Shown here one piece after another: positions 1 through 64,000 of a stretch of DNA of 64,000 nucleotides; position 1 is the stretch's first letter; every line of letters begins with the position of its first letter. The notes under the pieces were generated by a model, which saw only the letters and a list, made by a program, of their open reading frames with translations, searched no databases and was not told where the DNA came from. This stretch comes from Rhizobium leguminosarum (GTDB taxonomy: Bacteria; Pseudomonadota; Alphaproteobacteria; Rhizobiales; Rhizobiaceae). The stretch spans positions 1 to 64,000 of the forward strand of contig NZ_LWBS01000315.1 in assembly GCF_001652265.1 (NCBI RefSeq), given 5' to 3'. Both the position numbers and the translations under genes were made by a program.

Positions 1-121
1 CCTCGGTGGAACCGTTGGTCTTGCTGAGACCATCGATTGCCAGATACGCGACGACGCCGAAAAGAACCGCTACGCCGCTGAAAATTAGGACAAGACTCGA
101 CTTTATGCTTGGACGACGCAT
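1..121 (-). CDS. N-terminus of a membrane sensor, probably a methyl-accepting chemotaxis protein (runs off the window)
   Basis: Only the first 40 codons are visible. They start at an ATG (119-121, reverse strand) preceded by an AAGGGGG ribosome binding site. The peptide begins MRRPSIKSSL and continues with one hydrophobic segment at residues 8-30 (LVLIFSGVAVLFGVVAYLAI), followed by a polar stretch. A short basic N-terminus with one membrane helix leading into a periplasmic part is typical of chemoreceptors and other HAMP-type sensors. The diagnostic domains lie outside the window, so the family is a guess, but the start site and membrane anchor are clear. Confidence 0.5.
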   Translation of the reverse strand, partial: MRRPSIKSSLVLIFSGVAVLFGVVAYLAIDGLSKTNGSTE

Positions 122-582
122 CGTAGGCCCCCTTAGAAGTTCCCGACCCAAGGCGGGCCGACAAGAAGTTAGTAACAAAAATAATTTAATGCTTTCCTCA
201 TATATAACGCCTCCTTTACCGAAAGCATTTAGGAGCGGCACGCGCTGGGCATGTTGGCGATCTGCAACTGGAGCGAAAAAAATGGCGACCGCCCCAATTC
301 AAGCGGTCAAGCGCGCGTCCGTTCGGTAGGTGTTCGATTAAGCCCGGTTCACGGTTCGGATCCGTTCAAGACCGAGCCACCGCAACGTCGGCAGTTGTAG
401 TGAGGATCGCATATCACGCCGAGGTCACCACACCAGTTCCGCTTCGTTGGCAGCGTACGAAGCGTAGCGATGATCGCGGACGAAGCTGATCCGTTCCCTT
501 GCCATTCTGGCCACATGAAGTGGGCTGGCTCTGGGACCGCGACCTGCGCCGCGCCGCCGCTGGCCAGCGGGAGCAGGGCGGT
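122..582. other. Intergenic stretch without a supported gene
   Basis: I see no open frame here with a credible start, ribosome binding site or family resemblance. The right-hand part continues, on the minus strand, the frame of the antiporter remnant next to it, but the peptide no longer resembles that family. The AT-rich part at 175-215 probably holds the promoter of the gene at the left edge. Confidence 0.5.
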
Positions 583-744
583 GAACACGACCAACCCCGT
601 CAGGGTCGAGAGAACCGCCACCGGATCCGTGGGACTGATCAACACGGCGAATACCAGAGCCGACAGGGACGGCAGCTCTATGCGAAGAAGGGCTGCGATG
701 GCCCACCAAGATCGGCGTTCCTCGCGATGTGAGGGGAGCGGTGC
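583..744 (-). pseudogene. Remnant of a CPA1 (NhaP-type) cation/proton antiporter
   Basis: On the minus strand, in frame with and just after the kup stop codon, the sequence encodes about 45 residues including RIELPSLSALVFAVLISPT and then DPVAVLSTL. The ISPTDPVAV motif is the signature of the ion-binding helix of CPA1 Na+/H+ antiporters. There is no start codon and neither end of the protein remains, so this is a fragment of a roughly 400-residue or longer transporter. It may mark a rearrangement boundary beside kup. A chance match is unlikely given the motif length, but flanking residues are not recognisable. Confidence 0.45.
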
Positions 745-756
745 CCATCGGCTCCG

Positions 757-2658
757 CTAGATAGTTGTCTGCAGCCCGAGTTCGACCACTCGACCCGACG
801 GCAGCCCGAAATAGTCTGTCGCATTGCTGGCGTTTTGCGCAAGCGAGATGAACAGCCGATCCTGCCAGAACGGCATGCCACCTTTCTTCGACGGCAGGAT
901 CGTTCGGCGGGACAGGAAGAACGAGGTCGACATAATGTCGAACTTCAGGCCAAGCTTGCGGGCGAGGACGAGCGCACGAGGGATGTTGGGCGTCTCCATG
1001 TAGCCGAACGTGATCACCAGCCGGCTGAAGTGGCGATTGAAGCTTTCGAGGAAGATTTTCTCGTCGTCGGGGACGAACGGCGTCGTCGAGGTGACGACGC
1101 TTAGAATGACGTTCTGCTCATGGAGCACCTTGTAATGCTTCAGGCTGTGGAGAAGTGCGGTTGGCGCCCCTTCGATATCGCTTGTCAGGAACATCGCAGT
1201 CCCAGGCACCGTGAGCGGCTTCTTCCGGGCCAAATTGTCAATGATCGCCGCAAGCGGGATTTCGTCGGCCTTGGTGCGGGCGGCAAGCAGCCGACGCCCC
1301 GCCGTCCATGTCTGCATGACGAGCGCCATCGTCGTCGCCACCGCAATAGGAACCCATCCGCCATCTGCGAACTTCGCGATGTTGGCGGCTAGAAATCCTG
1401 CGTCGATCAATGAAATCGGCACAATGACGGCAAGAGCCGTCGCCAGCTTCCAGCTCCAGATCCGCCGCATCACGATGAACAGGAGGATCGAAGTGATGAA
1501 CATCTCGCCTGTCACGGCGATACCGTAGGCTGCGGAAAGGCCGCTGGAGTTTTGGAAGAAGAGCACCAGAGCAGCGACCAACACGAACAGCAGGTTGTTC
1601 ACCTGCGGCATGAAGATCTGCCCGGATTGGGTTTCAGAGGTATGGAGTATCCGCAGGCGCGGAAGAAGATTGAGGTGCATCGCCTGACGGACGAGCGAAT
1701 AAGCGCCGGAGATAACGGCCTGGCTTGCGATGACCGTTGCCGCGGTCGCCAGACAGACCATCGGAATCCTCGCCCATTCCGGATGCATGCTGAAAAAGGG
1801 ATGCTCAGCCATCTGCGGGTTGGCGAGCACGAACGCTCCCTGGCCGAAGTAATTCAGAAGCAGACCAGGGAAGACAAGTGAAAACCACGCCGTGACGATC
1901 GGGCGGCGTCCGAAATGGCCAAGGTCGACATATAGGGCCTCGGCGCCGGTCACGGCAAGGAAGACCGCCCCAAGCACCGCGATGGCCGAGCCGATGTTGC
2001 TTGCGATATACCGGAGCGCGTGTACTGGATTGACCGCGCCTAACACCGACGGATCGTCGAAGATGTGGGCCGCCCCGCTGACGCCAAGGACGACAAACCA
2101 CAGAGCCGTTATGGGACCGAATACCGACGCCACGCCGCTCGTCCCGAACCGTTGGACGAAGAAAAGCATTCCGATGATCGTAAGAGTGATCGGCACGACC
2201 CAGTTGGACAGGGCCGGTGCGACCACCTCGATGCCCTCGACTGCAGACAGAACGGAGATCGCAGGCGTGATGATCGCGTCGCCGAGAAACAGCGACGCGC
2301 CGATCACGCCCAGGACAAGCACCCACTTAGGTCGTCCGGCCAGACCTTCGCGAGCGAGAGTCATGAGAGACAGCGTGCCACCTTCGCCCCGGTTGTCAGC
2401 CTTCAGCACGAACGTCACGTACTTCAGCGTGACGATGATCGTGAGCGCCCAGACGATCAGTGACAGGATACCAAGCACGTTCGCGTGATGCGCTCCGGAT
2501 CCGCCGGTGGCATGGAGGGCTTCCCTGAAAGCGTAGAGCGGGCTTGTTCCGATGTCGCCGTACACGACGCCGAGGGCGGCGAGAACAAGCGATGGCAGTC
2601 CTCGCCGGGTCTGGTGTTCCAGTTCCGGATCTGCAGATCGCAGCTTGGTATCGGTCAA
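757..2658 (-). CDS. kup: Kup family potassium uptake protein
   Basis: This 633-residue protein is a full-length KUP/HAK/KT potassium transporter, which imports K+ with protons across the inner membrane at low K+ or low pH. The N-terminal helix carries the family hallmark GVVYGDIGTSPLYAFREAL (about residues 32-50). About twelve hydrophobic segments follow to residue 450, including the NRGEGG loop (about 92-97) and GALFFGD-like GASLFLGDAIITPA (about 119-132). The soluble C-terminal domain covers roughly residues 460-633. The ATG gives the usual length. Rhizobia often carry several kup copies. Its left neighbour is an antiporter remnant, so a two-gene ion-transport unit may have decayed here. 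Confidence 0.95.
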   Translation of the reverse strand: MTDTKLRSADPELEHQTRRGLPSLVLAALGVVYGDIGTSPLYAFREALHATGGSGAHHANVLGILSLIVWALTIIVTLKYVTFVLKADNRGEGGTLSLMTLAREGLAGRPKWVLVLGVIGASLFLGDAIITPAISVLSAVEGIEVVAPALSNWVVPITLTIIGMLFFVQRFGTSGVASVFGPITALWFVVLGVSGAAHIFDDPSVLGAVNPVHALRYIASNIGSAIAVLGAVFLAVTGAEALYVDLGHFGRRPIVTAWFSLVFPGLLLNYFGQGAFVLANPQMAEHPFFSMHPEWARIPMVCLATAATVIASQAVISGAYSLVRQAMHLNLLPRLRILHTSETQSGQIFMPQVNNLLFVLVAALVLFFQNSSGLSAAYGIAVTGEMFITSILLFIVMRRIWSWKLATALAVIVPISLIDAGFLAANIAKFADGGWVPIAVATTMALVMQTWTAGRRLLAARTKADEIPLAAIIDNLARKKPLTVPGTAMFLTSDIEGAPTALLHSLKHYKVLHEQNVILSVVTSTTPFVPDDEKIFLESFNRHFSRLVITFGYMETPNIPRALVLARKLGLKFDIMSTSFFLSRRTILPSKKGGMPFWQDRLFISLAQNASNATDYFGLPSGRVVELGLQTTI

Positions 2659-3156
2659 GTGGTGTGTCCTGTTGGCGAGCGGCGACCGCTGGAAGGTGCC
2701 ACCGGCTCGGCATCATGGCAACGCGAAAACGGACTTGCAACGCTTGCATTAACGTTCCGCAAAGATATTGGTTCTGGAGATCCTGCGACTGCTTCACGCC
2801 TCAGCTTCGAGACGGCACGACGAGCGCTCCTCGGCAACCGGTCATGAGAACGACGTTCCGCGTCGATCCACAACGGTGGTCACCTGGTCCCAAAAGCAGA
2901 CACTTGCATTTTCTTCACCTGACCTTCCCCGACAGGTCTGAAGCTGGCCGACAACGGCGTCCCGCTGCCCTTTTCTTCCAGCCATCGATCTCGGTGCTTG
3001 CAGCTCGACGGACGCAGCGACAGTTCGACTTTCACGACTTCGTCTTGCAACAGGGAAGTGGACGCGCGGTGTAGCGCCATCGGTGCCGTCCAATTGCTAC
3101 TTCAAATGTCAGGCGAGCGGCCGTCGGGAGGCCGACAGGTTCGGAGACCTTCCTGA
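2659..3156. other. Upstream region of kup without a supported gene
   Basis: Several short frames are open on both strands, but none has a convincing ribosome binding site or recognisable protein. The part near 2740-2790 probably contains the kup promoter. Confidence 0.45.
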
Positions 3157-3309
3157 TGATCCGAAGGCATGTGGTCCGATCATCCTCGCCACGGCAAGGC
3201 GATAAAGGCAAGCCTCGCGCACATCCACGAGGTCCGCGACGGCAAAATTGCCAGCATGATCCAGTATGTCGATAGCCATATGGTCATGCGGGCTCTCGCT
3301 TTGAACTGA
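3157..3309 (+). pseudogene. 3' remnant of a SnoaL-like (NTF2 fold) gene
   Basis: The plus strand is open only from about 3160 and ends with HIHEVRDGKIASMIQYVDS, HMVMRALALN and a TGA at 3307-3309. The motif VRDGKI followed by an aromatic residue and VD/YxDT is the last strand pair of SnoaL-like proteins; two intact relatives at 54869 and 55802 end with the closely similar VRDGKIATIREYIDTQALAL. No start and no N-terminal half remain, so this is a decayed copy. Confidence 0.55.
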
Positions 3310-3609
3310 AGCAACATATTGTTTCGTATCTGGCACGGCCTGTTGACCGTGCAAGATCAGCGGGGATGATTACAGCGTTGCACGTCACAAATTGACGGGG
3401 AGACCGTCGACAATCACGTCATCAACGGTAGCCGCGACGATGGCCGTGCGCTCCTTCGGCTCGGCGCTACCCGTACATGGCTTATTGCCGAAGCGATGAT
3501 CGGGATCACCCTGCCACGCAGGCTCATCACACCAATCATATCGGCGGGGGCACTCGGGATCGGGTGGCTGGCGCCATGCTGCTAGACTGTCGGGTAGGCG
3601 CTAATCTCG
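3310..3609. other. Stretch without a supported gene between the SnoaL-like remnant and nicR
   Basis: Short open frames occur on both strands, but none has start signals or a recognisable product. No clear terminator follows nicR on the minus strand. Confidence 0.4.
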
Positions 3610-4092
3610 TCACCGCTCTCCAACCTCATCCTCCGCGATTTTACGAAGAAGATACAGCAACGCAATTCTCTCCGCCGGATTGAGGGGAGAGACAGTTTTC
3701 TCGCTGATGAGATATGCACGAGGGTACATGTCCTGAAGCAGCGCCTCACCCTTCGGCAGGAGAGAAATCACAACCTTGCGGGCGTCGACTCTGTCTTTGG
3801 ATAGATCGACCAATCCACGTGCTTTCAGACGCTCAACGATCCCGCGAATGGTCGCCTGATCGACCGAGGTGGCCTTTACCAACTCCACCTGGGAGCTCGG
3901 GCCGAGATCATGCAAGGCGCAGAGCGTGACGAACTGGACGGATGTCAGGTCCGGGTCACTGGCGTTCGCCTGGAAGATTGAGAGATGCCGCTGGTAGGCT
4001 TTGCGTAGCAAGTGACCTACCTGCTCGGTCACATCATAGACGTTTTCAGCCACCGCGGCTTCACGTGGGCGTTCGGTGTCTTTGACAGTCAT
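3610..4092 (-). CDS. nicR: MarR family regulator, NicR-like
   Basis: This 160-residue winged-helix protein has the MarR layout: an N-terminal dimerisation helix, the helix-turn-helix around SSQVELVKATSVDQATIRG (about residues 64-82) and the wing DLSKDRVDARKVVISLLPKG. It is the last gene on the nicC-D-E-F-X strand, as expected for a repressor of nicotinate catabolism such as NicR of Pseudomonas putida. The ATG at 4092 was chosen because it gives the same length as the related regulator at 22946; an in-frame GTG at 4149 would add 19 residues. Its likely operators are the two AGCGTATACGCT palindromes between nicC and nicA. Assignment as NicR rests on family and context. Confidence 0.75.
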   Translation of the reverse strand: MTVKDTERPREAAVAENVYDVTEQVGHLLRKAYQRHLSIFQANASDPDLTSVQFVTLCALHDLGPSSQVELVKATSVDQATIRGIVERLKARGLVDLSKDRVDARKVVISLLPKGEALLQDMYPRAYLISEKTVSPLNPAERIALLYLLRKIAEDEVGER

Positions 4093-4167
4093 ATTGGCGG
4101 GTCCATCGATTGCGGCGTCTGTGCGTCCATGCAGGACAGCAAGTTTCACCGGTCAAGGCATTCGGGC

Positions 4168-4205
4168 CCGACCTGCTTGCCCTAAAAACACGCCAAGCAG
4201 GCCGG
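4168..4205 (-). other. Intercistronic hairpin between nicX and nicR
   Basis: Arms CCTGCTTG (4172-4179) and CAAGCAGG (4194-4201) are exact complements; three further pairs outside one mismatch extend the stem to 4168-4205. The loop is 14 nt and includes a run of five A (five U on the minus strand). There is no T-tract after the stem, so it looks more like an RNA-processing or stability element than a terminator. It could lower nicR expression relative to nicX. Confidence 0.45.
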
Positions 4206-4211
4206 CTCCCG

Positions 4212-5246
4212 TTACGACTTGAAGTTGTACTGCATTTCCTTGACCGCGATGTCGCCGTTGAGGACCATCGGCTCGTCGTCGAGAAAGAGCGAGCAATTGC
4301 GCATCGGGATATCGAGATGGCATGCCGTGTCGTTCGGGCCGCCCAGTTCGTTGTTCGGACCGGTCGAGAACATGACGTTGCCGTAGAACGAGCGGGCCTC
4401 CATGCCCATGCCGCCCGGAAATTCGCCTGGTACCATGCGATGCCACTTGGCGTTCTGATTAAGACCCCAGCCGACATGGCTCATGCCCATGCCGCGCGGA
4501 TCGTTGAAACCGTCCATGTAGGATTTGACCAGCTCTGCGTCGAGGCCGCCGCGAATGTCGGTGATCCAACCATTTTCAATGGTGTAGTAGATCGGATCGC
4601 GGACGTAGATGTTCTGCGGCAGCAGAATATCGCCCGGGGCAACGACGATCGTGCCGTCGACGCCATCATCGTCACCACCGGTGAAGACAAAGCCGGATGG
4701 CCAATGATCCCAGCGGCCTGGCTCGTCGGTGCACGCATATTCCGTAATGGCCGGATAGGTGTTGAGCTTGTAGGTGACATTCGTGCCATGGGCAGAGGTG
4801 ATCCGCATCACCTTCGCTTTGGAGAGCAGCTCTCCGGCAAATTCGACGCGCTCGCGCAGTTCCTTTGTCGGCAACATGCGGGCGAGAATCTCCGGCGGTT
4901 CGACGGCGGTCAGGATACGTGTTCCGGCCGCCTGGATCGCCATCTGCTCCGGGCTGAAGAGCAGGAAGATGCAATCGATCAGCATGTCGGCGGCCTTAAG
5001 GGCCTCCACCGCTTCTGGCATGGCTGCGAGGCCTGTCTGGCCGACCGCCCATGCCCCAGCCGGCGGCACCGGCGGCAAACGCATGTGATACATTTTCGCC
5101 CCAAGACGCATGCCTGCGGCCATGAAGGCGTCGGCGTAATCGAGGCGCTCGTTGCCCTGGGTTAGGACGATGAGTTTCTCGCCCTCGTGGACGCCCGACA
5201 TCTTCAACTGATGCAGGCAGATTTCGGTGAAGCTGAATTGATCCAT
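4212..5246 (-). CDS. nicX: 2,5-dihydroxypyridine 5,6-dioxygenase
   Basis: This 344-residue protein matches NicX, the Fe(II) ring-cleavage enzyme that converts 2,5-dihydroxypyridine and O2 to N-formylmaleamate in the cytoplasm. It resembles the leucyl-aminopeptidase M29-like fold of this family rather than classic extradiol enzymes. Candidate iron ligands sit in GMSHVGWGLNQNAKW and in the C-terminal NDTACHLDIPMRN (His and Asp), near residues 265-320. The length agrees with the family (about 350). It lies 45 bp after nicF on the same strand. All other steps of the route are encoded nearby, which makes the assignment strong. Confidence 0.92.
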   Translation of the reverse strand: MDQFSFTEICLHQLKMSGVHEGEKLIVLTQGNERLDYADAFMAAGMRLGAKMYHMRLPPVPPAGAWAVGQTGLAAMPEAVEALKAADMLIDCIFLLFSPEQMAIQAAGTRILTAVEPPEILARMLPTKELRERVEFAGELLSKAKVMRITSAHGTNVTYKLNTYPAITEYACTDEPGRWDHWPSGFVFTGGDDDGVDGTIVVAPGDILLPQNIYVRDPIYYTIENGWITDIRGGLDAELVKSYMDGFNDPRGMGMSHVGWGLNQNAKWHRMVPGEFPGGMGMEARSFYGNVMFSTGPNNELGGPNDTACHLDIPMRNCSLFLDDEPMVLNGDIAVKEMQYNFKS

Positions 5247-5291
5247 GCTCGTTCCCCTATCTTACGTGAAGGCTTGGCTGTTTTTGCAAAG

Positions 5292-5933
5292 TTACGGACA
5301 GTCGGACTTGATCTTGGCGATTTCGGCGATGGCATCCTCCTTTGAGACGACATCGCCATACTTGCTGTCGATATCGAAGAGGTTGGCATTGTGCGGATCG
5401 GGGTGCCGGTCGCCGACGCAATCGCGCACGACGATGGTCCGGAACCCGTGCTGGACGGCATCCACCGCACTTGCGCGAATGCAGCCGCTTGTCGAGCATC
5501 CGGCAAGAACGACGGTATCGACACCCTGCGTGTGAAGTAGAGAGGCGAGACTGGTGCCGAAAAAGGCGCTGGCATATTGTTTGACGATGACCAGCTCGCC
5601 CTTTTCCGGCTCGACGCCGTCGCAGAATTCGGCCAGCACGTTGCCCTCGACCATGGCCATCATGACCGGAGCCTTTTTCACCCACATGCCGCCGTCGGCG
5701 CAGTTCTCGGCGAGATAGAGAATGCGGGTGTGGATGACGGGAATGCCTGCGGCGCGCGCCGCAGCCAGAAGTGCCGGTGTTTGTGCAACGGCATCGACGA
5801 CACCCGGCGCATAGAGCGGCGCGCCTTCCACCGTATAGGCTTTCAGGAAGTCGATCACCAGAAGGGCCGGCCGCTGGCCGAAACCGATGCGGTTGCCCCA
5901 AACGCCCTGATAGTTGGTTTCAGCACTCTGCAT
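5292..5933 (-). CDS. nicF: Maleamate amidohydrolase
   Basis: This 213-residue isochorismatase-like cysteine hydrolase deaminates maleamate to maleate and ammonia, the nitrogen-releasing step of nicotinate breakdown. The catalytic triad is visible as Asp in LLVIDFLKAY, Lys in IVKQYASAFFGT and Cys in AGCSTSGCIRAS. The ATG at 5933 is preceded by AAGGAG at good spacing; the frame is open further upstream, but that would overlap nicE and lacks a ribosome binding site. It lies 52 bp after nicE and 45 bp before nicX. Confidence 0.92.
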   Translation of the reverse strand: MQSAETNYQGVWGNRIGFGQRPALLVIDFLKAYTVEGAPLYAPGVVDAVAQTPALLAAARAAGIPVIHTRILYLAENCADGGMWVKKAPVMMAMVEGNVLAEFCDGVEPEKGELVIVKQYASAFFGTSLASLLHTQGVDTVVLAGCSTSGCIRASAVDAVQHGFRTIVVRDCVGDRHPDPHNANLFDIDSKYGDVVSKEDAIAEIAKIKSDCP

Positions 5934-5985
5934 GGGGCACTCCTTGTTTTCCTCCGCCGCAATGCGGCCGGAAACGACTTCAGGT

Positions 5986-6738
5986 TCAATAAGCGCCGGA
6001 CAGGAGCGCGCCGGCACCCGGCACGACGGCTTCCAGTCCCAGTGATTTCAGCATGCAATAGGTAGTTGCCACGGCCGCGGTAAGCACCGGTTTGCCGGTC
6101 ATGGCCTCGACCTTGGCGATGACGGGCAGCGACGGCATCTGCACGCAGGCCGAAAGCACGATGACATCGACATCGGAAAGATCGAGCGTCTGGACGATGG
6201 CCGGCAGGTTTTCCGGATCGTGGCGGGCAACATCCAGATTGTCGGGAATTTCAAGCGCCCGCCAATCCATCACTTCGAAACCTTCCTCGCGAATATAGTT
6301 CACGACGAGTTCGGTCAGCGGCTTCATATAGGGCGCGACGACGGCGATCTTCTTCGCCTTCATCACCTTCAGGCCCTCGATCAGCGCGCCGGCGCTAGTG
6401 ACGACCGGGATGTTCGTGTCGTTTTCCTGCGTGCGGCCGGTCAGGCGCTTTTCCGACTGGCGATGGTAGCCGAGGCCCATCGCCATGATGGCGACGAGGC
6501 AGGCATATCCGAGCACGTCGACGCGGGCATCGGACAGTTCGATGGCGCACCGATCGGATTCGGCGTCCATGGCGGCCAGTTCTTCCTTGACCACCTTCTT
6601 CATGCGCATGCGGCTGGAATGGAAGGTGAAGCGCTCCGGCCGGATCAACTGGCGAGCCATCAGCATCGCCGGAATTTCCGTCTCCATCGTCGTGTTGGAA
6701 CTCGGCACGATCTGGCCGATGCGATAGGGTTTCTGCAC
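5986..6738 (-). CDS. nicE: Maleate cis-trans isomerase
   Basis: This 250-residue enzyme of the Asp/Glu racemase-like fold isomerises maleate to fumarate, linking nicotinate breakdown to the TCA cycle. Both catalytic cysteines of the family are present, in GYACLVAIMAMG and VLSACVQMPSLP. The GTG at 6738 was chosen because AAAGGAG lies just upstream and it gives the family length of about 250. A terminator-like hairpin stands between nicD and this gene, so its expression may depend on read-through or its own promoter. Confidence 0.92.
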   Translation of the reverse strand: MQKPYRIGQIVPSSNTTMETEIPAMLMARQLIRPERFTFHSSRMRMKKVVKEELAAMDAESDRCAIELSDARVDVLGYACLVAIMAMGLGYHRQSEKRLTGRTQENDTNIPVVTSAGALIEGLKVMKAKKIAVVAPYMKPLTELVVNYIREEGFEVMDWRALEIPDNLDVARHDPENLPAIVQTLDLSDVDVIVLSACVQMPSLPVIAKVEAMTGKPVLTAAVATTYCMLKSLGLEAVVPGAGALLSGAY

Positions 6739-6789
6739 GGACGGCTCCTTTGATGAGTGAGCGGGCGCACGTTGGGCGCTCTCGCTGCG

Positions 6790-6822
6790 GCAATAAAAAT
6801 GGCGGGCCAAAGACCCGCCATT
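6790..6822 (-). terminator. Rho-independent terminator or attenuator between nicD and nicE
   Basis: On the minus strand the sequence just after the nicD stop forms a 9-bp GC-rich stem, AATGGCGGG (6814-6822) with CCCGCCATT (6798-6806), a 7-nt loop and then TTTATTG, giving ATTTTTATT across the stem end. This is a textbook intrinsic terminator placed inside an otherwise continuous catabolic operon, so it probably acts as a partial terminator that reduces nicE-F-X-R relative to nicC-D. Confidence 0.75.
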
Positions 6823-6827
6823 GGCGT

Positions 6828-8779
<1,952 letters not shown>

Positions 8780-8815
8780 TCAACGTATCGCTCTGGCGAT
8801 AGGCGAATTGGCTTA

Positions 8816-8843
8816 CTTATAGCGTATACGCTTTAAAATGCAA
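8816..8843 (-). promoter_or_regulatory. Probable nicC promoter with operator between -35 and -10
   Basis: On the minus strand TTGCAT (8838-8843) and TATAAG (8816-8821) are separated by 16 bp and resemble sigma70 -35 and -10 boxes. The palindrome AGCGTATACGCT (8821-8832) fills the spacer. This placement fits repression by the MarR protein encoded at the end of the operon. Confidence 0.6.
8821..8832. promoter_or_regulatory. Candidate NicR operator 1
   Basis: This is a perfect 12-bp palindrome, AGCGTATACGCT. An identical copy lies 128 bp away at 8949. Two identical palindromes, each inside a promoter of divergent nic transcripts, is the pattern expected for the pathway repressor; the binding protein is inferred. 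Confidence 0.65.
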
Positions 8844-8929
8844 CAGGGAGATAAGCTTCCGTGGCGGCTGTTTTAGTTGGATACCCCAGCGTAACGCGTT
8901 TTTCAACGTTTGCAACAACGAAATTCGAC

Positions 8930-8958
8930 TTGCCAGCTCTCCATATGAAGCGTATACG
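8930..8958 (+). promoter_or_regulatory. Probable nicAB promoter
   Basis: TTGCCA (8930-8935) and TATACG (8953-8958) are separated by exactly 17 bp. The -10 box lies inside the second AGCGTATACGCT palindrome, so a bound repressor would block it. The leader to nicA would be about 145 nt. Confidence 0.5.
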
Positions 8959-8960
8959 CT
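8949..8960. promoter_or_regulatory. Candidate NicR operator 2
   Basis: A second perfect copy of AGCGTATACGCT, overlapping the predicted -10 box of the nicAB promoter. See operator 1 for the paired arrangement. Confidence 0.65.
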
Positions 8961-9108
8961 ATTTATACAAAAGTGAAGGGCAGTAGATGCGTGATGTCGG
9001 TGACAGTCGCATCGTTATGATGCGCACGCGCCGCCAAGGCGCCCGCCGCATAGCGATCCGTCCAGTAGCAAAAGGCCTGGCTATTTGCGTGATGCTGGAG
9101 GAGTTCCC

Positions 9109-9633
9109 GTGAAGCCTCCCGTTTCCGTTTCACTGAATGTCAACGACGCTCTTTGGCGCGTTAGCGCGAAACCGGAAACACCGCTTCTTTACATCTTGCG
9201 TAACGACCTTTGCCTGAATGGACCGAAATATGGCTGTGGCCTGGGCGAATGCGGCGCCTGCGCGGTTCTGGTTGACGGCCGTCCGGTGCGGTCTTGTACT
9301 GTTCCGCTTGGCGCGATCGGCAAACGACGCGTGATCACGCTCGAGGGGCTGGCGGTGGATGGGCTTCTGCACCCGGTACAGCAGGCTTTCATCGAAGAGG
9401 CAGCGGCGCAATGCGGGTATTGCCTCAACGGCATGATCATCGCCACGGTTGGACTGCTTCAGCGAAATACGGATCCCGACGAGAGCGATATTCGCGATGC
9501 TCTGCGGCACCATCTCTGCCGGTGCGGAACGCATGTTGAGATACTGGCCGCTGTGCGGCGCGCCGTAATTCTTACCAAAGCCGGCCGGCCAGTCGACTTG
9601 ATGACCGACGACATGACGGAGGTTTCGCGATGA
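9109..9633 (+). CDS. nicA: Nicotinate dehydrogenase small subunit, [2Fe-2S] protein
   Basis: This 174-residue subunit carries two [2Fe-2S] clusters that pass electrons from the molybdenum site of nicotinate hydroxylase (nicotinate to 6-hydroxynicotinate). The ferredoxin-type cluster ligands are in CGLGECGACAVLVDG with a further Cys in VRSC; the second cluster ligands are in CGYCLNGM and CRCG. The GTG at 9109 was chosen because GGAGGAG precedes it; an ATG at 9085 would add 8 residues but lacks a ribosome binding site. The stop overlaps the nicB start (ATGA). Confidence 0.93.
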   Translation: MKPPVSVSLNVNDALWRVSAKPETPLLYILRNDLCLNGPKYGCGLGECGACAVLVDGRPVRSCTVPLGAIGKRRVITLEGLAVDGLLHPVQQAFIEEAAAQCGYCLNGMIIATVGLLQRNTDPDESDIRDALRHHLCRCGTHVEILAAVRRAVILTKAGRPVDLMTDDMTEVSR

Positions 9634-12600
9634 ACCACCGCGAAGCACCCAAGTCCGCCTACATGGCAGCCGCGAGCACGCTTCTCATTGTCAATGACGC
9701 GTCGATGGGCGACGCCGCCGAGCTTTATATCGCTGTCGGGGCCGATAGCCGGGTGACAGCGTTCAACGGCCACGTCGATCTCGGGACAGGCATCCGCACC
9801 TCGCTGGCGCAAATCGTCGCCGAAGAGCTCAGCGTGCCGTTCGAACAGGTGGACATGGTGCTCGGCACGACGACCGCCGCGCCCAATCAGGGCGCGACCA
9901 TTGCCAGCGAAACCATCCAGATCACCGCGATACCGCTGCGCCAGGCCGCCGCCACCGCCCGTCACCATCTGCTCGTCAAGGCCGCCGAGAAGGTCGGCGT
10001 GCCGATTGAGCGGCTGCGGCTGGAGGACGGCATCATCCGTGCCGACGGCGGCGAGAACTGGCAGCTGAACTTCGGCGATGTTGTCGTCGGCAGCCATGTC
10101 AGGCTGTCGATCGACAGCAATGCGGCGCTGAAGCCGGCGTCGGACTATAAACTGGTTGGCTCGTCGCGCCCGCGCGTCGATATTCCCGAGAAGGCAACCG
10201 GGCGCTGGACCTATGTCCACGATGTGCGTGTGCCTGGCATGCTGCATGGCCGCGTTATTCGCCCGCCCTATGCCGGATTCGATCACGGCGAGCATGTCGG
10301 AAACAGCTTGATCTCGATCGACGAGACCTCGGTCGCGCATATCGACGGGTTGGTCGGCGTCGTCGCCATTGGCGATTTCGTCGGCGTGGTCGCGACCCGC
10401 GAGGAAATCGCCATCGAGGCGTCCGGGAGCCTGAAGGTCGTGTGGCGCGCGCCGCCCGAGTGGCCGGATCTGAACATGCCGGAGGCGGCGCTGCGCGCCA
10501 ATCCGTCGACGCCGCGCAAGCTTACCGATCGCGGCAATGTCGACATGGCATTGGCCGGCAGCGCCCAGCCGATGAACCGCACCTATGTCTGGCCCTACCA
10601 AATGCACGGTTCGATCGGGCCGTCCTGCGCGGTGGCCGATTACAATGACGCCGGGCTGACCGTCTGGTCGGGAACCCAGAACCCTTATCCCATGCGCCGC
10701 GATCTGGCGCTGCTGCTCGACATGCCGGAAGAGCGGATCAGGGTCGAACGGCTGGAGGCGGCCGGCTGTTACGGCCGCAACTGCGCCGATGACGTAACAG
10801 CCGACGCGGCGCTGCTGTCGCGGGCCGTCAAGGCACCCGTCCGGGTCCAGCTGACGCGCGAACAGGAACATGCCTGGGAGCCGAAGGGCGCCGCCCAGAT
10901 CATGGATGTGCGCGGCGGTCTCGACCTGGAGGGCGGTCCGTCCGCCTATGATTTCGCAACGCGCTATCCCTCCAATCTGGCGCCAACCCTTCCCCTGATC
11001 CTCACCGGCAAGCTGCCGCCCGTTTCCGACGTCGTGCAGATGGGCGATCGTACCGCCATCCCACCCTATGCCTACGGCAACCTGCGCGTAACCGTGTACG
11101 ACATGCCGCCGATCGCGCGCGCCTCCTGGTTCCGTGGCGTGTCGGCGATGCCGAATACATTCGCCCACGAATGCTACGTCGACGAGCTGGCCGCCGCCGC
11201 CGGCGTCGATCCGGTCGAGTACCGGCTTCGCTACCTCCACGACCCACGCGCCGTCGACCTGGTACATGCGCTGGCCGAACGGGCGAAGTGGGTGCCGCAT
11301 ACGACGTGGGGCACGCTCGGCGGCGAAGGAGATCTGCTCTACGGCCGTGGATTTGCCTATGCCGTCTACGTCCACGGGCCGTTTCCGGGCAAAGCCGCCG
11401 CTTGGGCGGCATGGGTTGCCGATGTCGCTGTCAACAAGAAGACCGGCGAGATCGCGGTTACCAAGGTGACATGCGCGCAGGACTCGGGAATGATGATCAA
11501 TCCCGACGGAGTGCGCCACCAGATCCACGGCAACATCATCCAGTCCACCAGCCGGGTGCTGAAGGAAAAGGTCGAATTTTCCTCGACCGCGGTGCAGTCG
11601 AAGGAATGGGGCGGCTATCCGCTGATCACCTTCCCCGAGGTACCTGATATCGACGTGCTGATGGTGCCGCGCCAAGACGAGCCGCCGCTCGGCGTCGGAG
11701 AGTCCGCCTCCGTTCCCAGCGCCTCGGCCATCGCCAATGCCGTCTACGATGCCACCGGCATTCGTTTCCGCGAACTGCCGCTGACGCCGGAACTGGTCCT
11801 TGCCGCGCTGAACGGCAAGACGAACGAAACGCCGGCCACCCCGGTCGCGAAAAAGCGGAGGTGGTGGAACGTCGGCCTGTCGGCGATCGGTGCCGTTGCC
11901 GCTCTGTCCGGTATCGTGACCATGGCATCGCCATGGCGCCCGGCGATCGGCACCATCCAGCAGCCGGACGCCAATGTCTACAGCGCCGCCACCATCGAGC
12001 GCGGCCGGCTGGCGGCGGCGGCCGGCGCCTGCAATGTCTGCCATGTCGGAAACGACGGAACACCCTTTGCCGGTGGCCGGCGCTTCGACACGCCATTTGG
12101 CGCAGTTTATGCCACCAACATCACGCCCGATGTCCAAAGCGGCATCGGCGCCTGGTCCTACCCGGCCTTCGAACGTGCCATGCGCGAGGGCATCAGCCGC
12201 GACGGCCATCACCTCTATCCCGCGCACCCCTACACCTCGTTCGCCGGCGCCGAGGATGCCGATCTTCAGGCGCTCTACGCCTACATGATGACGCAGGCGC
12301 CGGTCGCCGAAAAGGCGCCTGAGACGAAGCTCAAATTCCCCTACAACATCCGCGCGATGATGGCGGGCTGGAACGCGCTGTTCCTGAAGGCGCAGCCGTT
12401 CAAATATGTCGAGACCCGCGATGCGCAGTGGAACAGGGGGGCCTATCTCGTCGAGACCTTGGGCCACTGTTCGACCTGCCACACGGACCGAAATGCGCTC
12501 GGCGCGGAAAAGAGCGGCCGCGCCCGGCTTTCCGGCGGCTTTGCCGATGGCTGGGAGGCGCCGGCCCTGAATGCGTTCGCCAACGGCCCGGTCGGCTGGA

Positions 12601-13169
12601 CGGCAGACGCCTTCTATGACTATCTGCGCACCGGACATTCGCGCGATCACGGCAGTGCCGCCGGCCCGATGGCGCATGTCGTCGAAGTCATGCAGCCGCT
12701 GCCGGACAGTGATATCCGCGCAATGGCCACATATCTCGCAAGCCTCAACGAGGCCCCCGCCGATAGCAAGGCGCAGAGCGAGGCGGCCCTTGCCGCGAGT
12801 GAAGCGGCCAAGGCTTCGGCCGCGCGCATATCGCCGAAGGGCGAGCGGCTGTTCAACGGCGCCTGCGCCACGTGCCATTCTGGAAACACGATCCTGTCGT
12901 CGCTGGCGCTCAACAGCAACCTTCATGCGGCGACCCCTGACAATCTCATCCAGGCAATCCTGAACGGTGTCGAGGCGCCGGCAATCCTTGCGCAGACGAC
13001 CGGCCGCCAAGCCCCGGAGGTGATGTCGATGCCGGCTTTCCGCCAGACGCTGAACGACGGCCAGATCAAGGATCTCGCCGATTATCTGAGAGCGCGTTTC
13101 GCCCCCGACAAGTCGGCCTGGACGGAAACGACCAAAGCCATGCAACGCGTGACGGCAGCAAGCCACTAG
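9630..13169 (+). CDS. nicB: Nicotinate dehydrogenase large subunit: molybdopterin domain fused to tri-haem cytochrome c
   Basis: This 1179-residue protein hydroxylates nicotinate at C6. Residues 1 to about 735 are a xanthine-dehydrogenase-type molybdopterin domain of the IorB-like branch (for example QGATIASETIQ near residue 90 and PLGVGESASVPSASAIANAV near 688). A single membrane helix follows (about 747-770), then three cytochrome c domains with CXXCH motifs at about residues 801 (CNVCH), 947 (CSTCH) and 1079 (CATCH). This is the NicB architecture of P. putida, which sends electrons through haems to the respiratory chain instead of NAD+. The start overlaps nicA. XdhC and MocA-like genes 13 kb downstream probably serve its cofactor. 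Confidence 0.95.
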   Translation: MNHREAPKSAYMAAASTLLIVNDASMGDAAELYIAVGADSRVTAFNGHVDLGTGIRTSLAQIVAEELSVPFEQVDMVLGTTTAAPNQGATIASETIQITAIPLRQAAATARHHLLVKAAEKVGVPIERLRLEDGIIRADGGENWQLNFGDVVVGSHVRLSIDSNAALKPASDYKLVGSSRPRVDIPEKATGRWTYVHDVRVPGMLHGRVIRPPYAGFDHGEHVGNSLISIDETSVAHIDGLVGVVAIGDFVGVVATREEIAIEASGSLKVVWRAPPEWPDLNMPEAALRANPSTPRKLTDRGNVDMALAGSAQPMNRTYVWPYQMHGSIGPSCAVADYNDAGLTVWSGTQNPYPMRRDLALLLDMPEERIRVERLEAAGCYGRNCADDVTADAALLSRAVKAPVRVQLTREQEHAWEPKGAAQIMDVRGGLDLEGGPSAYDFATRYPSNLAPTLPLILTGKLPPVSDVVQMGDRTAIPPYAYGNLRVTVYDMPPIARASWFRGVSAMPNTFAHECYVDELAAAAGVDPVEYRLRYLHDPRAVDLVHALAERAKWVPHTTWGTLGGEGDLLYGRGFAYAVYVHGPFPGKAAAWAAWVADVAVNKKTGEIAVTKVTCAQDSGMMINPDGVRHQIHGNIIQSTSRVLKEKVEFSSTAVQSKEWGGYPLITFPEVPDIDVLMVPRQDEPPLGVGESASVPSASAIANAVYDATGIRFRELPLTPELVLAALNGKTNETPATPVAKKRRWWNVGLSAIGAVAALSGIVTMASPWRPAIGTIQQPDANVYSAATIERGRLAAAAGACNVCHVGNDGTPFAGGRRFDTPFGAVYATNITPDVQSGIGAWSYPAFERAMREGISRDGHHLYPAHPYTSFAGAEDADLQALYAYMMTQAPVAEKAPETKLKFPYNIRAMMAGWNALFLKAQPFKYVETRDAQWNRGAYLVETLGHCSTCHTDRNALGAEKSGRARLSGGFADGWEAPALNAFANGPVGWTADAFYDYLRTGHSRDHGSAAGPMAHVVEVMQPLPDSDIRAMATYLASLNEAPADSKAQSEAALAASEAAKASAARISPKGERLFNGACATCHSGNTILSSLALNSNLHAATPDNLIQAILNGVEAPAILAQTTGRQAPEVMSMPAFRQTLNDGQIKDLADYLRARFAPDKSAWTETTKAMQRVTAASH

Positions 13170-13180
13170 GGAGAGACGAG

Positions 13181-15865
13181 TTGGAGCAGATCCGAACCGG
13201 GCAGGATATCGGCGGCCGCGACTTGTTCGAGAACCCGACAGCCGCGTTTCGCCCGTCGGCCTATTGGTTCTGGCATTCGATCCCGACAGAGGACGTTTGC
13301 CACGCGCAGCTCGCCGATTTCAAACACAAGGGGATCGGCACGATCCTGATCCAAGCCCGTCTCGCAATGTCGCGCGATGACTACCTGTCGCCGGCCTATC
13401 TGGACGCCTATCGTGTTGCGGCTGGGATTGCCGGCAAACTGGGGCTGAAGCTCGGTATCTACGACGACTACAACTGGATCAGCGGTCACGCCGGCGGCCG
13501 GACGGTCGTGGACCGCGACGACCTGCGCGAGCGCCACCTGTTCTGGTCGTCCTCGGGAGAGGCGCGGGGCGAGATCAGCGGCATCCATCCGCCGTTCACC
13601 GGGACGATGGGCCTCGATATCGTCGCGTGGCAGTACGAGGGCAGCATCGTCGAGTGGTGCCAATGGACCGTCGAGGCAGCGCTACTGCATCCGTCGGTCG
13701 GCATCGACAGTCTCGATCAGGTGGTCGACGTCACGGCGCGGACATTCGTCGTCGAAAGCGACCGAACGTCGTGCACCTACCTGTTTGACGGCGTGCCCGA
13801 TGGGGGGCAGGTGCTCACGGTGTTCGTCAGCGCCCGGTCGAGGACCTCGCGGCTGATCAATTATCTCCTGCCGGAGGCTGCGGAGCGGTTCATCGAAGTC
13901 GGACTCGATCCGCTGATCGAGGCGCTTGGTGATCTCGTGCCCGATCCCGTCGGCTTCGTGTTCTACGACCAGCCGGCGGCGGGTTTCTACAAGTGGAGCC
14001 AGATCTCCGGTGACCTCGGCAACAGCCTGCTCTATGCGCCGACGCTGCCGGACGCCGTGTCGCGCGGCACAGGCGAAACCTTCGCCAGGGCCCTGCTGGC
14101 GCTGGTGCGTGGCGTCGGACCTGAAACCCTGCGGCTGCGCGCCCAATTCTACGCCGCCTATTCGGCCCTGATGAACGCGGCCTTCTCCGGCACGTTGCGC
14201 CGATGGGCCGACGGTAGGGGGATCGTCCTTACCGGGCACGAGATCCTGCCACATGTCAGTTCCTGGTCGCTGAACGGCGGTTTTACCAGCATCGACCCCA
14301 GGGTGGCGCTTGCCGTGGATTTCTTCGGCATCGATGCCTACCGGCACGAGACGGCCGTTGATTCCAACAATTTCGTGGCGCAGCTGGCGCCGAAGCTCGG
14401 CGACTCCGTTGCCCGTTCGAATGGTCGCAGCCGATGCGTCGTCGAAACTTATGCCAGCGCCGAGCGAACACCCGTGCGTGCCGCCGGGCAATGGGAACTG
14501 ACCCTGGAGACGATGCGGGCGCAGGCCATCCGGCTTCACTGCCTCGGGACCCGGCAATTCCTCTGGCACGGCGTCTACCAGACGGACGGGCGCGACAACG
14601 ATCCTACGCCGTTTTCCAATCCACGTTTCGATTTCGGGCCGGGCATCAATTTCGAGCCGTGGTGGAGCTACCACGATCTGTTTGCCGAGGAGACGGCCCG
14701 GATTTCCGCCTTCATCGAGGGGGCCACGCCCCGCACGCCGGTTGCGATTCTTTATCCTCTTCATACAGGCTTCGCAGAAGGGCCGCGCCACAGCCATGCA
14801 ACCCATATCGGCGCCTGGTGCGAAGGGCTCTTAGCAGAAGGCTGCGACTTCATGTTCGTCAGCGAGGCCGATTTGGCGCCCGCTACGATCGAGAACGGTC
14901 GCCTGCACGCGTCTGGCCTTGTTTTCGATGCTGTCGTTCTGCCGTCCGTCACCGTGCTCGAGACGACGAAGACCTTGCACATGCTCGCCGTCTTCAAGGC
15001 GGCGGGTGGTGCTGTCTGGTCTTCAGGCGAGCAGCTCTCCACCGTCTGCGATGGCGCAGCGGGGCGTGCCGTCGGCACGTCGATCCATCTCGAAGGAATG
15101 CCTGGCAAAGGCGACATCACCGCTCTGTTGCAGTCGCTTCGGTCATCGGGTCCGGATCTTGCCTGTCATTCCGCGGGTAGACCCTGGCAATGGGTGGGGT
15201 ATGAGGCCGCTGGTTGGTGGCGGGTCGTGCTGTTCAACGATGGCGCATCGCACCTCATCAGTGAGATTTCCTTCGGCGACGGTTTCGCGTGCGAGGTCTG
15301 GTCCGCGACAACGGGAGACGTGGGAAAGGCAACCGCCTTCAGCCACCTGACTGTCGCGCTCGCGCCCCAGGAGGTGCAATGCATTCGACTGAGCGAGACG
15401 ACGCAGAAGACCACCGTGCAAGGCCATCTCGAGCACCAGCCGCTGCTTGCCGCGGCTCGTGCCATATCGCTTGTCGACGGCTGGAGCTTCGCGCCGGGCC
15501 CTGACGCGGGATTCGTGCCGATCTCGGTGGTTGCAGGGTGGGAAACGCAGGGTTTTGCCGGTTTCTCCGGTACCGGCATTTATCGGCTGGCGCTCGAAAT
15601 CGGCGATGAGGCCGAGTGGGTCCTCGAATTGCCCGAGGTCCACACGGTGGTCGCGGCGCTGCTCGATGGCCGTCAGATCGATCGAAGAGGCTGGCGCCCC
15701 TACCGCTTTGCTCTGGGGCGGCTGCTTCCAAGCGTCCATTCGCTGGAACTACGCGTCGCCAACACAGCCGCAAATCGCTACTACATCAACACGCCTTATC
15801 TCGGTGACACCGCCGACAAGAGCGGCTTGTCCGCCGCACCGAAACTCGTCCAGCTGGCAAACTGA
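13181..15865 (+). CDS. Glycoside hydrolase, GH106-like (alpha-L-rhamnosidase family)
   Basis: This 894-residue protein begins with a TIM-barrel-like region (AYWFWHSIPTEDVCHAQL near residue 27, then KLGLKLGIYDDYNWISG near 87) and ends with a beta-rich domain (about 780-885). The order resembles GH106 alpha-L-rhamnosidase-like proteins and related GH2-type enzymes. No signal peptide is visible, so it should act inside the cell on an imported glycoside. The TTG at 13181 follows AGGGAGAG and lies 11 bp after nicB, so it is probably in the same transcript. The substrate is unknown; the family call is by overall resemblance, without checked catalytic residues. Confidence 0.6.
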   Translation: MEQIRTGQDIGGRDLFENPTAAFRPSAYWFWHSIPTEDVCHAQLADFKHKGIGTILIQARLAMSRDDYLSPAYLDAYRVAAGIAGKLGLKLGIYDDYNWISGHAGGRTVVDRDDLRERHLFWSSSGEARGEISGIHPPFTGTMGLDIVAWQYEGSIVEWCQWTVEAALLHPSVGIDSLDQVVDVTARTFVVESDRTSCTYLFDGVPDGGQVLTVFVSARSRTSRLINYLLPEAAERFIEVGLDPLIEALGDLVPDPVGFVFYDQPAAGFYKWSQISGDLGNSLLYAPTLPDAVSRGTGETFARALLALVRGVGPETLRLRAQFYAAYSALMNAAFSGTLRRWADGRGIVLTGHEILPHVSSWSLNGGFTSIDPRVALAVDFFGIDAYRHETAVDSNNFVAQLAPKLGDSVARSNGRSRCVVETYASAERTPVRAAGQWELTLETMRAQAIRLHCLGTRQFLWHGVYQTDGRDNDPTPFSNPRFDFGPGINFEPWWSYHDLFAEETARISAFIEGATPRTPVAILYPLHTGFAEGPRHSHATHIGAWCEGLLAEGCDFMFVSEADLAPATIENGRLHASGLVFDAVVLPSVTVLETTKTLHMLAVFKAAGGAVWSSGEQLSTVCDGAAGRAVGTSIHLEGMPGKGDITALLQSLRSSGPDLACHSAGRPWQWVGYEAAGWWRVVLFNDGASHLISEISFGDGFACEVWSATTGDVGKATAFSHLTVALAPQEVQCIRLSETTQKTTVQGHLEHQPLLAAARAISLVDGWSFAPGPDAGFVPISVVAGWETQGFAGFSGTGIYRLALEIGDEAEWVLELPEVHTVVAALLDGRQIDRRGWRPYRFALGRLLPSVHSLELRVANTAANRYYINTPYLGDTADKSGLSAAPKLVQLAN

Positions 15866-15882
15866 CCGGAAGTTACAGATCC

Positions 15883-18120
15883 ATGCTACAACATTCGACG
15901 ATACCCCTGATGCGTGCCTGGAATAGCTGGTCCAACCGGCCGGCCGAAATGGTCTTCCTGCCGCTCGGCGTGCGGATCACACCGGTTCTCTATTCGACCC
16001 GCAGCAAGACGACCTCCGCGATCGAGCCGCTTCGCGATACGGTTCGCCTCGGCCGTCACTCCATCGACGGCTCGCTGATCGAGCTGGAGACCGAGCTCAG
16101 CGGCACGACGGTCGCCTTTTCTACGACGAAGACAGACCCCTTCGCCATCCGCGGCAGCTGGAACGGCAAGGTATCGGCCGAGTGGGGACTGCGATTCTGG
16201 CTGACGCTGGCAATCTCCTCAGATGGCGGCGAGGTCGTGGTCCATGACGCGGGCCGCAACATCACGCTGCTGAAGGTCGGAACGCGCTTCGTGGCGGTCG
16301 CGACCGCCGAGGCGCCGGTGCACGTCACCGGCCATGAGACGATCGAGGCGCTGCGGGGCGACTTCGAGGAAAACGGTTATTTCTATACCGCCACCCGCAG
16401 GAGCGAAGCGCCGTTGATTGCCCTGCGTTTCAATCTAGAGATGATGCGCCAGGGCGCCTACGCCGCAGGCGTCGCCGACAGTGCCGAATTGGCGATCGCC
16501 AAGGCGCAGACATGCCTTGCCGCCGGCGCGCCAGCCGCGATCGCCGATGCGCAGACCGGCATGTTCGAGGGCGCGCTCGACGCGATGCGTGACGTCGTCG
16601 CCTGGAACACCATCTGGGACGAAACCAACGCGCGTTCCTACACGGCGGTCACCCGGATCTGGAACCTCGGGAAATTCGCCGTCTGGTTCAACGACCAGAT
16701 TTTCGCTGCCCTTCTTGCGGGCGTGTTCGACGCCGATCTGGCGCGCGAGAACATGGCGACCGCGATGGCCGGCGCGACCCCGCAGGGCAATATCGCCTGC
16801 ATCGTCACGTCCAACGATGCCTGGGTCGATCGCACCCAGCTGCCGTTCGGCGCACTGGTCGTCTGGCAGCTCTACCAGCGCACGGGCGAACGATCGATAA
16901 TTCAGGCAAGTTACGAGGCGCTGGTGCGCAATCGGCGCTGGTGGCAGGACAACCGCGATCCTGATGGTACCGGCCTTTTGTCCTGCGGCACCTCCGACGT
17001 CGGCGAGGGCCTCTACAAGGGGACGGCCTTTGCCGCGCGCAATGAAACCGGCATGGACAATTCCGCGACCCATGACGAAGCGATCTACGATCCCGTCACC
17101 CGGACGCTGTCGACCTTCGATCTCGGCGTCAACTGCGCGGCCGCTCTCGACGCCGAAATGCTTTCGAAAATGGCCGCCGTGCTCGGCAAGCATAACGATG
17201 CCCGCGAATTCGCCGCCTTGGCCGAACGTCAGCGGACGCTGATCTCGCAGACGCTCTGGGACGAGAGCCGCGGCATCTTCGCCAATCGCCAGCGGCGCGG
17301 CGGTTTCGTGCGCTCGCTGTCGCCGACCAGCTTCTACCCGCTGCTGTGCGGCGCCGCGACGCCGGCGCAGGCGGCGCGTCTGCTCGAGCATCTGAGCGAT
17401 GAGACGACCTTCGGCGGCGATTTCGTGCTGCCGAACGCAACGCGAGACGATCCGGCCTTCGCCGACAACGTCTACTGGCGCGGGCGCATCTGGCCGAACG
17501 TCAACTATATGGTCTGGCTTGGCCTGCGGCGCTACGGTTTCGTGGCGGAGGCGAGCAAGCTGGCAAGCCAGAGCTACGACCTGTTCATGAAGAACTGGCG
17601 TTACGATCGCATCGCCGCCGAAAATTACAACGCGGTGAACGGCGAGGCAATGGATCAGGGCGATTCCGATCCGTTCTACATCTGGGCCGCCATGCTACCG
17701 CTGATGGCTGCCAGTGAGATTGTTGACTTCGATCCGTGGACCGGATGGACGATGCGCCATGCCGGCCGGGATGTGGTGCTCGGACCTATGGTTTCGCCGT
17801 CGGGAACGCTCGAGCTGGTCGTCAAGTCCGGAACACTGGTGATGACTTTGAACGGGCGCGCAGCACTGAAGACAGATCTGCGCACCACGCTGTCGCGCAT
17901 CGTCTTCGCCAACGGGCGGGTGGCCTGCACGATTGCTCCGGTCTCCGAGGCAGGTTTCATCGAGTTGCCAGGCTTGGCATTGGGCGATGTTCTTGCCGCC
18001 CGTATCAACGGGCAGGACATCAACTATGTGTCGGGCGGCGACGGAATACGCGTCATGATTGCTGAACACGCGGAGGATCGCCGGCTCGACGTCTATTTTT
18101 CATCGTCAAGCGCTCACTAA
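15883..18120 (+). CDS. (alpha/alpha)6-barrel glycosidase, MGH1-like
   Basis: This 745-residue protein has an N-terminal beta-sandwich (about 1-190), an alpha/alpha toroid (about 200-620) and a C-terminal beta domain. The toroid shows NETGMDNSATHDEAIYD (near 386), typical of the trehalase/GH63-like clan where Asp/Glu act as acid and base, and YWRGRIWPNVNYMVWLGLRRYG (near 530). It resembles mannosylglycerate-hydrolase-type (MGH1-like) domains. There is no signal peptide, so action is probably cytoplasmic. It lies 17 bp after the GH106-like gene, suggesting two steps on one oligosaccharide or glycoside. Specificity cannot be read from sequence. Confidence 0.6.
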   Translation: MLQHSTIPLMRAWNSWSNRPAEMVFLPLGVRITPVLYSTRSKTTSAIEPLRDTVRLGRHSIDGSLIELETELSGTTVAFSTTKTDPFAIRGSWNGKVSAEWGLRFWLTLAISSDGGEVVVHDAGRNITLLKVGTRFVAVATAEAPVHVTGHETIEALRGDFEENGYFYTATRRSEAPLIALRFNLEMMRQGAYAAGVADSAELAIAKAQTCLAAGAPAAIADAQTGMFEGALDAMRDVVAWNTIWDETNARSYTAVTRIWNLGKFAVWFNDQIFAALLAGVFDADLARENMATAMAGATPQGNIACIVTSNDAWVDRTQLPFGALVVWQLYQRTGERSIIQASYEALVRNRRWWQDNRDPDGTGLLSCGTSDVGEGLYKGTAFAARNETGMDNSATHDEAIYDPVTRTLSTFDLGVNCAAALDAEMLSKMAAVLGKHNDAREFAALAERQRTLISQTLWDESRGIFANRQRRGGFVRSLSPTSFYPLLCGAATPAQAARLLEHLSDETTFGGDFVLPNATRDDPAFADNVYWRGRIWPNVNYMVWLGLRRYGFVAEASKLASQSYDLFMKNWRYDRIAAENYNAVNGEAMDQGDSDPFYIWAAMLPLMAASEIVDFDPWTGWTMRHAGRDVVLGPMVSPSGTLELVVKSGTLVMTLNGRAALKTDLRTTLSRIVFANGRVACTIAPVSEAGFIELPGLALGDVLAARINGQDINYVSGGDGIRVMIAEHAEDRRLDVYFSSSSAH

Positions 18121-18161
18121 AGCAAGGCAGTGCTTGACAGGTCTCGATTCCTCACAGATAG

Positions 18162-18173
18162 TTTGTGTACATA
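18162..18173. promoter_or_regulatory. Candidate operator A for the second MarR regulator
   Basis: TTTGTGTACATA is the reverse complement of TATGTACACAAA, one base off the site at 18361. Its centre (GTGTAC/GTATAC) resembles the centre of the nic palindrome AGCGTATACGCT. Binding by the MarR protein encoded at 22946 is inferred. Confidence 0.4.
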
Positions 18174-18360
18174 TAAAATAAAAGACTGATGCTAAAGTCA
18201 GAGGGTGAACGAACAGCTTGCAGGAGATCCGTGGATTCATGCCGGCCGCTCAGTGAAGTGATGTGCTCTTCTTACAGAAGTGGTGTGCCGCTGCGTCGCA
18301 GCGCGCGCTTCATTTCGCCGAGACGTCAGCGCTCCACGGACAATGCCCATCTGCTTTTAG

Positions 18361-18372
18361 TATGTATACAAA
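18361..18372. promoter_or_regulatory. Candidate operator B for the second MarR regulator
   Basis: TATGTATACAAA contains the perfect 8-bp palindrome TGTATACA and pairs with the inverted copy at 18162. The two lie about 200 bp apart, which would allow looping around the importer promoter. Confidence 0.4.
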
Positions 18373-18484
18373 TGATTAAGCGTGCTTTGGCACGTTGTTT
18401 GTTTTCAAGCTAGCCGATCCGTTGAGGTCGATGACCGCGGGTCATGATGGTCCATAACTGTGTATCTTCAAGAGGGGTGCCACA

Positions 18485-19561
18485 ATGACTGAACTCACCA
18501 GACGCAACACAATGAAGTTGATGTCCGCAGCACTGATTGCTGGCGTCAGCATCTCCACCTTGCCGCGCAAAGCCTTTTCGGCCGGATCCATCACGGTCCT
18601 CAACTGGCAGGGCTACGGCACCGACGAAGCCTGGTCGCTGAAGGCTTTCACCGAAAAGACGGGCATCACAGTCGTCCATGACTACTACAGCTCGGAATCG
18701 GAAATGCTGACCAAGATGCGCACGAATCCGGGCGCCTATGATCTTGTTATCCTCAACGCTGCGCGTTGCGCCCAGGCGGTTGCCGAAGACCTGCTGCAGC
18801 CGATCGATTTCAGCAAGGTTCCAAACGCGTCAACAGTCGACGAGACCCTGCGCGCCAACCCGAACTTCAGCAAGGATGGTAAGGGTTATGCGGTTCCGTG
18901 GGTCTGGGGCATGACCTCGCTTGCCATCCGTGAAGGCATGACCGTTCCCGACAGTTACGCGGTGCTCGCCGACCCAGCCTATAAGGGCCGTGTTGCCATG
19001 GACGACGACGCCATCATCAATGTCGGCGTTGGCGCGCTGATGAGCGGGCAGGACATCAACGATCCCAAGGATCTGGCTGCTGTTACCGCCGCGCTGAAAT
19101 CGATCAAGCCGAACGTCAAGTTGCTGTGGTCGACGGAAGATCAGTGGAACAAGTCATTCGCCGCCAAGGAATTCGACCTGTCACTGTTCTGGTCGGGCGG
19201 CTCGGTGCGATCCAAGCGCGTTTCCAAACTTCCGGTTCAGTTCGTAGTGCCTAAGGAAGGCGGCGTCGGTTGGGTCGATGGTCTCGGTGTTCCGGCATCG
19301 GCTCCGAATCCAGAAGGTGCTCTTGCCTTCGTCAACTGGATGATCGATCCGATATTCTATGTCGAATGGGCAACCAAGATTGGAGCCCCCGCTTCTTCAA
19401 ATTCGGCAGCCCTTTCAGCACTTCCTGCCGACGATCTCACCCGCGTGGTACACAAGACCGAATATTTGAAGACGACGTCCTTTGTCTCGGGCATTCCCGA
19501 CGACCGGCGCGAAGCCTTCAACAATATCTGGCAGGAAGTGAAAGCCTTCTATGCAGAATGA
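18485..19561 (+). CDS. ABC transporter substrate-binding protein, PotD/PotF type
   Basis: This 358-residue periplasmic protein captures the substrate for the following permeases. The N-terminus MTELTRRNTMKLMSAALIAG with a run to FSAG (about residue 36) is a twin-arginine-like or Sec signal peptide. The mature part starts ITVLNWQGYGTDEAW, the hallmark of polyamine-type binding proteins. A GAGGGG ribosome binding site precedes the ATG. The PotD family binds many cationic or aromatic small molecules, so a pyridine or a glycoside of one is possible. It is the first gene of an operon whose downstream genes overlap or nearly abut. Confidence 0.9.
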   Translation: MTELTRRNTMKLMSAALIAGVSISTLPRKAFSAGSITVLNWQGYGTDEAWSLKAFTEKTGITVVHDYYSSESEMLTKMRTNPGAYDLVILNAARCAQAVAEDLLQPIDFSKVPNASTVDETLRANPNFSKDGKGYAVPWVWGMTSLAIREGMTVPDSYAVLADPAYKGRVAMDDDAIINVGVGALMSGQDINDPKDLAAVTAALKSIKPNVKLLWSTEDQWNKSFAAKEFDLSLFWSGGSVRSKRVSKLPVQFVVPKEGGVGWVDGLGVPASAPNPEGALAFVNWMIDPIFYVEWATKIGAPASSNSAALSALPADDLTRVVHKTEYLKTTSFVSGIPDDRREAFNNIWQEVKAFYAE

Positions 19562-20465
19562 TCGTCTGATATCAGCGTCAGAGCGCGGACCTTCGGGTCC
19601 GCGCAGCCGGCGCCCACTCCCGCCATGGGTTTCGACGACAGCGCTGCTGCTGCCGACCTATGGGTGGCTGACACTTGCCGTCTTTCTGCCGCTGCTGACC
19701 ATGTTCGTGTTCAGCTTCATGTCGGCGACACCGATGGGCAAGACCCCGATCGTCTTTACGCTGAAGCAGTACCGCGCGTTCATCGATCAACCCTATCTGG
19801 TCGGGATCGGCATCACGTCGCTGCTGATCGGCTTCTGGACGACGCTGTTCTGCGCCGTGCTTGGTTTCCTGGCGGCCGTGGCGCTGGTCCGCTCGACCTT
19901 CGGCAAGACGCGCGAGATGTTGTTGATCCTCATTCTCCTGCCATTCTGGACCAACGGTCTTGTGCGCGTCTTTTCGTGGACCATGGTGCTGCGCGAAAAC
20001 GGCTTTCTCGACAGTCTGCTGCATATGATTGCTCCGGACGCGGGTTCCATCGGCTTTCTCTACACGCGCTATGCCGTGGTGGTTGGTCTTGTTCACGGCT
20101 ACCTGCCGTACATGATCCTGACCTGCTACATAGCGCTGGTGGCCATCGACGACGCGATCATTGAGGCTGCTTCAAGCCTCGGCGCGCGCTGGTGGACCAT
20201 CCTGTTCAAGATTTTGATGCCGCTTGCGGCTCCCGGGCTGATCTCCGGCGCCGTTTTGATCTTCATTCCGGTCATCGGTTCATTCATGGAACCGCGCATT
20301 CTGGGCGGTCGTGTCGGCGTGACCATGGGAACGGTGATCGAGGATCAGTTCACCCAGGCCTTCAACTGGCCTTTGGGCGCATCGTTGTCCTTTACGCTGC
20401 TGGCTGTCGTGCTCGCAATTTTCGCAACCTTCTCCGGTGTCCTGCGCCGCGGAACGGTCGCTTGA
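19551..20465 (+). CDS. ABC transporter permease, PotB/PotH type
   Basis: This 304-residue inner-membrane protein has six predicted helices, the first at about residues 28-55. The cytoplasmic coupling motif EAASSLGARWWTILFKILMPLAAPG (about 204-228) contacts the ATPase. Its ATG lies 11 nt inside the end of the binding-protein gene, showing tight coupling. It pairs with the permease at 20476. Confidence 0.9.
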   Translation: MQNDRLISASERGPSGPRSRRPLPPWVSTTALLLPTYGWLTLAVFLPLLTMFVFSFMSATPMGKTPIVFTLKQYRAFIDQPYLVGIGITSLLIGFWTTLFCAVLGFLAAVALVRSTFGKTREMLLILILLPFWTNGLVRVFSWTMVLRENGFLDSLLHMIAPDAGSIGFLYTRYAVVVGLVHGYLPYMILTCYIALVAIDDAIIEAASSLGARWWTILFKILMPLAAPGLISGAVLIFIPVIGSFMEPRILGGRVGVTMGTVIEDQFTQAFNWPLGASLSFTLLAVVLAIFATFSGVLRRGTVA

Positions 20466-20475
20466 GGAAGGGATC

Positions 20476-21255
20476 ATGAAAACGCTCGGTCCAATCTATC
20501 TCATCGCCATCCTCATCTTCCTCTACACGCCCATTCTCGTGATGATGGCGATGGGGTTCAACGCTTCGCCACTTTACGAACTGCCATTCCATTTCTCGCT
20601 GCAATGGTACGACGCGCTCTGGGACAACAGCATCCTTCTGACGGCGGGTCTGAACAGCCTGGTGATCGCCAGTATCACCGCGGTTCTGGCGACGGCTTTG
20701 GGTACCATGGCGTCCGTTGCGCTGTCGCGCCGGACCTTTCGCGGCAGAAGTCTCCTGCAACTGATGCTTCTGCCGCCGATTGCCATTCCCTGGCTGATCA
20801 CCGGCACGGCCATGCTAATCTTCTTTTATTGGACCGGTATCGGGCGCGGCATGCACGCCCTGTTGATCGGCCACGTGGCGCTCGCCATCCCCTACGTTGT
20901 TCTGGTCGTCGGCACGGGCTTCAAGACAATCCGCGCCGACCTTGAAGAAGCCGCGATGAGCCTTGGTTCGACACCGGTTCACGCCTTCTTCTCGGTGACG
21001 CTACCGCTGCTTTATCCGAGCATCCTTGGCGCCGCGCTCTTCGCCTTCGCCGTGTCGCTCGACCAGTTCGTGATTTCCTACTTCCTCGCAACGCCCGGGT
21101 ACACCACCCTGCCGGTGCAGATCTACTCCTCGATCCGCAAGGGCTTCACCCCTGAAATCAACGCGATCTCCACCGTGCTTCTGCTCGGCTCGATGACGAT
21201 CATCCTGATTTTTGCGCGCTTCGCCAAGCCCGGAGACACAAGTGACAAACGTTAA
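20476..21255 (+). CDS. ABC transporter permease, PotC/PotI type
   Basis: This 259-residue inner-membrane protein has six hydrophobic segments and the coupling motif EEAAMSLGSTPVHAFFSVTLPLLYP. GAGGAAGGG precedes the ATG at 20476, which fixes this start over an upstream in-frame codon that would overlap the previous gene by 29 nt. The 3' end overlaps the ATPase gene by 14 nt. Confidence 0.9.
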   Translation: MKTLGPIYLIAILIFLYTPILVMMAMGFNASPLYELPFHFSLQWYDALWDNSILLTAGLNSLVIASITAVLATALGTMASVALSRRTFRGRSLLQLMLLPPIAIPWLITGTAMLIFFYWTGIGRGMHALLIGHVALAIPYVVLVVGTGFKTIRADLEEAAMSLGSTPVHAFFSVTLPLLYPSILGAALFAFAVSLDQFVISYFLATPGYTTLPVQIYSSIRKGFTPEINAISTVLLLGSMTIILIFARFAKPGDTSDKR

Positions 21256-22291
21256 AGTCAATTCCGTCGCCAAGACCTACGGCACCACACCGGTCCTGTC
21301 CGATATCACCACCGAATTCCCTGAAGGCTCTTTCACCAGCCTTCTCGGCCCATCCGGCTCCGGCAAGACCACGCTGCTGCGCATCATCGCGGGCTTTATC
21401 AAGCCCGACCAGGGCGTCGTCACGATCGGCAACAATGATGTCACCGACATTCCGGTCTGGGGCCGTAACATCGGCATGATGTTCCAGTCCTACGCGCTGT
21501 TCCCGCATATGACGATTGCCCAGAACGTCGCCTTCGGTCTCGAACGCCGGGGCATCAAGGGTGCTGCCGCCCGCAAGGAAGTCGACCGTGCGCTGGAAAT
21601 GGTGCATCTGCCTGGCTTTGCCGATCGCATGCCCAAGCAGTTGTCCGGGGGCCAGCAACAGCGCGTTGCGCTGGCCCGCGCCATGGTCATCAAGCCGAGC
21701 GTACTGCTCCTCGACGAGCCGCTGTCGGCGCTCGATCGGCGCCTGCGCCAGGAAATGCAGGTCGAACTGCTGCGCATCCAGCGCGAAAGCGGCCTGACGA
21801 CGATCTTCGTCACCCACGACCAGGAAGAGGCGCTGACGCTGTCCGATAAGGTAGCGATCCTCGACAAGGGCCGCATCGTCCAGATCGGCGAGCCGGAAAC
21901 CGTCTATGAGAGACCGCTGACGCGCTTTGCCGCCGAATTCCTCGGCGATTCCAACTTCCTCACAGGCACCGTGGAGAACGGCGCCGTGCGTCTCGCCGAT
22001 GGGACGGTAGTTCAGACCACCGGCACGTTGCCCGCAAGCGGTTCGAACGTCACGCTCGCGGTGCGTCCCGAGAAGATGTCGATCGCATCGGGTCCGACGG
22101 AAGGCAACAGCCTGACGGCGCGCATCACCACCGTCATCTACGCAGGTCCCGTGCTGTCCTATCTGCTGGAGACGGCAGACGGTCTGCCGCTGAAGCTGTT
22201 TGCACAGAACCGCGATGGCAAGGTCCTGAGCGATGGCGACACCATCACCCTGACCTGGGCCGCGGAACACACCGTCCCGGTGGCCGACTGA
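21242..22291 (+). CDS. ABC transporter ATP-binding protein, PotA type
   Basis: This 349-residue ATPase energises the importer. Walker A is GPSGSGKTTLLR (about residue 37), the Q loop is MMFQSYALFPHMT, the ABC signature is LSGGQQQRVALARA and Walker B is VLLLDEPLSALD, followed by the switch His in VTHDQEEA. The C-terminal third is a TOBE domain typical of PotA and sugar ATPases. The GTG at 21242, inside the end of the permease gene, is supported by GGAG 8 nt upstream. Its stop overlaps the next start (ATGA). Confidence 0.92.
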   Translation: MTNVKVNSVAKTYGTTPVLSDITTEFPEGSFTSLLGPSGSGKTTLLRIIAGFIKPDQGVVTIGNNDVTDIPVWGRNIGMMFQSYALFPHMTIAQNVAFGLERRGIKGAAARKEVDRALEMVHLPGFADRMPKQLSGGQQQRVALARAMVIKPSVLLLDEPLSALDRRLRQEMQVELLRIQRESGLTTIFVTHDQEEALTLSDKVAILDKGRIVQIGEPETVYERPLTRFAAEFLGDSNFLTGTVENGAVRLADGTVVQTTGTLPASGSNVTLAVRPEKMSIASGPTEGNSLTARITTVIYAGPVLSYLLETADGLPLKLFAQNRDGKVLSDGDTITLTWAAEHTVPVAD

Positions 22292-22890
22292 TGATGGCAC
22301 CCGCGCCACTCTCCAGGAATGCGTTGCATGTCGTCATCGACATGCAACGTCTCTTCGCTGAGCAAACGGCGTGGTATACGCCAGCGATCGAAGGCATCCT
22401 TCCCAATGTGGTGGCGCTGAGCAAAGCGCGGCCCACTGAGACTGTCTTTGCTCGCTTCATGGTGCCCCAGAATGCCGAAGGTGCCACAGGCCGCTGGAAG
22501 ACCTACTATCGTCGCTGGTCATCGGTGACGCTGGATGAGCTCGATATCGCCATGCTGGATCTGGTCGCGCCGCTTACAGCGATCGCCGCTCCAGGCTCCA
22601 TCGTTGACAAAGAGACCTACTCGGTCTTTGGCTCGCCCGGGTTTACTGCGCGTTTGCAAGGATCGGCAACGGACACGCTGATTTTCTCGGGCGTCGAGAC
22701 CGACGTCTGCGTCTACGCCAGCGTTCTTGATGCGGTCGACGCCGGCTACCGGGTCATCCTCGCCGAGGACGCACTGGCAAGCGGCGACTTGAAGGCGCAC
22801 GCCATGGTCATCGAAATCCTGGCGCCAAGGCTTTCGGAGCAGATTGAAATTCTAACGACAGAAGCCATTCTGAAATTGTGGCGAGAGTAA
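22291..22890 (+). CDS. Isochorismatase-like cysteine hydrolase
   Basis: This 199-residue hydrolase shares the NicF/nicotinamidase fold. The triad is visible as Asp in VVIDMQRLF, Lys in VDKETYSVFG and Cys in ETDVCVYASVLDAV. The histidine-rich metal site of classical PncA nicotinamidase is not evident. The ATG overlaps the ATPase stop, so it is co-translated with the importer and probably acts on the imported compound, perhaps as an amidase. A nicotinamide-like or amide-linked conjugate is an attractive but unproven substrate. Confidence 0.8.
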   Translation: MMAPAPLSRNALHVVIDMQRLFAEQTAWYTPAIEGILPNVVALSKARPTETVFARFMVPQNAEGATGRWKTYYRRWSSVTLDELDIAMLDLVAPLTAIAAPGSIVDKETYSVFGSPGFTARLQGSATDTLIFSGVETDVCVYASVLDAVDAGYRVILAEDALASGDLKAHAMVIEILAPRLSEQIEILTTEAILKLWRE

Positions 22891-22945
22891 ATTCGGCAGC
22901 GCCATTGCCGGTCACGACGATGAACAGGCAGATTTGAGAGATCCT

Positions 22946-23425
22946 ATGGACGTTCCGTTCAAAGACAAAGGCGGCCGACAAAAGACCGCAGCGACCGAGG
23001 CGCCCGGCCAGCAGGCACAGTATGCGCTTGGCGAGCAGATCGGCTTCTATCTGCGCCAGGCCAACCAGCGGCACGTGGCGATCTTTGCGAGCCTGATGGC
23101 GGAGAAGCTGACCACCACCCAATGGGCGGCGCTCGTCAGGCTGAAGGACCTGCAGCCCTGTTCGCAGGGCAATCTCGGCCGCGAGACCGCCATGGATATG
23201 GCGACCATCAAGGGCGTTGTCGATCGACTGGTGAAGCGTGGCCTCGTTCACACCGCCCCCGACTCGACCGACGCGCGTCGGCTGGTGCTGACGCTGACGC
23301 CGGAAGGCGAGGTGACAGTCGCCCGCAACCTGTCGGTCGCGCTGCAGATCTCGCAGGAAACGCTGAGCACGCTGACGCTTGCCGAGCGGATGATGCTGAT
23401 GGAACTCCTTCAGAAGATCTGTTGA
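22946..23425 (+). CDS. MarR family regulator, paralogue of the nic regulator
   Basis: This 159-residue winged-helix protein aligns with the regulator at 3610: both share AxQRHxxIF near residue 35, the helix-turn-helix around ATIKGVVDRLVKRGLV and the DSTDARRLVLTLTPEGE wing. The ATG at 22946 was preferred over a TTG 12 nt upstream because GAGAG lies just before it. It sits between the importer operon and the GH3 gene on the same strand. The likely targets are the inverted TTTGTrTACATA-like sites at 18162 and 18361. Confidence 0.85.
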   Translation: MDVPFKDKGGRQKTAATEAPGQQAQYALGEQIGFYLRQANQRHVAIFASLMAEKLTTTQWAALVRLKDLQPCSQGNLGRETAMDMATIKGVVDRLVKRGLVHTAPDSTDARRLVLTLTPEGEVTVARNLSVALQISQETLSTLTLAERMMLMELLQKIC

Positions 23426-23460
23426 CACACGCCTGATCCGCAGTACACCGGAGACTACTC

Positions 23461-25803
23461 ATGTTCCAGCCGAGCGACGCCGACATTCGAGGGCTTGTCG
23501 ATCAGATGACGGTGACCGAAAAGGTCGATCTCCTGAGCGGGCGTGGCCTGTGGAAGACGGCATCAATCAGCAGGCTCGGTGTTCCTTCGATCGTCATGAC
23601 CGATGGGGCCTATGGGGTGCGCTATTCGACCACCCAGATCGACGCCGGCGACAACGACGAAGACAGTCTGCGGGCGTTCCTCGATCTCGTCGGGCAACAG
23701 GGCGACGGATCGGGCGGCATGTTCGGTGCCACCCGTCCAGCCACGTGCTTTCCCAACGGCAATCTGCTGGGCTGTTCCTGGGATATTGATCTTGCCTATC
23801 GCATGGGCGCTGCACTGGCGGCCGAGTGCCAGGATTTCGGGGTTCAACTGCTTTTGGGCCCCGGCATCAACATAAGGCGCACGCCGCTGGCCGGGCGGGC
23901 CTACGAATATTATTCCGAGGATCCTGTTATTAGCGGCGACATGGCATCAGCCGTCATCTGCGGATTGCAGGATAACGGCGTCGGCGCCTCGCTCAAGCAC
24001 TTCGCCTGCAATAATTCCGAACTCGAGCGAACCACGACCAGTTCCGATGTCGATGAGCGCGCCCTGCGCGAAATATACTTGGCAGGCTTCGAGCGGGCCA
24101 TCGAAAAGAGCGCGCCGTGGACCGTGATGAGCGCTTATAATCCGCTGAACGGCATCCAGGCCGCCGAACATCATTGGCTGCTGCGAACCGTGCTGCGCGA
24201 TGAATGGGGCTATGACGGGCTTGTCCTGTCAGACTGGCACGCGATCAAGGATCGTGGCGCAGCACTCGATGCCGGCACCGAACTCGACATGCCGGAAAGC
24301 AAGCCCCGCAAGGCGCGTCTCCATGCGGCGATCAACGCCGGCGACATGGCGCCCAAGGTGATCGATGCGGCTTGCGCCAAAGTTCTGGCGTTCGTGCGCA
24401 AATGCAAGTCGAGGGAGCGGCGCGGCACACCGGCGGATTTCGAGGCGCATCATGCGCTGGCGCGCGACATCGCGGCGGAATCGATCGTGCTGCTGCGCAA
24501 TGAGGGCCAGGCGCTACCGCTCGATCCCGCCCGGCCGGGTGAGCTTCTCATTGTCGGCGACGGCGCCGTCACTCCTGTTATCCAAGGCTCCGGCTCGGCC
24601 ACCACCAATCCCTATCGCGTCGACAGTCCGTTCGTTCAGATTGCCGCGCGGGCAGGAGACAGCCTGAAGGTTCGGCATCTGCCCTTCTCGCCGGTCGCGC
24701 AGCCCGACGTGACGGCGTCGATCGCGGCAATCGTCGAAGCCGCGGAGCGTGCCGATGTAGTTGTCGTGTTTGCGGAAAACGAGAAGAGCCGTCACGGCGA
24801 GGGCAACGACCGCGACACACTGAAGCTCGCCGCCAGCCACGATGCACTCATCACGGCGTTGGCAGCGACAGGTCGCAAGCTCGTCGTCGTGCTCTCGATG
24901 CCAGACACGGTCGAGATGCCATGGATCGGGGATGTCGACGCCATCCTGGCCAGTTTCTATGCCGGGCAGGGCGGTGGCGAAGCACTGGCCCGCATCCTGT
25001 TTGGCGAGCAGAACCCGTGCGGCAAGCTCTCCGCCAGCATGCCGGTTCGCATGCAGGATATTCCGGGCTGGCACACCTATCCGGGCGAGCATGGCCGGCA
25101 TGTCTATAGCGAGGGCATTTTCGTCGGTTACCGGTTCTACGATCTGAAGGCGATGACGCCAGCCTTTCCGTTCGGACATGGGCTCAGCTACACCACGTTC
25201 GCCTATGAGGATCTCAGGCTCGATACGCAGGAGATCACGCCCGGTGCCGGCTGCACCGCCACCCTTACCATCCGCAACACAGGTACGGTTGCCGGCAAGG
25301 AAATCGTGCAACTCTATGTCCGGCCGATTAAGCCGGGTCTCAAACGACCCGTCCGTGAACTTAAGTCCTTCACCAAGCTTCATCTGGCGCCAGGAGAGGC
25401 GATGAGGGTAAGGCTTGGGCTGGTGCAGCGCGATTTCCAGCATTTCGACACGTCGCGTTCGGCTTGGGTTCTCGATGCCGAGGCTTTTGTAATCGAAGCG
25501 GCTGCATCCTCCAGAGACATCCGCTTGTCGATCACCTTGCCATGCAGGTCAGAGGCTCCGGCCCTGCCGACGATTTCGGCCAATTCTCCGACAGCGCTTG
25601 TATTTGCCCACCCGAACGCCGAGGCCGCTCTCGTTCGTTTCTTCGTCAGCAGGCTTTCGATCTCCGCTGCCGAAGCTATGGCCCTTCTTGCCAAGACAAA
25701 GGGCTCCTTTCTCGGCTTCTACGACACTTTGAGCTGGTATGTCGGAGACAGCGTCAAAGAGGCGGATATTGCCGAAGTCTTTTCAGAACTAAACCAACAC
25801 TAG
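23461..25803 (+). CDS. Glycoside hydrolase family 3 beta-glycosidase
   Basis: This 780-residue enzyme has the three-part GH3 layout: barrel (1 to about 310), the alpha/beta sandwich (about 335-560) and a fibronectin-III-like end (about 570-670), plus about 100 extra C-terminal residues. The nucleophile is Asp258 in LVLSDWHA. The substrate-binding KHFACNNSE motif (near 178) and the sandwich acid/base region ENEKSRHGEGNDRD (near 440) are present. No signal peptide is visible, so it acts in the cytoplasm, probably as a beta-glucosidase or xylosidase. It lies 35 bp after the MarR gene with GGAG before the ATG. It is the third glycosidase of the cluster. Confidence 0.9.
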   Translation: MFQPSDADIRGLVDQMTVTEKVDLLSGRGLWKTASISRLGVPSIVMTDGAYGVRYSTTQIDAGDNDEDSLRAFLDLVGQQGDGSGGMFGATRPATCFPNGNLLGCSWDIDLAYRMGAALAAECQDFGVQLLLGPGINIRRTPLAGRAYEYYSEDPVISGDMASAVICGLQDNGVGASLKHFACNNSELERTTTSSDVDERALREIYLAGFERAIEKSAPWTVMSAYNPLNGIQAAEHHWLLRTVLRDEWGYDGLVLSDWHAIKDRGAALDAGTELDMPESKPRKARLHAAINAGDMAPKVIDAACAKVLAFVRKCKSRERRGTPADFEAHHALARDIAAESIVLLRNEGQALPLDPARPGELLIVGDGAVTPVIQGSGSATTNPYRVDSPFVQIAARAGDSLKVRHLPFSPVAQPDVTASIAAIVEAAERADVVVVFAENEKSRHGEGNDRDTLKLAASHDALITALAATGRKLVVVLSMPDTVEMPWIGDVDAILASFYAGQGGGEALARILFGEQNPCGKLSASMPVRMQDIPGWHTYPGEHGRHVYSEGIFVGYRFYDLKAMTPAFPFGHGLSYTTFAYEDLRLDTQEITPGAGCTATLTIRNTGTVAGKEIVQLYVRPIKPGLKRPVRELKSFTKLHLAPGEAMRVRLGLVQRDFQHFDTSRSAWVLDAEAFVIEAAASSRDIRLSITLPCRSEAPALPTISANSPTALVFAHPNAEAALVRFFVSRLSISAAEAMALLAKTKGSFLGFYDTLSWYVGDSVKEADIAEVFSELNQH

Positions 25804-25819
25804 ATTGAGGCCCGCAGGA

Positions 25820-26149
25820 ATGACCATCCAGACGAACCTGACCGACCCGCTGCTGACGGCCGAACACTGGATGGAAGCGGGCCGAGCTGTTGCGATTGCG
25901 ACGGTGATCGAGACGTGGGGTTCGGCGCCGCGTCCGGTTGGCAGTCATCTGGTGGTCGATGGTGATGGCAATTTCGAGGGCTCGGTTTCCGGTGGCTGCG
26001 TAGAGGGTGCAGTGATCTCGGCAGCCATAGAGGTGATTGCGGGCGGCAAGGCGCAGATGCTGGAATTTGGTGTTGCGGACGAGATGGCCTGGCGGGTCGG
26101 GCTGTCGTGCGGCGGGCGCATCCGTGTCTTTGTCGAGAGGCTCGGCTGA
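25820..26149 (+). CDS. XdhC/CoxI N-terminal domain protein (molybdenum cofactor insertion)
   Basis: This 109-residue protein equals the N-terminal half of XdhC/CoxI chaperones, which bind the molybdenum cofactor and load it into xanthine-dehydrogenase-type enzymes. It shows VIETWGSAPRPVGSHLVV and the conserved GSVSGGCVEGAV, whose Cys is the family hallmark. It ends just before the Rossmann domain, which is encoded by the next gene (ATGA overlap), so XdhC is split in two. NicB in the same strand group is the obvious client. Confidence 0.88.
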   Translation: MTIQTNLTDPLLTAEHWMEAGRAVAIATVIETWGSAPRPVGSHLVVDGDGNFEGSVSGGCVEGAVISAAIEVIAGGKAQMLEFGVADEMAWRVGLSCGGRIRVFVERLG

Positions 26150-26823
26150 TGCGCTACGACAGCTTGCAGCGTTTGAACGCCGCGCGCCGGAAACGTCTCC
26201 CCGTCGTGCTGCTGACAGATTTTCGGGGAGAAGAGCATCTCTTCCTGGAAGGGGATCCGGTCGAGCCGCCATTTGCCGCACTCGTCGAAGGCGCCTTTCG
26301 GTCCGGACGCTCTATGACTTTCGCCAGGGCCGGTGCCAGCGGCTTCCTCAATGTCTACCTGCCCGCGCCGCGCATCGCCGTCATCGGCGCCGTCCATATC
26401 AGCCAGTATCTGACGCCGATGGCAAGGTTGGCCGGCTTCGATGTGCGCATCATCGATCCGCGCACAGGCTTTGCGACACGTGATCGCTTTCCCGATGTGC
26501 GGGTGTCCACCGATTGGCCCGTCGATGCGTTTGTGGCGGATCCACTCGACCGTTATACCGCGCTGGTCGCACTTACCCACGACCCTAAGATCGACGATTT
26601 CGCCCTGGCCGAGGCATTGCGCACTGGCTGCTTCTACATCGGCGCGCTCGGCAGCCGAAAGACCCACGCAGCGCGGATCGGCCGCCTTGCCGCAGGTGGC
26701 TTCGGTGTCGACGCGCTTTCGATAATCCACGCGCCGATCGGGCTCGACATCGGCGCATCCACTCCAGCTGAGATTTCTGTAGCCATCCTCGGTGAGGTCA
26801 TCAAAGCGCTTCGCACGAGCTAG
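26149..26823 (+). CDS. XdhC C-terminal (Rossmann) domain protein
   Basis: This 224-residue protein carries the second half of XdhC. The Rossmann segment starts at RIAVIGAVHISQYLTPMARLAGFDVRIIDPR, followed by ALVALTHDPKIDD and the conserved YIGALGSRKTHAARIGRL and HAPIGLDIGASTPAEISVAILGE. It is translationally coupled to the N-terminal half. Together the two should deliver the sulfurated cofactor to NicB. Confidence 0.9.
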   Translation: MRYDSLQRLNAARRKRLPVVLLTDFRGEEHLFLEGDPVEPPFAALVEGAFRSGRSMTFARAGASGFLNVYLPAPRIAVIGAVHISQYLTPMARLAGFDVRIIDPRTGFATRDRFPDVRVSTDWPVDAFVADPLDRYTALVALTHDPKIDDFALAEALRTGCFYIGALGSRKTHAARIGRLAAGGFGVDALSIIHAPIGLDIGASTPAEISVAILGEVIKALRTS

Positions 26824-27031
26824 CGGACAATGCCTGCGGATGGCCCATGAACAGGTTCACCATTAGTCGATGAAGCGGACGCAAAATAGCTTGCCTGGAC
26901 GCAAAGCTGCTGCAAGGCTCGTTTTTGAAAACCTATTGTTCTGGCTGTCTACACGTCAGCAACTTCGTAAACTCGAAGCTTGTCGTCGGAGGCGCAGCGG
27001 GCTCTCGGTGGAGTCGGGAAAGAGATGGGCA

Positions 27032-27646
27032 ATGAAACCGAGTGTATCAATAGTCGTATTGGCGGCCGGTGAGGCGACGCGCATGGGCCCTTCCTGCGGG
27101 CACAAGCTGTTGGCGATGTTTGACGGAATTCCGCTCGTGCGCCGCTCGGCTTTGATCGCAAAGGCCAGCACCGCCCACTCCGTCATAGTCGTCGTGGGCC
27201 ATCGGCAAGATGACATTCGTGGAGCTCTCACCGACCTGCCAGTGCGAATTATCGGCAATCCCAACTACAGAGCGGGCATGTCAAGTTCGCTGGCAGCGGG
27301 ATTTGCGGCTGCTGTCGCCGACAGAGCTGATGGTGTTCTCATATTGCTCGCGGATATGCCAGGTGTTTCCACAGACAACCTGAACCGGCTGATTGACGCC
27401 TTTCAAATTGCGAGGGGCGCCGCAATCGTTTGCGCCGTATCCCAGCGAATTCGTGGAAACCCTGTGATCCTGCCACGGTCGCTTAGCGGCAGCGTTCTCC
27501 GCTTGAGGGGCGATATCGGCGCCCGCAACTTGATCGAAACATCGGGGCTGCAGGTGATTGAGGTCGAGATTGGAGTTGCGGCGCAAACCGATGTCGATAC
27601 GGCCGAGGCGATTGTCGCTGCCGGTGGCATTTCTGTTGGCGACTGA
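27032..27646 (+). CDS. MobA-like nucleotidyltransferase, probably molybdenum cofactor cytidylyltransferase (MocA type)
   Basis: This 204-residue protein attaches a nucleotide to the molybdenum cofactor. The N-terminal VLAAGEATRMGP is the LAAGxxxRMG nucleotide-binding loop, followed by HKLLAMFDGIPLVRR. The metal-binding aspartate is in LLADMPGVS. The ATG at 27032 follows GGAAAGAG. Bacterial hydroxylases of the xanthine dehydrogenase family usually need the CMP form, so with the split XdhC this completes a cofactor module for NicAB. The ancestral frame is open upstream, but no start signal is seen there. Confidence 0.85.
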   Translation: MKPSVSIVVLAAGEATRMGPSCGHKLLAMFDGIPLVRRSALIAKASTAHSVIVVVGHRQDDIRGALTDLPVRIIGNPNYRAGMSSSLAAGFAAAVADRADGVLILLADMPGVSTDNLNRLIDAFQIARGAAIVCAVSQRIRGNPVILPRSLSGSVLRLRGDIGARNLIETSGLQVIEVEIGVAAQTDVDTAEAIVAAGGISVGD

Positions 27647-28187
27647 CCAAGCGATACCGCCGCTCGATGCAGCGGGTTCTCACGGCTTTTGAGCGCCTAC
27701 GGTGAAGAGTTCCACGTCACCGTGGTCATCCGTCAATGCTGTCTTAGCCCGTCGAAGCCGTTAGGCCGCCAACTTCGCTCCCCGGCGACCAGCTGCAGTT
27801 CAAATTTCCGCAGCTGTCGTCGAAAACAGCCATGCGAACCGGACCCGCATCCATAGGTTTCACGGTGAACCTGACACTAAGGCCCGTAACCTCTGATGTT
27901 CCGCGCTGAGGTCATCAACCTGAAACGATGTGGCGGGTATGCGTTCTGCAACGAGAGCGCTCTTATAAGGCCCAGCCGCAAGCCAGCATCTCCCCGCAGT
28001 CAGCGGTCTCGATGCCCCTGCCCCGCAAATTGCGGCGCCATGGCTGAACCCAATCCAGTGGATTGCGTCGCCGCATGTCCCACTCGTCGGAACTCGCGCA
28101 AATAAGTCCGTTCGGAACCCGCAGCCGATCCTATTGTTACTGGTGTGGTGGATGCCAACAACCAATCTAGTTTAAAAGGAGCAGCCT
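27647..28187. other. Gene-poor stretch after the nicotinate region
   Basis: No frame here has a convincing start or family match on either strand. The last 30 bp hold the ribosome binding site of the next gene. This gap marks the right border of the nic/glycosidase block. Confidence 0.45.
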
Positions 28188-28370
28188 GTGGATGAGGATA
28201 AGAAAGCTCAAGCGGCTATCGAGGAAACCGATAAGAAGTTAGATCAAGTACAGAAGAGCCCGCAGGCCGGGCCACATGCTCAGGATCATCTGACCGACAA
28301 GAGCAAGACACCCGGCGCTGGATCTCTGCCGGAGCGAGATGAAGAGGCGGTCATCCCGGGATCAGCGTGA
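28188..28370 (+). CDS. Small hydrophilic protein of unknown function
   Basis: This 60-residue protein is very polar, rich in Lys, Glu, Asp, Gln and Pro, with no hydrophobic segment. The GTG start is preceded by AAAAGGAG at ideal spacing, which is the main reason to call it a gene. Its composition suggests an intrinsically disordered, perhaps stress-related protein, like many small rhizobial hypotheticals. I do not recognise a family. Confidence 0.6.
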   Translation: MDEDKKAQAAIEETDKKLDQVQKSPQAGPHAQDHLTDKSKTPGAGSLPERDEEAVIPGSA

Positions 28371-28525
28371 TCGGTCCACGATCTGGTTTGCACCATTGCC
28401 CTCATCAAACGCGATTTAGCATAAGCGGATCTGGAGCCTCGGCTTGTTCGGTGCGAACGGCGAACGGCAGTGAGCGTTTCAGCAAACCCGTGGACTTCCC
28501 TCGAACGCGCGCCATTTCCTCGAGC

Positions 28526-29038
28526 ATGATCTTCTTCACCAGCGACACCCATTTCGGCGACCCTCGCGTTCTTCGCATCGATCGGAGGCCCTTCACCGAC
28601 ATGGCGACCCACGACGTCGCGCTGATCAGGAACTGGAACGCACTTGTCGGTGTTGACGACGACATCTGGCATTTGGGGGACTTCATGTCTCCGCGGGCTG
28701 GGACCTGCGACGGACTGCTCAGCCGCCTTCACGGTAGAAAGCATCTCATCATCGGCAACAACGACCCGGAGGCGACAAGCGAGGCGCCTGGGTGGAGCAG
28801 CGTGCAGCATTACAAAGAGCTGAATTGCGGGAGCCATCATCTAGTGCTGTGTCATTACGCGTTTCGAACCTGGAACCAGATGGGCAAAGGCGCGATTAAT
28901 CTTCATGGACACTCCCACGGTAGGCTAAAGCCGGCACCGCGGCAGTTCGACGTCGGCGTCGATGCGCGCGAACTTCAGCCAATCACCCTTGACGCTCTGC
29001 TTGCCTCAGCCAAGGGAAAATCAAACGAGGCACGCTGA
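28526..29038 (+). CDS. Calcineurin-like metallophosphoesterase
   Basis: This 170-residue protein has the metal-binding series of the family in order: FTSDTHFGD (residues 4-12), HLGDF, GNND, CHYAF and GHSHG. It is a short single-domain version, close to bacterial phosphoesterases of the YfcE-like or ligase-associated kind. The ATG before IFFTSDTH was chosen since upstream residues do not look like protein. No strong ribosome binding site is visible. The substrate is unknown; nearby genes give no hint. Confidence 0.85.
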   Translation: MIFFTSDTHFGDPRVLRIDRRPFTDMATHDVALIRNWNALVGVDDDIWHLGDFMSPRAGTCDGLLSRLHGRKHLIIGNNDPEATSEAPGWSSVQHYKELNCGSHHLVLCHYAFRTWNQMGKGAINLHGHSHGRLKPAPRQFDVGVDARELQPITLDALLASAKGKSNEAR

Positions 29039-29041
29039 ATT

Positions 29042-29064
29042 GAGCAGCGATGCGATCGCTGCTC
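29042..29064. terminator. Strong hairpin after the metallophosphoesterase gene
   Basis: GAGCAGCGAT (29042-29051) and ATCGCTGCTC (29055-29064) are exact complements with a 3-nt loop, starting 4 nt after the stop codon. There is no T-tract, so it is either a Rho-assisted end or a 3' stability element. Confidence 0.45.
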
Positions 29065-29331
29065 CGTCGGTCCTCGGCGTCTGCTCGGCCACATCTCCAC
29101 GGCCAATGATCCGGCCTTACCATAAAAGAACGGTTCAGCTTGGCGCCGCGACGGCGCCAGCAAGAAGCTGAGGCAGAAGGAACGAAGAGAGGCGAGGAAG
29201 CAAGAGGGTCAGCTGGCGTTCGAGTTTTCATCAAGGGAGGCGCCAGCCTATTTCGGCCAGATCCCCAAGGCGGCTGGGCAGCTGAGAGAAACCGATCCCG
29301 GCTCGAGCAACTCACCCGTCGGCGCAACCGT

Positions 29332-30165
29332 TCATGTTTGTCCTGCCAGCATCCTGATCCGGCTGTCGAACTCGCCACGGTCGACATAAAAGCCCTTGAG
29401 CAGCCGGTGACCTGTCATCGGATCGAAAGCGGTTCGGCCATGCAGGATCCGCCTGTTGTCGAAGACGACCATCTCTCCAGGCTTCATTCTGAATGTAATG
29501 ATATTGGCCGGGTCACGCGTCTCCGCCATGAACCTCCGGTAGGCTGCATAATAATCGGCCATCACGGTGTCGGGTATATCGAAGCTGTCCATGAGATGGG
29601 CGCTGTAGCGGACATCGAAAACGCGGTCCCGCTCATCGACGCTGACCATCGGTCTATGCACGCGAATATCATATTGGCGATCGTGGAAGCGGTACGGAAT
29701 TGGAATCGACGTTAGCAGCCGGAACGCCTCGGCGTCCTTACGGCGGACCTTCTCGGCAATCATGTAGGCGTCCGCGAACACGGATTCGCCGCCTTCCGCG
29801 CCGTTCCGCACACAGTGAAGGAACTGGTATCCCGGCGGCATTTCCTGGTTCGGAAGGTCGGTGTGAAGGGGCAGGGCGTGCGAGGTGTAAGCAAGATTGT
29901 TAGGATCGGGAATGGTCTCGACACGGAAAGTCAGGCCGAAATTCGTGCGCCTCAGAAACCCGATGCGTTCCCCGAGCGCCACGCCTGCTTCCTCGTTATC
30001 TTCAAGCCCGGTGACCACCGAAAGACCGTGCCTCTTCGTGTTGCAAAGCCATTCGAAGAAGACGTGGTCGTCCGAGAGATCGCCGACAGACACTTTGGGA
30101 ATGCGTAAGTCCGTTTCCCAGATCTCGGCGGCTATATCGGCGGGGTCGGCCGCGCGTACACCCGG
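29332..30165 (-). pseudogene. Gamma-butyrobetaine-dioxygenase-like (TauD/TfdA family), 5'-truncated
   Basis: The minus-strand frame encodes the catalytic part of a Fe(II)/2-oxoglutarate dioxygenase of the gamma-butyrobetaine hydroxylase group. The metal ligands are His and Asp in LPLHTDLPNQE and the distal His in RRILHGRTAFD; the 2-oxoglutarate Arg is in TGHRLLKGFYV. Recognisable sequence begins near AADPADIAAEIWETDLRIP, about residue 120 of a normal 380-residue protein, and the N-terminal domain is missing. A GTG at 30093 could give a 253-residue product. The break coincides with the 5' break of the SulP gene on the other strand, pointing to one deletion or inversion. Confidence 0.7.
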
Positions 30166-30167
30166 GC

Positions 30168-31292
30168 GTGGCCGTGCCCGCAGCAGGCGGCATAGAGAAC
30201 GTCACCGCCATCGACGAGAGCGTCAGCCGATTAACGGGCGCCAATGTCACCAACGAGGCCGTCGCACTGTTGGTCGGCCTCATCGCTCTCCTTGCGATGG
30301 TGTGTTGGGAGAAATTCCGCCCGAAATCACTGTCGCTGGTCCCGGGAGCTCTTGTCGGTGTCGCTGCCGCTACAATCTTGACAACCACGCTTGAACTCCC
30401 GATCGCCCGCGTGGACGTGCCCGCCTCTCTAGTAGACAGCATATCCTTTCCGACGGCCGGGAATTTCGCCCAGCTTGTGCAGCCGGGCATTATTTTAATG
30501 ACGTTGATGATTGCCGTCATTGCAAGCGCCGAAACGCTTCTTTCCGCGGCCGCCGTCGACCGAATGCACGATGGAGAGCGTACCCGCTTCAACAAGGAAT
30601 TATTCGCCCAAGGCGTCGGTAACGGCCTTTGTGGATTGCTCGGGGCATTGCCGATCACGGGTGTCATTGTTCATTCATCGGCCAATATCCAGGCCGGAGC
30701 TCGCACGCGCACCTCGGCAATATTACATGGCGTTTGGATTCTGGCGTTGGTGGCGCTTTTGCCGGGCGTGCTGGGGATGGTGCCGTTGACGGCGCTTGCC
30801 GCCGTACTGCTCGTCACTGGCTGGAGGCTGATCAGTCTCCACCATGTGCGTCACTTGTTCGAGCACCATGGTCTCGTACCGGTCGGAATCTGGGCGGTGA
30901 CGGTGGCCATGGTCGTCCTGCAGGATTTGCTGGTCGGCGTGGCGCTCGGCCTTGCGCTGTCGATTCTGGAAATTCTCCCCTATCTGCGCAGGAAGCTTGT
31001 GATCAGGCATGCTGAGGTCGATAACGAAATTCATGTCCGTTTGCGCGGAGCGGTCACCTGCAAAGACGTGCCGGCGCTACTCAGCACGTTCGAAGGGCTA
31101 CCCGACGGCCGCAAAGTAAATATCATCGGCAAACACCTGTTTTACATGGATCACACCAGCGCTGAGACGATCAGCGAATGGCTCCGGCGCGAGACGAAAT
31201 CTGGCCGAATCGTCGAGATCCACCCGCCCCGGGCCGCCCGTCATCCCCGCCTCAAGCCGCTGTTTGATCGATTCTCAGCCGAAGCCGCCTGA
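30168..31292 (+). pseudogene. SulP family anion transporter, 5'-truncated
   Basis: The frame encodes about 374 residues of a SulP transporter, ending with a STAS-like domain (about 277-374, for example VRLRGAVTCKDVPALLSTF). The remaining membrane part includes the conserved SAETLLSAAAVDRM and GNGLCGLLGALPITGVIVHSSANIQAGA. The first several helices, about 150-200 residues, are absent, so it should not transport. A usable start is not obvious. It abuts the truncated dioxygenase head to head. Confidence 0.75.
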
Positions 31293-31889
31293 ACCTGCGA
31301 GGAGGGCAGCTCCATTGCTCTCCCGCCGCTCGTCCGTAAACGCAGACATCGTCAGGCGGACGAATGGTCGGAGGGCAATTGGACGGTTGCAACCGGCGCT
31401 GTACACCGCTTCTGCAGATATCGGTGCTAGGGTGAAAGGCGCGATCGTCCTGCTGGACGCGGCGGCATCCGGACGATGGAAGGTCCGCGAGCGCTGGTTT
31501 CCTTCGGCGGACCCTGGCCGGGTCGGTGAAGCAATAGGAGGGGTCAATTCTTCACTTCGCTTGACAAATATTAGGCAGCGATCTGTGATCAGTGACGAAC
31601 GGTGTCTGCCTTCGGCGTTCACAACGCCTCATTATGGCCTTTTGATTAAAGCTCCTGATCAGTTTGCGCGGCAGCTCGCCGCCCGCGTGTCGTTCAACAA
31701 GGCCGGGCAAAGCCGGGCCGTCCAAGTGGCAAGCATATCAACGAAACTACAGTCCAGAGCCGCTGGTTGGCGGCGCTCTTGCTATGACGGTTGGCTGCTG
31801 TCGATTAACCATTCACGAACGATAGCCATTGCGACGCCATTAAGCGTTCCTGCTTTATCATATTCAAAATTATAAATGCCGGGGGTCGC
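31293..31889. other. Stretch without a supported gene before the GGDEF-EAL gene
   Basis: One longer plus-strand frame (31264-31875) is open but has low-complexity basic composition, no ribosome binding site and overlaps the SulP remnant; I do not support it. The end near 31840-31880 is AT-rich and probably holds the promoter of the next gene. Confidence 0.45.
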
Positions 31890-34058
31890 ATGGGTTGGTT
31901 CTTACGGTCGAAGCTATTCCTCTTGGGCCTTCTTCCATTTGTTATTTCAATGATCATCGGGTCGCTCGTCCTTGGAAGCCTGTATTGGTCGGCCGCCCAA
32001 ATGGACGTGGCCGCCGGCAGACGCCAGCAGGATCTCGTTACTCTGATCGTCTCGAACATGCGGGCGGCGATTGCACACGACCAGGAAAGCGTGACCGTCT
32101 GGGACGATGCGGTCGCAAAGACGGCCGAGCGTGACGCCGACTGGCTGGAGACCAACCTGGGCAGCTGGATGCATACCTATTTCCAGCACGACGCGGCGTT
32201 CGTCGTCGCTCCGGACGACACCGACATCTACCATTTCGTCGCCACCGAAAGCCATGCGGTGGCACTGGATGAGTTCCGCCAGGCTTATCTCCCACTCGCT
32301 ACACGATTGCGCGAACGGTTGCTGTCGGGCGACACCACCGGTGTCACCAATCGTGTGCTGTCGATCGGTGAGAGCGACTTGAAGATCGTGGACGGCAGGC
32401 CAGCCATTGTCAGCGTCAAGCCAATCGTCTCGGATACCGGAGATTTGGAACAGCAGCCGGGCCAGGAGAACCTGCATGTGGCGGTCCGTTTCCTTGACGG
32501 TACCTTCCCGAGCAGCATCGGGAGCCAGTATCAATTCGAAGACATGCATTTCACCCGCCTGGTCAATGATCGCGGCCATGCCGATGTTCCGCTGACCTCG
32601 TCAAAGGGCGATACGATCGGCTACTTGTGCTGGACGCCCTTCCGGCCCGGCGCTACCGTCCGGAACGAGACTCTGCCCGCCGTTGGCGTCAGCGTCCTTT
32701 GCATCTTCGGCGCTACTAGTGTGCTCGGATCCTTGCTGTTCCGCCGGTCAGTGCGGCTTGTTGCAAGCCGTGCCGAGTTGCAGCACCTTGCTCATCACGA
32801 CGTACTCACCGGGCTCGCCAACCGCGCCAGTTTCAACCAAGCTCTCGAAAATCAGATGAACGCCGCTTTGGCTGAGGATGTTCATGGCGTGCTGTTCGTC
32901 GACCTCGACCGATTCAAGGTGGTGAATGACACCTTTGGCCATCCCACAGGAGATCGCCTGATAACAATGGTTGCAAAGAGGCTGCGGGAGGTGCTGCCTG
33001 AGGCAATCATCGGCCGCATTGGTGGCGATGAGTTCACTGCGCTTCTGCGGGGGGGCACAGAGCAGGATCTCGTGAAAGCTGCTGAAGCTGTGGTCCGCGC
33101 AATGGAGCAGCCGTTCGACCTCGACGGCGCCATGGCAACGATTGGCGCGAGTGTCGGGGCCGCATCCGCCGCTGGAAACGCGGATCCAACGGAATTAATG
33201 CGACAAGCTGATATTGCGCTCTATCACGCGAAGGCGGCGGGCCGGAACCGTTACGCGGTTTTCGGCGAGCACATGGATCAGCTGCTGCGGGTGCGCCGTG
33301 AGCTTGAAAACGATCTTCGCCATGCCGTCGAGACGAAGACGCAGATCGAGATCCATTATCAGCCGGTCTATTCGGCAACGACCGGAGAGATGTGCTCTGT
33401 GGAGGCGCTTGCGCGGTGGCGGCATCCCATAAAAGGGATGATCGGACCCGATATCTTCATCCCCATCGCAGAAGAAACAGGACTGATCGCGGCGCTGGGA
33501 GCTACTGTTCTGGATGACGCGTGTGCAACGATCTCTGCCTGGGATGATCTCCCGGCTTCCGTCAATGCGTCAGCGGCCGAGCTGAAATTAGAGTCCTATC
33601 CGCTTCGCGTTCTTTCCACCCTTGCACGGCATAATATTCACCCGAGCAGGCTTGAGATCGAGGTCACCGAGAGCTTGCTGCTGGACGGCTCCGGCCAATG
33701 CGAAAAGACGATCGGGACGCTCCGAAAGGCAGGTGTGCGCTTCGCCATCGATGATTTTGGCACCGGCTACTCTTCGTTCGGCCGCGTGCAGGACGTGAGC
33801 ATCGATCGTATCAAGATCGACAAAGTGTTCGTCGACGAGTTGAGCCGCAGCGGCAACAACGGAATTATCGCCGGCATGATCAGCATGGCGCGTGCAAAAG
33901 GGCTCGAAATCACCGCCGAGGGTGTTGAGACGGATGAGCAGCGCAAGATGCTCGGCGACCTCGGCTGTGACCACCTTCAGGGATTCCTCCTCTCGAGACC
34001 GCTGACACGCGGGCAACTGAACTCGTTTCAGCGCAAGGCGGCGTCTGTGAAATCGTAG
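31890..34058 (+). CDS. Membrane-bound diguanylate cyclase/phosphodiesterase (CHASE4-GGDEF-EAL)
   Basis: This 722-residue protein makes and/or degrades cyclic di-GMP. A membrane helix at residues 8-32 and another near 265-290 bracket a periplasmic CHASE4-type sensor (WDDAVAKT, WLETNLG, YDHAF-like region). The GGDEF domain has an intact GGDEF at residues 378-382, so synthesis is possible. The EAL domain has EAL at 505-507 (VEALARWRHP), DDFGTGYSS and AEGVET, so hydrolysis also looks possible. Which activity dominates cannot be told. GGGGG precedes the ATG. It stands alone in its neighbourhood. Confidence 0.93.
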   Translation: MGWFLRSKLFLLGLLPFVISMIIGSLVLGSLYWSAAQMDVAAGRRQQDLVTLIVSNMRAAIAHDQESVTVWDDAVAKTAERDADWLETNLGSWMHTYFQHDAAFVVAPDDTDIYHFVATESHAVALDEFRQAYLPLATRLRERLLSGDTTGVTNRVLSIGESDLKIVDGRPAIVSVKPIVSDTGDLEQQPGQENLHVAVRFLDGTFPSSIGSQYQFEDMHFTRLVNDRGHADVPLTSSKGDTIGYLCWTPFRPGATVRNETLPAVGVSVLCIFGATSVLGSLLFRRSVRLVASRAELQHLAHHDVLTGLANRASFNQALENQMNAALAEDVHGVLFVDLDRFKVVNDTFGHPTGDRLITMVAKRLREVLPEAIIGRIGGDEFTALLRGGTEQDLVKAAEAVVRAMEQPFDLDGAMATIGASVGAASAAGNADPTELMRQADIALYHAKAAGRNRYAVFGEHMDQLLRVRRELENDLRHAVETKTQIEIHYQPVYSATTGEMCSVEALARWRHPIKGMIGPDIFIPIAEETGLIAALGATVLDDACATISAWDDLPASVNASAAELKLESYPLRVLSTLARHNIHPSRLEIEVTESLLLDGSGQCEKTIGTLRKAGVRFAIDDFGTGYSSFGRVQDVSIDRIKIDKVFVDELSRSGNNGIIAGMISMARAKGLEITAEGVETDEQRKMLGDLGCDHLQGFLLSRPLTRGQLNSFQRKAASVKS

Positions 34059-34326
34059 CTTGCTTACGATCGTCATCGGGGCATGTTGTGAATCCGGAAG
34101 GTCGAGCGAGTGGTTGATCCCAGGCTTGATGGAGCATCCTTGTCTTCCGAATCCGAGGATGCGCTATGGGCCAGGTTCTTCATGGGAGCGCCACGACGAC
34201 AGAGGCAGTCCGTCGAGCGATACAACGTGGTCAAGCACAATGTGCTCACCGCTCAATGCCCTTCGATGTGCGGGCCGAGGAGAAGATGCACCACTTGCAA
34301 AGGAGCGGCGCATCATCTGGATCGGA

Positions 34327-35052
34327 TCAGACTTGGGTAGCTCCACCATCGACGCAGACTTCGGCGCCCGTGGTGAAGCTGCTTTCATCGCTTGCAAGGA
34401 AGAGGGCAGCGGCGGCGACCTCTTCAGGCCTGCCGAGCCGGCCGAGTGGGATCATCCGCGTCAGCGCCTGGCGTACCTCTTCCGTCGTATCGGCCATCAT
34501 CGCTGTATCTGTCGGGCCGGGGCTGACGACGTTGACGCGGATTCCCTTTGGCGCAAGTTCATTGGCCCAGGTGCGGGTGAACGAGCGAACCGCTGCCTTG
34601 CTGGCGCTATAGACGCCATATCCCTTGGTGCCGATGACATCGGCGATCGAGCCAATCAGAACGATAGATCCGCCAGGCCGCATCAGCTTGAGTGCACCCT
34701 GGGCTGCAAACAGCAGGGAACGGACATTCAGTCCAAATATGCGGTCAAAAAGATCCTCCGAGATATCTCCGAGCATTGCGAACTCCGAAATGCCGGCATT
34801 CAGCACGAGGATGTCGATCCGTCCCTGTTCGGTCCGCAGCAGCTCGAACACTTGCTCCAGTTCTGTGAGAATGCCAGCGTCGGCACGAACAGGCACGATC
34901 ATCCCTGCGCCTGCGCTTGCAACATCCATGCCTGCCTTCCGGCTGGTGGCGTAAACCCGGGCCCCCTCGACGGCGAAACGCTGCGAAATCGCGCCTCCGA
35001 TCCCGCCTGCACCGCCGATAACGAGGGCGATTTTATTGGCCAACTTGCTCAT
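34327..35052 (-). CDS. Short-chain dehydrogenase/reductase (SDR)
   Basis: This 241-residue classical SDR has the NAD(P) motif VIGGAGGIGGAISQRF (residues 11-26), NAG in VLNAGISEF, catalytic Ser in LIGSIADV, YxxxK in YGVYSASKAAV and the C-terminal ASDESSFTTGAEVCVDGG. AAGGAG precedes the ATG. It is divergent from the HxlR gene, with a perfect inverted repeat between them, so HxlR is its likely regulator. Four other SDR genes or pseudogenes of the same subgroup lie in this window. Substrate unknown. Confidence 0.9.
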   Translation of the reverse strand: MSKLANKIALVIGGAGGIGGAISQRFAVEGARVYATSRKAGMDVASAGAGMIVPVRADAGILTELEQVFELLRTEQGRIDILVLNAGISEFAMLGDISEDLFDRIFGLNVRSLLFAAQGALKLMRPGGSIVLIGSIADVIGTKGYGVYSASKAAVRSFTRTWANELAPKGIRVNVVSPGPTDTAMMADTTEEVRQALTRMIPLGRLGRPEEVAAAALFLASDESSFTTGAEVCVDGGATQV

Positions 35053-35081
35053 TTCTGCTCCTTGCGATGTCTGTTCAAGGA

Positions 35082-35104
35082 GTAGATATACGGTCTATAT
35101 CTAC
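35082..35104. promoter_or_regulatory. Candidate HxlR operator between SDR and hxlR genes
   Basis: GTAGATATA (35082-35090) and TATATCTAC (35096-35104) are perfect inverted arms of 9 bp around CGGTC. The site sits in the 98-bp divergent intergenic region, where it can control both promoters. HxlR proteins bind such dyads, so the match to its neighbour is a reasonable inference. Confidence 0.65.
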
Positions 35105-35150
35105 GGCGAAATACGCACCATAGGTAAAGCAGGTATCGAGGAGTATATCG

Positions 35151-35570
35151 ATGTCACCATTCGTTCGGCAGGCGGACAAGGAACAGCCGCTGGGACGGTC
35201 GGCGAAGCGCATCATCGATGAGGCGCTGATCGACGCAAGGAAGGCAAAGCCGATCCTCGAGCAGATCGGCAATAAGTGGTCGATCTTGATTCTGACGGTC
35301 CTCTGTACAAGACCGTCACGGTTCAACGAGATCATGCGCCGCCTCGACGGGATTACTCATAAGGCGCTGGCCGATGCGTTGAAGAGGCTTGAGCGCAACG
35401 GTCTCATCAAGCGCCATGTACTTGCCACGGCGCCGGTCGGCGTGGAGTACACGATCACGCCGCTCGGCGAGTCTCTGAGGGAGCCGTTCGAGGCGCTCTA
35501 CGCTTGGGCATTGGCACATAGCTCCGAAATGGAGGGCGCGCAGACCGCGTACGATTGGCAAAGAGACTGA
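35151..35570 (+). CDS. HxlR family transcriptional regulator
   Basis: This 139-residue winged-helix protein has the HxlR core: IGNKWSILILTVL, RPSRFNEIMRRLDGITHKALADALKRLERNGLI and VEYTITPLGESL. It is slightly long owing to a 35-residue N-terminal extension. Members often lack the family cysteine sensor in an obvious place; one Cys is at LTVLCTRPS. It diverges from the SDR at 35052. Confidence 0.92.
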   Translation: MSPFVRQADKEQPLGRSAKRIIDEALIDARKAKPILEQIGNKWSILILTVLCTRPSRFNEIMRRLDGITHKALADALKRLERNGLIKRHVLATAPVGVEYTITPLGESLREPFEALYAWALAHSSEMEGAQTAYDWQRD

Positions 35571-35585
35571 CTTTGGGCCAACCAT

Positions 35586-36092
35586 TCACTCTGCCCATCG
35601 ACGATTGAGCGCCTGGCAAGTGTAGCCGGCCAATCCGCCAATTGCTGTCGCGCCAAAGAGGTGAAGGAAAGACACGGCTGTCATGTCGAACTCAGCAGCG
35701 AACCACGTGACCATGCCCAGGAACCAGGCGAGCATGTTGCCGGTGACGTGTTGCGTCCGCAGACCGACGATCAGGAGGGCGACGAGGAAGACAACCAAAG
35801 GCAGGGCGAGATGGCCCAGTGCCGGGATAAGCGCTCCTGTCAGAACTCCGGATGCTGCGCCGATGGCAAGGCCAAGCCACAGGCACAACATGGCGGAAAG
35901 ACTATTCGTCAGTGAGGTCGGTCGGGTGAACCAGGCGATAAAACCGGCGAACATGACCCAGACTTCCAACGCGAGTGCTGCGCTCAGCCACGCGGCGGCG
36001 GCCGCAACGACGGAAGCGATGACAGTCCAGAGAACGAATTTTCCACGCGTCTGACGGTGAACAGCGGTTGACTGATTTTGAACATTGCTCAT
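35586..36092 (-). CDS. DUF1097 family membrane protein
   Basis: This 168-residue protein has about five hydrophobic helices (first at VLWTVIASVVAAAAAWLSAAL, last at LHLFGATAIGGLAG), matching the DUF1097 inner-membrane family (YcdZ-like) of unknown function. The ATG at 36092 was chosen because AAGGAAG lies just upstream; an earlier in-frame start lacks such a signal. It converges with the HxlR gene and follows no clear operon. Confidence 0.75.
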   Translation of the reverse strand: MSNVQNQSTAVHRQTRGKFVLWTVIASVVAAAAAWLSAALALEVWVMFAGFIAWFTRPTSLTNSLSAMLCLWLGLAIGAASGVLTGALIPALGHLALPLVVFLVALLIVGLRTQHVTGNMLAWFLGMVTWFAAEFDMTAVSFLHLFGATAIGGLAGYTCQALNRRWAE

Positions 36093-36244
36093 GCCGATCT
36101 TCCTTCTTTCTGTCTTCTTGATCATGTTGGATGGTATGTTGATCATGCCGCGCATGCGGAATGAGCGACATGATTTCGCCTGCCGCCACTCATTTCTCTT
36201 GTGTCACATCGCTGCGATGGCGCTCCTAAACCGCGCGGTATGGC

Positions 36245-36991
36245 CTAAAGCCCATTGAAGAGCCAAAAACGACGCGCGTAGTCGCCATCCCGTTCGGCGA
36301 AGCGCTCTCCTCTGACGCGCTCGACCAGGATTTCGCCGTCAGGTGTGTCCGCCGCGGCAAGCAGTTGCATCACCTCAGTGATGAAGGCGGGCAGAGGCAT
36401 GGCATGAGGATCGGTCAGCTGGTGCGGGCCACTCAGTTCCGTCTGGACATAGGGTGGCGCCAGCTCCAGGACCTCGACCGACGCGCCGCGAAGCTGGACG
36501 CGCAGCGATTGCAGCCAGGAATGCAGGAACGCCTTGGTGGCGCAATAGGTGGGAAAGTTGTTGCGCGGGACGAAGGCAAGACCGGAGGTCGTGGTGATGA
36601 TCGTTGCCTGCGGCTTTGCCCTCAACATCGGGAGGAAGGCCGCAGTTATATGGAGCACGCTCATGATGTTGGTCTCGATAATGTCGCGCGAGACCGCGAG
36701 ATCAGGCTTGGACGTCAGGCTTTCTGACTGCGAGATGCCTGCATTGTTCACGAGCACATTCAATTCCGGTATTTTCTTGCGGACACGATCCGCGAAGGCG
36801 TCGATTGCGGCGGCGTCCTGTACGTCGAGCTGAAAGCCGATCATGCCGGGATTAGCCGCCGTGATCTCGTCGATGCGACTTTGGCGGCGGCCGGCGATGA
36901 TGACCTGGTTGCCGAGTCTGTGAAAGGCTTCGGCGAGGCCCCGGCCGATGCCGCTGGTGCCGCCAGTGATGAGGATGGTATTCCGTGTCAT
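36245..36991 (-). CDS. SDR family oxidoreductase, DltE-like
   Basis: This 248-residue SDR has TGGTSGIGRGLAEAF (residues 7-21), NNAGISQSE, Ser in ITTTSGLAF and Tyr/Lys in YCATKAFLHSW. The tail lacks the usual GG end of fabG-type enzymes, as in DltE-like proteins. The ATG at 36991 (TRNTILITGG) or one two codons earlier is the start. It lies 27 bp after the NmrA-like gene on the same strand, so the two form an operon divergent from the AraC regulator. Confidence 0.88.
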   Translation of the reverse strand: MTRNTILITGGTSGIGRGLAEAFHRLGNQVIIAGRRQSRIDEITAANPGMIGFQLDVQDAAAIDAFADRVRKKIPELNVLVNNAGISQSESLTSKPDLAVSRDIIETNIMSVLHITAAFLPMLRAKPQATIITTTSGLAFVPRNNFPTYCATKAFLHSWLQSLRVQLRGASVEVLELAPPYVQTELSGPHQLTDPHAMPLPAFITEVMQLLAAADTPDGEILVERVRGERFAERDGDYARRFWLFNGL

Positions 36992-37018
36992 CTGCATGAT
37001 GTCGATTTTCCTTGAGGG

Positions 37019-37903
37019 TCAGCCGAGGAGTGCCGGCCGCAGGACGTCTTCGCACCATTGGCGGAAACTCGTCGGGGTGGTGTTCTCAGGCGTTCTTTCG
37101 ATGCCGAGGTCGAGGCCTCGGTTCTTGGCATCGGCCATATCGGTCATGCCCTGTGCCATCGCTTCGGAAAAGCCGAATTGCAGGAAGCGAGCCTTATACG
37201 CTTCGAAAGGGATCTGCTGAAACCGTACAGGAGTGCCGAGAACCTCCGACATGATCTCCGCCATATCGTTAAAGGAGATGTTCTCAGGCCCCAGAACCGC
37301 AATGTCTTCCTGCCCGCTCCAGCTAGGGTCCGTCAGCAAGCGACTTGCCACAGCCGCAATGTCGCGGGTGGCGCAGCTTGGCAGTTTCAGATCACCGGAG
37401 ATCGGCGAGAAAAATAAACCCTGATTCTTGATCGACGCGGCCTGCATGAGAATATTGTCCATGAAGGACGGCATGGTCAGCGCCCGAAAATCGACGCCGG
37501 TGCTGGCGATCAGGTCGTCCATCGCAAGCGAGCCCGTGACATAGCCCGCTTTGCCAGCGAGGGGGGTGGTCCGGCCAAGGGCAGTGATGCCGACGACACG
37601 TTTTACGCCCTCGGCCTTAAGCGCGGCCGCGGCGGGACGTGAGAAGTCCACGTAGGCGGCCGTGACGCTTTCCGCTTTCGAATCCGCCGGCACCAGCCAG
37701 AACACCGCCTCCGCGCCTTCGAATGCGCGGTGCACGGTATCTGCGTCTGCATGAGAGCCCTGAACAACCTCGAGCTTTTGAAGGACGGCGTCTGGCAGTT
37801 TGGAAGGATCGCGCACGATAACGCGGACCGAAGCATCCCGCGCTAACAGGTTTTCGACAACCTGGTGACCGATATCGCCGGCGGGGGCGGTAACTACAAT
37901 CAT
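37019..37903 (-). CDS. NmrA-like NAD(P)-binding oxidoreductase (atypical SDR)
   Basis: This 294-residue protein starts MIVVTAPAGDIGHQVVENLL with a variant of the GxxGxxG motif and contains TALGRTTPLAGKAGY and ISFNDMAEIMSEVLGTPVRF, as in NmrA/azoreductase-type atypical SDRs. AAGGAG precedes the ATG at 37903. It is the first gene of the operon divergent from the AraC regulator. The role may be quinone or azo reduction or redox sensing; not determinable. Confidence 0.88.
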   Translation of the reverse strand: MIVVTAPAGDIGHQVVENLLARDASVRVIVRDPSKLPDAVLQKLEVVQGSHADADTVHRAFEGAEAVFWLVPADSKAESVTAAYVDFSRPAAAALKAEGVKRVVGITALGRTTPLAGKAGYVTGSLAMDDLIASTGVDFRALTMPSFMDNILMQAASIKNQGLFFSPISGDLKLPSCATRDIAAVASRLLTDPSWSGQEDIAVLGPENISFNDMAEIMSEVLGTPVRFQQIPFEAYKARFLQFGFSEAMAQGMTDMADAKNRGLDLGIERTPENTTPTSFRQWCEDVLRPALLG

Positions 37904-38045
37904 GATATGCTCCTTGGCTCCGTGGGGCGATGTAAGTTGTTGGTCCGGCAGTCGTTTAAAGCCTATGCCGCATACGTAAGGCATTGTAGGCGGACGCTCC
38001 ATGCTCTACAGTCGCTAATATCGTCGCGAGCGTCCGGAAAACGTC

Positions 38046-38981
38046 ATGGATCCTCTCTCGGAGTTCCTCAGCCTTCTCAAGCCAATAAGTACAATCTCGT
38101 CAGGCTTCGATGCCGCGGGCGACTGGTCGATCCAGTTCGGCGACCAGCAACGCCAGATCAAATGCTATGTCATCCTGTCGGGCGGGTGCTGGATGGTCGT
38201 CGAGGGCGTCACTGATGCGGTGCGTCTCGAACAGGGCGACTGCTTCGTGCTTCCGCGCGGACTGCCTTTCCGGCTTGCAAGCGACCTGACCCTGCCGTCA
38301 GTCGCTGCCTCCACGCTCTTTCCCCCCGCCCGCGCAGGCGGGATAGTCACCGTCAATGGAGGAGGTAGTTTTTCCCTCGTGGGTGCACGTTTTGCGGTCG
38401 GCGGCAACCACGCCGAGATGCTGCTGGAAATGCTGCCACCCATCGTGCACCTCAGCCAGGAGGCGGAGCGAGAGGCCCTGCGCTGGTCCATCGAACGCAT
38501 GATGCAGGAGGTCCGTTCGCATCAGCCAGGCGCTCACCTCATGGCGCAATATCTTGCGCATATGATGTTGCTGCAGGCGCTGCGCATTCATCTTGCCAAA
38601 GCTCACCAGGGCACCGGATGGTTCTTCGCCTTGTCCGACAAGCATTTGAGCAATGCAATTCGAGCCATCCACGCCGAGCCGGCTAAAAACTGGTCATTGG
38701 CCGCACTCGGTGAGATCGCAGGCATGTCGCGGTCGGTATTTGCGGAGCGTTTCAAGGCAGCCGTTGGCGAGACACCAATCGAGTATCTTTCCCGATGGCG
38801 CATGCTGCTTGCCTGCGACCGTCTCGAAAAGGGCGACGATCCGATCTCGGTGGTCGCGCCCGCGCTTGGCTACCAGTCCGAGAGCGCGTTCAGCAAGGCG
38901 TTTAAGCGGGTGATCGGGTGCTCGCCGAGACACTATCGCGGACAGGCAGAGGCTTCTTCTGAAAGCCGAGCGGTAACCTGA
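38046..38981 (+). CDS. AraC family transcriptional regulator with cupin sensor
   Basis: This 311-residue protein has an N-terminal cupin-like sensor (about 20-190, AraC_binding/Cupin_6 type, LEQGDCFVLPRGLPFRL) and the double helix-turn-helix AraC domain (about 205-300: WSLAALGEIAGMSRSVFAERFKAAVG and ALGYQSESAFSKAFKRVIGCSPRHYR). It diverges from the NmrA-SDR operon, which it probably controls. Confidence 0.93.
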   Translation: MDPLSEFLSLLKPISTISSGFDAAGDWSIQFGDQQRQIKCYVILSGGCWMVVEGVTDAVRLEQGDCFVLPRGLPFRLASDLTLPSVAASTLFPPARAGGIVTVNGGGSFSLVGARFAVGGNHAEMLLEMLPPIVHLSQEAEREALRWSIERMMQEVRSHQPGAHLMAQYLAHMMLLQALRIHLAKAHQGTGWFFALSDKHLSNAIRAIHAEPAKNWSLAALGEIAGMSRSVFAERFKAAVGETPIEYLSRWRMLLACDRLEKGDDPISVVAPALGYQSESAFSKAFKRVIGCSPRHYRGQAEASSESRAVT

Positions 38982-39340
38982 GCCGGTGGGAGCATTTGTC
39001 TTGCCTTTGTGGCGCCAATCGAACGTGGCCGCCCCTAACGGGCAGGATGATCCGCTTGCGCGTGCCTCACCTGCGTCCGAGCTCATCCGACATTGGTCCA
39101 CGAGCTTGAGATCGCAGGTGTTGCTGCTCTTCAGCGAGGGCCAACGGCGAACTTGCGATCGGCGGGCGTGATCGTGCTCGACGGCCAAATCTGGTGTCAT
39201 ACGCGCCTTGCAGAATTGCTGGAATGACCTATAGGCCACCCCAAAGCCTGGAGCGCTCACGATCCCGGACCCAGATTCGAACTTCGGCCCAAGAAACGAG
39301 GTGCCGAGGGTTCCGATCCGTTCAAGGTCGTCGTTCGCAG
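38982..39340. other. Stretch without a supported gene
   Basis: No frame on either strand has a start signal or recognisable product. It separates the AraC gene from the convergent monooxygenase operon; no clear terminator hairpin was found. Confidence 0.4.
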
Positions 39341-40645
39341 CTAGAATGAAAGCAAAGCAGGCCTGACAAGTCCGAGGTGGTCACGTAGCGTCGAACCACT
39401 GTATTCGGTGCGGAACAGACCGCGCTCCTGCAGGATCGGCACCACCAGCTGCGTGAAATCCTCCAGCCCTTGAGGGAAGAAGGGCGGCATGACGTTGAAG
39501 CCGTCGGCGGCGCGTCCGTCGAACCATTCCTGCATGCGGTCGGCGATTTCGACCGGCGTACCGAGCACAATGTGGTGGCCACGACCGGCTGCGACGCGCA
39601 GGGCCAGCTGACGAATGGTCAGGTTCTCGCGCCGGGCAAGCGCCGTCAGGAGTTCGGCGCGGCTGCGCAGCTGGTCGGAGATCGGCAGGTCCGGCAGCGG
39701 GCCATCCGCATCGTAATCGGTAAGGCTGTGGCCAATGCGTTCTTCGAGCAGCGGCATGGCGCTCTTGAGGTCCGTCCACTGGTCCAGCTCGGCGAGCTTG
39801 TCGGCCGCTTCCTTGGCCGTACGGCCGATCACCGGCAGGAAGCCAGGCATGACCGCAACATCGTCGGCCTGGCGGCCGAACTTGACGACGCGCTCCTTCA
39901 GGCTCTTGTAGAAGGCCTGCGCCTCGGCGAGGCTCTGCTGGGCGGTGAAGACTACGTCGGCGGTCCGGGCGGCGAGATCCTGGCCGGGGCCGGAGGAACC
40001 TGCCTGGATCAGGATCGGATGGCCCTGCGGCGAGCGCGGGATGTTCAGCGGTCCCTTGACCGAGAAATACTTGCCCTTGTGTTCGAGCACGTGGACTTTG
40101 CTCGGATCGGCATAGACGCCGCTCTCCTTGTCCTTGACGAAGGCATCGTCGTCCCAGCTGTCCCACAGCCCGCGCACCACATCGACGAACTCTTCCGCGA
40201 CGGCATAACGCTCATCATGCTCTGGATGCGCCTTCGAAAAATTGTTGGCGGTGCGGGCATAGGATGTTGTGACGATGTTCCAGGCGGCGCGGCCATGGCT
40301 CAGGTGGTCGATCGAGGAGAAAGCGCGGGCGATATGATAGGGCTCGCCATAGGTCGTCGATGATGTCGCCGCCAGCCCGATCTTGTCCGTCACCAGCGCC
40401 AGCGCCGATAGCAGCGTCAGCGGCTCGAAGCGAGCGATCGTCGAGGGATGTGCGTCGATGCCGCTGGTCAGGCCGTCGGCCAGGAAGACCATGTCGAACT
40501 TCGCCTTTTCAGCAATCTGCGACACGCGGCGCAAAAGGTCGAAATTCTCGCTGCCTGACTCGGCATGCAGATGCCGCCAGCCGGACACGTGATGACCGGC
40601 GCCTTGCAAAAACAGGCCTAGATGGATTTCTCTCTCGACGCTCAT
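39341..40645 (-). CDS. FMN-dependent monooxygenase, NtaA/SnaA/DszA family
   Basis: This 434-residue luciferase-like enzyme resembles nitrilotriacetate monooxygenase component A and DszA, two-component flavin monooxygenases acting on amine or sulfur compounds. It shows FDMVFLADGL, the family LSHGRAAWNIVTTSY, and GHPILIQAGSSGPGQDLAARTADVVF. A flavin reductase partner is not in the operon and would come from elsewhere. It is the last gene of an ABC importer operon, so it probably oxidises the imported compound. Confidence 0.9.
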   Translation of the reverse strand: MSVEREIHLGLFLQGAGHHVSGWRHLHAESGSENFDLLRRVSQIAEKAKFDMVFLADGLTSGIDAHPSTIARFEPLTLLSALALVTDKIGLAATSSTTYGEPYHIARAFSSIDHLSHGRAAWNIVTTSYARTANNFSKAHPEHDERYAVAEEFVDVVRGLWDSWDDDAFVKDKESGVYADPSKVHVLEHKGKYFSVKGPLNIPRSPQGHPILIQAGSSGPGQDLAARTADVVFTAQQSLAEAQAFYKSLKERVVKFGRQADDVAVMPGFLPVIGRTAKEAADKLAELDQWTDLKSAMPLLEERIGHSLTDYDADGPLPDLPISDQLRSRAELLTALARRENLTIRQLALRVAAGRGHHIVLGTPVEIADRMQEWFDGRAADGFNVMPPFFPQGLEDFTQLVVPILQERGLFRTEYSGSTLRDHLGLVRPALLSF

Positions 40646-40670
40646 GGCGAAGTCCTTCGTCGGTTGGTTT

Positions 40671-42017
40671 TCAGACGGGGTCCTGGTTGAGCAGTGCCAG
40701 CAGCCGGTTCAGATCGGCGGCGCTGCTCATCGTGCGGACAAGCGAGGGAATCTCGGCGAAGGCCGGGTTGCCGGCGGTCGCGTCGCGGAATTTTGTCGTC
40801 GGATCGGTTACGCCGGGAAGACCGTCGAAGCGGCGGGTGAGCGTACCGCCATCGCGGAGCGCAATATCGAGGATCACGAAGCGGGTCTTCGGATCGCTGG
40901 ACATGCGGGGTGCGGTCTCGTCATGGCGACGGCCGGCGCGACCGGCCAACGCCATCAGGTGCGGCTGCACCGGCCGGTCATCGAAATGGTCGAGCCGCAG
41001 GGCACCGTCGATCAGCGCTGCCGAGAACACGTATTCCGGGCTGAAGCGAGCCTCGATGCCGTTTGTCGGCTTGCTCACGACCAGCGCAGCATCGGCGCCA
41101 GGTGGATAGGTGAAGGTGATGCTTTCGATCGCGTCCACCGCAAGCCCTTCGCGATGCAGATCGATGCCGAGCCAGGCGACGGGATGGCTGGCGGTGCAGC
41201 AGGGATAGGCTTTCAGGGTCAGTCCCGGCGCCACGATCTGCCAGGGCCTACCCCAGTTCTCAGTCACGGCGGCGGGGCGCTCGGCATCGAACGCATAGGC
41301 CGAGTGGAAACCGACCGGATTGTCGAGGAAATCCGGCGCGCCACCGAAAGCGGCCGCCGCCAAGCGTGCCGACAGCAGGCCGGACCGTGCCGCCATGCCG
41401 GCATGATAGGGTTTCGCATCATAACCAAACTGCAGCCGCAGCCCGGAGGACTGGGTTGCAGCGAGGCCGAGCGCAATGGCGGCTTCCTTTGCCGAGGCCC
41501 GCGTCAGATGCGCGATCGCGGCTGCGGCGCCAATCGTGCCGAGCGTCGCCGTGGCATGAAAGCCGTTCTCGTAATGCTTAGAGCCGATCGACAGGCCGAG
41601 CCGGGCCATAGCCTCGAGTCCGACCACATAGGAGGCGACTAGCGCGTCCGCGCTAAACTCCCGCTCGGCGGCAAGCGCCAGCAGGGCCGGGACGATCACC
41701 GTGGTCGGATGGCCGCGCACGCTGGCATGCACGTCGTCATAGTCTAGAACATGACCGGCATAACCGTTAACCACGGCGGCAACCAGCGGATCGGTGCGGC
41801 GCTTGGCTCCGATCAGAATCGCTTCGCCCGGCAGATTGGCGCCAACGGCGTCGGCCAGGACGGCGGTGGTGCGATCGGTGGCGCCGGCGATCGTGCAGGC
41901 GAGGAAATCGACGATTGCCGTACGTGCCGCTTCCATTGCGGCGGCATCGGTCTTCGGGTCCGAGGCGACGATCGCGTGGGCAAAGGCGCGGGTCAGCGGT
42001 GCGGATGTCGTGGTCAT
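40671..42017 (-). CDS. MmgE/PrpD family protein
   Basis: This 448-residue protein matches the MmgE/PrpD family (2-methylcitrate dehydratase, cis-aconitate decarboxylase, iminodisuccinate epimerase). Conserved segments include VNGYAGHVLDYDDVHASVRGHPTTVIVPALLALAAE and FGYDAKPYHAGMAARSGLLSA. The family includes lyases and epimerases of carboxylates, so the substrate of this operon may be an amino- or sulfo-dicarboxylate. It lies 9 bp after the ABC ATPase gene and 25 bp before the monooxygenase. Confidence 0.9.
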   Translation of the reverse strand: MTTTSAPLTRAFAHAIVASDPKTDAAAMEAARTAIVDFLACTIAGATDRTTAVLADAVGANLPGEAILIGAKRRTDPLVAAVVNGYAGHVLDYDDVHASVRGHPTTVIVPALLALAAEREFSADALVASYVVGLEAMARLGLSIGSKHYENGFHATATLGTIGAAAAIAHLTRASAKEAAIALGLAATQSSGLRLQFGYDAKPYHAGMAARSGLLSARLAAAAFGGAPDFLDNPVGFHSAYAFDAERPAAVTENWGRPWQIVAPGLTLKAYPCCTASHPVAWLGIDLHREGLAVDAIESITFTYPPGADAALVVSKPTNGIEARFSPEYVFSAALIDGALRLDHFDDRPVQPHLMALAGRAGRRHDETAPRMSSDPKTRFVILDIALRDGGTLTRRFDGLPGVTDPTTKFRDATAGNPAFAEIPSLVRTMSSAADLNRLLALLNQDPV

Positions 42018-42026
42018 GAAAAAATC

Positions 42027-42812
42027 CTAGATGCCTTCGCCGCCGCGCACCCCGCCACGCCCGGAAAGCCCACTGACGAATTGGCGCACACGGGGATTGT
42101 CTGCGCTGTGGAAAATGTGCTCGGGCGAGCCTTGGTCGACGATGCGACCGTTCTCGGTAAAGACGACGGTGTCGCTGATCTCCTCGGCAAAGCGCATTTC
42201 ATGCGTCACAAGAATGCTGGTCATGCCGTCGCGAATGAGATCGCGGATCACCCACAGCACTTCGCCGACAGTCTCCGGGTCGAGCGCCGATGTCACCTCA
42301 TCGAACAGGACGAGTTCCGGTTTCATTGCCAGAGCCCGCGCAATCGCCACGCGCTGCTGCTGGCCACCAGACAGCTGGCCGGGGTAGGCATTTGCCTTTT
42401 CGGTAAGCCGCACCTTGTCCAGCAGTTCGCGGGCGAGCTTTTCCGCCTCGCGCCTGTCGCTGCCAAGAATGCGGGTCGGCGCCAGCACGATGTTGTCGAG
42501 CACCGTCAGATGCGGGAAAAGGTTGTATTGCTGGAACACGATGCCGACGCGCTTGCGAATTGAAATGCGCTCGGTCTCTTTGGTCAGTTGGTCAACGCGG
42601 GTGCCGCCGACGGTGATGCGGCCGCTCTGCGGCTGCACCAGCGCGTTGATGCAGCGCAGGATCGTCGACTTGCCCGAGCCGGACGGGCCGATGATGGAGA
42701 CCGCGTCACCCCTGTTGACGGTAAGGTCTATTCCCTTCAGCACTTGGGTCTGGCCGAAAGACAAACGCACGTCTTCCAGGCGGACGATCGCATTGTCGGC
42801 GGATATGTTCAT
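42027..42812 (-). CDS. Polar amino acid-type ABC transporter ATP-binding protein
   Basis: This 261-residue ATPase of the GlnQ/HisP type has Walker A GPSGSGKSTILRC, signature LSGGQQQRVAIARALA, Walker B LVLFDEVTSALDPE and the switch His in LVTHEMRFAEE. It follows the second permease by 12 bp. Confidence 0.93.
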   Translation of the reverse strand: MNISADNAIVRLEDVRLSFGQTQVLKGIDLTVNRGDAVSIIGPSGSGKSTILRCINALVQPQSGRITVGGTRVDQLTKETERISIRKRVGIVFQQYNLFPHLTVLDNIVLAPTRILGSDRREAEKLARELLDKVRLTEKANAYPGQLSGGQQQRVAIARALAMKPELVLFDEVTSALDPETVGEVLWVIRDLIRDGMTSILVTHEMRFAEEISDTVVFTENGRIVDQGSPEHIFHSADNPRVRQFVSGLSGRGGVRGGEGI

Positions 42813-42824
42813 CGTCTCAATTCC

Positions 42825-43607
42825 TCAGGCCGCGTTGAAGCGACGTTCCAGGCGTCGGGTCAGGCGGGCGATCGGGTAGCAAAGTGTGAAGAAGGCGGCC
42901 ATCACAACGATATAGGCGATGACCGTGAAATCGAGCCGGCGCACGGCAGTGCTGGCATCGGTCGCCGAATGCAGCAACTCGTGCACGCCGACCAGGGAGG
43001 CGAGCGCCGTGCCCATGGTGATCGAGGCGGCGACGTTCATCCAGGGCGGCAGCGAACGGCGCAGGCATTGCGGCAGGATGATCCAGCGCAGCGCCTGATT
43101 GCGCGAGAAACCGAGGCCCTTGGCCGCCTCCCATTGGGTGGTCGGGATGGAGAGGATCGCGCCGCGGGTGATTTCGGCGACATAGGCGCTGGCCGGAATG
43201 GCAAGCCCGATTACGGCTTTCACCCAGTCGGGAAAGGGCAGGTAGTTGCCGAACACGACGATTTCGAAGGGAAAGATATAGGTCGTAGCGAAGATCAGCA
43301 CGAGATGCGGCGCGTTGCGGAAAATCTGGACATAGGCGATGACCGGATAGCGCAACAGCCGGTAGGGCACCAGTTCGAGAATGCCGAACAGCGCGCCGAC
43401 CAGCGTGCCCAGCGCCATGGCGCAAAGGGCGATGAGGATGTTCATCCTGAAGCCGGAAGCAAGATAGGGGATCCATTCGAGCAGTTCGCGGCCGAGCGTC
43501 AGGTCGGCGAGCGACCAGACGAGGACGAGGAGCGGCAGCGCCACGAAGCCGATCTTGCGCAGGATCTTGCTGCTCCTGCGCGGTTGGAAGCGCGTGGCGA
43601 CTGTCAT
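42825..43607 (-). CDS. Amino acid-type ABC transporter permease 2
   Basis: This 260-residue permease of the HisM/GlnP type has about five helices and the coupling motif EAAKGLGFSRNQALRWIILPQ. The ATG at 43607 overlaps the stop of the first permease (ATGA); the longer open frame upstream is only a chance extension. Both permeases form the membrane channel. Confidence 0.9.
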   Translation of the reverse strand: MTVATRFQPRRSSKILRKIGFVALPLLVLVWSLADLTLGRELLEWIPYLASGFRMNILIALCAMALGTLVGALFGILELVPYRLLRYPVIAYVQIFRNAPHLVLIFATTYIFPFEIVVFGNYLPFPDWVKAVIGLAIPASAYVAEITRGAILSIPTTQWEAAKGLGFSRNQALRWIILPQCLRRSLPPWMNVAASITMGTALASLVGVHELLHSATDASTAVRRLDFTVIAYIVVMAAFFTLCYPIARLTRRLERRFNAA

Positions 43608-44350
43608 AGGCCGTACCCCGGAACGGCGAGCCTGCGCTCCACCCAGAGCCCGACACGGGCGACGACGATGTTGATGAGGCTGAAGAACAAGAGGATGACG
43701 ATCATCAGCGAGACGACGTTGTCGCGCTGCGTCCAAACCATGATCGAGGCATAGGTGATTTCGCTCACCGCGATCGCGTTGCCGACCGTGGTGAGCTTCA
43801 CGAGATTGACGAGGTTGTTGACGATTGCCGGCAGCGATGCCCGCAATGCCAGCGGCACTTCGACGTAACGCAGGATCTGCAACTGGCTGAAGCCAACGCC
43901 GCGGGCTGCCTCGACGGTCGAAGCGGGCACTGCCTCGATGCCGGCTCGGATCGCTTCGGCATGGAGGGCCGCGATATGCAGCCCGACCACCGCCACCACC
44001 CAGAAGAACGGCGACAGCGGATTGTTCTGGGCGCCGCCGACCAGATCGGACACAAAGGTATTGAGGACGAGGAAGCTGAACATCAGCTGCACCAGCGTCG
44101 GCGTGTTGCGGGTGATCTCCACGAAGGCCCGCACCGGCGCCGAAAGCCACGGCCTTCCGGACGTCAGGCAAGTAGCAAACAGCAGGCCGAAGGTCAGACT
44201 GACCGGGACGAGCAAAGCGATCAGATAGAGCGTGGTGATGAAGCCATCACGCCAGATCTGCGCCTCGTATCCCGTTGCCAGGAATTCGTAATTCAGGCCG
44301 AGCCTGTTCGTCAGGCTGACGAACAGGTCGGTCAGGTTCATGTCCTGCAT
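43604..44350 (-). CDS. Amino acid-type ABC transporter permease 1
   Basis: This 248-residue permease has about five helices and the coupling motif EAARGVGFSQLQILRYVEVPLAL. An alternative ATG three codons downstream is possible. It starts 25 bp after the binding-protein gene. Confidence 0.9.
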   Translation of the reverse strand: MQDMNLTDLFVSLTNRLGLNYEFLATGYEAQIWRDGFITTLYLIALLVPVSLTFGLLFATCLTSGRPWLSAPVRAFVEITRNTPTLVQLMFSFLVLNTFVSDLVGGAQNNPLSPFFWVVAVVGLHIAALHAEAIRAGIEAVPASTVEAARGVGFSQLQILRYVEVPLALRASLPAIVNNLVNLVKLTTVGNAIAVSEITYASIMVWTQRDNVVSLMIVILLFFSLINIVVARVGLWVERRLAVPGYGL

Positions 44351-44375
44351 GTCGTTCTACCGGTCTCTCTCCAGC

Positions 44376-45212
44376 TCACTTGCTGGCGGAGAGCACTTTG
44401 TTCTGCTGCTGCAGATATTCGGTATTGGGGAGGCGATTGGCCCTAGCGAATTCTAGGAGCTTGCCCGACGCGTGTAGCTTCTTAACGCCGGCGTCTAGGA
44501 CAGCCTGCGTGTCCTTCTCGCCCTTGCGCAACCAGATCACCGAATCCGATGGGATCAGCTCGGTGGGGAAGGGAATGGCATAGTCCTTCCATTCCTCCGG
44601 TCGGTCCTGTAGCAAAAGGCTGACTGTCGCGCCGACATGCACTGCCGCAACGCAATTGCCGCCCTGAAGAGCGAGCAGCGATTCCGGCTGGCTCGGCAAT
44701 GCCTTAACAACTGCACCAAATTCTTCCATGAGAGGCTGCGTGTAGTTGGAGCCCTGCGACACGCAGACCGGCTTGCCCTTGAGATCCGCCCAGTCCTTCA
44801 GGCCGCTGTCCTTGCGCACCACAGCCGCGCCACCGCTGCGGTCATAGGGCGTCGGCACGTAGTCGAGCACCTTGGCTCGCTCTTCGGTGTACTGCATGTT
44901 GGCGATCAGGATATCGACCTTGCCTTGCTGCAGGAACTGCACGCGGTTCGGCGGCGTCACAGTCACCGTCTCGAGTTTGACGCCGAGGTCCTCGGCCAGC
45001 GCCTGGGCAATGTCGAGATTGAAGCCCTTCTGCGCCCGCGTCTTCGGGTCAATAAAGCCGAAGGGCGCGCCGGACAGAATCACGCCGACGGTCAACTTAC
45101 CGCGTCCCTTGATGCGGTCCAGCGTGGCATCCGCGCACGCCTGCGTCGACGTCAGTGCGCAGATTGAAAGAGCAAGTCCGAAGAATAGCTGGGTGAGTTT
45201 GGTAGACGACAT
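44376..45212 (-). CDS. ABC transporter substrate-binding protein, family 3 (HisJ/GlnH type)
   Basis: This 278-residue periplasmic protein has a signal peptide (residues 1-27: LTQLFFGLALSICALTSTQACA) and the family-3 start DRIKGRGKLTVGVILSGAPFGFID, then FNLDIAQALAEDLGVKLE. It leads the six-gene minus-strand operon SBP-permease-permease-ATPase-MmgE/PrpD-monooxygenase. The ligand is unknown; the catabolic genes suggest a carboxylate or organosulfur compound. Confidence 0.92.
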   Translation of the reverse strand: MSSTKLTQLFFGLALSICALTSTQACADATLDRIKGRGKLTVGVILSGAPFGFIDPKTRAQKGFNLDIAQALAEDLGVKLETVTVTPPNRVQFLQQGKVDILIANMQYTEERAKVLDYVPTPYDRSGGAAVVRKDSGLKDWADLKGKPVCVSQGSNYTQPLMEEFGAVVKALPSQPESLLALQGGNCVAAVHVGATVSLLLQDRPEEWKDYAIPFPTELIPSDSVIWLRKGEKDTQAVLDAGVKKLHASGKLLEFARANRLPNTEYLQQQNKVLSASK

Positions 45213-45401
45213 TCCGTGCTCCTTTGTTCGACCAAGAACCTATTGGAGCCTCAAAGTTGCCACGAGCAATCACATCCTCTCTTCCAGGTGACACCGAAAC
45301 GGTTATCCTGTAATAGGCTAATTCCATAGAAAATATGCCGCGGCAGGTTGCCGTTGCGATATCCTATTTCAGCTGATCAATCCGCGACATGATTTGCTAG
45401 G

Positions 45402-45485
45402 CTATGCCCGGGGCGCGCCGCGCACGACCAGCTTTCCGAATTTTTTCCCTTCCAGAAAGCCAAGGAAAGGCTTTCGCAGTCCCTG
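45402..45485 (-). pseudogene. 3' remnant of an MDR-type NADP-dependent oxidoreductase
   Basis: On the minus strand the last residues before a TAG at 45402-45404 read LRKPFLGFLEGKKFGKLVV then RGAPRA. F-L-x-G-K-x-F-G-K-L-V-V is the typical C-terminus of zinc-independent medium-chain dehydrogenase/quinone reductases. A stop lies upstream in frame and nothing else of the gene is visible. Confidence 0.4.
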
Positions 45486-45874
45486 CTACAGCTGGTATGC
45501 CCTTCCTATTTTGGGGGCTTATGCCCAACGACCCCAAGAGCTATCACTGGGAGAATGCGCGATTGTAGACCTTGCTCGCCAAGTTGGCTGAAATCGTACC
45601 CTACCAACAAGGTTGATCTGTCGATCGTGCCGTATTTTGAAGGTGGCAAATCGGCGGCGGGGCATGGCAATCCGGAGAAGGTTCCGCGCGACCATGTGCA
45701 GAAATCTACCGCCATCCTGACGCCGATCACCAATCAAACGGCTCACTACTTTCGACCGCTTCCGGTTCTGAGGGCTCCTTTAGCCCGCCTCTGAGGGGTC
45801 CTACGCTTCGCGCGCATGGCCGACCTAAGGCCTCGTGCCTTATCGATGGGCCGGCAGGAGCCTATAGGTTTTCA

Positions 45875-46030
45875 TCGAAGCGATGCACATCCTCCCGCAG
45901 AGCTTCGAATTGAGACGGCCCACTCTTCCTCCCAACGGGCGTCTGTCGGAACAGCGGCACTCCTCCTCCCAGCCGTTGTTCGGTTCTTTTCGGAAAGCCT
46001 GCCGCACCCTCCTCCCGCGGCAGGCTTTTT
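45875..46030 (+). ncRNA. Probable small RNA with four anti-Shine-Dalgarno hairpin loops (cuckoo/alpha-r14-like)
   Basis: Four hairpins follow each other, each with CCTCCC in its loop. HP1: TCGAAGC (45875-45881) with GCTTCGA (45902-45908), plus inner TGC/GCA. HP2: AGACGGCCC (45913-45921) with GGGCGTCT (45937-45944), one bulged G. HP3: GAACAGCGGC (45949-45958) with GCCGTTGTTC (45972-45981), loop with CCTCCTCCC. HP4: AAAGCCTGCCGC (45994-46005) with GCGGCAGGCTTT (46017-46028), loop with CCTCCTCCC, followed by TT. Unpaired CCUCCUCCC loops matching the ribosome-binding complement are known from the cuckoo RNAs of alphaproteobacteria; the usual form has two hairpins, so four looks like a doubled version. 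No protein frame explains this regularity. It lies in a 960-bp gap between divergent operon ends. The 5' end is not determined. Confidence 0.8.
45994..46030 (+). terminator. Rho-independent terminator of the small RNA
   Basis: A perfect 12-bp stem, AAAGCCTGCCGC with GCGGCAGGCTTT, 11-nt loop, and a run of five T across the stem end. It doubles as the fourth CCTCCC-loop hairpin of the sRNA. Confidence 0.85.
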
Positions 46031-46171
46031 CGTTCTCAGACCCGGCTGCATCAAAGTCCCAGAACGAGCTGCGGTTCTTGCCCGCTCTCTTCGATGATCA
46101 GCGACGAAGGGGTGATCCTCGTCACACGATCTTCGTACAAGACGTCCGTCCATCGGCCCGCCCACTCAGTT

Positions 46172-46921
46172 TCAGATATTGCTTATACCGCCGTCCACGA
46201 GCATGTCGGAGCCGGTCATGAACGAACTCTCGTCAGACGCCAGGAAGACCGCTGCTGCGGCTTGTTCTTCGGGATGCCCTAGCCGCAGCATAGGAACGTA
46301 CGATGCATAGGCCTTTTGCAGAGCTGCGAGCTCTTCAGGTGTGTTTACCTGACCTTCCATGATCGCCGTCGGGATTGGGCCAGGACTCAATAGATTCGCG
46401 CGGATACCGCTATCCCTGAATTCCGCCGCCCAGGTGCGAACAAAGGAGCGCAATGCTGCTTTGGCGCCGGCATACGCTGAGTGGTTTGCGAGGCCCATGT
46501 AGTGGATTGCCGAGGCCACGAGGATGATCGAACCACCGCCTTCCATCAGAGGCAGCATCTTCTGCGTGAGGAAAAGCGGCCCTTTGGCCATCAGGTCGAA
46601 TGTCCGATCGTAATGTTCTTCCGTGATTTCGCGCAGGGGCACCTGTTCCGTGAAGCCAGCGTTCGCCACGATGACGTCCGCCTTGCCCTTCACGTTGCGG
46701 ACGGCATCAACAACACGGTCAAGATCCTCGAGCCTGGATGCGTCCGCCTGGATGGCCGTCACGTTGGATCCGATGAGCTTCACTGCTTCGTCAAGCGCGT
46801 CCTGCCTCCGGCCGAAAATAAAGACGTACGCACCCTCTTTCACAAACCGCTCGGCAATTGCGAGGCCGATGCCACTCGTACCCCCACTGATAACTGCAAC
46901 CTTGCCTTCTAATCTCGACAT
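46172..46921 (-). CDS. SDR family oxidoreductase
   Basis: This 249-residue classical SDR has SGGTSGIGLAIAERFVKEG (residues 12-30), NAGFTEQ, a catalytic-position Ser in VASAIHYMG, Tyr/Lys in YAGAKAALRSF and the end ASDESSFMTGSDMLVDGG. It is close to the SDRs at 34327 and 53385. It follows the frameshifted SDR at 47114 on the same strand, and a LysR gene lies further upstream. Confidence 0.9.
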   Translation of the reverse strand: MSRLEGKVAVISGGTSGIGLAIAERFVKEGAYVFIFGRRQDALDEAVKLIGSNVTAIQADASRLEDLDRVVDAVRNVKGKADVIVANAGFTEQVPLREITEEHYDRTFDLMAKGPLFLTQKMLPLMEGGGSIILVASAIHYMGLANHSAYAGAKAALRSFVRTWAAEFRDSGIRANLLSPGPIPTAIMEGQVNTPEELAALQKAYASYVPMLRLGHPEEQAAAAVFLASDESSFMTGSDMLVDGGISNI

Positions 46922-47113
46922 GACATTTCTTCCAATGTTTGCCCAGGCGCGCCTGGGGATGAGTTGAGTTTTTTACTCTTCCGAATGCCGTGAAAGACGC
47001 GCGCTTGCCCGCGTCGTCTTCGATGTGACCGCGTGATACCGGGAAGAGATGCGTTGGGCATTGCGCTTGAAGAGGCAGCCAAACAAGGCGCCTCGCGGCT
47101 GTCGCCACTGCGG

Positions 47114-47909
47114 CTAAGCGATTGAGCGCAAGACGCCGCCATCGACGCGCAGCGCCGCACCTGTCGTTCCGGAGGCTTGTTCCGAACAGACATAGAGGAC
47201 CATGTTCGCGACCTCTTCGGTGCTGGTGAACCTGTTGAGGAGGGTCGTCGGGCGCATCGTCCTCAGGAACTCCTGCTCGGCTTGGTCTTGCGTGATGCCT
47301 TGCGACTGCGCTGTCGCCTTCATCCAATTGGACAAGATTTCGGAATTCGTGGGACCAGGAATGACTGAGTTGACGGTGACGCCCGTTCCGCCGACGTGCT
47401 TCGGCCAACCCTCTCGAAATGGCGAGCTGGGCGGTCTTGGTCATGCCGTAGGCGATCATTTCCTTGGGGATCGCCAGCGCGGATTCGCTGCTGATGAACA
47501 CCACGCGTCCCCAGCCGCGCTCCGTCATTTTCGGCACATAATGACGGGCCGCGCGAACCCCGCTCATAACGTTGAGCTGGAACAGGTCCAGCCAGTCTTC
47601 GTCGCCAAGATCGAAGAATGACTTCGGGCGCGCCGTGCCCACGTTGTTTACGAGGATGTCGGCATCGGGAGCCTTTGCCACCAGAGAAGCGGCGCCTTCC
47701 GGAGTCGCGAGATCGGCGACAACACCAATAAATTCAGTCTCCGGGAAAAGCGTTCTGATCTCGCGAAGCGCCGTGGCGACCCTTTCCTCGCCGCGGCCGT
47801 TGATGACCACCGACGCGCCGGCGCGCGCTAACCCCTCTGCAATTGCCCGGCCAATGCCGGCTGTGGATCCCGTAACGATTGCCTTGCGGCCCTTGAGAAC
47901 GATATGCAT
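47114..47909 (-). pseudogene. SDR family oxidoreductase with a single-base frameshift
   Basis: The first frame starts MHIVLKGRKAIVTGSTAGIG after GAGGAAG and runs through NNVGTARPKS and YGMTKTAQLAISRGLAE. Near 47396 the reading shifts: removing one base restores VGGTGVTVNSVIPGPTNSEI and the rest, ending SGTTGAALRVDGGVLRSIA. The total length, 796 nt, is one more than a multiple of three, so one inserted base explains it. Catalytic residues are otherwise intact, implying recent inactivation or a sequencing error. Confidence 0.85.
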
Positions 47910-48096
47910 CAACACTTCCTCTGTGGACGTCGAGGTTTGTAACGCATGTCGAAAAAGCTGATAATATCGTATTTTCTCATACGATTGATGCCGGAACGGA
48001 ATACGTGACTGAGCGGTTCCGGGAGTGCAGGCTCTTGTTTTCCGGCTCAGCGCAGCTCTCCTCTGTCCTGAAAAAGCGCTGAATCGCACACCTTCC

Positions 48097-48195
48097 TTAC
48101 AGGCGGCGATCGAACTTGACGAAGTCCTGGAAAATGAAGGTCCCGGCAGGCGCGTTGTCCAGTTGCATGAGCGTGACGCCTTTGGAGAGTTTTCC
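48097..48195 (-). pseudogene. Short 3' remnant of an oxidoreductase-like gene
   Basis: The minus strand reads GKLSKGVTLMQLDNAPAGTF then IFQDFVKFDRRL before a TAA at 48097-48099. The ending resembles the C-terminus of the NADP-binding protein at 54197 (LSEGGLLVQARGNSWGQLIF, KDLVKFD). An in-frame stop lies just upstream. Treat the family as tentative. Confidence 0.3.
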
Positions 48196-48238
48196 AAATT
48201 GTCAGATCGTAAGCAGGAAACGATTTGCCCCGGTGTCC

Positions 48239-49126
48239 TTAGAGTCGCTTTTGGATGGCGCTAGCCAGATAATCCGTCACGCGGCGTACACGAGCGGAGA
48301 CGAACCGGCGTTTCGGCCAGATGAAGGAGACGTCCCGAACGTCTCGAACGTACTCATCGAGCACTGTAATAACATCAGGGTGCGAAAGCTCTTCAACCAG
48401 CGAGACCTTGGCGAACAAACCGATGCCTACGCCCGCCAGGACGCCCGCCCGGATGGTTTCGACACTGTTGGAGGAGAGATTTCCATGGACTGCTACGCTA
48501 AAGGGGCCCTTTGGCCCGACAAATGGCCAATTTGCCGATTCGCTAACGGCGTACAAGAGACAGTTGTGATCGGCGAGCTCGGCAGGCGTTTGGGGAATGC
48601 CGTGTTTCTCGAAATAGGACTTTGATCCGACGCATACCAGCGGACTTCCTGCCACGCGCCTCACAACGGCGTCGGGTTCGTCGACGGGGCCCACTCTGAT
48701 TGCAAGGTCAATTCGATCTTCCACCATGTCGCGCATAGCGTCCGACAAAACCAAGTCCATCTCAAGCCCCGGAAAAGTAGCCAGAAGATCCGGGATAAGT
48801 GGCAGGATGTGAAGGCGGCCAAACGTGGTAGCCGCAGCCACCCGGATAGATCCGGACATATCAAGTGTGCTGCCCATGGCCTCACGGCTGGCGTCTTCAA
48901 TCTCCTCCAGGAGCGGTTTCATCCTGTCGAAGTATCTCTGGCCCTGATCTGTGAGGGTGACGCGTCGGGTGCTTCGATGAAACAGCGCCACGCCAAGGCG
49001 ATTCTCAAGCGCGCCAATAGCTTTGCTGACCGCAGGCTGTGATTTGCCAGTTCTCCGCGCCGCGGCCGAAAAGCCGCCCGCATCCACCACCGCAATAAAA
49101 GTCTCCAGTTCCTGAAGCCGATCCAT
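48239..49126 (-). CDS. LysR family transcriptional regulator
   Basis: This 295-residue regulator begins MDRLQELETFIAVVDAGGFS with the helix-turn-helix AARRTGKSQPAVSKAIGALENRLGVALFHRSTRRV, followed by an effector domain (about 90-295). The ATG at 49126 has GGAG upstream; two earlier in-frame ATGs lack one. It is divergent from the frameshifted methyltransferase; their intergenic region shares a 40-bp segment with the LysR/SDR intergenic region at 53250. Confidence 0.9.
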   Translation of the reverse strand: MDRLQELETFIAVVDAGGFSAAARRTGKSQPAVSKAIGALENRLGVALFHRSTRRVTLTDQGQRYFDRMKPLLEEIEDASREAMGSTLDMSGSIRVAAATTFGRLHILPLIPDLLATFPGLEMDLVLSDAMRDMVEDRIDLAIRVGPVDEPDAVVRRVAGSPLVCVGSKSYFEKHGIPQTPAELADHNCLLYAVSESANWPFVGPKGPFSVAVHGNLSSNSVETIRAGVLAGVGIGLFAKVSLVEELSHPDVITVLDEYVRDVRDVSFIWPKRRFVSARVRRVTDYLASAIQKRL

Positions 49127-49153
49127 TCTGTTCTCCAACGGCATGAATTCCAT

Positions 49154-49487
49154 GGGAAGCTATGCTATTACTCCTTAATCCGATATATGCCGAATGTATC
49201 GACCTCAGAGGATGTGGCCGCTTTCCGGCCCCACCGATGCAGCGACAGTTGTGCAGACTGAGATCGGCGTCGGATTTCGATGGATCGCGAACGCGCCGAG
49301 GGAATGATGCAATTCAACGTCGGGAAGGGACATGCGGTGGAGGCGCGCAACCCTGTACTACAGGCGGTTTGATAACGCACCACGCTTGTGCAGTTTTCGA
49401 CACTGATAGTGCTGAACCCAGCACCTTACCTCCAGCCGTAAGCGAGGGGATTGGCGCGGGCCGCAGATTTCCTCTCACTTCGCGCGC
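49154..49487. other. Intergenic region between LysR gene and methyltransferase pseudogene
   Basis: No gene is supported. The segment 49377-49416 (starting GCACCACGCTTGTGC and including TTCGACACTGATAGTGCTGAA) is about 80 percent identical to 53250-53290 beside the other LysR gene, so it is probably a promoter/operator element. Confidence 0.5.
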
Positions 49488-50151
49488 GTGAGTGCCATGC
49501 CACAACGGAGGTTCCGACGTACGACCAATCCAAATTATCCGAGTTCATCCGCTTTGCACGACTTGGTGCAGGCTCCACCGTCATCGACGTTTATCCTGGC
49601 GACGGTGACTGGAGACGCGCCTCTTCTCCGACGTCGTGGGATCCAAAAGACGGGTCTACAGCTTCGTGCCGGCCGAAGTTGCTCATTTAAACAACGACCC
49701 CCTGGGCAAGGTCCGGGCGATTGCGAAGGAGCCGGGCCGAGAGAATGTCGAAGCCGTCTCGGCGAACCTCCTGGCGATGGCGGAGATTACGCAGCCAGCG
49801 GATGTCGTGTGGCTGCACCTGTTCTACCACGATCTCCACACCGCGCTGATCCGGGCCAGGGGTGCGACAGCGGCCGAGTTCAATCAGGCCGTCTACGAGC
49901 GACTGAAGCCGGGTGGGGCCTACATCATCGTAGACCATGTTGCTGGCGCCGGAGCGGGCACCAGCGTCACCCAGTCGCTGCACCGGATTGAGCCTGCATC
50001 TGTTCGCGCAGAGGTGGAGGCCGTGGGCTTCGTACCGGACGCGGAAAGCACCATGCTCGCGGACAAGGACGATCAGCACTCGATCAAGGTGTTCGATCCC
50101 TCCATCAAGGGCAAGACCGATCGCTTCGCTTACCGGTTTGTGAAGCCGTGA
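49488..50151 (+). pseudogene. SAM-dependent methyltransferase-like gene with frameshift(s)
   Basis: Residues TYDQSKLSEFIRFARLGAG then STVIDVYPGDGDW lie in one frame and the continuation RLFSDVVGSKRRVYSFVPAE to FDPSIKGKTDRFAYRFVKP in another. Removing a doubled GA near 49613 joins them into a normal motif I region. At the 5' end a tandem TGCCA-TGCCA at 49492-49501 also breaks the frame; dropping one copy gives a GTG-initiated MSATTEVPTYDQ. The second part could be translated from an ATG at 49636 but lacks the SAM-binding loop. The protein belongs to a class I methyltransferase-like family often annotated in rhizobia; role unknown. Confidence 0.7.
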
Positions 50152-50227
50152 CCGGTGAGATTTGCAACGGTGGCACCCGACCGACGCGAGCGGCGCTTGG
50201 CCCGCTGGCCCAGCGACGCGGCGTTGC

Positions 50228-52081
50228 TCAGGGTCGCCATTCCTGGGTTCCTTTTCCGTCCAGTTCGCGATCGAGATAATACGCCGCACTTATCAGCGCC
50301 AAATGCGTAAACGCCTGCGGGAAGTTGCCTGCCAGACTTGAGCGGGCATCGAATTCCTCGGCATAAAGCCCAAGATGATTGGCATAGTTGAGAACCGCTT
50401 CGAAAACGCGGCGGGATTTTGCAACATTGCCGGCTCGCGCCAAACACTCCGCGTACCAGAAGGAACATGCGGAGAATGCGCCCTCCTGTCCCCTCAACCC
50501 ATCGTCGCTGCGGTAGCGATAAACAAGGCCATCATCGACCAGAGCCGTGCCAATTGCGTCGAGAGTCGAGAGCCAACGGGGGTCGGTGGCGCTGACGAAC
50601 CGCACCAACGGCATCAGAAGCAAGGATGCGTCAAGGCTTCCCCCGTGCTTCGTCTGCACGAAATGTCCTTTCTGTTCGTTCCAGAAGTTTGCCCAGATGT
50701 CCTCGTAGATCAGGTTTCGGACGTCGATCCATCGACTGAACGGCGCTGCAAGTGACCTTTTATTCGCAAGCCTGATTGCCCTGTCGACCGCGACCCAGCA
50801 CATCAAGCGCGAGTGTAGGAAATGCTGAGGTTCGCGGCGCATTTCCCATATTCCCGCATCCGGTTCTTCCCAATGATCACACACGTAGTTGATGACGTCA
50901 CGCACGCCATTCCAGGCGTCGTGGGAAATCGCATGGCCATACTTGTTGCTGAGATAGACCGCGTCCATGAGCTCGCCGTAAATGTCGAGTTGGACCTGTT
51001 CCACCGCATCATTTCCAATCCGGACTGGATGAGCACCGCCGTAGCCGCTGAGGTGTTCAAGCGCGACTTCGTCGGGCACCCTTCCTCCGTCGACCGCATA
51101 AATGATGTCCAGCTTTCCACTCGCTTGGCATTTCGCCGCCCGCTTGCCGATCCAGGACGTGAAGGCCTGGGCCTCCTGCTGATAGCCAAGGCGCATGAGG
51201 GCGTAGACAGTAAAGGACGCGTCCCGAATCCAGGTCGCGCGGTAGTCCCAGTTGCGCGTGCCGCCGGGCGTTTCCGGCAGGCCGAACGTTCCCGCCGCGA
51301 TGATAGAACCATGCCGGCGCGATGTCATGAGCTTCAGTGTCAACGCCGAGCGCGTGACCATTTCTCTCCATCGGCCTCGGTGAGATGATTGCGCCGCCCA
51401 ATCCTGCCAATATTTGATTGTCGCTTTCTCAAGGTCCTGAACTTCAGAGAGCTCGATCGGTTCATCATCGATCCCCGCGAGCAGAAAATCAGCCGCTTCC
51501 CCAACCGTCAGGCGACCGCTGGCAGCAACGCCGTCGTCGTCGATCGTTAGGGGCACGTTTGATGTCAGTCGGACACCCTGTGCCTTAACTGGCCGCCATA
51601 CCGCCTCGTTGCCTTCAACATCAGCGGTGACGATTTCCCGCGCGTAATCAAAACGGGGCGCGCAGCGCATTGTGAAGCCAACCTCGCCACGAGTGACCTT
51701 CAGCCTTCTGGCAACCGTTGTCGGCGTATCCGCGCTGCCATCTTTGACAGCCATGAAGTCAGTCAGCTCAGCGCTTGCGTGCTTCCCCATCCAGCGGGTG
51801 AGCAGCACATTCGTGTCTGGAAGATATCGTTGTACAACCCGTGCGTCGGGAATCTCGGGAGCCAGTTCGAAGACACCGCCGCGCTCTGGATCGAGAAGGG
51901 CGGCAAAGATTGTCGGGCTGTCGAAGTTCGGCCAACACATGAAGTCGATGGCCCCGTCCTTGGCAACGAGCGCCAGAGTTGCAAGATCACCGATCACTCC
52001 ATGGTCTGAAATGGGACGAGGAACTCCACCATCCGTAGCCAAAATACTGGTCGAAGCATCGGCTTCTGTTGGAACACCCAT
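50228..52081 (-). CDS. Glycoside hydrolase family 15 protein (glucoamylase/trehalase-like)
   Basis: This 617-residue protein has the bacterial GH15 layout: an N-terminal beta-sandwich (about 20-220, starting PISDHGVIGDLATLALVAKDGAIDFMCWPNFDSP) and an (alpha/alpha)6 barrel (about 240-600). The barrel contains GTRNWDYRATWIRDASFTVYAL and EMRREPQHFLHSRLMCWVAVDRA, where the general acid Glu is expected, and GQEGAFSACSFWYAECLARAG with the base Glu. CGGAG precedes the ATG. Such enzymes hydrolyse trehalose or alpha-glucans. It converges with the methyltransferase pseudogene. Confidence 0.92.
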   Translation of the reverse strand: MGVPTEADASTSILATDGGVPRPISDHGVIGDLATLALVAKDGAIDFMCWPNFDSPTIFAALLDPERGGVFELAPEIPDARVVQRYLPDTNVLLTRWMGKHASAELTDFMAVKDGSADTPTTVARRLKVTRGEVGFTMRCAPRFDYAREIVTADVEGNEAVWRPVKAQGVRLTSNVPLTIDDDGVAASGRLTVGEAADFLLAGIDDEPIELSEVQDLEKATIKYWQDWAAQSSHRGRWREMVTRSALTLKLMTSRRHGSIIAAGTFGLPETPGGTRNWDYRATWIRDASFTVYALMRLGYQQEAQAFTSWIGKRAAKCQASGKLDIIYAVDGGRVPDEVALEHLSGYGGAHPVRIGNDAVEQVQLDIYGELMDAVYLSNKYGHAISHDAWNGVRDVINYVCDHWEEPDAGIWEMRREPQHFLHSRLMCWVAVDRAIRLANKRSLAAPFSRWIDVRNLIYEDIWANFWNEQKGHFVQTKHGGSLDASLLLMPLVRFVSATDPRWLSTLDAIGTALVDDGLVYRYRSDDGLRGQEGAFSACSFWYAECLARAGNVAKSRRVFEAVLNYANHLGLYAEEFDARSSLAGNFPQAFTHLALISAAYYLDRELDGKGTQEWRP

Positions 52082-52219
52082 ATGATCTCCGTCTGCATGT
52101 TTCCGGGAACGTCAGAAGCTGGTAGCCGATCGCCCAGCAAACCTCGGCTTTGCGCTCTTGACGTTCTCGTGCGTGCCCTACCGCATAAAGCTATCCTGGC
52201 GGCGGGTTCAGGTCAGACC

Positions 52220-53167
52220 TCACGCGTTCTCCAGACTGTTTGCGGTTCGTCCTTCGAATTCGGCCGATTGATCCTGGCGAGATACGTTGCCTTCAAGGAC
52301 CCCAGCGTGGGCACGAAGTCTTTCCGTTATGAACTCTGTGAACAGGCGAACACGCTTTGTCTTTCGCGTTTCGCCTTGTGTCAGCACCCAGAGCGTTCCA
52401 TGGGGTCCGAGACGTGTGCCAGGAACTCTGACGAACAGCGGTTCAGCATCTCCGACAAAGCTGGGAAGCGCGGATATGCCAAGGCCAAGGCGCATCGCCT
52501 CGAGGTGGGCCGCATCTTCCAGGACACGGAACGGCGCGCCGGTAATCTCGACGACATCTCCGTGGGCCCACTCAGGCACGCCTTCGATGTTCTTAGAGAT
52601 CCACCTGATGTTGCCGGACGTGCCGGCTTTCCAGGCGGCAAGGAGGTCACGAGACATATAGACGCCAACCGAAAGGTTCGGGCCTTTCACGCCGTGAAGG
52701 TTCTGCGGCAGGGAGTTGCGGTTAAAGACCACTCTCAAGGCGACGTCAGCTTCGCGATTTGTCAGGTTGGCGTTTTCTAACGAGGAGTGGATGTCCATTT
52801 CGATTTCGGGGTGCTGCCGCGCGAAATCGGCAAAGTCAGGCATCAGCAGATGTGTCGCCAGAGTGGGCGCCATTGTGACGCGCAGCGGACCCCGCACGGC
52901 CTGATCACGGCCGGATACGCGGCTCACCAGCATATTGGACGAAGCTTCCATCTGTTCAGCCAACTCCTGCACCTGTTCGCCAGCTTCAGTGAGGCGATAG
53001 CCTGCAGGCAGTTTCTCGAACAACCGCGAATGCAGCCTGGTTTCCAGCTGCGCGATGCGCCGCAGGATCGTCGTGTGATTGACCTCGAGCTGGACCGCAG
53101 CAGCGCGGACGGAACCGTTCCGTGCCACTGCGAGAAAATATCGAACATCGTCCCAGTCGATCGTCAT
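52220..53167 (-). CDS. LysR family transcriptional regulator
   Basis: This 315-residue regulator begins TIDWDDVRYFLAVARNGSVR with the helix-turn-helix AAAVQLEVNHTTILRRIAQLETRLHSRLFEKLPAGYRLT. The effector domain follows from about residue 90. It is divergent from the SDR at 53385, its likely target; the 217-bp gap carries the 40-bp element shared with 49377. Confidence 0.92.
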   Translation of the reverse strand: MTIDWDDVRYFLAVARNGSVRAAAVQLEVNHTTILRRIAQLETRLHSRLFEKLPAGYRLTEAGEQVQELAEQMEASSNMLVSRVSGRDQAVRGPLRVTMAPTLATHLLMPDFADFARQHPEIEMDIHSSLENANLTNREADVALRVVFNRNSLPQNLHGVKGPNLSVGVYMSRDLLAAWKAGTSGNIRWISKNIEGVPEWAHGDVVEITGAPFRVLEDAAHLEAMRLGLGISALPSFVGDAEPLFVRVPGTRLGPHGTLWVLTQGETRKTKRVRLFTEFITERLRAHAGVLEGNVSRQDQSAEFEGRTANSLENA

Positions 53168-53249
53168 CGTGTATCAGGCTCAATTTTGGTGCTGGTGCTG
53201 TGAAGCGGTGCTGTATCACAAATCGCTGATGCACACGCGGTGTTAATAT

Positions 53250-53290
53250 GCACCACCCTTGTGCGAGTTTCGACACTGACAGCGCCGAAC
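53250..53290. promoter_or_regulatory. Shared LysR-associated promoter element (second copy at 49377-49416)
   Basis: Both copies share GCACCAC-CTTGTGC, then TTTCGACACTGA, AG and GC..GAAC in the same order with about 33 of 41 identical bases. Each lies between a LysR gene and a divergent target. Within it GCAC/GTGC forms a small dyad. Function as a LysR binding site is inferred. Confidence 0.5.
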
Positions 53291-53384
53291 GTGGCCGCCT
53301 ACCTCAGTGGCGCAAACAACGGGGCCGGCGCACTGACCCTGAACATTTCTATCTTCCGCGCAACTCGAATGAAGGATGCAAGAC

Positions 53385-54119
53385 ATGACCAGACTGAATG
53401 GAAAGACCGCTGTGATTACCGGTGGTGCTACGGGTATCGGCCGCGCTGCTGCAAAGCGCTTCGTCGAGGAGGGCGCCTTCGTCTATATCTACGGCCGTAG
53501 GCAGGAGGCGCTCGACGCCGCTGTCGCCGAGCTTGGCCCCAACGCCCGTGCAGTGAAAGGTTCGGTTTCGGATGAGGCTGACCTTGATCGCCTCTACGCA
53601 GCGGTGAAGGCAGAGCGCGGAACCCTCGACATCGTCTTCGCCAACGCTGGGGCTGGAAGCCAGCTCCCCCTCGGCCAGATCACCGCCAAGCACATCGACG
53701 AGACGTTCGACACCAATGTGAAGGGCACGATCTTCACGGTCCAGAAAGCGCTGCCGCTGATGGGCAGGGGCGGTTCGATCATTCTGACCGGATCGAGCGC
53801 CGGCACCACAGGCGCACCGGGCTTTACGGCCTACAGCGCAAGCAAGGCGGCAGTACGCAATCTCGCGCGGACCTGGGCGGAAGACCTCAAAGGCACCGGC
53901 ATCCGGGTCAACGTGTTGTCGCCCGGCGCGACGGCGACTGAACTTGCAAAGGAAGCGCTGGGTGAGGAGGGCCAGAAGGCCTACGGCGCAATGACCCCCC
54001 TCCAGCGCATGGCTGATCCATCGGAGATCGGAGCGGCCGCTGCCTTCCTGGCGTCGGACGACAGCAGCTTCATGACCGCCAGCGAAGTCGCCGTCGACGG
54101 CGGCCTGGCACAGCTCTGA
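53385..54119 (+). CDS. SDR family oxidoreductase
   Basis: This 244-residue classical SDR has ITGGATGIGRAAAKRFVEEG (residues 12-31), FANAGAGSQ, Ser in LTGSSAGTTG, Tyr/Lys in YSASKAAVRNL and the end ASDDSSFMTASEVAVDGG. The ATG at 53385 has GAAGGA at good spacing; an ATG 9 nt upstream is too close to it. It leads a plus-strand group with the NADP-binding protein at 54197 and the SnoaL-like protein at 54869. Confidence 0.92.
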   Translation: MTRLNGKTAVITGGATGIGRAAAKRFVEEGAFVYIYGRRQEALDAAVAELGPNARAVKGSVSDEADLDRLYAAVKAERGTLDIVFANAGAGSQLPLGQITAKHIDETFDTNVKGTIFTVQKALPLMGRGGSIILTGSSAGTTGAPGFTAYSASKAAVRNLARTWAEDLKGTGIRVNVLSPGATATELAKEALGEEGQKAYGAMTPLQRMADPSEIGAAAAFLASDDSSFMTASEVAVDGGLAQL

Positions 54120-54136
54120 CTTACTAGTCCAAGCCG

Positions 54137-54164
54137 GGCGCTCCGTTCAATCGCTCGGAGCGCC
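54137..54164. terminator. Hairpin after the SDR gene
   Basis: GGCGCTCCG (54137-54145) and CGGAGCGCC (54156-54164) form a perfect 9-bp stem with a 10-nt loop, 17 nt after the stop. No T-tract follows, so it may be a partial terminator or RNA stabiliser. Confidence 0.45.
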
Positions 54165-54196
54165 TCTGGTCGTCATAAAATCCAAGGAGAACAGAT

Positions 54197-54796
54197 ATGA
54201 GCTACGCAATTATCGGCTTCGGCAATATCGGCAAGGCATTGGCCAAGGCGTTTGCCCGCAGGGGCATCGAGGTGTCCGTTGCAACCACGCGCGACCCGAA
54301 AAGCTTTGCATCCGCAGCGGCCGCGATCGGACCCACGATCATTCCCAAGACACTGGCGGAAGCCGTCAAGGCGGACATCGTCTTTTTGGCCGTTCGTTTC
54401 GAGGCGGCGCCGGATGTCGCGAAGGCATTATCCAAATGGGACGGCAAGACCATCGTTGATGTGACCAATGCCTACGGCGTGCCCCCAGAGGAACTGGGAG
54501 GACAACCTTCGTCCAAGTTCATCGCACAGGCCTTCTCTGGTGCAAGCCTGGTCAAAGGCTTCAACCATCTAGGCGCTGCCACGCTTGCCCAGGATCCGTC
54601 CGTACAGGGTGGCAGGAGAGTTGTGTTTCTGGCAAGCGACGATGACGCTGCCACGGGGGCGATTGGTACGCTTGCGGAAAAACTCGGTTTCGAGCCGATC
54701 AAACTTGGCGGGCTTTCGGAGGGTGGGCTGCTTGTGCAGGCGCGCGGAAACAGCTGGGGTCAGCTGATCTTCAAAGACCTCGTCAAGTTCGACTGA
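54197..54796 (+). CDS. NADP-binding oxidoreductase, F420-dependent NADP reductase-like
   Basis: This 199-residue protein starts MSYAIIGFGNIGKALAKAFA (Rossmann GxGxxG) and continues with KADIVFLAVRFEAAPDVAKAL and VDVTNAYGVPPEELGG, the layout of the NADP oxidoreductase/F420-binding family. Rhizobia lack F420, so such proteins probably use another partner. AAGGAG precedes the ATG. Two paralogues lie at 56733 and 58394. Confidence 0.85.
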   Translation: MSYAIIGFGNIGKALAKAFARRGIEVSVATTRDPKSFASAAAAIGPTIIPKTLAEAVKADIVFLAVRFEAAPDVAKALSKWDGKTIVDVTNAYGVPPEELGGQPSSKFIAQAFSGASLVKGFNHLGAATLAQDPSVQGGRRVVFLASDDDAATGAIGTLAEKLGFEPIKLGGLSEGGLLVQARGNSWGQLIFKDLVKFD

Positions 54797-54801
54797 TCGG
54801 T

Positions 54802-54829
54802 CGGGATCGCAGATTTAAATGCGATCCCG
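54802..54829. terminator. Hairpin after the NADP-binding protein gene
   Basis: CGGGATCGCA (54802-54811) and TGCGATCCCG (54820-54829) form a perfect 10-bp stem with an 8-nt AT-rich loop, 5 nt after the stop. No T-tract follows. Confidence 0.5.
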
Positions 54830-54868
54830 CCTCGGCCCCGAACCGGCTGACTGAAACGGAGAGATACA

Positions 54869-55285
54869 ATGAGCATCGAAAAGAATATCCAGATTGTGAA
54901 AGACTTCTTCGCAGCGATAGGCGGCTATGATGAGCACGACCTACTGGCCCTGGTTTCCGACGATATAAAATGGATCATTCCCGGCAGGGATTGGCCGCTG
55001 GCCGGAACGCACCATGGGCATGCAGAATTGGCGGCTGTGCTTCAAAAAGCGTCCTCTGAAATAGAAATGACATACCCCAAGCCACCCGAGTTCGTGGCGC
55101 AGGGGGATCGGGTCATGGTAATTGGCGTCGCTACAGGGACAATCAAAGCAACGAATAAGCCGTTCAACGACGATTGGGTGTTTGATATCACCGTTCGAGA
55201 TGGCAAAATTGCAACTATTCGGGAGTATATCGATACGCAAGCACTCGCGCTGGCGTCCGAGATGACTACCAGCCCGCGGGCATGA
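54869..55285 (+). CDS. SnoaL-like (NTF2 fold) protein
   Basis: This 138-residue protein has the SnoaL-like pattern: NIQIVKDFFAAIGGYDEHDL, LVSDDIKWIIPGRDWPLAGTH, GDRVMVIGVATGTIKATNKPF and VRDGKIATIREYIDTQALA. GGAGAG precedes the ATG. It is about two-thirds identical to the inverted copy at 55802. Members of the fold bind small hydrophobic ligands or act as isomerases; role unknown. Confidence 0.88.
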   Translation: MSIEKNIQIVKDFFAAIGGYDEHDLLALVSDDIKWIIPGRDWPLAGTHHGHAELAAVLQKASSEIEMTYPKPPEFVAQGDRVMVIGVATGTIKATNKPFNDDWVFDITVRDGKIATIREYIDTQALALASEMTTSPRA

Positions 55286-55801
55286 GTGTCTCGGTGACGC
55301 GTGTTGAATTTCAGCAGAAACCAGCGGATCGGCTCAGTAGGGCGTCGGCGATGTCGTCGCCGGCCTCGATCGGTGCCAATCTAATTAAGCCGCTCAAACC
55401 ACGTAAATGCGTATTGGCAGCATCATGAAAACCGCGCGGCATTAAAAAACCGCCCGCAGCTCTGCTGTAGCTGGAAGCTTATCGCAAAGCCGCTGCAAGC
55501 TCTTGTACAGAGGAAGTGTCATCGTCCGAGCTAACCACAGCCGGGTCCCGCTAGCGCAACGCCTCAGCGTTTTCGCCGCGCGTAGAATAAGTGGTCACTT
55601 CTCATCGAAGAAAGGCGGTGGATGGTCACAGAAGTTAACAAGTTCCGACTTCGAGTTCGATTCGGGTTGTGCCAACTTCATCATCCAACCAGCGGCCTTA
55701 TCCGACTTAGCGATCAAGCCGTGTCGAACCAGTCAAAACGGCGATGCCGGGTTTGGTGGTCGTGATAACCTCATAATCGATCTCAGATTGGCTCCACTAG
55801 C
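55286..55801. other. Stretch between two convergent SnoaL-like genes
   Basis: No protein is supported on either strand and no clear terminator was found. The gap separates the two inverted paralogues, so it may include the junction of the duplication. Confidence 0.4.
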
Positions 55802-56197
55802 CTACTCGGAGGCACGCGCCAGTGCTTGCGTGTCAACATACTCGCGGATGTTCGTGAGCTTGCCGTCCCTAACGGTGATGGCGAAGATCCAATCGTCCTT
55901 CCACGTCTTGTTCGTCGCCTTGATCTTCCCACTGGCAAAACCGACGACCAGAACCCGATCACCCTGCGCGACGTATTCATGGAACTCCATGACCGACGTT
56001 TCCACTTTTTCGGAGGCTGTCTGCAGCAGATCCGCCAATCCCTCGTGTCCGCAGTGCGTGCCGGCTAGCGGCCAATCCCTGCCGGGAATGATCCACTCAA
56101 TATCGTCTGCGACCAAGGCCAGCAGATCCTGCCGATCACTGCTGCCCATCGCTACGAAGAAGTCTTTCACAATCTGAACGTTCTGTTCGATGCTCAT
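55802..56197 (-). CDS. SnoaL-like (NTF2 fold) protein, inverted paralogue
   Basis: This 131-residue protein repeats the sequence of the one at 54869: NVQIVKDFFVAMGSSDRQDL, IEWIIPGRDWPLAGTHCGH, GDRVLVVGFASGKIKATNKT and VRDGKLTNIREYVDTQALA. It ends seven residues earlier. AAGGAGAG precedes the ATG. Together they are an inverted tandem duplication that has diverged. Confidence 0.88.
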   Translation of the reverse strand: MSIEQNVQIVKDFFVAMGSSDRQDLLALVADDIEWIIPGRDWPLAGTHCGHEGLADLLQTASEKVETSVMEFHEYVAQGDRVLVVGFASGKIKATNKTWKDDWIFAITVRDGKLTNIREYVDTQALARASE

Positions 56198-56231
56198 GAC
56201 ATCTCTCCTTGTTTCCGCACTCGTCGGCGAT

Positions 56232-56653
56232 TCAGCCGAGAGCGACGCCGAGTTGTTGCTGCATTACCGAGTCCACTTTGTAGCAATGGAGGATGTTACC
56301 TTCCCATTTTCTAGGTGAAAGACATCGCAACACGGGACATGTATGGTCTTACCGTGGGAGCAAGAGTTCCAGATGCCAAAGCCAGATCGCCTTTATGCGT
56401 TCCCCGAATTGCGAGCTAGACAACAACGATGTTGTCGGCGACACAGACGCTCAACAAGTCACGGTGGGCATCGGGAACGGCACTTACGAAGCCAGCGATA
56501 GATTCACCGATGGCCTGGCCGCGAACTCGACGCCCGAGGTATGTCGCGCATGTATCCCTCGTCGGAAAACATGGCGACGAATTTCTCGACATCCGTTCCT
56601 TCTCCCTCCGCCGCGGCGTAGAGTTCTCGGATTATTGTCTCGTTGCTCAGCAT
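56232..56653 (-). pseudogene. Decayed third SnoaL-like gene
   Basis: The minus strand starts MLSNETIIRELYAAAEGEGT and reads VEKFVAMFSDEGYMRDIP, then shifts frame to GVEFRGQAIGESIAGFVSAV, has an in-frame TAG, goes on with IRGTHKGDLALASGTLAPT and, after another shift, FHLENGKVTS and CYKVDSVMQQQLGVALG with a TGA at 56232-56234. All parts align in order with SnoaL-like proteins, so at least two frameshifts and one nonsense mutation inactivated it. Confidence 0.7.
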
Positions 56654-56732
56654 CGTTGTTCCCTTTCTCCAGCGCGGACACCGACTGATCGTAATATTGC
56701 GGACCAGCCGGTGAGGACATCGTGCAGGCGGT

Positions 56733-57353
56733 TCAGCCGATATCGACGTGCATGGCGAAGTCCCAGGTACCAGCGCCGTTTTTGGCCAGGCCGATCATCA
56801 TCAGGCCAAGCGCCTCGAGCGTCTGGGCCATGTGCAGGCCGCCGACATCGAATGGGCGCAGCCCGAGGCTCTCGAGGAAGGTCGAGACACGCTTTTTCGC
56901 CTCGGCGTCGTCCGCCGCAATAAACGCGTCGAGGGGTTCGCCCTTGGCAAGAACGTGTCCGAAGATCGTGTTGAACGCCTTGACGATGTGTGCTTCCGCG
57001 GGCAAGCCCTTGGCGATCTCTTGTGTGCCAGAGCTGCCGGGAGGGGTGACAAGGCCGGAAAGGTCGGGCGCGACCGGGTTGGCGATGTCAACGACCACCT
57101 TGCCGGCCAGCGTTGACCCAAAGTCGGACACGGCCGCCGCCGCACCGGCATACGGCACGGCGAGAATGACGATGTCGCCCGCAGGCGCGGCGCCGTACGT
57201 CCCTGTGGTCGCTCCGGCTCCAATTTGGTCGGCGATCGCCTGCGCCTTTGTTGCGTTACGGCCTAGAACCTCGACGGTGTGTCCAGCCTTTGCGATACGG
57301 CCGGCGATCGCCGCCGCCATTTTCCCTGAGCCGATGATGCTGATAGTACTCAT
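56733..57353 (-). CDS. NADP-binding oxidoreductase, F420-dependent NADP reductase-like
   Basis: This 206-residue protein starts MSTISIIGSGKMAAAIAGRI and contains GDIVILAVPYAGAAAAV, VVDIANPVAPDLSG and VKAFNTIFGHVLAKG. It is a close paralogue of the protein at 58394 (same start and same GATT, GAAPAGDIVILAVPY blocks), separated from it by the epimerase-like gene. AAGGAG precedes the ATG at 57353, which is preferred over an upstream start. Confidence 0.87.
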   Translation of the reverse strand: MSTISIIGSGKMAAAIAGRIAKAGHTVEVLGRNATKAQAIADQIGAGATTGTYGAAPAGDIVILAVPYAGAAAAVSDFGSTLAGKVVVDIANPVAPDLSGLVTPPGSSGTQEIAKGLPAEAHIVKAFNTIFGHVLAKGEPLDAFIAADDAEAKKRVSTFLESLGLRPFDVGGLHMAQTLEALGLMMIGLAKNGAGTWDFAMHVDIG

Positions 57354-57400
57354 GTGCAGTCTCCTTGCGGGTTGGTTTATGCTCGTGGTGTCCAAACAGG

Positions 57401-58342
57401 TCAGCCGGCCGGAAAGTAGTGACCGTTGTCCAGGTCATTGAGCAGGCCGGGCTGAGTAGGTTCCCAGCCGAGGGTCTGGCGGGTGATGGCATTCGACGCG
57501 GCGACGTCAAGCTTCACCAGATTCGCGAGGAACCCGAAAAAGCCTGGCAGCATCAGCTCATCCGCGGGAATCGGCACGGCCGGCAGGTTCAAGCGGCTGC
57601 CGATGGCTTCGGCGATCTTGCGGAACGGAATAGCCTCGTCGGCAACCGCATGCCAGTTCCTGCCGGCGGGGCTCTTCTCCAGCGCCAGACGGAACACGGC
57701 GGCGAGGTCGCGGGCGTGCACGGCCGACCAATTGTTCTTGCCGTCGCCGGGATAGCCGACGACGCCCTTCTCCTTCGCAAGCCCGATCAGTATCGGGAGG
57801 AAACCGGCGTTGTCGCTCGTGCTGTGCATGATCGTCGGAATCCGTACGACCGAAGAGCGCACGCCTTGCTCGGCGAGGCCGAGCACAGTCGTTTCGACAA
57901 TGTTGCGAACTCGCAGGGTGCCCTTGAACTTCTCGCCGCCAGAAAGGGTGGGATCCTCCTCGGTGGCTGGACGGCCGAGATGTTCCCAACCCGGCGAGCC
58001 GATGCTCCCCGACGTGACCAGCGGCTTTCCGGTCCCCTTCAGAGCCTCACCGTATGCGAGCATGATCTTTTGCTCCGCGGCAGCCACCGCGTCGAGGCCA
58101 CCGGCGGGAAGCAGGTCTTGCCGGTGCGCGACGTGGATAACGCCGTCGGAGTCTGCGGCCGCCGCTTTTAGCCCGTCGAGATCATCGAGGTCGCCGCGAC
58201 GCACCTTGGCACCAAGCGCGGACACCGCCTCAGCAGACTTGTCCGACCGGGCAAGCGCAGTAACCTCGTGACCGGCTGCGATGAGGTCGGAAATGATATA
58301 CGGACCGGAATGGCCGGTCCCACCAGTGACGAAAACGTGCAT
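57401..58342 (-). CDS. NAD-dependent epimerase/dehydratase family protein (extended SDR)
   Basis: This 313-residue protein starts MHVFVTGGTGHSGPYIISDL with TGGTGxxG, then RGDLDDLDGLKAAAADSDGVIHVAH, and NNWSAVHARDLAAVFRLALE, as in SDR_a5-type atypical proteins. The usual YxxxK is not obvious. It lies 48 bp before the 56733 gene and 52 bp after the 58394 gene on the same strand, so the three form an operon divergent from the TetR gene. Confidence 0.87.
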   Translation of the reverse strand: MHVFVTGGTGHSGPYIISDLIAAGHEVTALARSDKSAEAVSALGAKVRRGDLDDLDGLKAAAADSDGVIHVAHRQDLLPAGGLDAVAAAEQKIMLAYGEALKGTGKPLVTSGSIGSPGWEHLGRPATEEDPTLSGGEKFKGTLRVRNIVETTVLGLAEQGVRSSVVRIPTIMHSTSDNAGFLPILIGLAKEKGVVGYPGDGKNNWSAVHARDLAAVFRLALEKSPAGRNWHAVADEAIPFRKIAEAIGSRLNLPAVPIPADELMLPGFFGFLANLVKLDVAASNAITRQTLGWEPTQPGLLNDLDNGHYFPAG

Positions 58343-58393
58343 GTAAATGCTCCTTTGATTGAGGTGATGTGAGAAGTGGTTCTGCCGGTGGAC

Positions 58394-59029
58394 TCAGCCA
58401 GGAAGGCTGACACCGATTGAAAAGTTGCCGTGTTTGACGGAGTGGGTCATGAGGCCCAGCCACAGCATGCAGGCGTGCTCCAGCGTCCGGGCCATGAACA
58501 GCTTTCCGACATCCATCGGGCGCAGGCCGAGGCTCTCGATGAATGCCGAGACGCGTGCCTTCGCCTGCGCGTCGTCGCCGGCGATGAACACGTCCAATGG
58601 GTGGCCCTCGATTGGACCGGCAGCCAGTACGCTGGCGTTCTGGGTGTTGAACGCCTTGACGATATCCGCATCTGCAGGTGCGACCTTGGCGATCTCCTGC
58701 GTCCCGAAACTGTCTTCAGGGGTCAGGAAGCCTGAGAAGTCGGACCTGATGGGGTTGGTGATGTCGACGAGTAGCTTGCCGGCCAGTACTTCGCCGTGTT
58801 GCCTCACCACATTGAGAACGGCAGAATAGGGTACCGCGAGGATGACAATGTCGCCGGCCGGGGCGGCGCCGAAAGCCCGTGTCGTCGCGCCGGCTCCGAG
58901 CTCATCGGCCAGCGTCCGCGCTTTGGCTCCGTCACGAGCCATCACCTCGACGGTGTGTCCGGCTTTGACGCTAAGGCTTGCAATTGCTGCGGCCATACCG
59001 CCTGAGCCGATGATGCTGATAGTGCTCAT
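58394..59029 (-). CDS. NADP-binding oxidoreductase, F420-dependent NADP reductase-like
   Basis: This 211-residue protein starts MSTISIIGSGGMAAAIASLS and contains GDIVILAVPYSAVLNVV, VDITNPIRSDFSGF and VKAFNTQNASVLAAGP. It is the first gene of the operon divergent from the TetR regulator. AAGGAAG precedes the ATG at 59029; the frame is open further upstream without start signals. Confidence 0.87.
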   Translation of the reverse strand: MSTISIIGSGGMAAAIASLSVKAGHTVEVMARDGAKARTLADELGAGATTRAFGAAPAGDIVILAVPYSAVLNVVRQHGEVLAGKLLVDITNPIRSDFSGFLTPEDSFGTQEIAKVAPADADIVKAFNTQNASVLAAGPIEGHPLDVFIAGDDAQAKARVSAFIESLGLRPMDVGKLFMARTLEHACMLWLGLMTHSVKHGNFSIGVSLPG

Positions 59030-59118
59030 GTTCTTCTTCCTTGCCAGTTTCGTGGTGACGCTTGTCTTGTTGTGCGGCAAAGGTCTGTTGCCATCGATGC
59101 GCATGCATCGTATCTATT

Positions 59119-59176
59119 GGATCACCGGTCCATTTATTAGTGGACCACTGATCCACATATACGGTTCACTGATCCA
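59119..59176. promoter_or_regulatory. Candidate TetR operator cluster
   Basis: GGATCACCGGTCCA (59119-59132) and TGGACCACTGATCC (59141-59154) form a dyad with 12 of 14 paired positions around an 8-bp AT spacer. The element ACTGATCCA occurs at 59147-59155 and again at 59168-59176. The cluster lies in the divergent region between the NADP-binding operon and the TetR gene, so both could be repressed. Confidence 0.6.
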
Positions 59177-59192
59177 TTTATCAAGGCGCTTC

Positions 59193-59774
59193 ATGCGATC
59201 CGACGCAAAAAAGAACTATGACCATCTCCTCGCAATCGCGCGCGACGTCGTAAGCGAGCACGGTACCGACGTGTCGATGCGCGATATCGCCCGCCGCGCG
59301 GGGGTTGGCTTGGCCACGCTGCTCCGTCATTTCCCAACGCGAGAAGCGCTATTCGAAGCGTTGCTTCGGACGAACCTGGACGCCCTGACGCAGAGGGCAG
59401 GTGAACTCGAAGCGTCGACTTCACCTGCCGAAGCGCTCCTGACCTGGTTTCGCGAATGGATCGCGTTCGCCCGAAGCCATAGAGGTGTCGTCGCATTGAT
59501 GGCGGCCGCCCACACGAACCCGGAATCCGCTCTTTATGCATCGTGCGCGGCGCTGCACGCAGCAAGCGCGCGACTGTTGCTCCACGCTCAGGCCGAGGGA
59601 ACGGCTCGCATAGACATGACTGGAGACGACCTGTTCGGCCTCATGTCGGCGCTCGGCTGGCTCGTCGACCTACCCTCGTTCGCGCCGCGGGCGGGTTATC
59701 TCGTTGACATCGTCGCAACCGCAATCCTGACAGATCGGCCTGGCAACGATGTCGAGGATCAACGCGCTGGATAA
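59193..59774 (+). CDS. TetR family transcriptional regulator
   Basis: This 193-residue regulator has the N-terminal helix-turn-helix HLLAIARDVVSEHGTDVSMRDIARRAGVGLATLLRHFPTREALFEALL (residues 10-57) and an all-helical ligand domain with the SbtR-like C-terminal pattern. The ATG at 59193 begins just before the first helix; a much longer open frame upstream overlaps the divergent gene and is rejected. Confidence 0.92.
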   Translation: MRSDAKKNYDHLLAIARDVVSEHGTDVSMRDIARRAGVGLATLLRHFPTREALFEALLRTNLDALTQRAGELEASTSPAEALLTWFREWIAFARSHRGVVALMAAAHTNPESALYASCAALHAASARLLLHAQAEGTARIDMTGDDLFGLMSALGWLVDLPSFAPRAGYLVDIVATAILTDRPGNDVEDQRAG

Positions 59775-59991
59775 TGCTCCGGTGGGTTGCTCAACCCCCG
59801 ACGCGATCTCACTGTAACCCGCGCCACCGGGAAAGTTGTCGCCGGCAGCGCGTGGGAGGTTTGGGAGGCTCAAGGCATCCGGCTTGGGCAAATCAAGCGC
59901 CGCGATCTTCGCCCTAGAGGGCGACCTGCTCGCGTGCGGCGACGTCCGGCATGCCAACATTCGCCACTTGTTCCAGTGCGGCCGCGGCGCC

Positions 59992-60751
59992 CTGGACTCA
60001 TTGACGTTCGACCAGATTCAGGCTCTTCCTTGCCGTCGTCGATCAAGGAAGCTTTTCGAAAGCCGCGAAAAAACTAAATCGCGCGCAGTCGGCTGTGACC
60101 TATGGAATTCAGAAACTCGAAGCGCAGGTCGGACTGCCGCTATTCGATCGCACCGCATATCGAAGCGCCCTGACCGAGGCGGGATCGGCGCTGCTGTTGC
60201 GGGCCCGCCGGATTGCGGAGGAAACCAATGCCTTCCGTGACGCTGCACGCAGTCTGGCGAGCGGTCTGGAAGCCGAACTGACGATCGTGATGGATTCGAT
60301 GTTTCCGATGCCGCCGGTGGTGGAGGCGTTGCGTGCCCTCACGAAGCAGTTCCCGACCGTGCCGCCCCGCGTCTATGTACAATCGCTCGGATCTGCAGCC
60401 GAACGGGTGCTCGACGGCACCTGCATGATCGGCTTAATGCAGTTGGTGTTCACCGACATGGCTTTGCTCAAGCGTTTCCCGTTGCTCACCGTAGGCCTTG
60501 TACCGGTGGCCGCACCCGGTCATCCGCTGGCGATGATCGATGGTCCTATCGACACGCACGTCCTGCACGACCATGTGCAACTCGTACTGACCGACCGCTT
60601 AACACTGACGGCAGGGCGCGACTATGGCGTTTTGTCCGTTCATACCTGGCGTCTGGCCGACCTCGGTGCGAAGCACTCGATGCTGCTGGCAGGTCTTGGA
60701 TGGGGAAACATGCCTCTCCATCTGGTCGAAGCCGACATTGGTTTTCAATGA
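59992..60751 (+). pseudogene. LysR family regulator, frameshifted and 3'-truncated
   Basis: The original N-terminus reads LDSLTFDQI, then an extra C at 60019 shifts the frame; after it come RLFLAVVDQGSFSKAAKKLN and RAQSAVTYGIQKLEAQVGLPL, the LysR helix-turn-helix. The expected ATG is a CTG. The effector domain runs to GLGWGNMPLHLVEADIGFQ and stops about 60 residues early. A shortened product could start at 60095 but would lack the DNA-binding helices. Confidence 0.75.
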
Positions 60752-60932
60752 GTGGAACTTAGAGGGTCGAAGAACAGTTGAGTCGGGACCGAATTGTCAT
60801 GTCGGGGAGGTGCATTTTTTGATCAAAAGTTCATTACCAGGCACCTCCGCCATCGGCGACAAGAAAGTTCGGGCAGCCCACAATCTTCCGGTGCCCGAAT
60901 TTGCCGGCGATCGAGGGCGAGGCCCATTTCGA

Positions 60933-61361
60933 ATGGTTTCGACAAGAATTGCGAAGAGACCTCTGCCTTCTTCGAAGAAAGTCTTGTCCACGTTTCTATT
61001 CCTATGGCTCGCTTCTTGCGCAAACCAGGATGATCAATTCCAGAAGCGAATGCAAGAAATCCTCTTATGGAGCGCTACTGCCGAGATGATCCTCAATGCC
61101 CGTCTTGGCGCACTTGTTCCAAAGGGCTTTACCGATCTTGCAGTGGAGCGGTGTCAAAAACAGATCGTGGATCTTGCATCGCAGCTGCCGCAAACGTCGA
61201 AATACGCCGAGGCAAGAGCGAATATCGTTAGACTGGACAGACTGATCGCCGCGGCGGATGACGAGATTGGTCGTGGTCGTTTTGAACAGGCCCATCTGCA
61301 CCTGATCGAGCTCCACCAGTCCGCAGTGGAATTGCGTAGAACCTCTGGTGCTGACGGATGA
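60933..61361 (+). CDS. Small predicted lipoprotein
   Basis: This 142-residue protein has a basic N-terminus, a hydrophobic stretch VLSTFLFLWLASC with a lipobox (LASC, Cys about residue 29) and a mostly helical polar remainder. Its stop overlaps the start of the Nramp-like gene (ATGA), so the two are coupled. I do not recognise a family. The ATG at 60933 gives the best signal peptide; a strong ribosome binding site is not visible. Confidence 0.65.
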   Translation: MVSTRIAKRPLPSSKKVLSTFLFLWLASCANQDDQFQKRMQEILLWSATAEMILNARLGALVPKGFTDLAVERCQKQIVDLASQLPQTSKYAEARANIVRLDRLIAAADDEIGRGRFEQAHLHLIELHQSAVELRRTSGADG

Positions 61362-62572
61362 AAAAGCTGCTCCAGATATCGCTAGGGATCATAACCAGCG
61401 TCGGGGGATTTGTAGAAACCGGTCAGATCGCTACGTCGAGCCAAGCCGGAGCAGCATATGGCTTCAGCCTACTTTGGGCCGTTGTCCTCGGCACGGTCTG
61501 CCTTATTTTCCTGATTGAAATGTCCGGGCGATTTGCCATCGCGAGCCATCACACAGTTGCCGATGGGGTGAGGGAGCGCTTCGGATCGAATTATTTCATA
61601 CTCACTCTGTTGATAATCTCGATCGTCAATCTGCTCGTTCTGGCTTCTGAGATCGGGGGCGTTGCGCTGGCATTGCAATTCGTGAGCGGGGTACGTTTTC
61701 AATGGTGGGCCTTGCCGGTTGCTTTCACGGTGTGGCTTCTGCTCTGGAAAGGTACTTTCGGCACCATCGAGAACGGTGTCGCTATTTTGGGGTTGGTGGC
61801 GCTCTCTTTCGTGGTGGGAGCGCTGGTCATGGACCCGCCTTGGGCGGAGGTGGTGAAAGGGTTCGTGCCGACGCTACCGAACAAAGATCCGATACACTAC
61901 GGTTTCATTGCCATCAGTATTCTCGGCGCCATCATATCCCCGTTTCTGTTCCTGTTTTATTCGTCAGGGGCGATTGAAGAAAAATGGGATGGAAGTTTCT
62001 TTACCGCCAATCGCGTGATCGCGACGATCGGGATGACGTTCGGCGCCGTCATTTCAATTGCAATCCTAGTTCTGGCTGCAATCATTTATCCGCCGCTGGG
62101 CATCAACGACATCGAGGGGTATGACCAGATTGCGATCTTGACCCCCGCATTGGGCAAATGGGGCTTTTATCTTTTCGCAGCTTCGCTCGGGATCACTTGC
62201 TTCGGTGCCGCGCTCGAAGCGAGCCTGGCACAGGCTTATATGGTTGCCCAAGGCTTCGGCTGGAATTGGTCTGAAGACGCCAAACCCAGGACCGATCCGG
62301 CCTTCGCTCTCGTCTATACGGGCTTCCTCAGCGTCGCAGTCTTGCTGATCGCAATTGGACTCGATCCACTTCATCTGACGATATTTTCAATGGCGATCAC
62401 GGCCTTGAGCTTGCCGTTCGGCGTCGGTCCATTTTTGTTTTTGATGAACGATCGCAATTTTGTCGGAGTTCATCGAAACGGGTGGATCAGCAATGCCGCA
62501 GTGCTGATCATCATAGGCCTGTCATTCGTCGTCGCCCTCATAACGATTCCCCTGCAAATCTTTGGAGGATGA
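61358..62572 (+). CDS. Nramp-related divalent cation transporter with altered metal-site motifs
   Basis: This 404-residue membrane protein has the eleven-helix Nramp layout. Helix 1 reads SVGGFVETGQIATSSQAGAAYGFSLLW; in true Mn/Fe transporters the DPGN motif occupies the ETGQ position. Helix 6 reads ILGAIISPFLFLFYSS, where canonical proteins have MPH. The metal-binding Asp, Asn and Met are therefore replaced, as in Nramp-related magnesium transporters and other divergent branches. Cargo is open. It is coupled to the lipoprotein gene upstream and followed after one base by a PRC-barrel gene. Confidence 0.8.
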   Translation: MKKLLQISLGIITSVGGFVETGQIATSSQAGAAYGFSLLWAVVLGTVCLIFLIEMSGRFAIASHHTVADGVRERFGSNYFILTLLIISIVNLLVLASEIGGVALALQFVSGVRFQWWALPVAFTVWLLLWKGTFGTIENGVAILGLVALSFVVGALVMDPPWAEVVKGFVPTLPNKDPIHYGFIAISILGAIISPFLFLFYSSGAIEEKWDGSFFTANRVIATIGMTFGAVISIAILVLAAIIYPPLGINDIEGYDQIAILTPALGKWGFYLFAASLGITCFGAALEASLAQAYMVAQGFGWNWSEDAKPRTDPAFALVYTGFLSVAVLLIAIGLDPLHLTIFSMAITALSLPFGVGPFLFLMNDRNFVGVHRNGWISNAAVLIIIGLSFVVALITIPLQIFGG

Positions 62573-62573
62573 C

Positions 62574-62939
62574 ATGAATCTGGTCCGCGATGTTCTTGAC
62601 AAGCAAGTGGTCGATAAGGAGCAACATCGTATCGGCAAGGTGGACGGTATCGTATTGAAGCTGTCTGACGACGAGCCACCCAAGGTCGCCTTCATCGAAA
62701 TGGGCAGTTTGACACTATCGCGGCGGATCGGTCTTCGGCCCTATCGTTGGATGCTTTGGATTTGCAATACCACAGGCGCAAAGAGCACAGCGAGGGCTTT
62801 CCGCGTGCCGTGGTCAAGCGTGAGAGATGTCGGGGTCGACATCGAGGTGGATGTGGACCGGCGCGAGACGCCGCTGGAACGATGCCAGGATTGGCTCAGG
62901 CGCCACGTGATCAACCGGATCCCGGGAGGACTATCATGA
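62574..62939 (+). CDS. PRC-barrel domain protein 1
   Basis: This 121-residue protein starts NLVRDVLDKQVVDKEQHRIG and KVDGIVLKLSDDEPPKVAFI, the beta-barrel pattern of PRC domains. The rest (about 60-121) has VPWSSVRDVGVDIEVDVDR. GGAGG precedes the ATG. Its stop overlaps the next start (ATGA). PRC domains often regulate or bind nucleic acid or metal partners; here they may sense the transporter cargo. Confidence 0.75.
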   Translation: MNLVRDVLDKQVVDKEQHRIGKVDGIVLKLSDDEPPKVAFIEMGSLTLSRRIGLRPYRWMLWICNTTGAKSTARAFRVPWSSVRDVGVDIEVDVDRRETPLERCQDWLRRHVINRIPGGLS

Positions 62940-63244
62940 GTGAGGTTCAACTCGAATTGCTGCTGGGCAAACAGGTTTATGACCTTGATGGCAAGCCGGT
63001 CGGGCGTCTGGAAGAGATCAAGGCGGAAACTCGCGGCACAGATATTTATGTCGTTGAATATCACCTTGGTGCCTACAGTCTTTTTGAAAGGCTTTCCGCC
63101 CTTGCCATCGGCCGCGCCATCCTGGCCGCTATGGTTGCAGGAAGGTGTCGCAAGAAATCGGTGCCATGGGACAAGCTCGACATGCGTGATCTTGAGCATC
63201 TGCGGGTGAAGTACTCTGAAGCCGATTTGCAATGCTCCGATTGA
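62936..63244 (+). CDS. PRC-barrel domain protein 2
   Basis: This 102-residue protein starts MSEVQLELLLGKQVYDLDGK and PVGRLEEIKAETRGTDIYVV, again a PRC-barrel pattern, ending with VPWDKLDMRDLEHLRVKY. The shared VPW-x-x-(L/V)-x-D element shows both are related. GGGAGGA precedes the ATG. It is the last gene of the lipoprotein-Nramp-PRC-PRC operon. Confidence 0.75.
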   Translation: MSEVQLELLLGKQVYDLDGKPVGRLEEIKAETRGTDIYVVEYHLGAYSLFERLSALAIGRAILAAMVAGRCRKKSVPWDKLDMRDLEHLRVKYSEADLQCSD

Positions 63245-63299
63245 AGCCGTCTTGGCCGATTGGCACTCGTCGCCTGTGGCCGCTGTTTTGAGCTATCCA

Positions 63300-63440
63300 C
63301 GTGCCCGAGCGCGCGCCGCTCGGATATTTCATGCCTTTGAGACTTTGCGTGACGTCCAGATAGACCTCATCGAGCGACAGCGGCTCGATCAGCGGTTTGT
63401 ATTCGCGAAAAGTGAGGGAAATGCTGGGGTAGGCCGCAGC
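63300..63440 (-). pseudogene. Remnant of DNA polymerase IV (dinB)
   Basis: The minus strand encodes FREYKPLIEPLSLDEVYLDV and TQSLKGMKYPSG, the palm-domain motif of Y-family polymerases, where SLDE carries catalytic acidic residues. The flanks shift frame and do not continue the protein, so this is a short fragment of a roughly 350-residue gene. Confidence 0.65.
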
Positions 63441-63531
63441 CCTTGGCATCGACCGAGATGCCGGAGGATGATATGGACGGACGGTCGAGGAAGCCGCAGC
63501 ATCTGGCTCGATTTCGCGCCTCAACGCTCCG

Positions 63532-64000
63532 TTAGGTTGGGCGCGTGAGATAGCCTGCCAAGCCGATGACCAGACAGGCTGCGGTGACGAATAGGATGAT
63601 CTGGAATGTGAGAGAGGGCCCGCCGGCATTCTGAGCGATCCATCCAAATACAGCCGAGGAAATCGCAACACCGAAAAATACGAGGGTGTTCAGGAAACCC
63701 AACAAAATGCCTCTTCGCTTAGAGGGCGCGAGTTCCTGCGCCTCGGCCATAACTAAGGGATGAAGGTTGCCGGTCGAGTACAGCAGGCAAATCAGCCCAA
63801 CGGCAGCGACAATACTGGAGGCGGGCGAAACAGCCATCGCAAAAGTAGCGATCGTCGCGGCGGTCATCCCGCACGTCACGATGATTCGCGGCGACACCCT
63901 GGATATGAGTGCCGGTATAGCAAAGGACGTCGCTATGCCGACCGCGCTGACAATCGTCAGCGCGAAGCTTGAAACGGTCTGATCGGCGTAGAAAACCCCG
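63532..64000 (-). CDS. MFS transporter, C-terminal part (runs off the window)
   Basis: The visible 156 codons encode the last helices of a major facilitator superfamily protein: VFYADQTVSSFALTIVSAVG at the edge, IIVTCGMTAATIATFAMAVS, the loop APSKRRGILLGFLNTLVFFG and FQIILFVTAACLVIGLAGYL. The frame is open to the window end. Family is clear, substrate is not. It may be an arabinose- or drug-efflux-type member. Confidence 0.8.
   Translation of the reverse strand, partial: GVFYADQTVSSFALTIVSAVGIATSFAIPALISRVSPRIIVTCGMTAATIATFAMAVSPASSIVAAVGLICLLYSTGNLHPLVMAEAQELAPSKRRGILLGFLNTLVFFGVAISSAVFGWIAQNAGGPSLTFQIILFVTAACLVIGLAGYLTRPT

Follow-up and report, generated by a model that had tools for sequence, protein, structure and literature searches.

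Does a short stretch of Rhizobium leguminosarum DNA in which the hexamer CCTCCC recurs four times encode a new, doubled kind of small RNA, or is it a known RNA in an unusual setting? The stretch lies in the 64,000 nucleotides of contig NZ_LWBS01000315.1 that were analysed here as a whole, to which we refer as the window. A sequence-only reading had proposed four stem-loops, each presenting CCTCCC, and the positions of the hexamer (starts at 45891, 45928, 45965 and 46011, one per loop) together with folding confirmed this. In the window as a whole CCTCCC is not over-represented but only clustered, with 20 copies found against 36.8 expected. A chance cluster was rejected: in 300 first-order Markov sequences of 64 kb, scored on both strands, clusters within 130 nt held at most three copies (in 3 of 300), and none reached the four observed. 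The fold of 181 nt has a z-score of -4.31 and none of 200 shuffles was equally stable.

Most details of the proposed structure also stood. A fuller loop sequence had been claimed for two of the loops, and within the small RNA perfect CCTCCTCCC is indeed confined to loops 3 and 4 (starts at 45962 and 46008), while the loop motif is shortened to CCTCCC in hairpins 1 and 2. The last stem, taken to be an intrinsic terminator, has 12 Watson-Crick base pairs (14 counting G-U), is GC-rich and runs into a T-rich end. Stems of 7-12 bp had been described; there are four stems, but H2 is bulged and weaker than that of the orthologue L044, with fold energies of -10.6 and -15.4 kcal/mol, respectively, for stretches of slightly different length. 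The G-U pair noted in the third stem exists, but as a single wobble that is not itself compensatory. By analogy with SmelA099, discussed below, the 5' end of the RNA is probably at 45873-45875. The coordinates of the RNA and of the surrounding features are collected in Table 1.

Table 1. Position of the small RNA, its hairpins and the remnants around it, numbered from the first base of the window.
Feature	Position	Strand	Basis or remarks
Exonuclease 3'-end remnant and DUF1127 upstream-region remnant	45698..45866	+	blastn to L114 3427-3598 and to other loci
Putative captured DUF1127 promoter	45839..45867	+	CTTATC 45839-45844, 17-nt spacer, CTATAG 45862-45867
Deletion junction	45866..45867		matches split at query 57/58; ca. 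400 bp carrying DUF1127 and the sRNA's own promoter absent
Four-hairpin sRNA, ar14/cuckoo family, SmelA099 subtype	45875..46030	+	Rfam match, 72-row alignment, SmelA099 alignment
Hairpin 1 (H1)	45875..45908	+	7+3 bp; loop CATCCTCCC; outside Rfam model
Hairpin 2 (H2)	45913..45944	+	5 bp, bulged G, 3 bp; loop CTTCCTCCC; stem weakened
Hairpin 3 (H3)	45949..45981	+	10 bp, one G-U; loop CCTCCTCCC
Hairpin 4 (H4), intrinsic terminator	45992..46030	+	loop CCTCCTCCC plus one inserted C
Truncated dinB (DNA polymerase IV), last ca. 22 codons, convergent with the sRNA	46051..46118	-	blastn to L114

The suggestion that the RNA is of the cuckoo/ar14 type, with anti-Shine-Dalgarno loops, was borne out by a covariance-model search, the check that the sequence-only reading had itself proposed. 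The Rfam family ar14 (RF02344) matches 45907-46032 with its model end to end (1-123) at 92.6 bits, well over the gathering threshold of 58.8. Membership of CcsR1 (RF02791, 24.3 bits against a cut-off of 65.3) and of ar7 (23.4 bits, under the cut-off) was rejected. The ar14 match covers H2-H4, with H1 outside the three-hairpin Rfam model. Most orthologues display three hairpins with CCUCCUCCC unpaired, and the window copy does so in part: the three stem-loops are present, the motif is perfect only in H3 and H4, and H2 carries CUUCCUCCC. The source genome, an assembly of 472 contigs with 5.44% contamination, contains 11 ar14 matches, nine of them above the cut-off. These nine comprise five four-hairpin copies (the window included), three three-hairpin copies and a degenerate one; the two matches under the cut-off, L010 and L011, were left out of the counts. 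Among the own-genome copies, L007 has four hairpins with the motif lost from hairpin 1, the degenerate copy (L009, 1501-1614) has one CCTCCC remaining, and L010 (1501-1606) consists of a single strong hairpin whose loop carries CCTCCTCCC.

Four loops had also been viewed as an unusual doubling of a two-hairpin RNA, and this part of the proposal does not hold, since a 2011 publication already covers members with two, three or four hairpins (PMC3927594). That paper describes SmelA075, with three hairpins, and SmelA099, with four, as having similar CCUCCUCCC loops throughout; the grouping of the two as one family with a variable number of hairpins had been suggested (PMC3927594). Alignment of the SmelA099 DNA (Sinorhizobium meliloti pSymA 1328175-1328334, RFMSmelA099) with the window gave 166 identical positions in 214 columns, running through all four hairpins into the end of dinB. 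The order of the four hairpins, the anti-Shine-Dalgarno loops and the terminator stem are the same, and dinB lies convergent downstream in both, although only a fragment of it is left in the window. The window thus shows the features that define RFMSmelA099, i.e. four consecutive hairpins with anti-Shine-Dalgarno loops and both homology and synteny with SmelA099. The two differ in the stem sequences of H2 and H3 and in the number of perfect CCTCCTCCC loops, four in SmelA099 and two in the window copy. A DUF1127 gene was not found by tblastn within 900 nt upstream of either RNA. In view of the alignment and the shared dinB, the four-loop RNA of the window is another copy of a published subtype; the four-hairpin form is not new and what is unusual is the rearrangement of this copy.

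The family is widespread among relatives. ar14 is present in all 148 congeneric genomes searched and the window DNA was matched by blastn in 146 of them, the own genome included in both figures. Among the matches listed, all rows except the window's own start at query 164-177 and so take in H1; by hand count such rows come from at least 88 of the 147 other congeneric genomes, and weaker matches may cover less. In the plasmid collection the window DNA has matches in 487 records, and in 456 of these the match covers 80% or more of the query; 486 records are named for rhizobial genera and one is from Roseateles. Compensatory changes in the stems of homologues, on which the sequence-only reading had staked its RNA, were sought in an alignment of 72 rows (the window, SmelA099 and 70 further copies). 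In this alignment 97.1% of the cells are paired, as compared to 34-51% with slid partners, and both partners changed in 12 of the 41 pairs, a number reached by one of 500 shuffles; the covariation score was above that of all 500. Seven of the pairs changed on both sides are in H3, three in H2 and one each in H1 and H4, so support is strongest for H3 and H2. Gaps in the alignment are often one or two bases long while the stems covary.

Does H1, which the Rfam model leaves out, form part of the RNA? That it lies outside, with only a three-hairpin ar14 RNA being real, is hardly credible. The model begins at 45907 and 15 of 71 rows fail to form the outermost base pair of H1, but this same pair switches between U-A (41 rows) and A-U (13 rows), H1 is present in the homologues among the matches listed, and SmelA099, reported as 160 nt from deep sequencing (PMC2873474), takes in H1. 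Comparison of these sequences indicates that H1 most likely belongs to the RNA. Perfect CCTCCTCCC is found in the loop of H1 in 62 and of H2 in 68 of the 72 rows. The loop contexts follow an A-B-B-A order, with GCA[CT]CTCCTCCCGC in H1 (63/72 rows) and H4 (69/72) and the other context in H2 (51/72) and H3 (59/72). Because of this order, the four-hairpin form looks like a three-hairpin ar14 RNA with one extra terminator-type hairpin at the 5' side, not like a doubled two-hairpin RNA.

Two annotated relatives, L114 and L116, have the gene order exonuclease, DUF1127, sRNA and convergent dinB. In L114 this block is located on a conjugative Rhizobium plasmid (Rhizobium brockwellii pRltCC275eA) and in L116 on a tumour-inducing plasmid (Agrobacterium fabrum pTiAg57, 136042-144205); genes for ImuA and a Y-family polymerase come next in both. 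In other loci the annotation lacks dinB (L113), the exonuclease (L115), both of these (L117), or the exonuclease and DUF1127 (L118). Among 33 loci examined for the two neighbours, 29 congeneric and four from the own genome, DUF1127 is encoded at most about 340 nt upstream in 23 and some dinB is found downstream in 14. Of the own-genome copies, L005 still has a DUF1127 gene beside it and L006 the greater part of one. The best dinB match in L048, L050, L052, L053 and L071 is a short C-terminal stretch of 25-49 residues with the sRNA retained, which somewhat resembles the window; only the best match per locus was considered.

The window aligns to L114 in three pieces: 45465-45662 to 2307-2506, 45698-45866 to 3427-3598, and 45870-46118 to 4001-4247, the last reaching into dinB (annotated in L114 at 4180-5262). 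The window lacks the main part of the exonuclease gene, some 400 bp that include DUF1127 and the native promoter of the sRNA, and most of dinB; the remaining piece of dinB is so short that tblastn with DinB did not detect it. As the 400 bp are missing, the DUF1127 upstream region abuts the start of the sRNA, and the deletion likely took place between the start regions of DUF1127 and of the sRNA, which resemble each other. The junction was found in no other genome or plasmid among the matches listed. Outside the window, the listed congeneric matches end at query position 57 or before (74 in four rows on the DUF1127 side) or start at 54 or later. Each of the 15 listed plasmid matches is broken in two, so that a query of 104 nt stretches over about 500 nt of the record; DUF1127 is annotated inside this stretch in 12, and the other three records are unannotated. 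The pieces at 45465-45662 and 45698-45866 are fragments of the plasmid locus, from upstream of and from the 3' end of the 3'-5' exonuclease gene, respectively. According to Pfam, the minus-strand neighbours at 42027-49153 encode an ABC-transporter ATPase, permease and solute-binding protein, one SDR and one LysR regulator; a second SDR-like stretch near 47100-48000 was recognized by eye only. Lying beside open ABC-transporter and SDR genes, the fragments would represent a decayed plasmid-type segment.

What could transcribe the RNA at this junction? Upstream of DUF1127 the alignment of relatives contains CTTATC in 15 of 15 rows and, after a spacer of 17 nt, CTATAT in 10 of 15, representing 13 distinct loci as L049 and L114, and likewise L048 and L117, are the same records. 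The corresponding -10 element captured in the window reads CTATAG as compared to CTATAT in most relatives, and a scan for E. coli-type promoters found none. We infer that the captured DUF1127 promoter may drive the window sRNA. The native box GCAT[A/G][G/A]CTG, located ca. 61 nt before H1 in 67 of 73 other four-hairpin copies, is absent as an exact pattern upstream of the window sRNA. Also absent there is TGCA-N6-GCAT, the LsrB-bound motif of NfeR1 (PMC10746234), a promoter feature outside the ar14 RNA model that occurs as an exact pattern at -71/-72 in 24 of the 73 copies. The sequence GCATGGCCG at -61 was considered as an eroded native box and rejected, the alignment placing it in the DUF1127 upstream region.

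Similar promoter boxes and starts of DUF1127 and sRNA are seen in most of L043-L049, L051, L053, L055, L057, L113, L114, L116 and L117, with the DUF1127 boxes about 400 nt before the sRNA. TGC-N7-GCAT stands at -72, counted from the similar start sequence, before DUF1127 in 13 rows out of 14 (11 of 12 distinct loci) and before the sRNA in 11 of 14 (10 of 12); this box comparison omits L047, whose leader is outside the pattern, and the repeat identities omit L113, L114, L116 and L117, for which the sRNA start was set one or two bases off. In the captured promoter of the window the LysR-type box reads CGC in place of TGC, its one change. These boxes suggest one shared LysR-type activator for DUF1127 and the sRNA, an idea that is not wholly new since in Brucella one LysR regulator is reported to activate AbcR2, of another sRNA family, and three DUF1127 genes (PMC12595884). 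The 60 bases upstream of the window sRNA are identical to ten native sRNA promoters at 24-28 positions, a level that 0-16 of 500 shuffles reach, and we take this weak likeness to be one between the DUF1127 and sRNA promoters. Tentatively, the locus can be pictured as a natural promoter swap in which twin LysR-box promoters recombined and left a partly selected sRNA on the DUF1127 promoter, separated from DUF1127 itself.

Has the copy remained under selection? The upstream remnant differs by 20.0% from the consensus of ten relatives, which themselves differ by 2.0-15.1%, whereas the sRNA differs by 3.2% (relatives 0.6-3.9%). For the dinB remnant the value is 17.4%, against 9.8-19.8% in relatives with the exclusion of L055, whose 54.7% looks non-homologous. 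Since dinB falls within the range of the relatives, extra decay is evident on the upstream side only, and the sRNA looks held back as compared to that side, not clearly as compared to the dinB side. Changes private to the window are four substitutions and one inserted base, each at a position where 64-71 of the 72 rows agree: an A at 45889 in the loop of H1, substitutions at 45912, 45926 and 45936 in the H2 region, and the extra C of H4. A fifth substitution in the sRNA, counted in the divergence, falls where relatives have either A or T and is not private. Two private changes are in the anti-Shine-Dalgarno loops 1 and 2, and the window is among only four of 74 copies with two or fewer perfect 9-mers. 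Changes at such near-invariant sites suit relaxed selection, and the pattern fits a partly relaxed paralogue that is either rewired or decaying.

The explanation that we prefer, with a probability of about 0.65, is that the window encodes a trans-acting sRNA of the ar14/SmelA099 subtype, a secondary paralogue behind a DUF1127 promoter that probably works mainly through H3 and H4. The C-rich anti-Shine-Dalgarno loops, which would be redundant, would pair with the ribosome-binding sites of several mRNAs and, by analogy with NfeR1, lower their translation. NfeR1 has three redundant anti-Shine-Dalgarno motifs, and genetic tests confirmed the silencing of some of its predicted targets, most of them transport genes (PMC7143759). 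Because loops 1 and 2 are mutated, the window sRNA probably acts mainly via H3 and H4. The deletion would have removed DUF1127 together with the sRNA's own LysR-box promoter and left the sRNA behind the promoter of DUF1127, with altered or reduced expression. A point against this explanation is that Northern blotting in S. meliloti gave a reliable signal for only one of the six NfeR1 copies (PMC7143759). The CTATAG of the captured -10 element, the negative E. coli-type promoter scan, the changed LysR-type box and the fragmented, partly contaminated assembly also count against it. Our confidence is lowered by the private changes at near-invariant sites and by the dinB remnant not being extra-diverged.

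Alternatively the copy could be dead, having lost its promoter with the deletion, being untranscribed, and being mostly intact since too little time has elapsed, which we find unlikely though still to be reckoned with. In favour of this, the native box kept by 67 of 73 other copies is gone, the five private changes all hit near-invariant sites, H2 is weakened, and of the exonuclease gene and dinB only fragments are left. Against this, the divergence of the upstream remnant exceeds the range of the relatives while that of the sRNA stays within it, and CTTATC-N17-CTATAG is suitably spaced from where the sRNA starts. A quite improbable further explanation has the loops act globally rather than on specific mRNAs, mimicking the 16S rRNA anti-Shine-Dalgarno sequence or being soaked up by abundant mRNAs. 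It would agree with a motif that is very short and general and with several copies per genome, but the genetic confirmation of NfeR1 targets mentioned above (PMC7143759) points to silencing of particular mRNAs.

The published four-hairpin form is thus common in Rhizobium and on rhizobial plasmids, with a current Rfam model that takes in just three of its four hairpins, and the window adds a rearranged copy to this widespread family of regulatory RNAs. It offers a natural experiment on whether the sRNA functions once DUF1127 is no longer next to it; if the promoter swap is true, the sRNA has been parted from its usual protein partner. DUF1127 beside such RNAs has been reported as the CIN1 locus, and the DUF1127 protein CcaF1 is an RNA-binding protein that, with RNase E, takes part in maturation of CcsR RNA (PMC10253847).

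Among known systems, ar14/NfeR1 (RF02344) resembles the window sRNA in occurring in several copies per genome and in its anti-Shine-Dalgarno loops and terminator; the window copy differs by the extra 5' hairpin and by the absence of the LsrB-type motif in front of it. The CcsR1-4 RNAs of Rhodobacter with CcaF1 share the CCUCCUCCC loops with the window sRNA, and a DUF1127 gene, co-transcribed in the case of CcsR1, is located beside the RNA, as it is in relatives of the window locus. Unlike CcsR, the window sRNA is not accompanied by DUF1127, and it has four stem-loops, whereas CcsR has two (PMC3927594).
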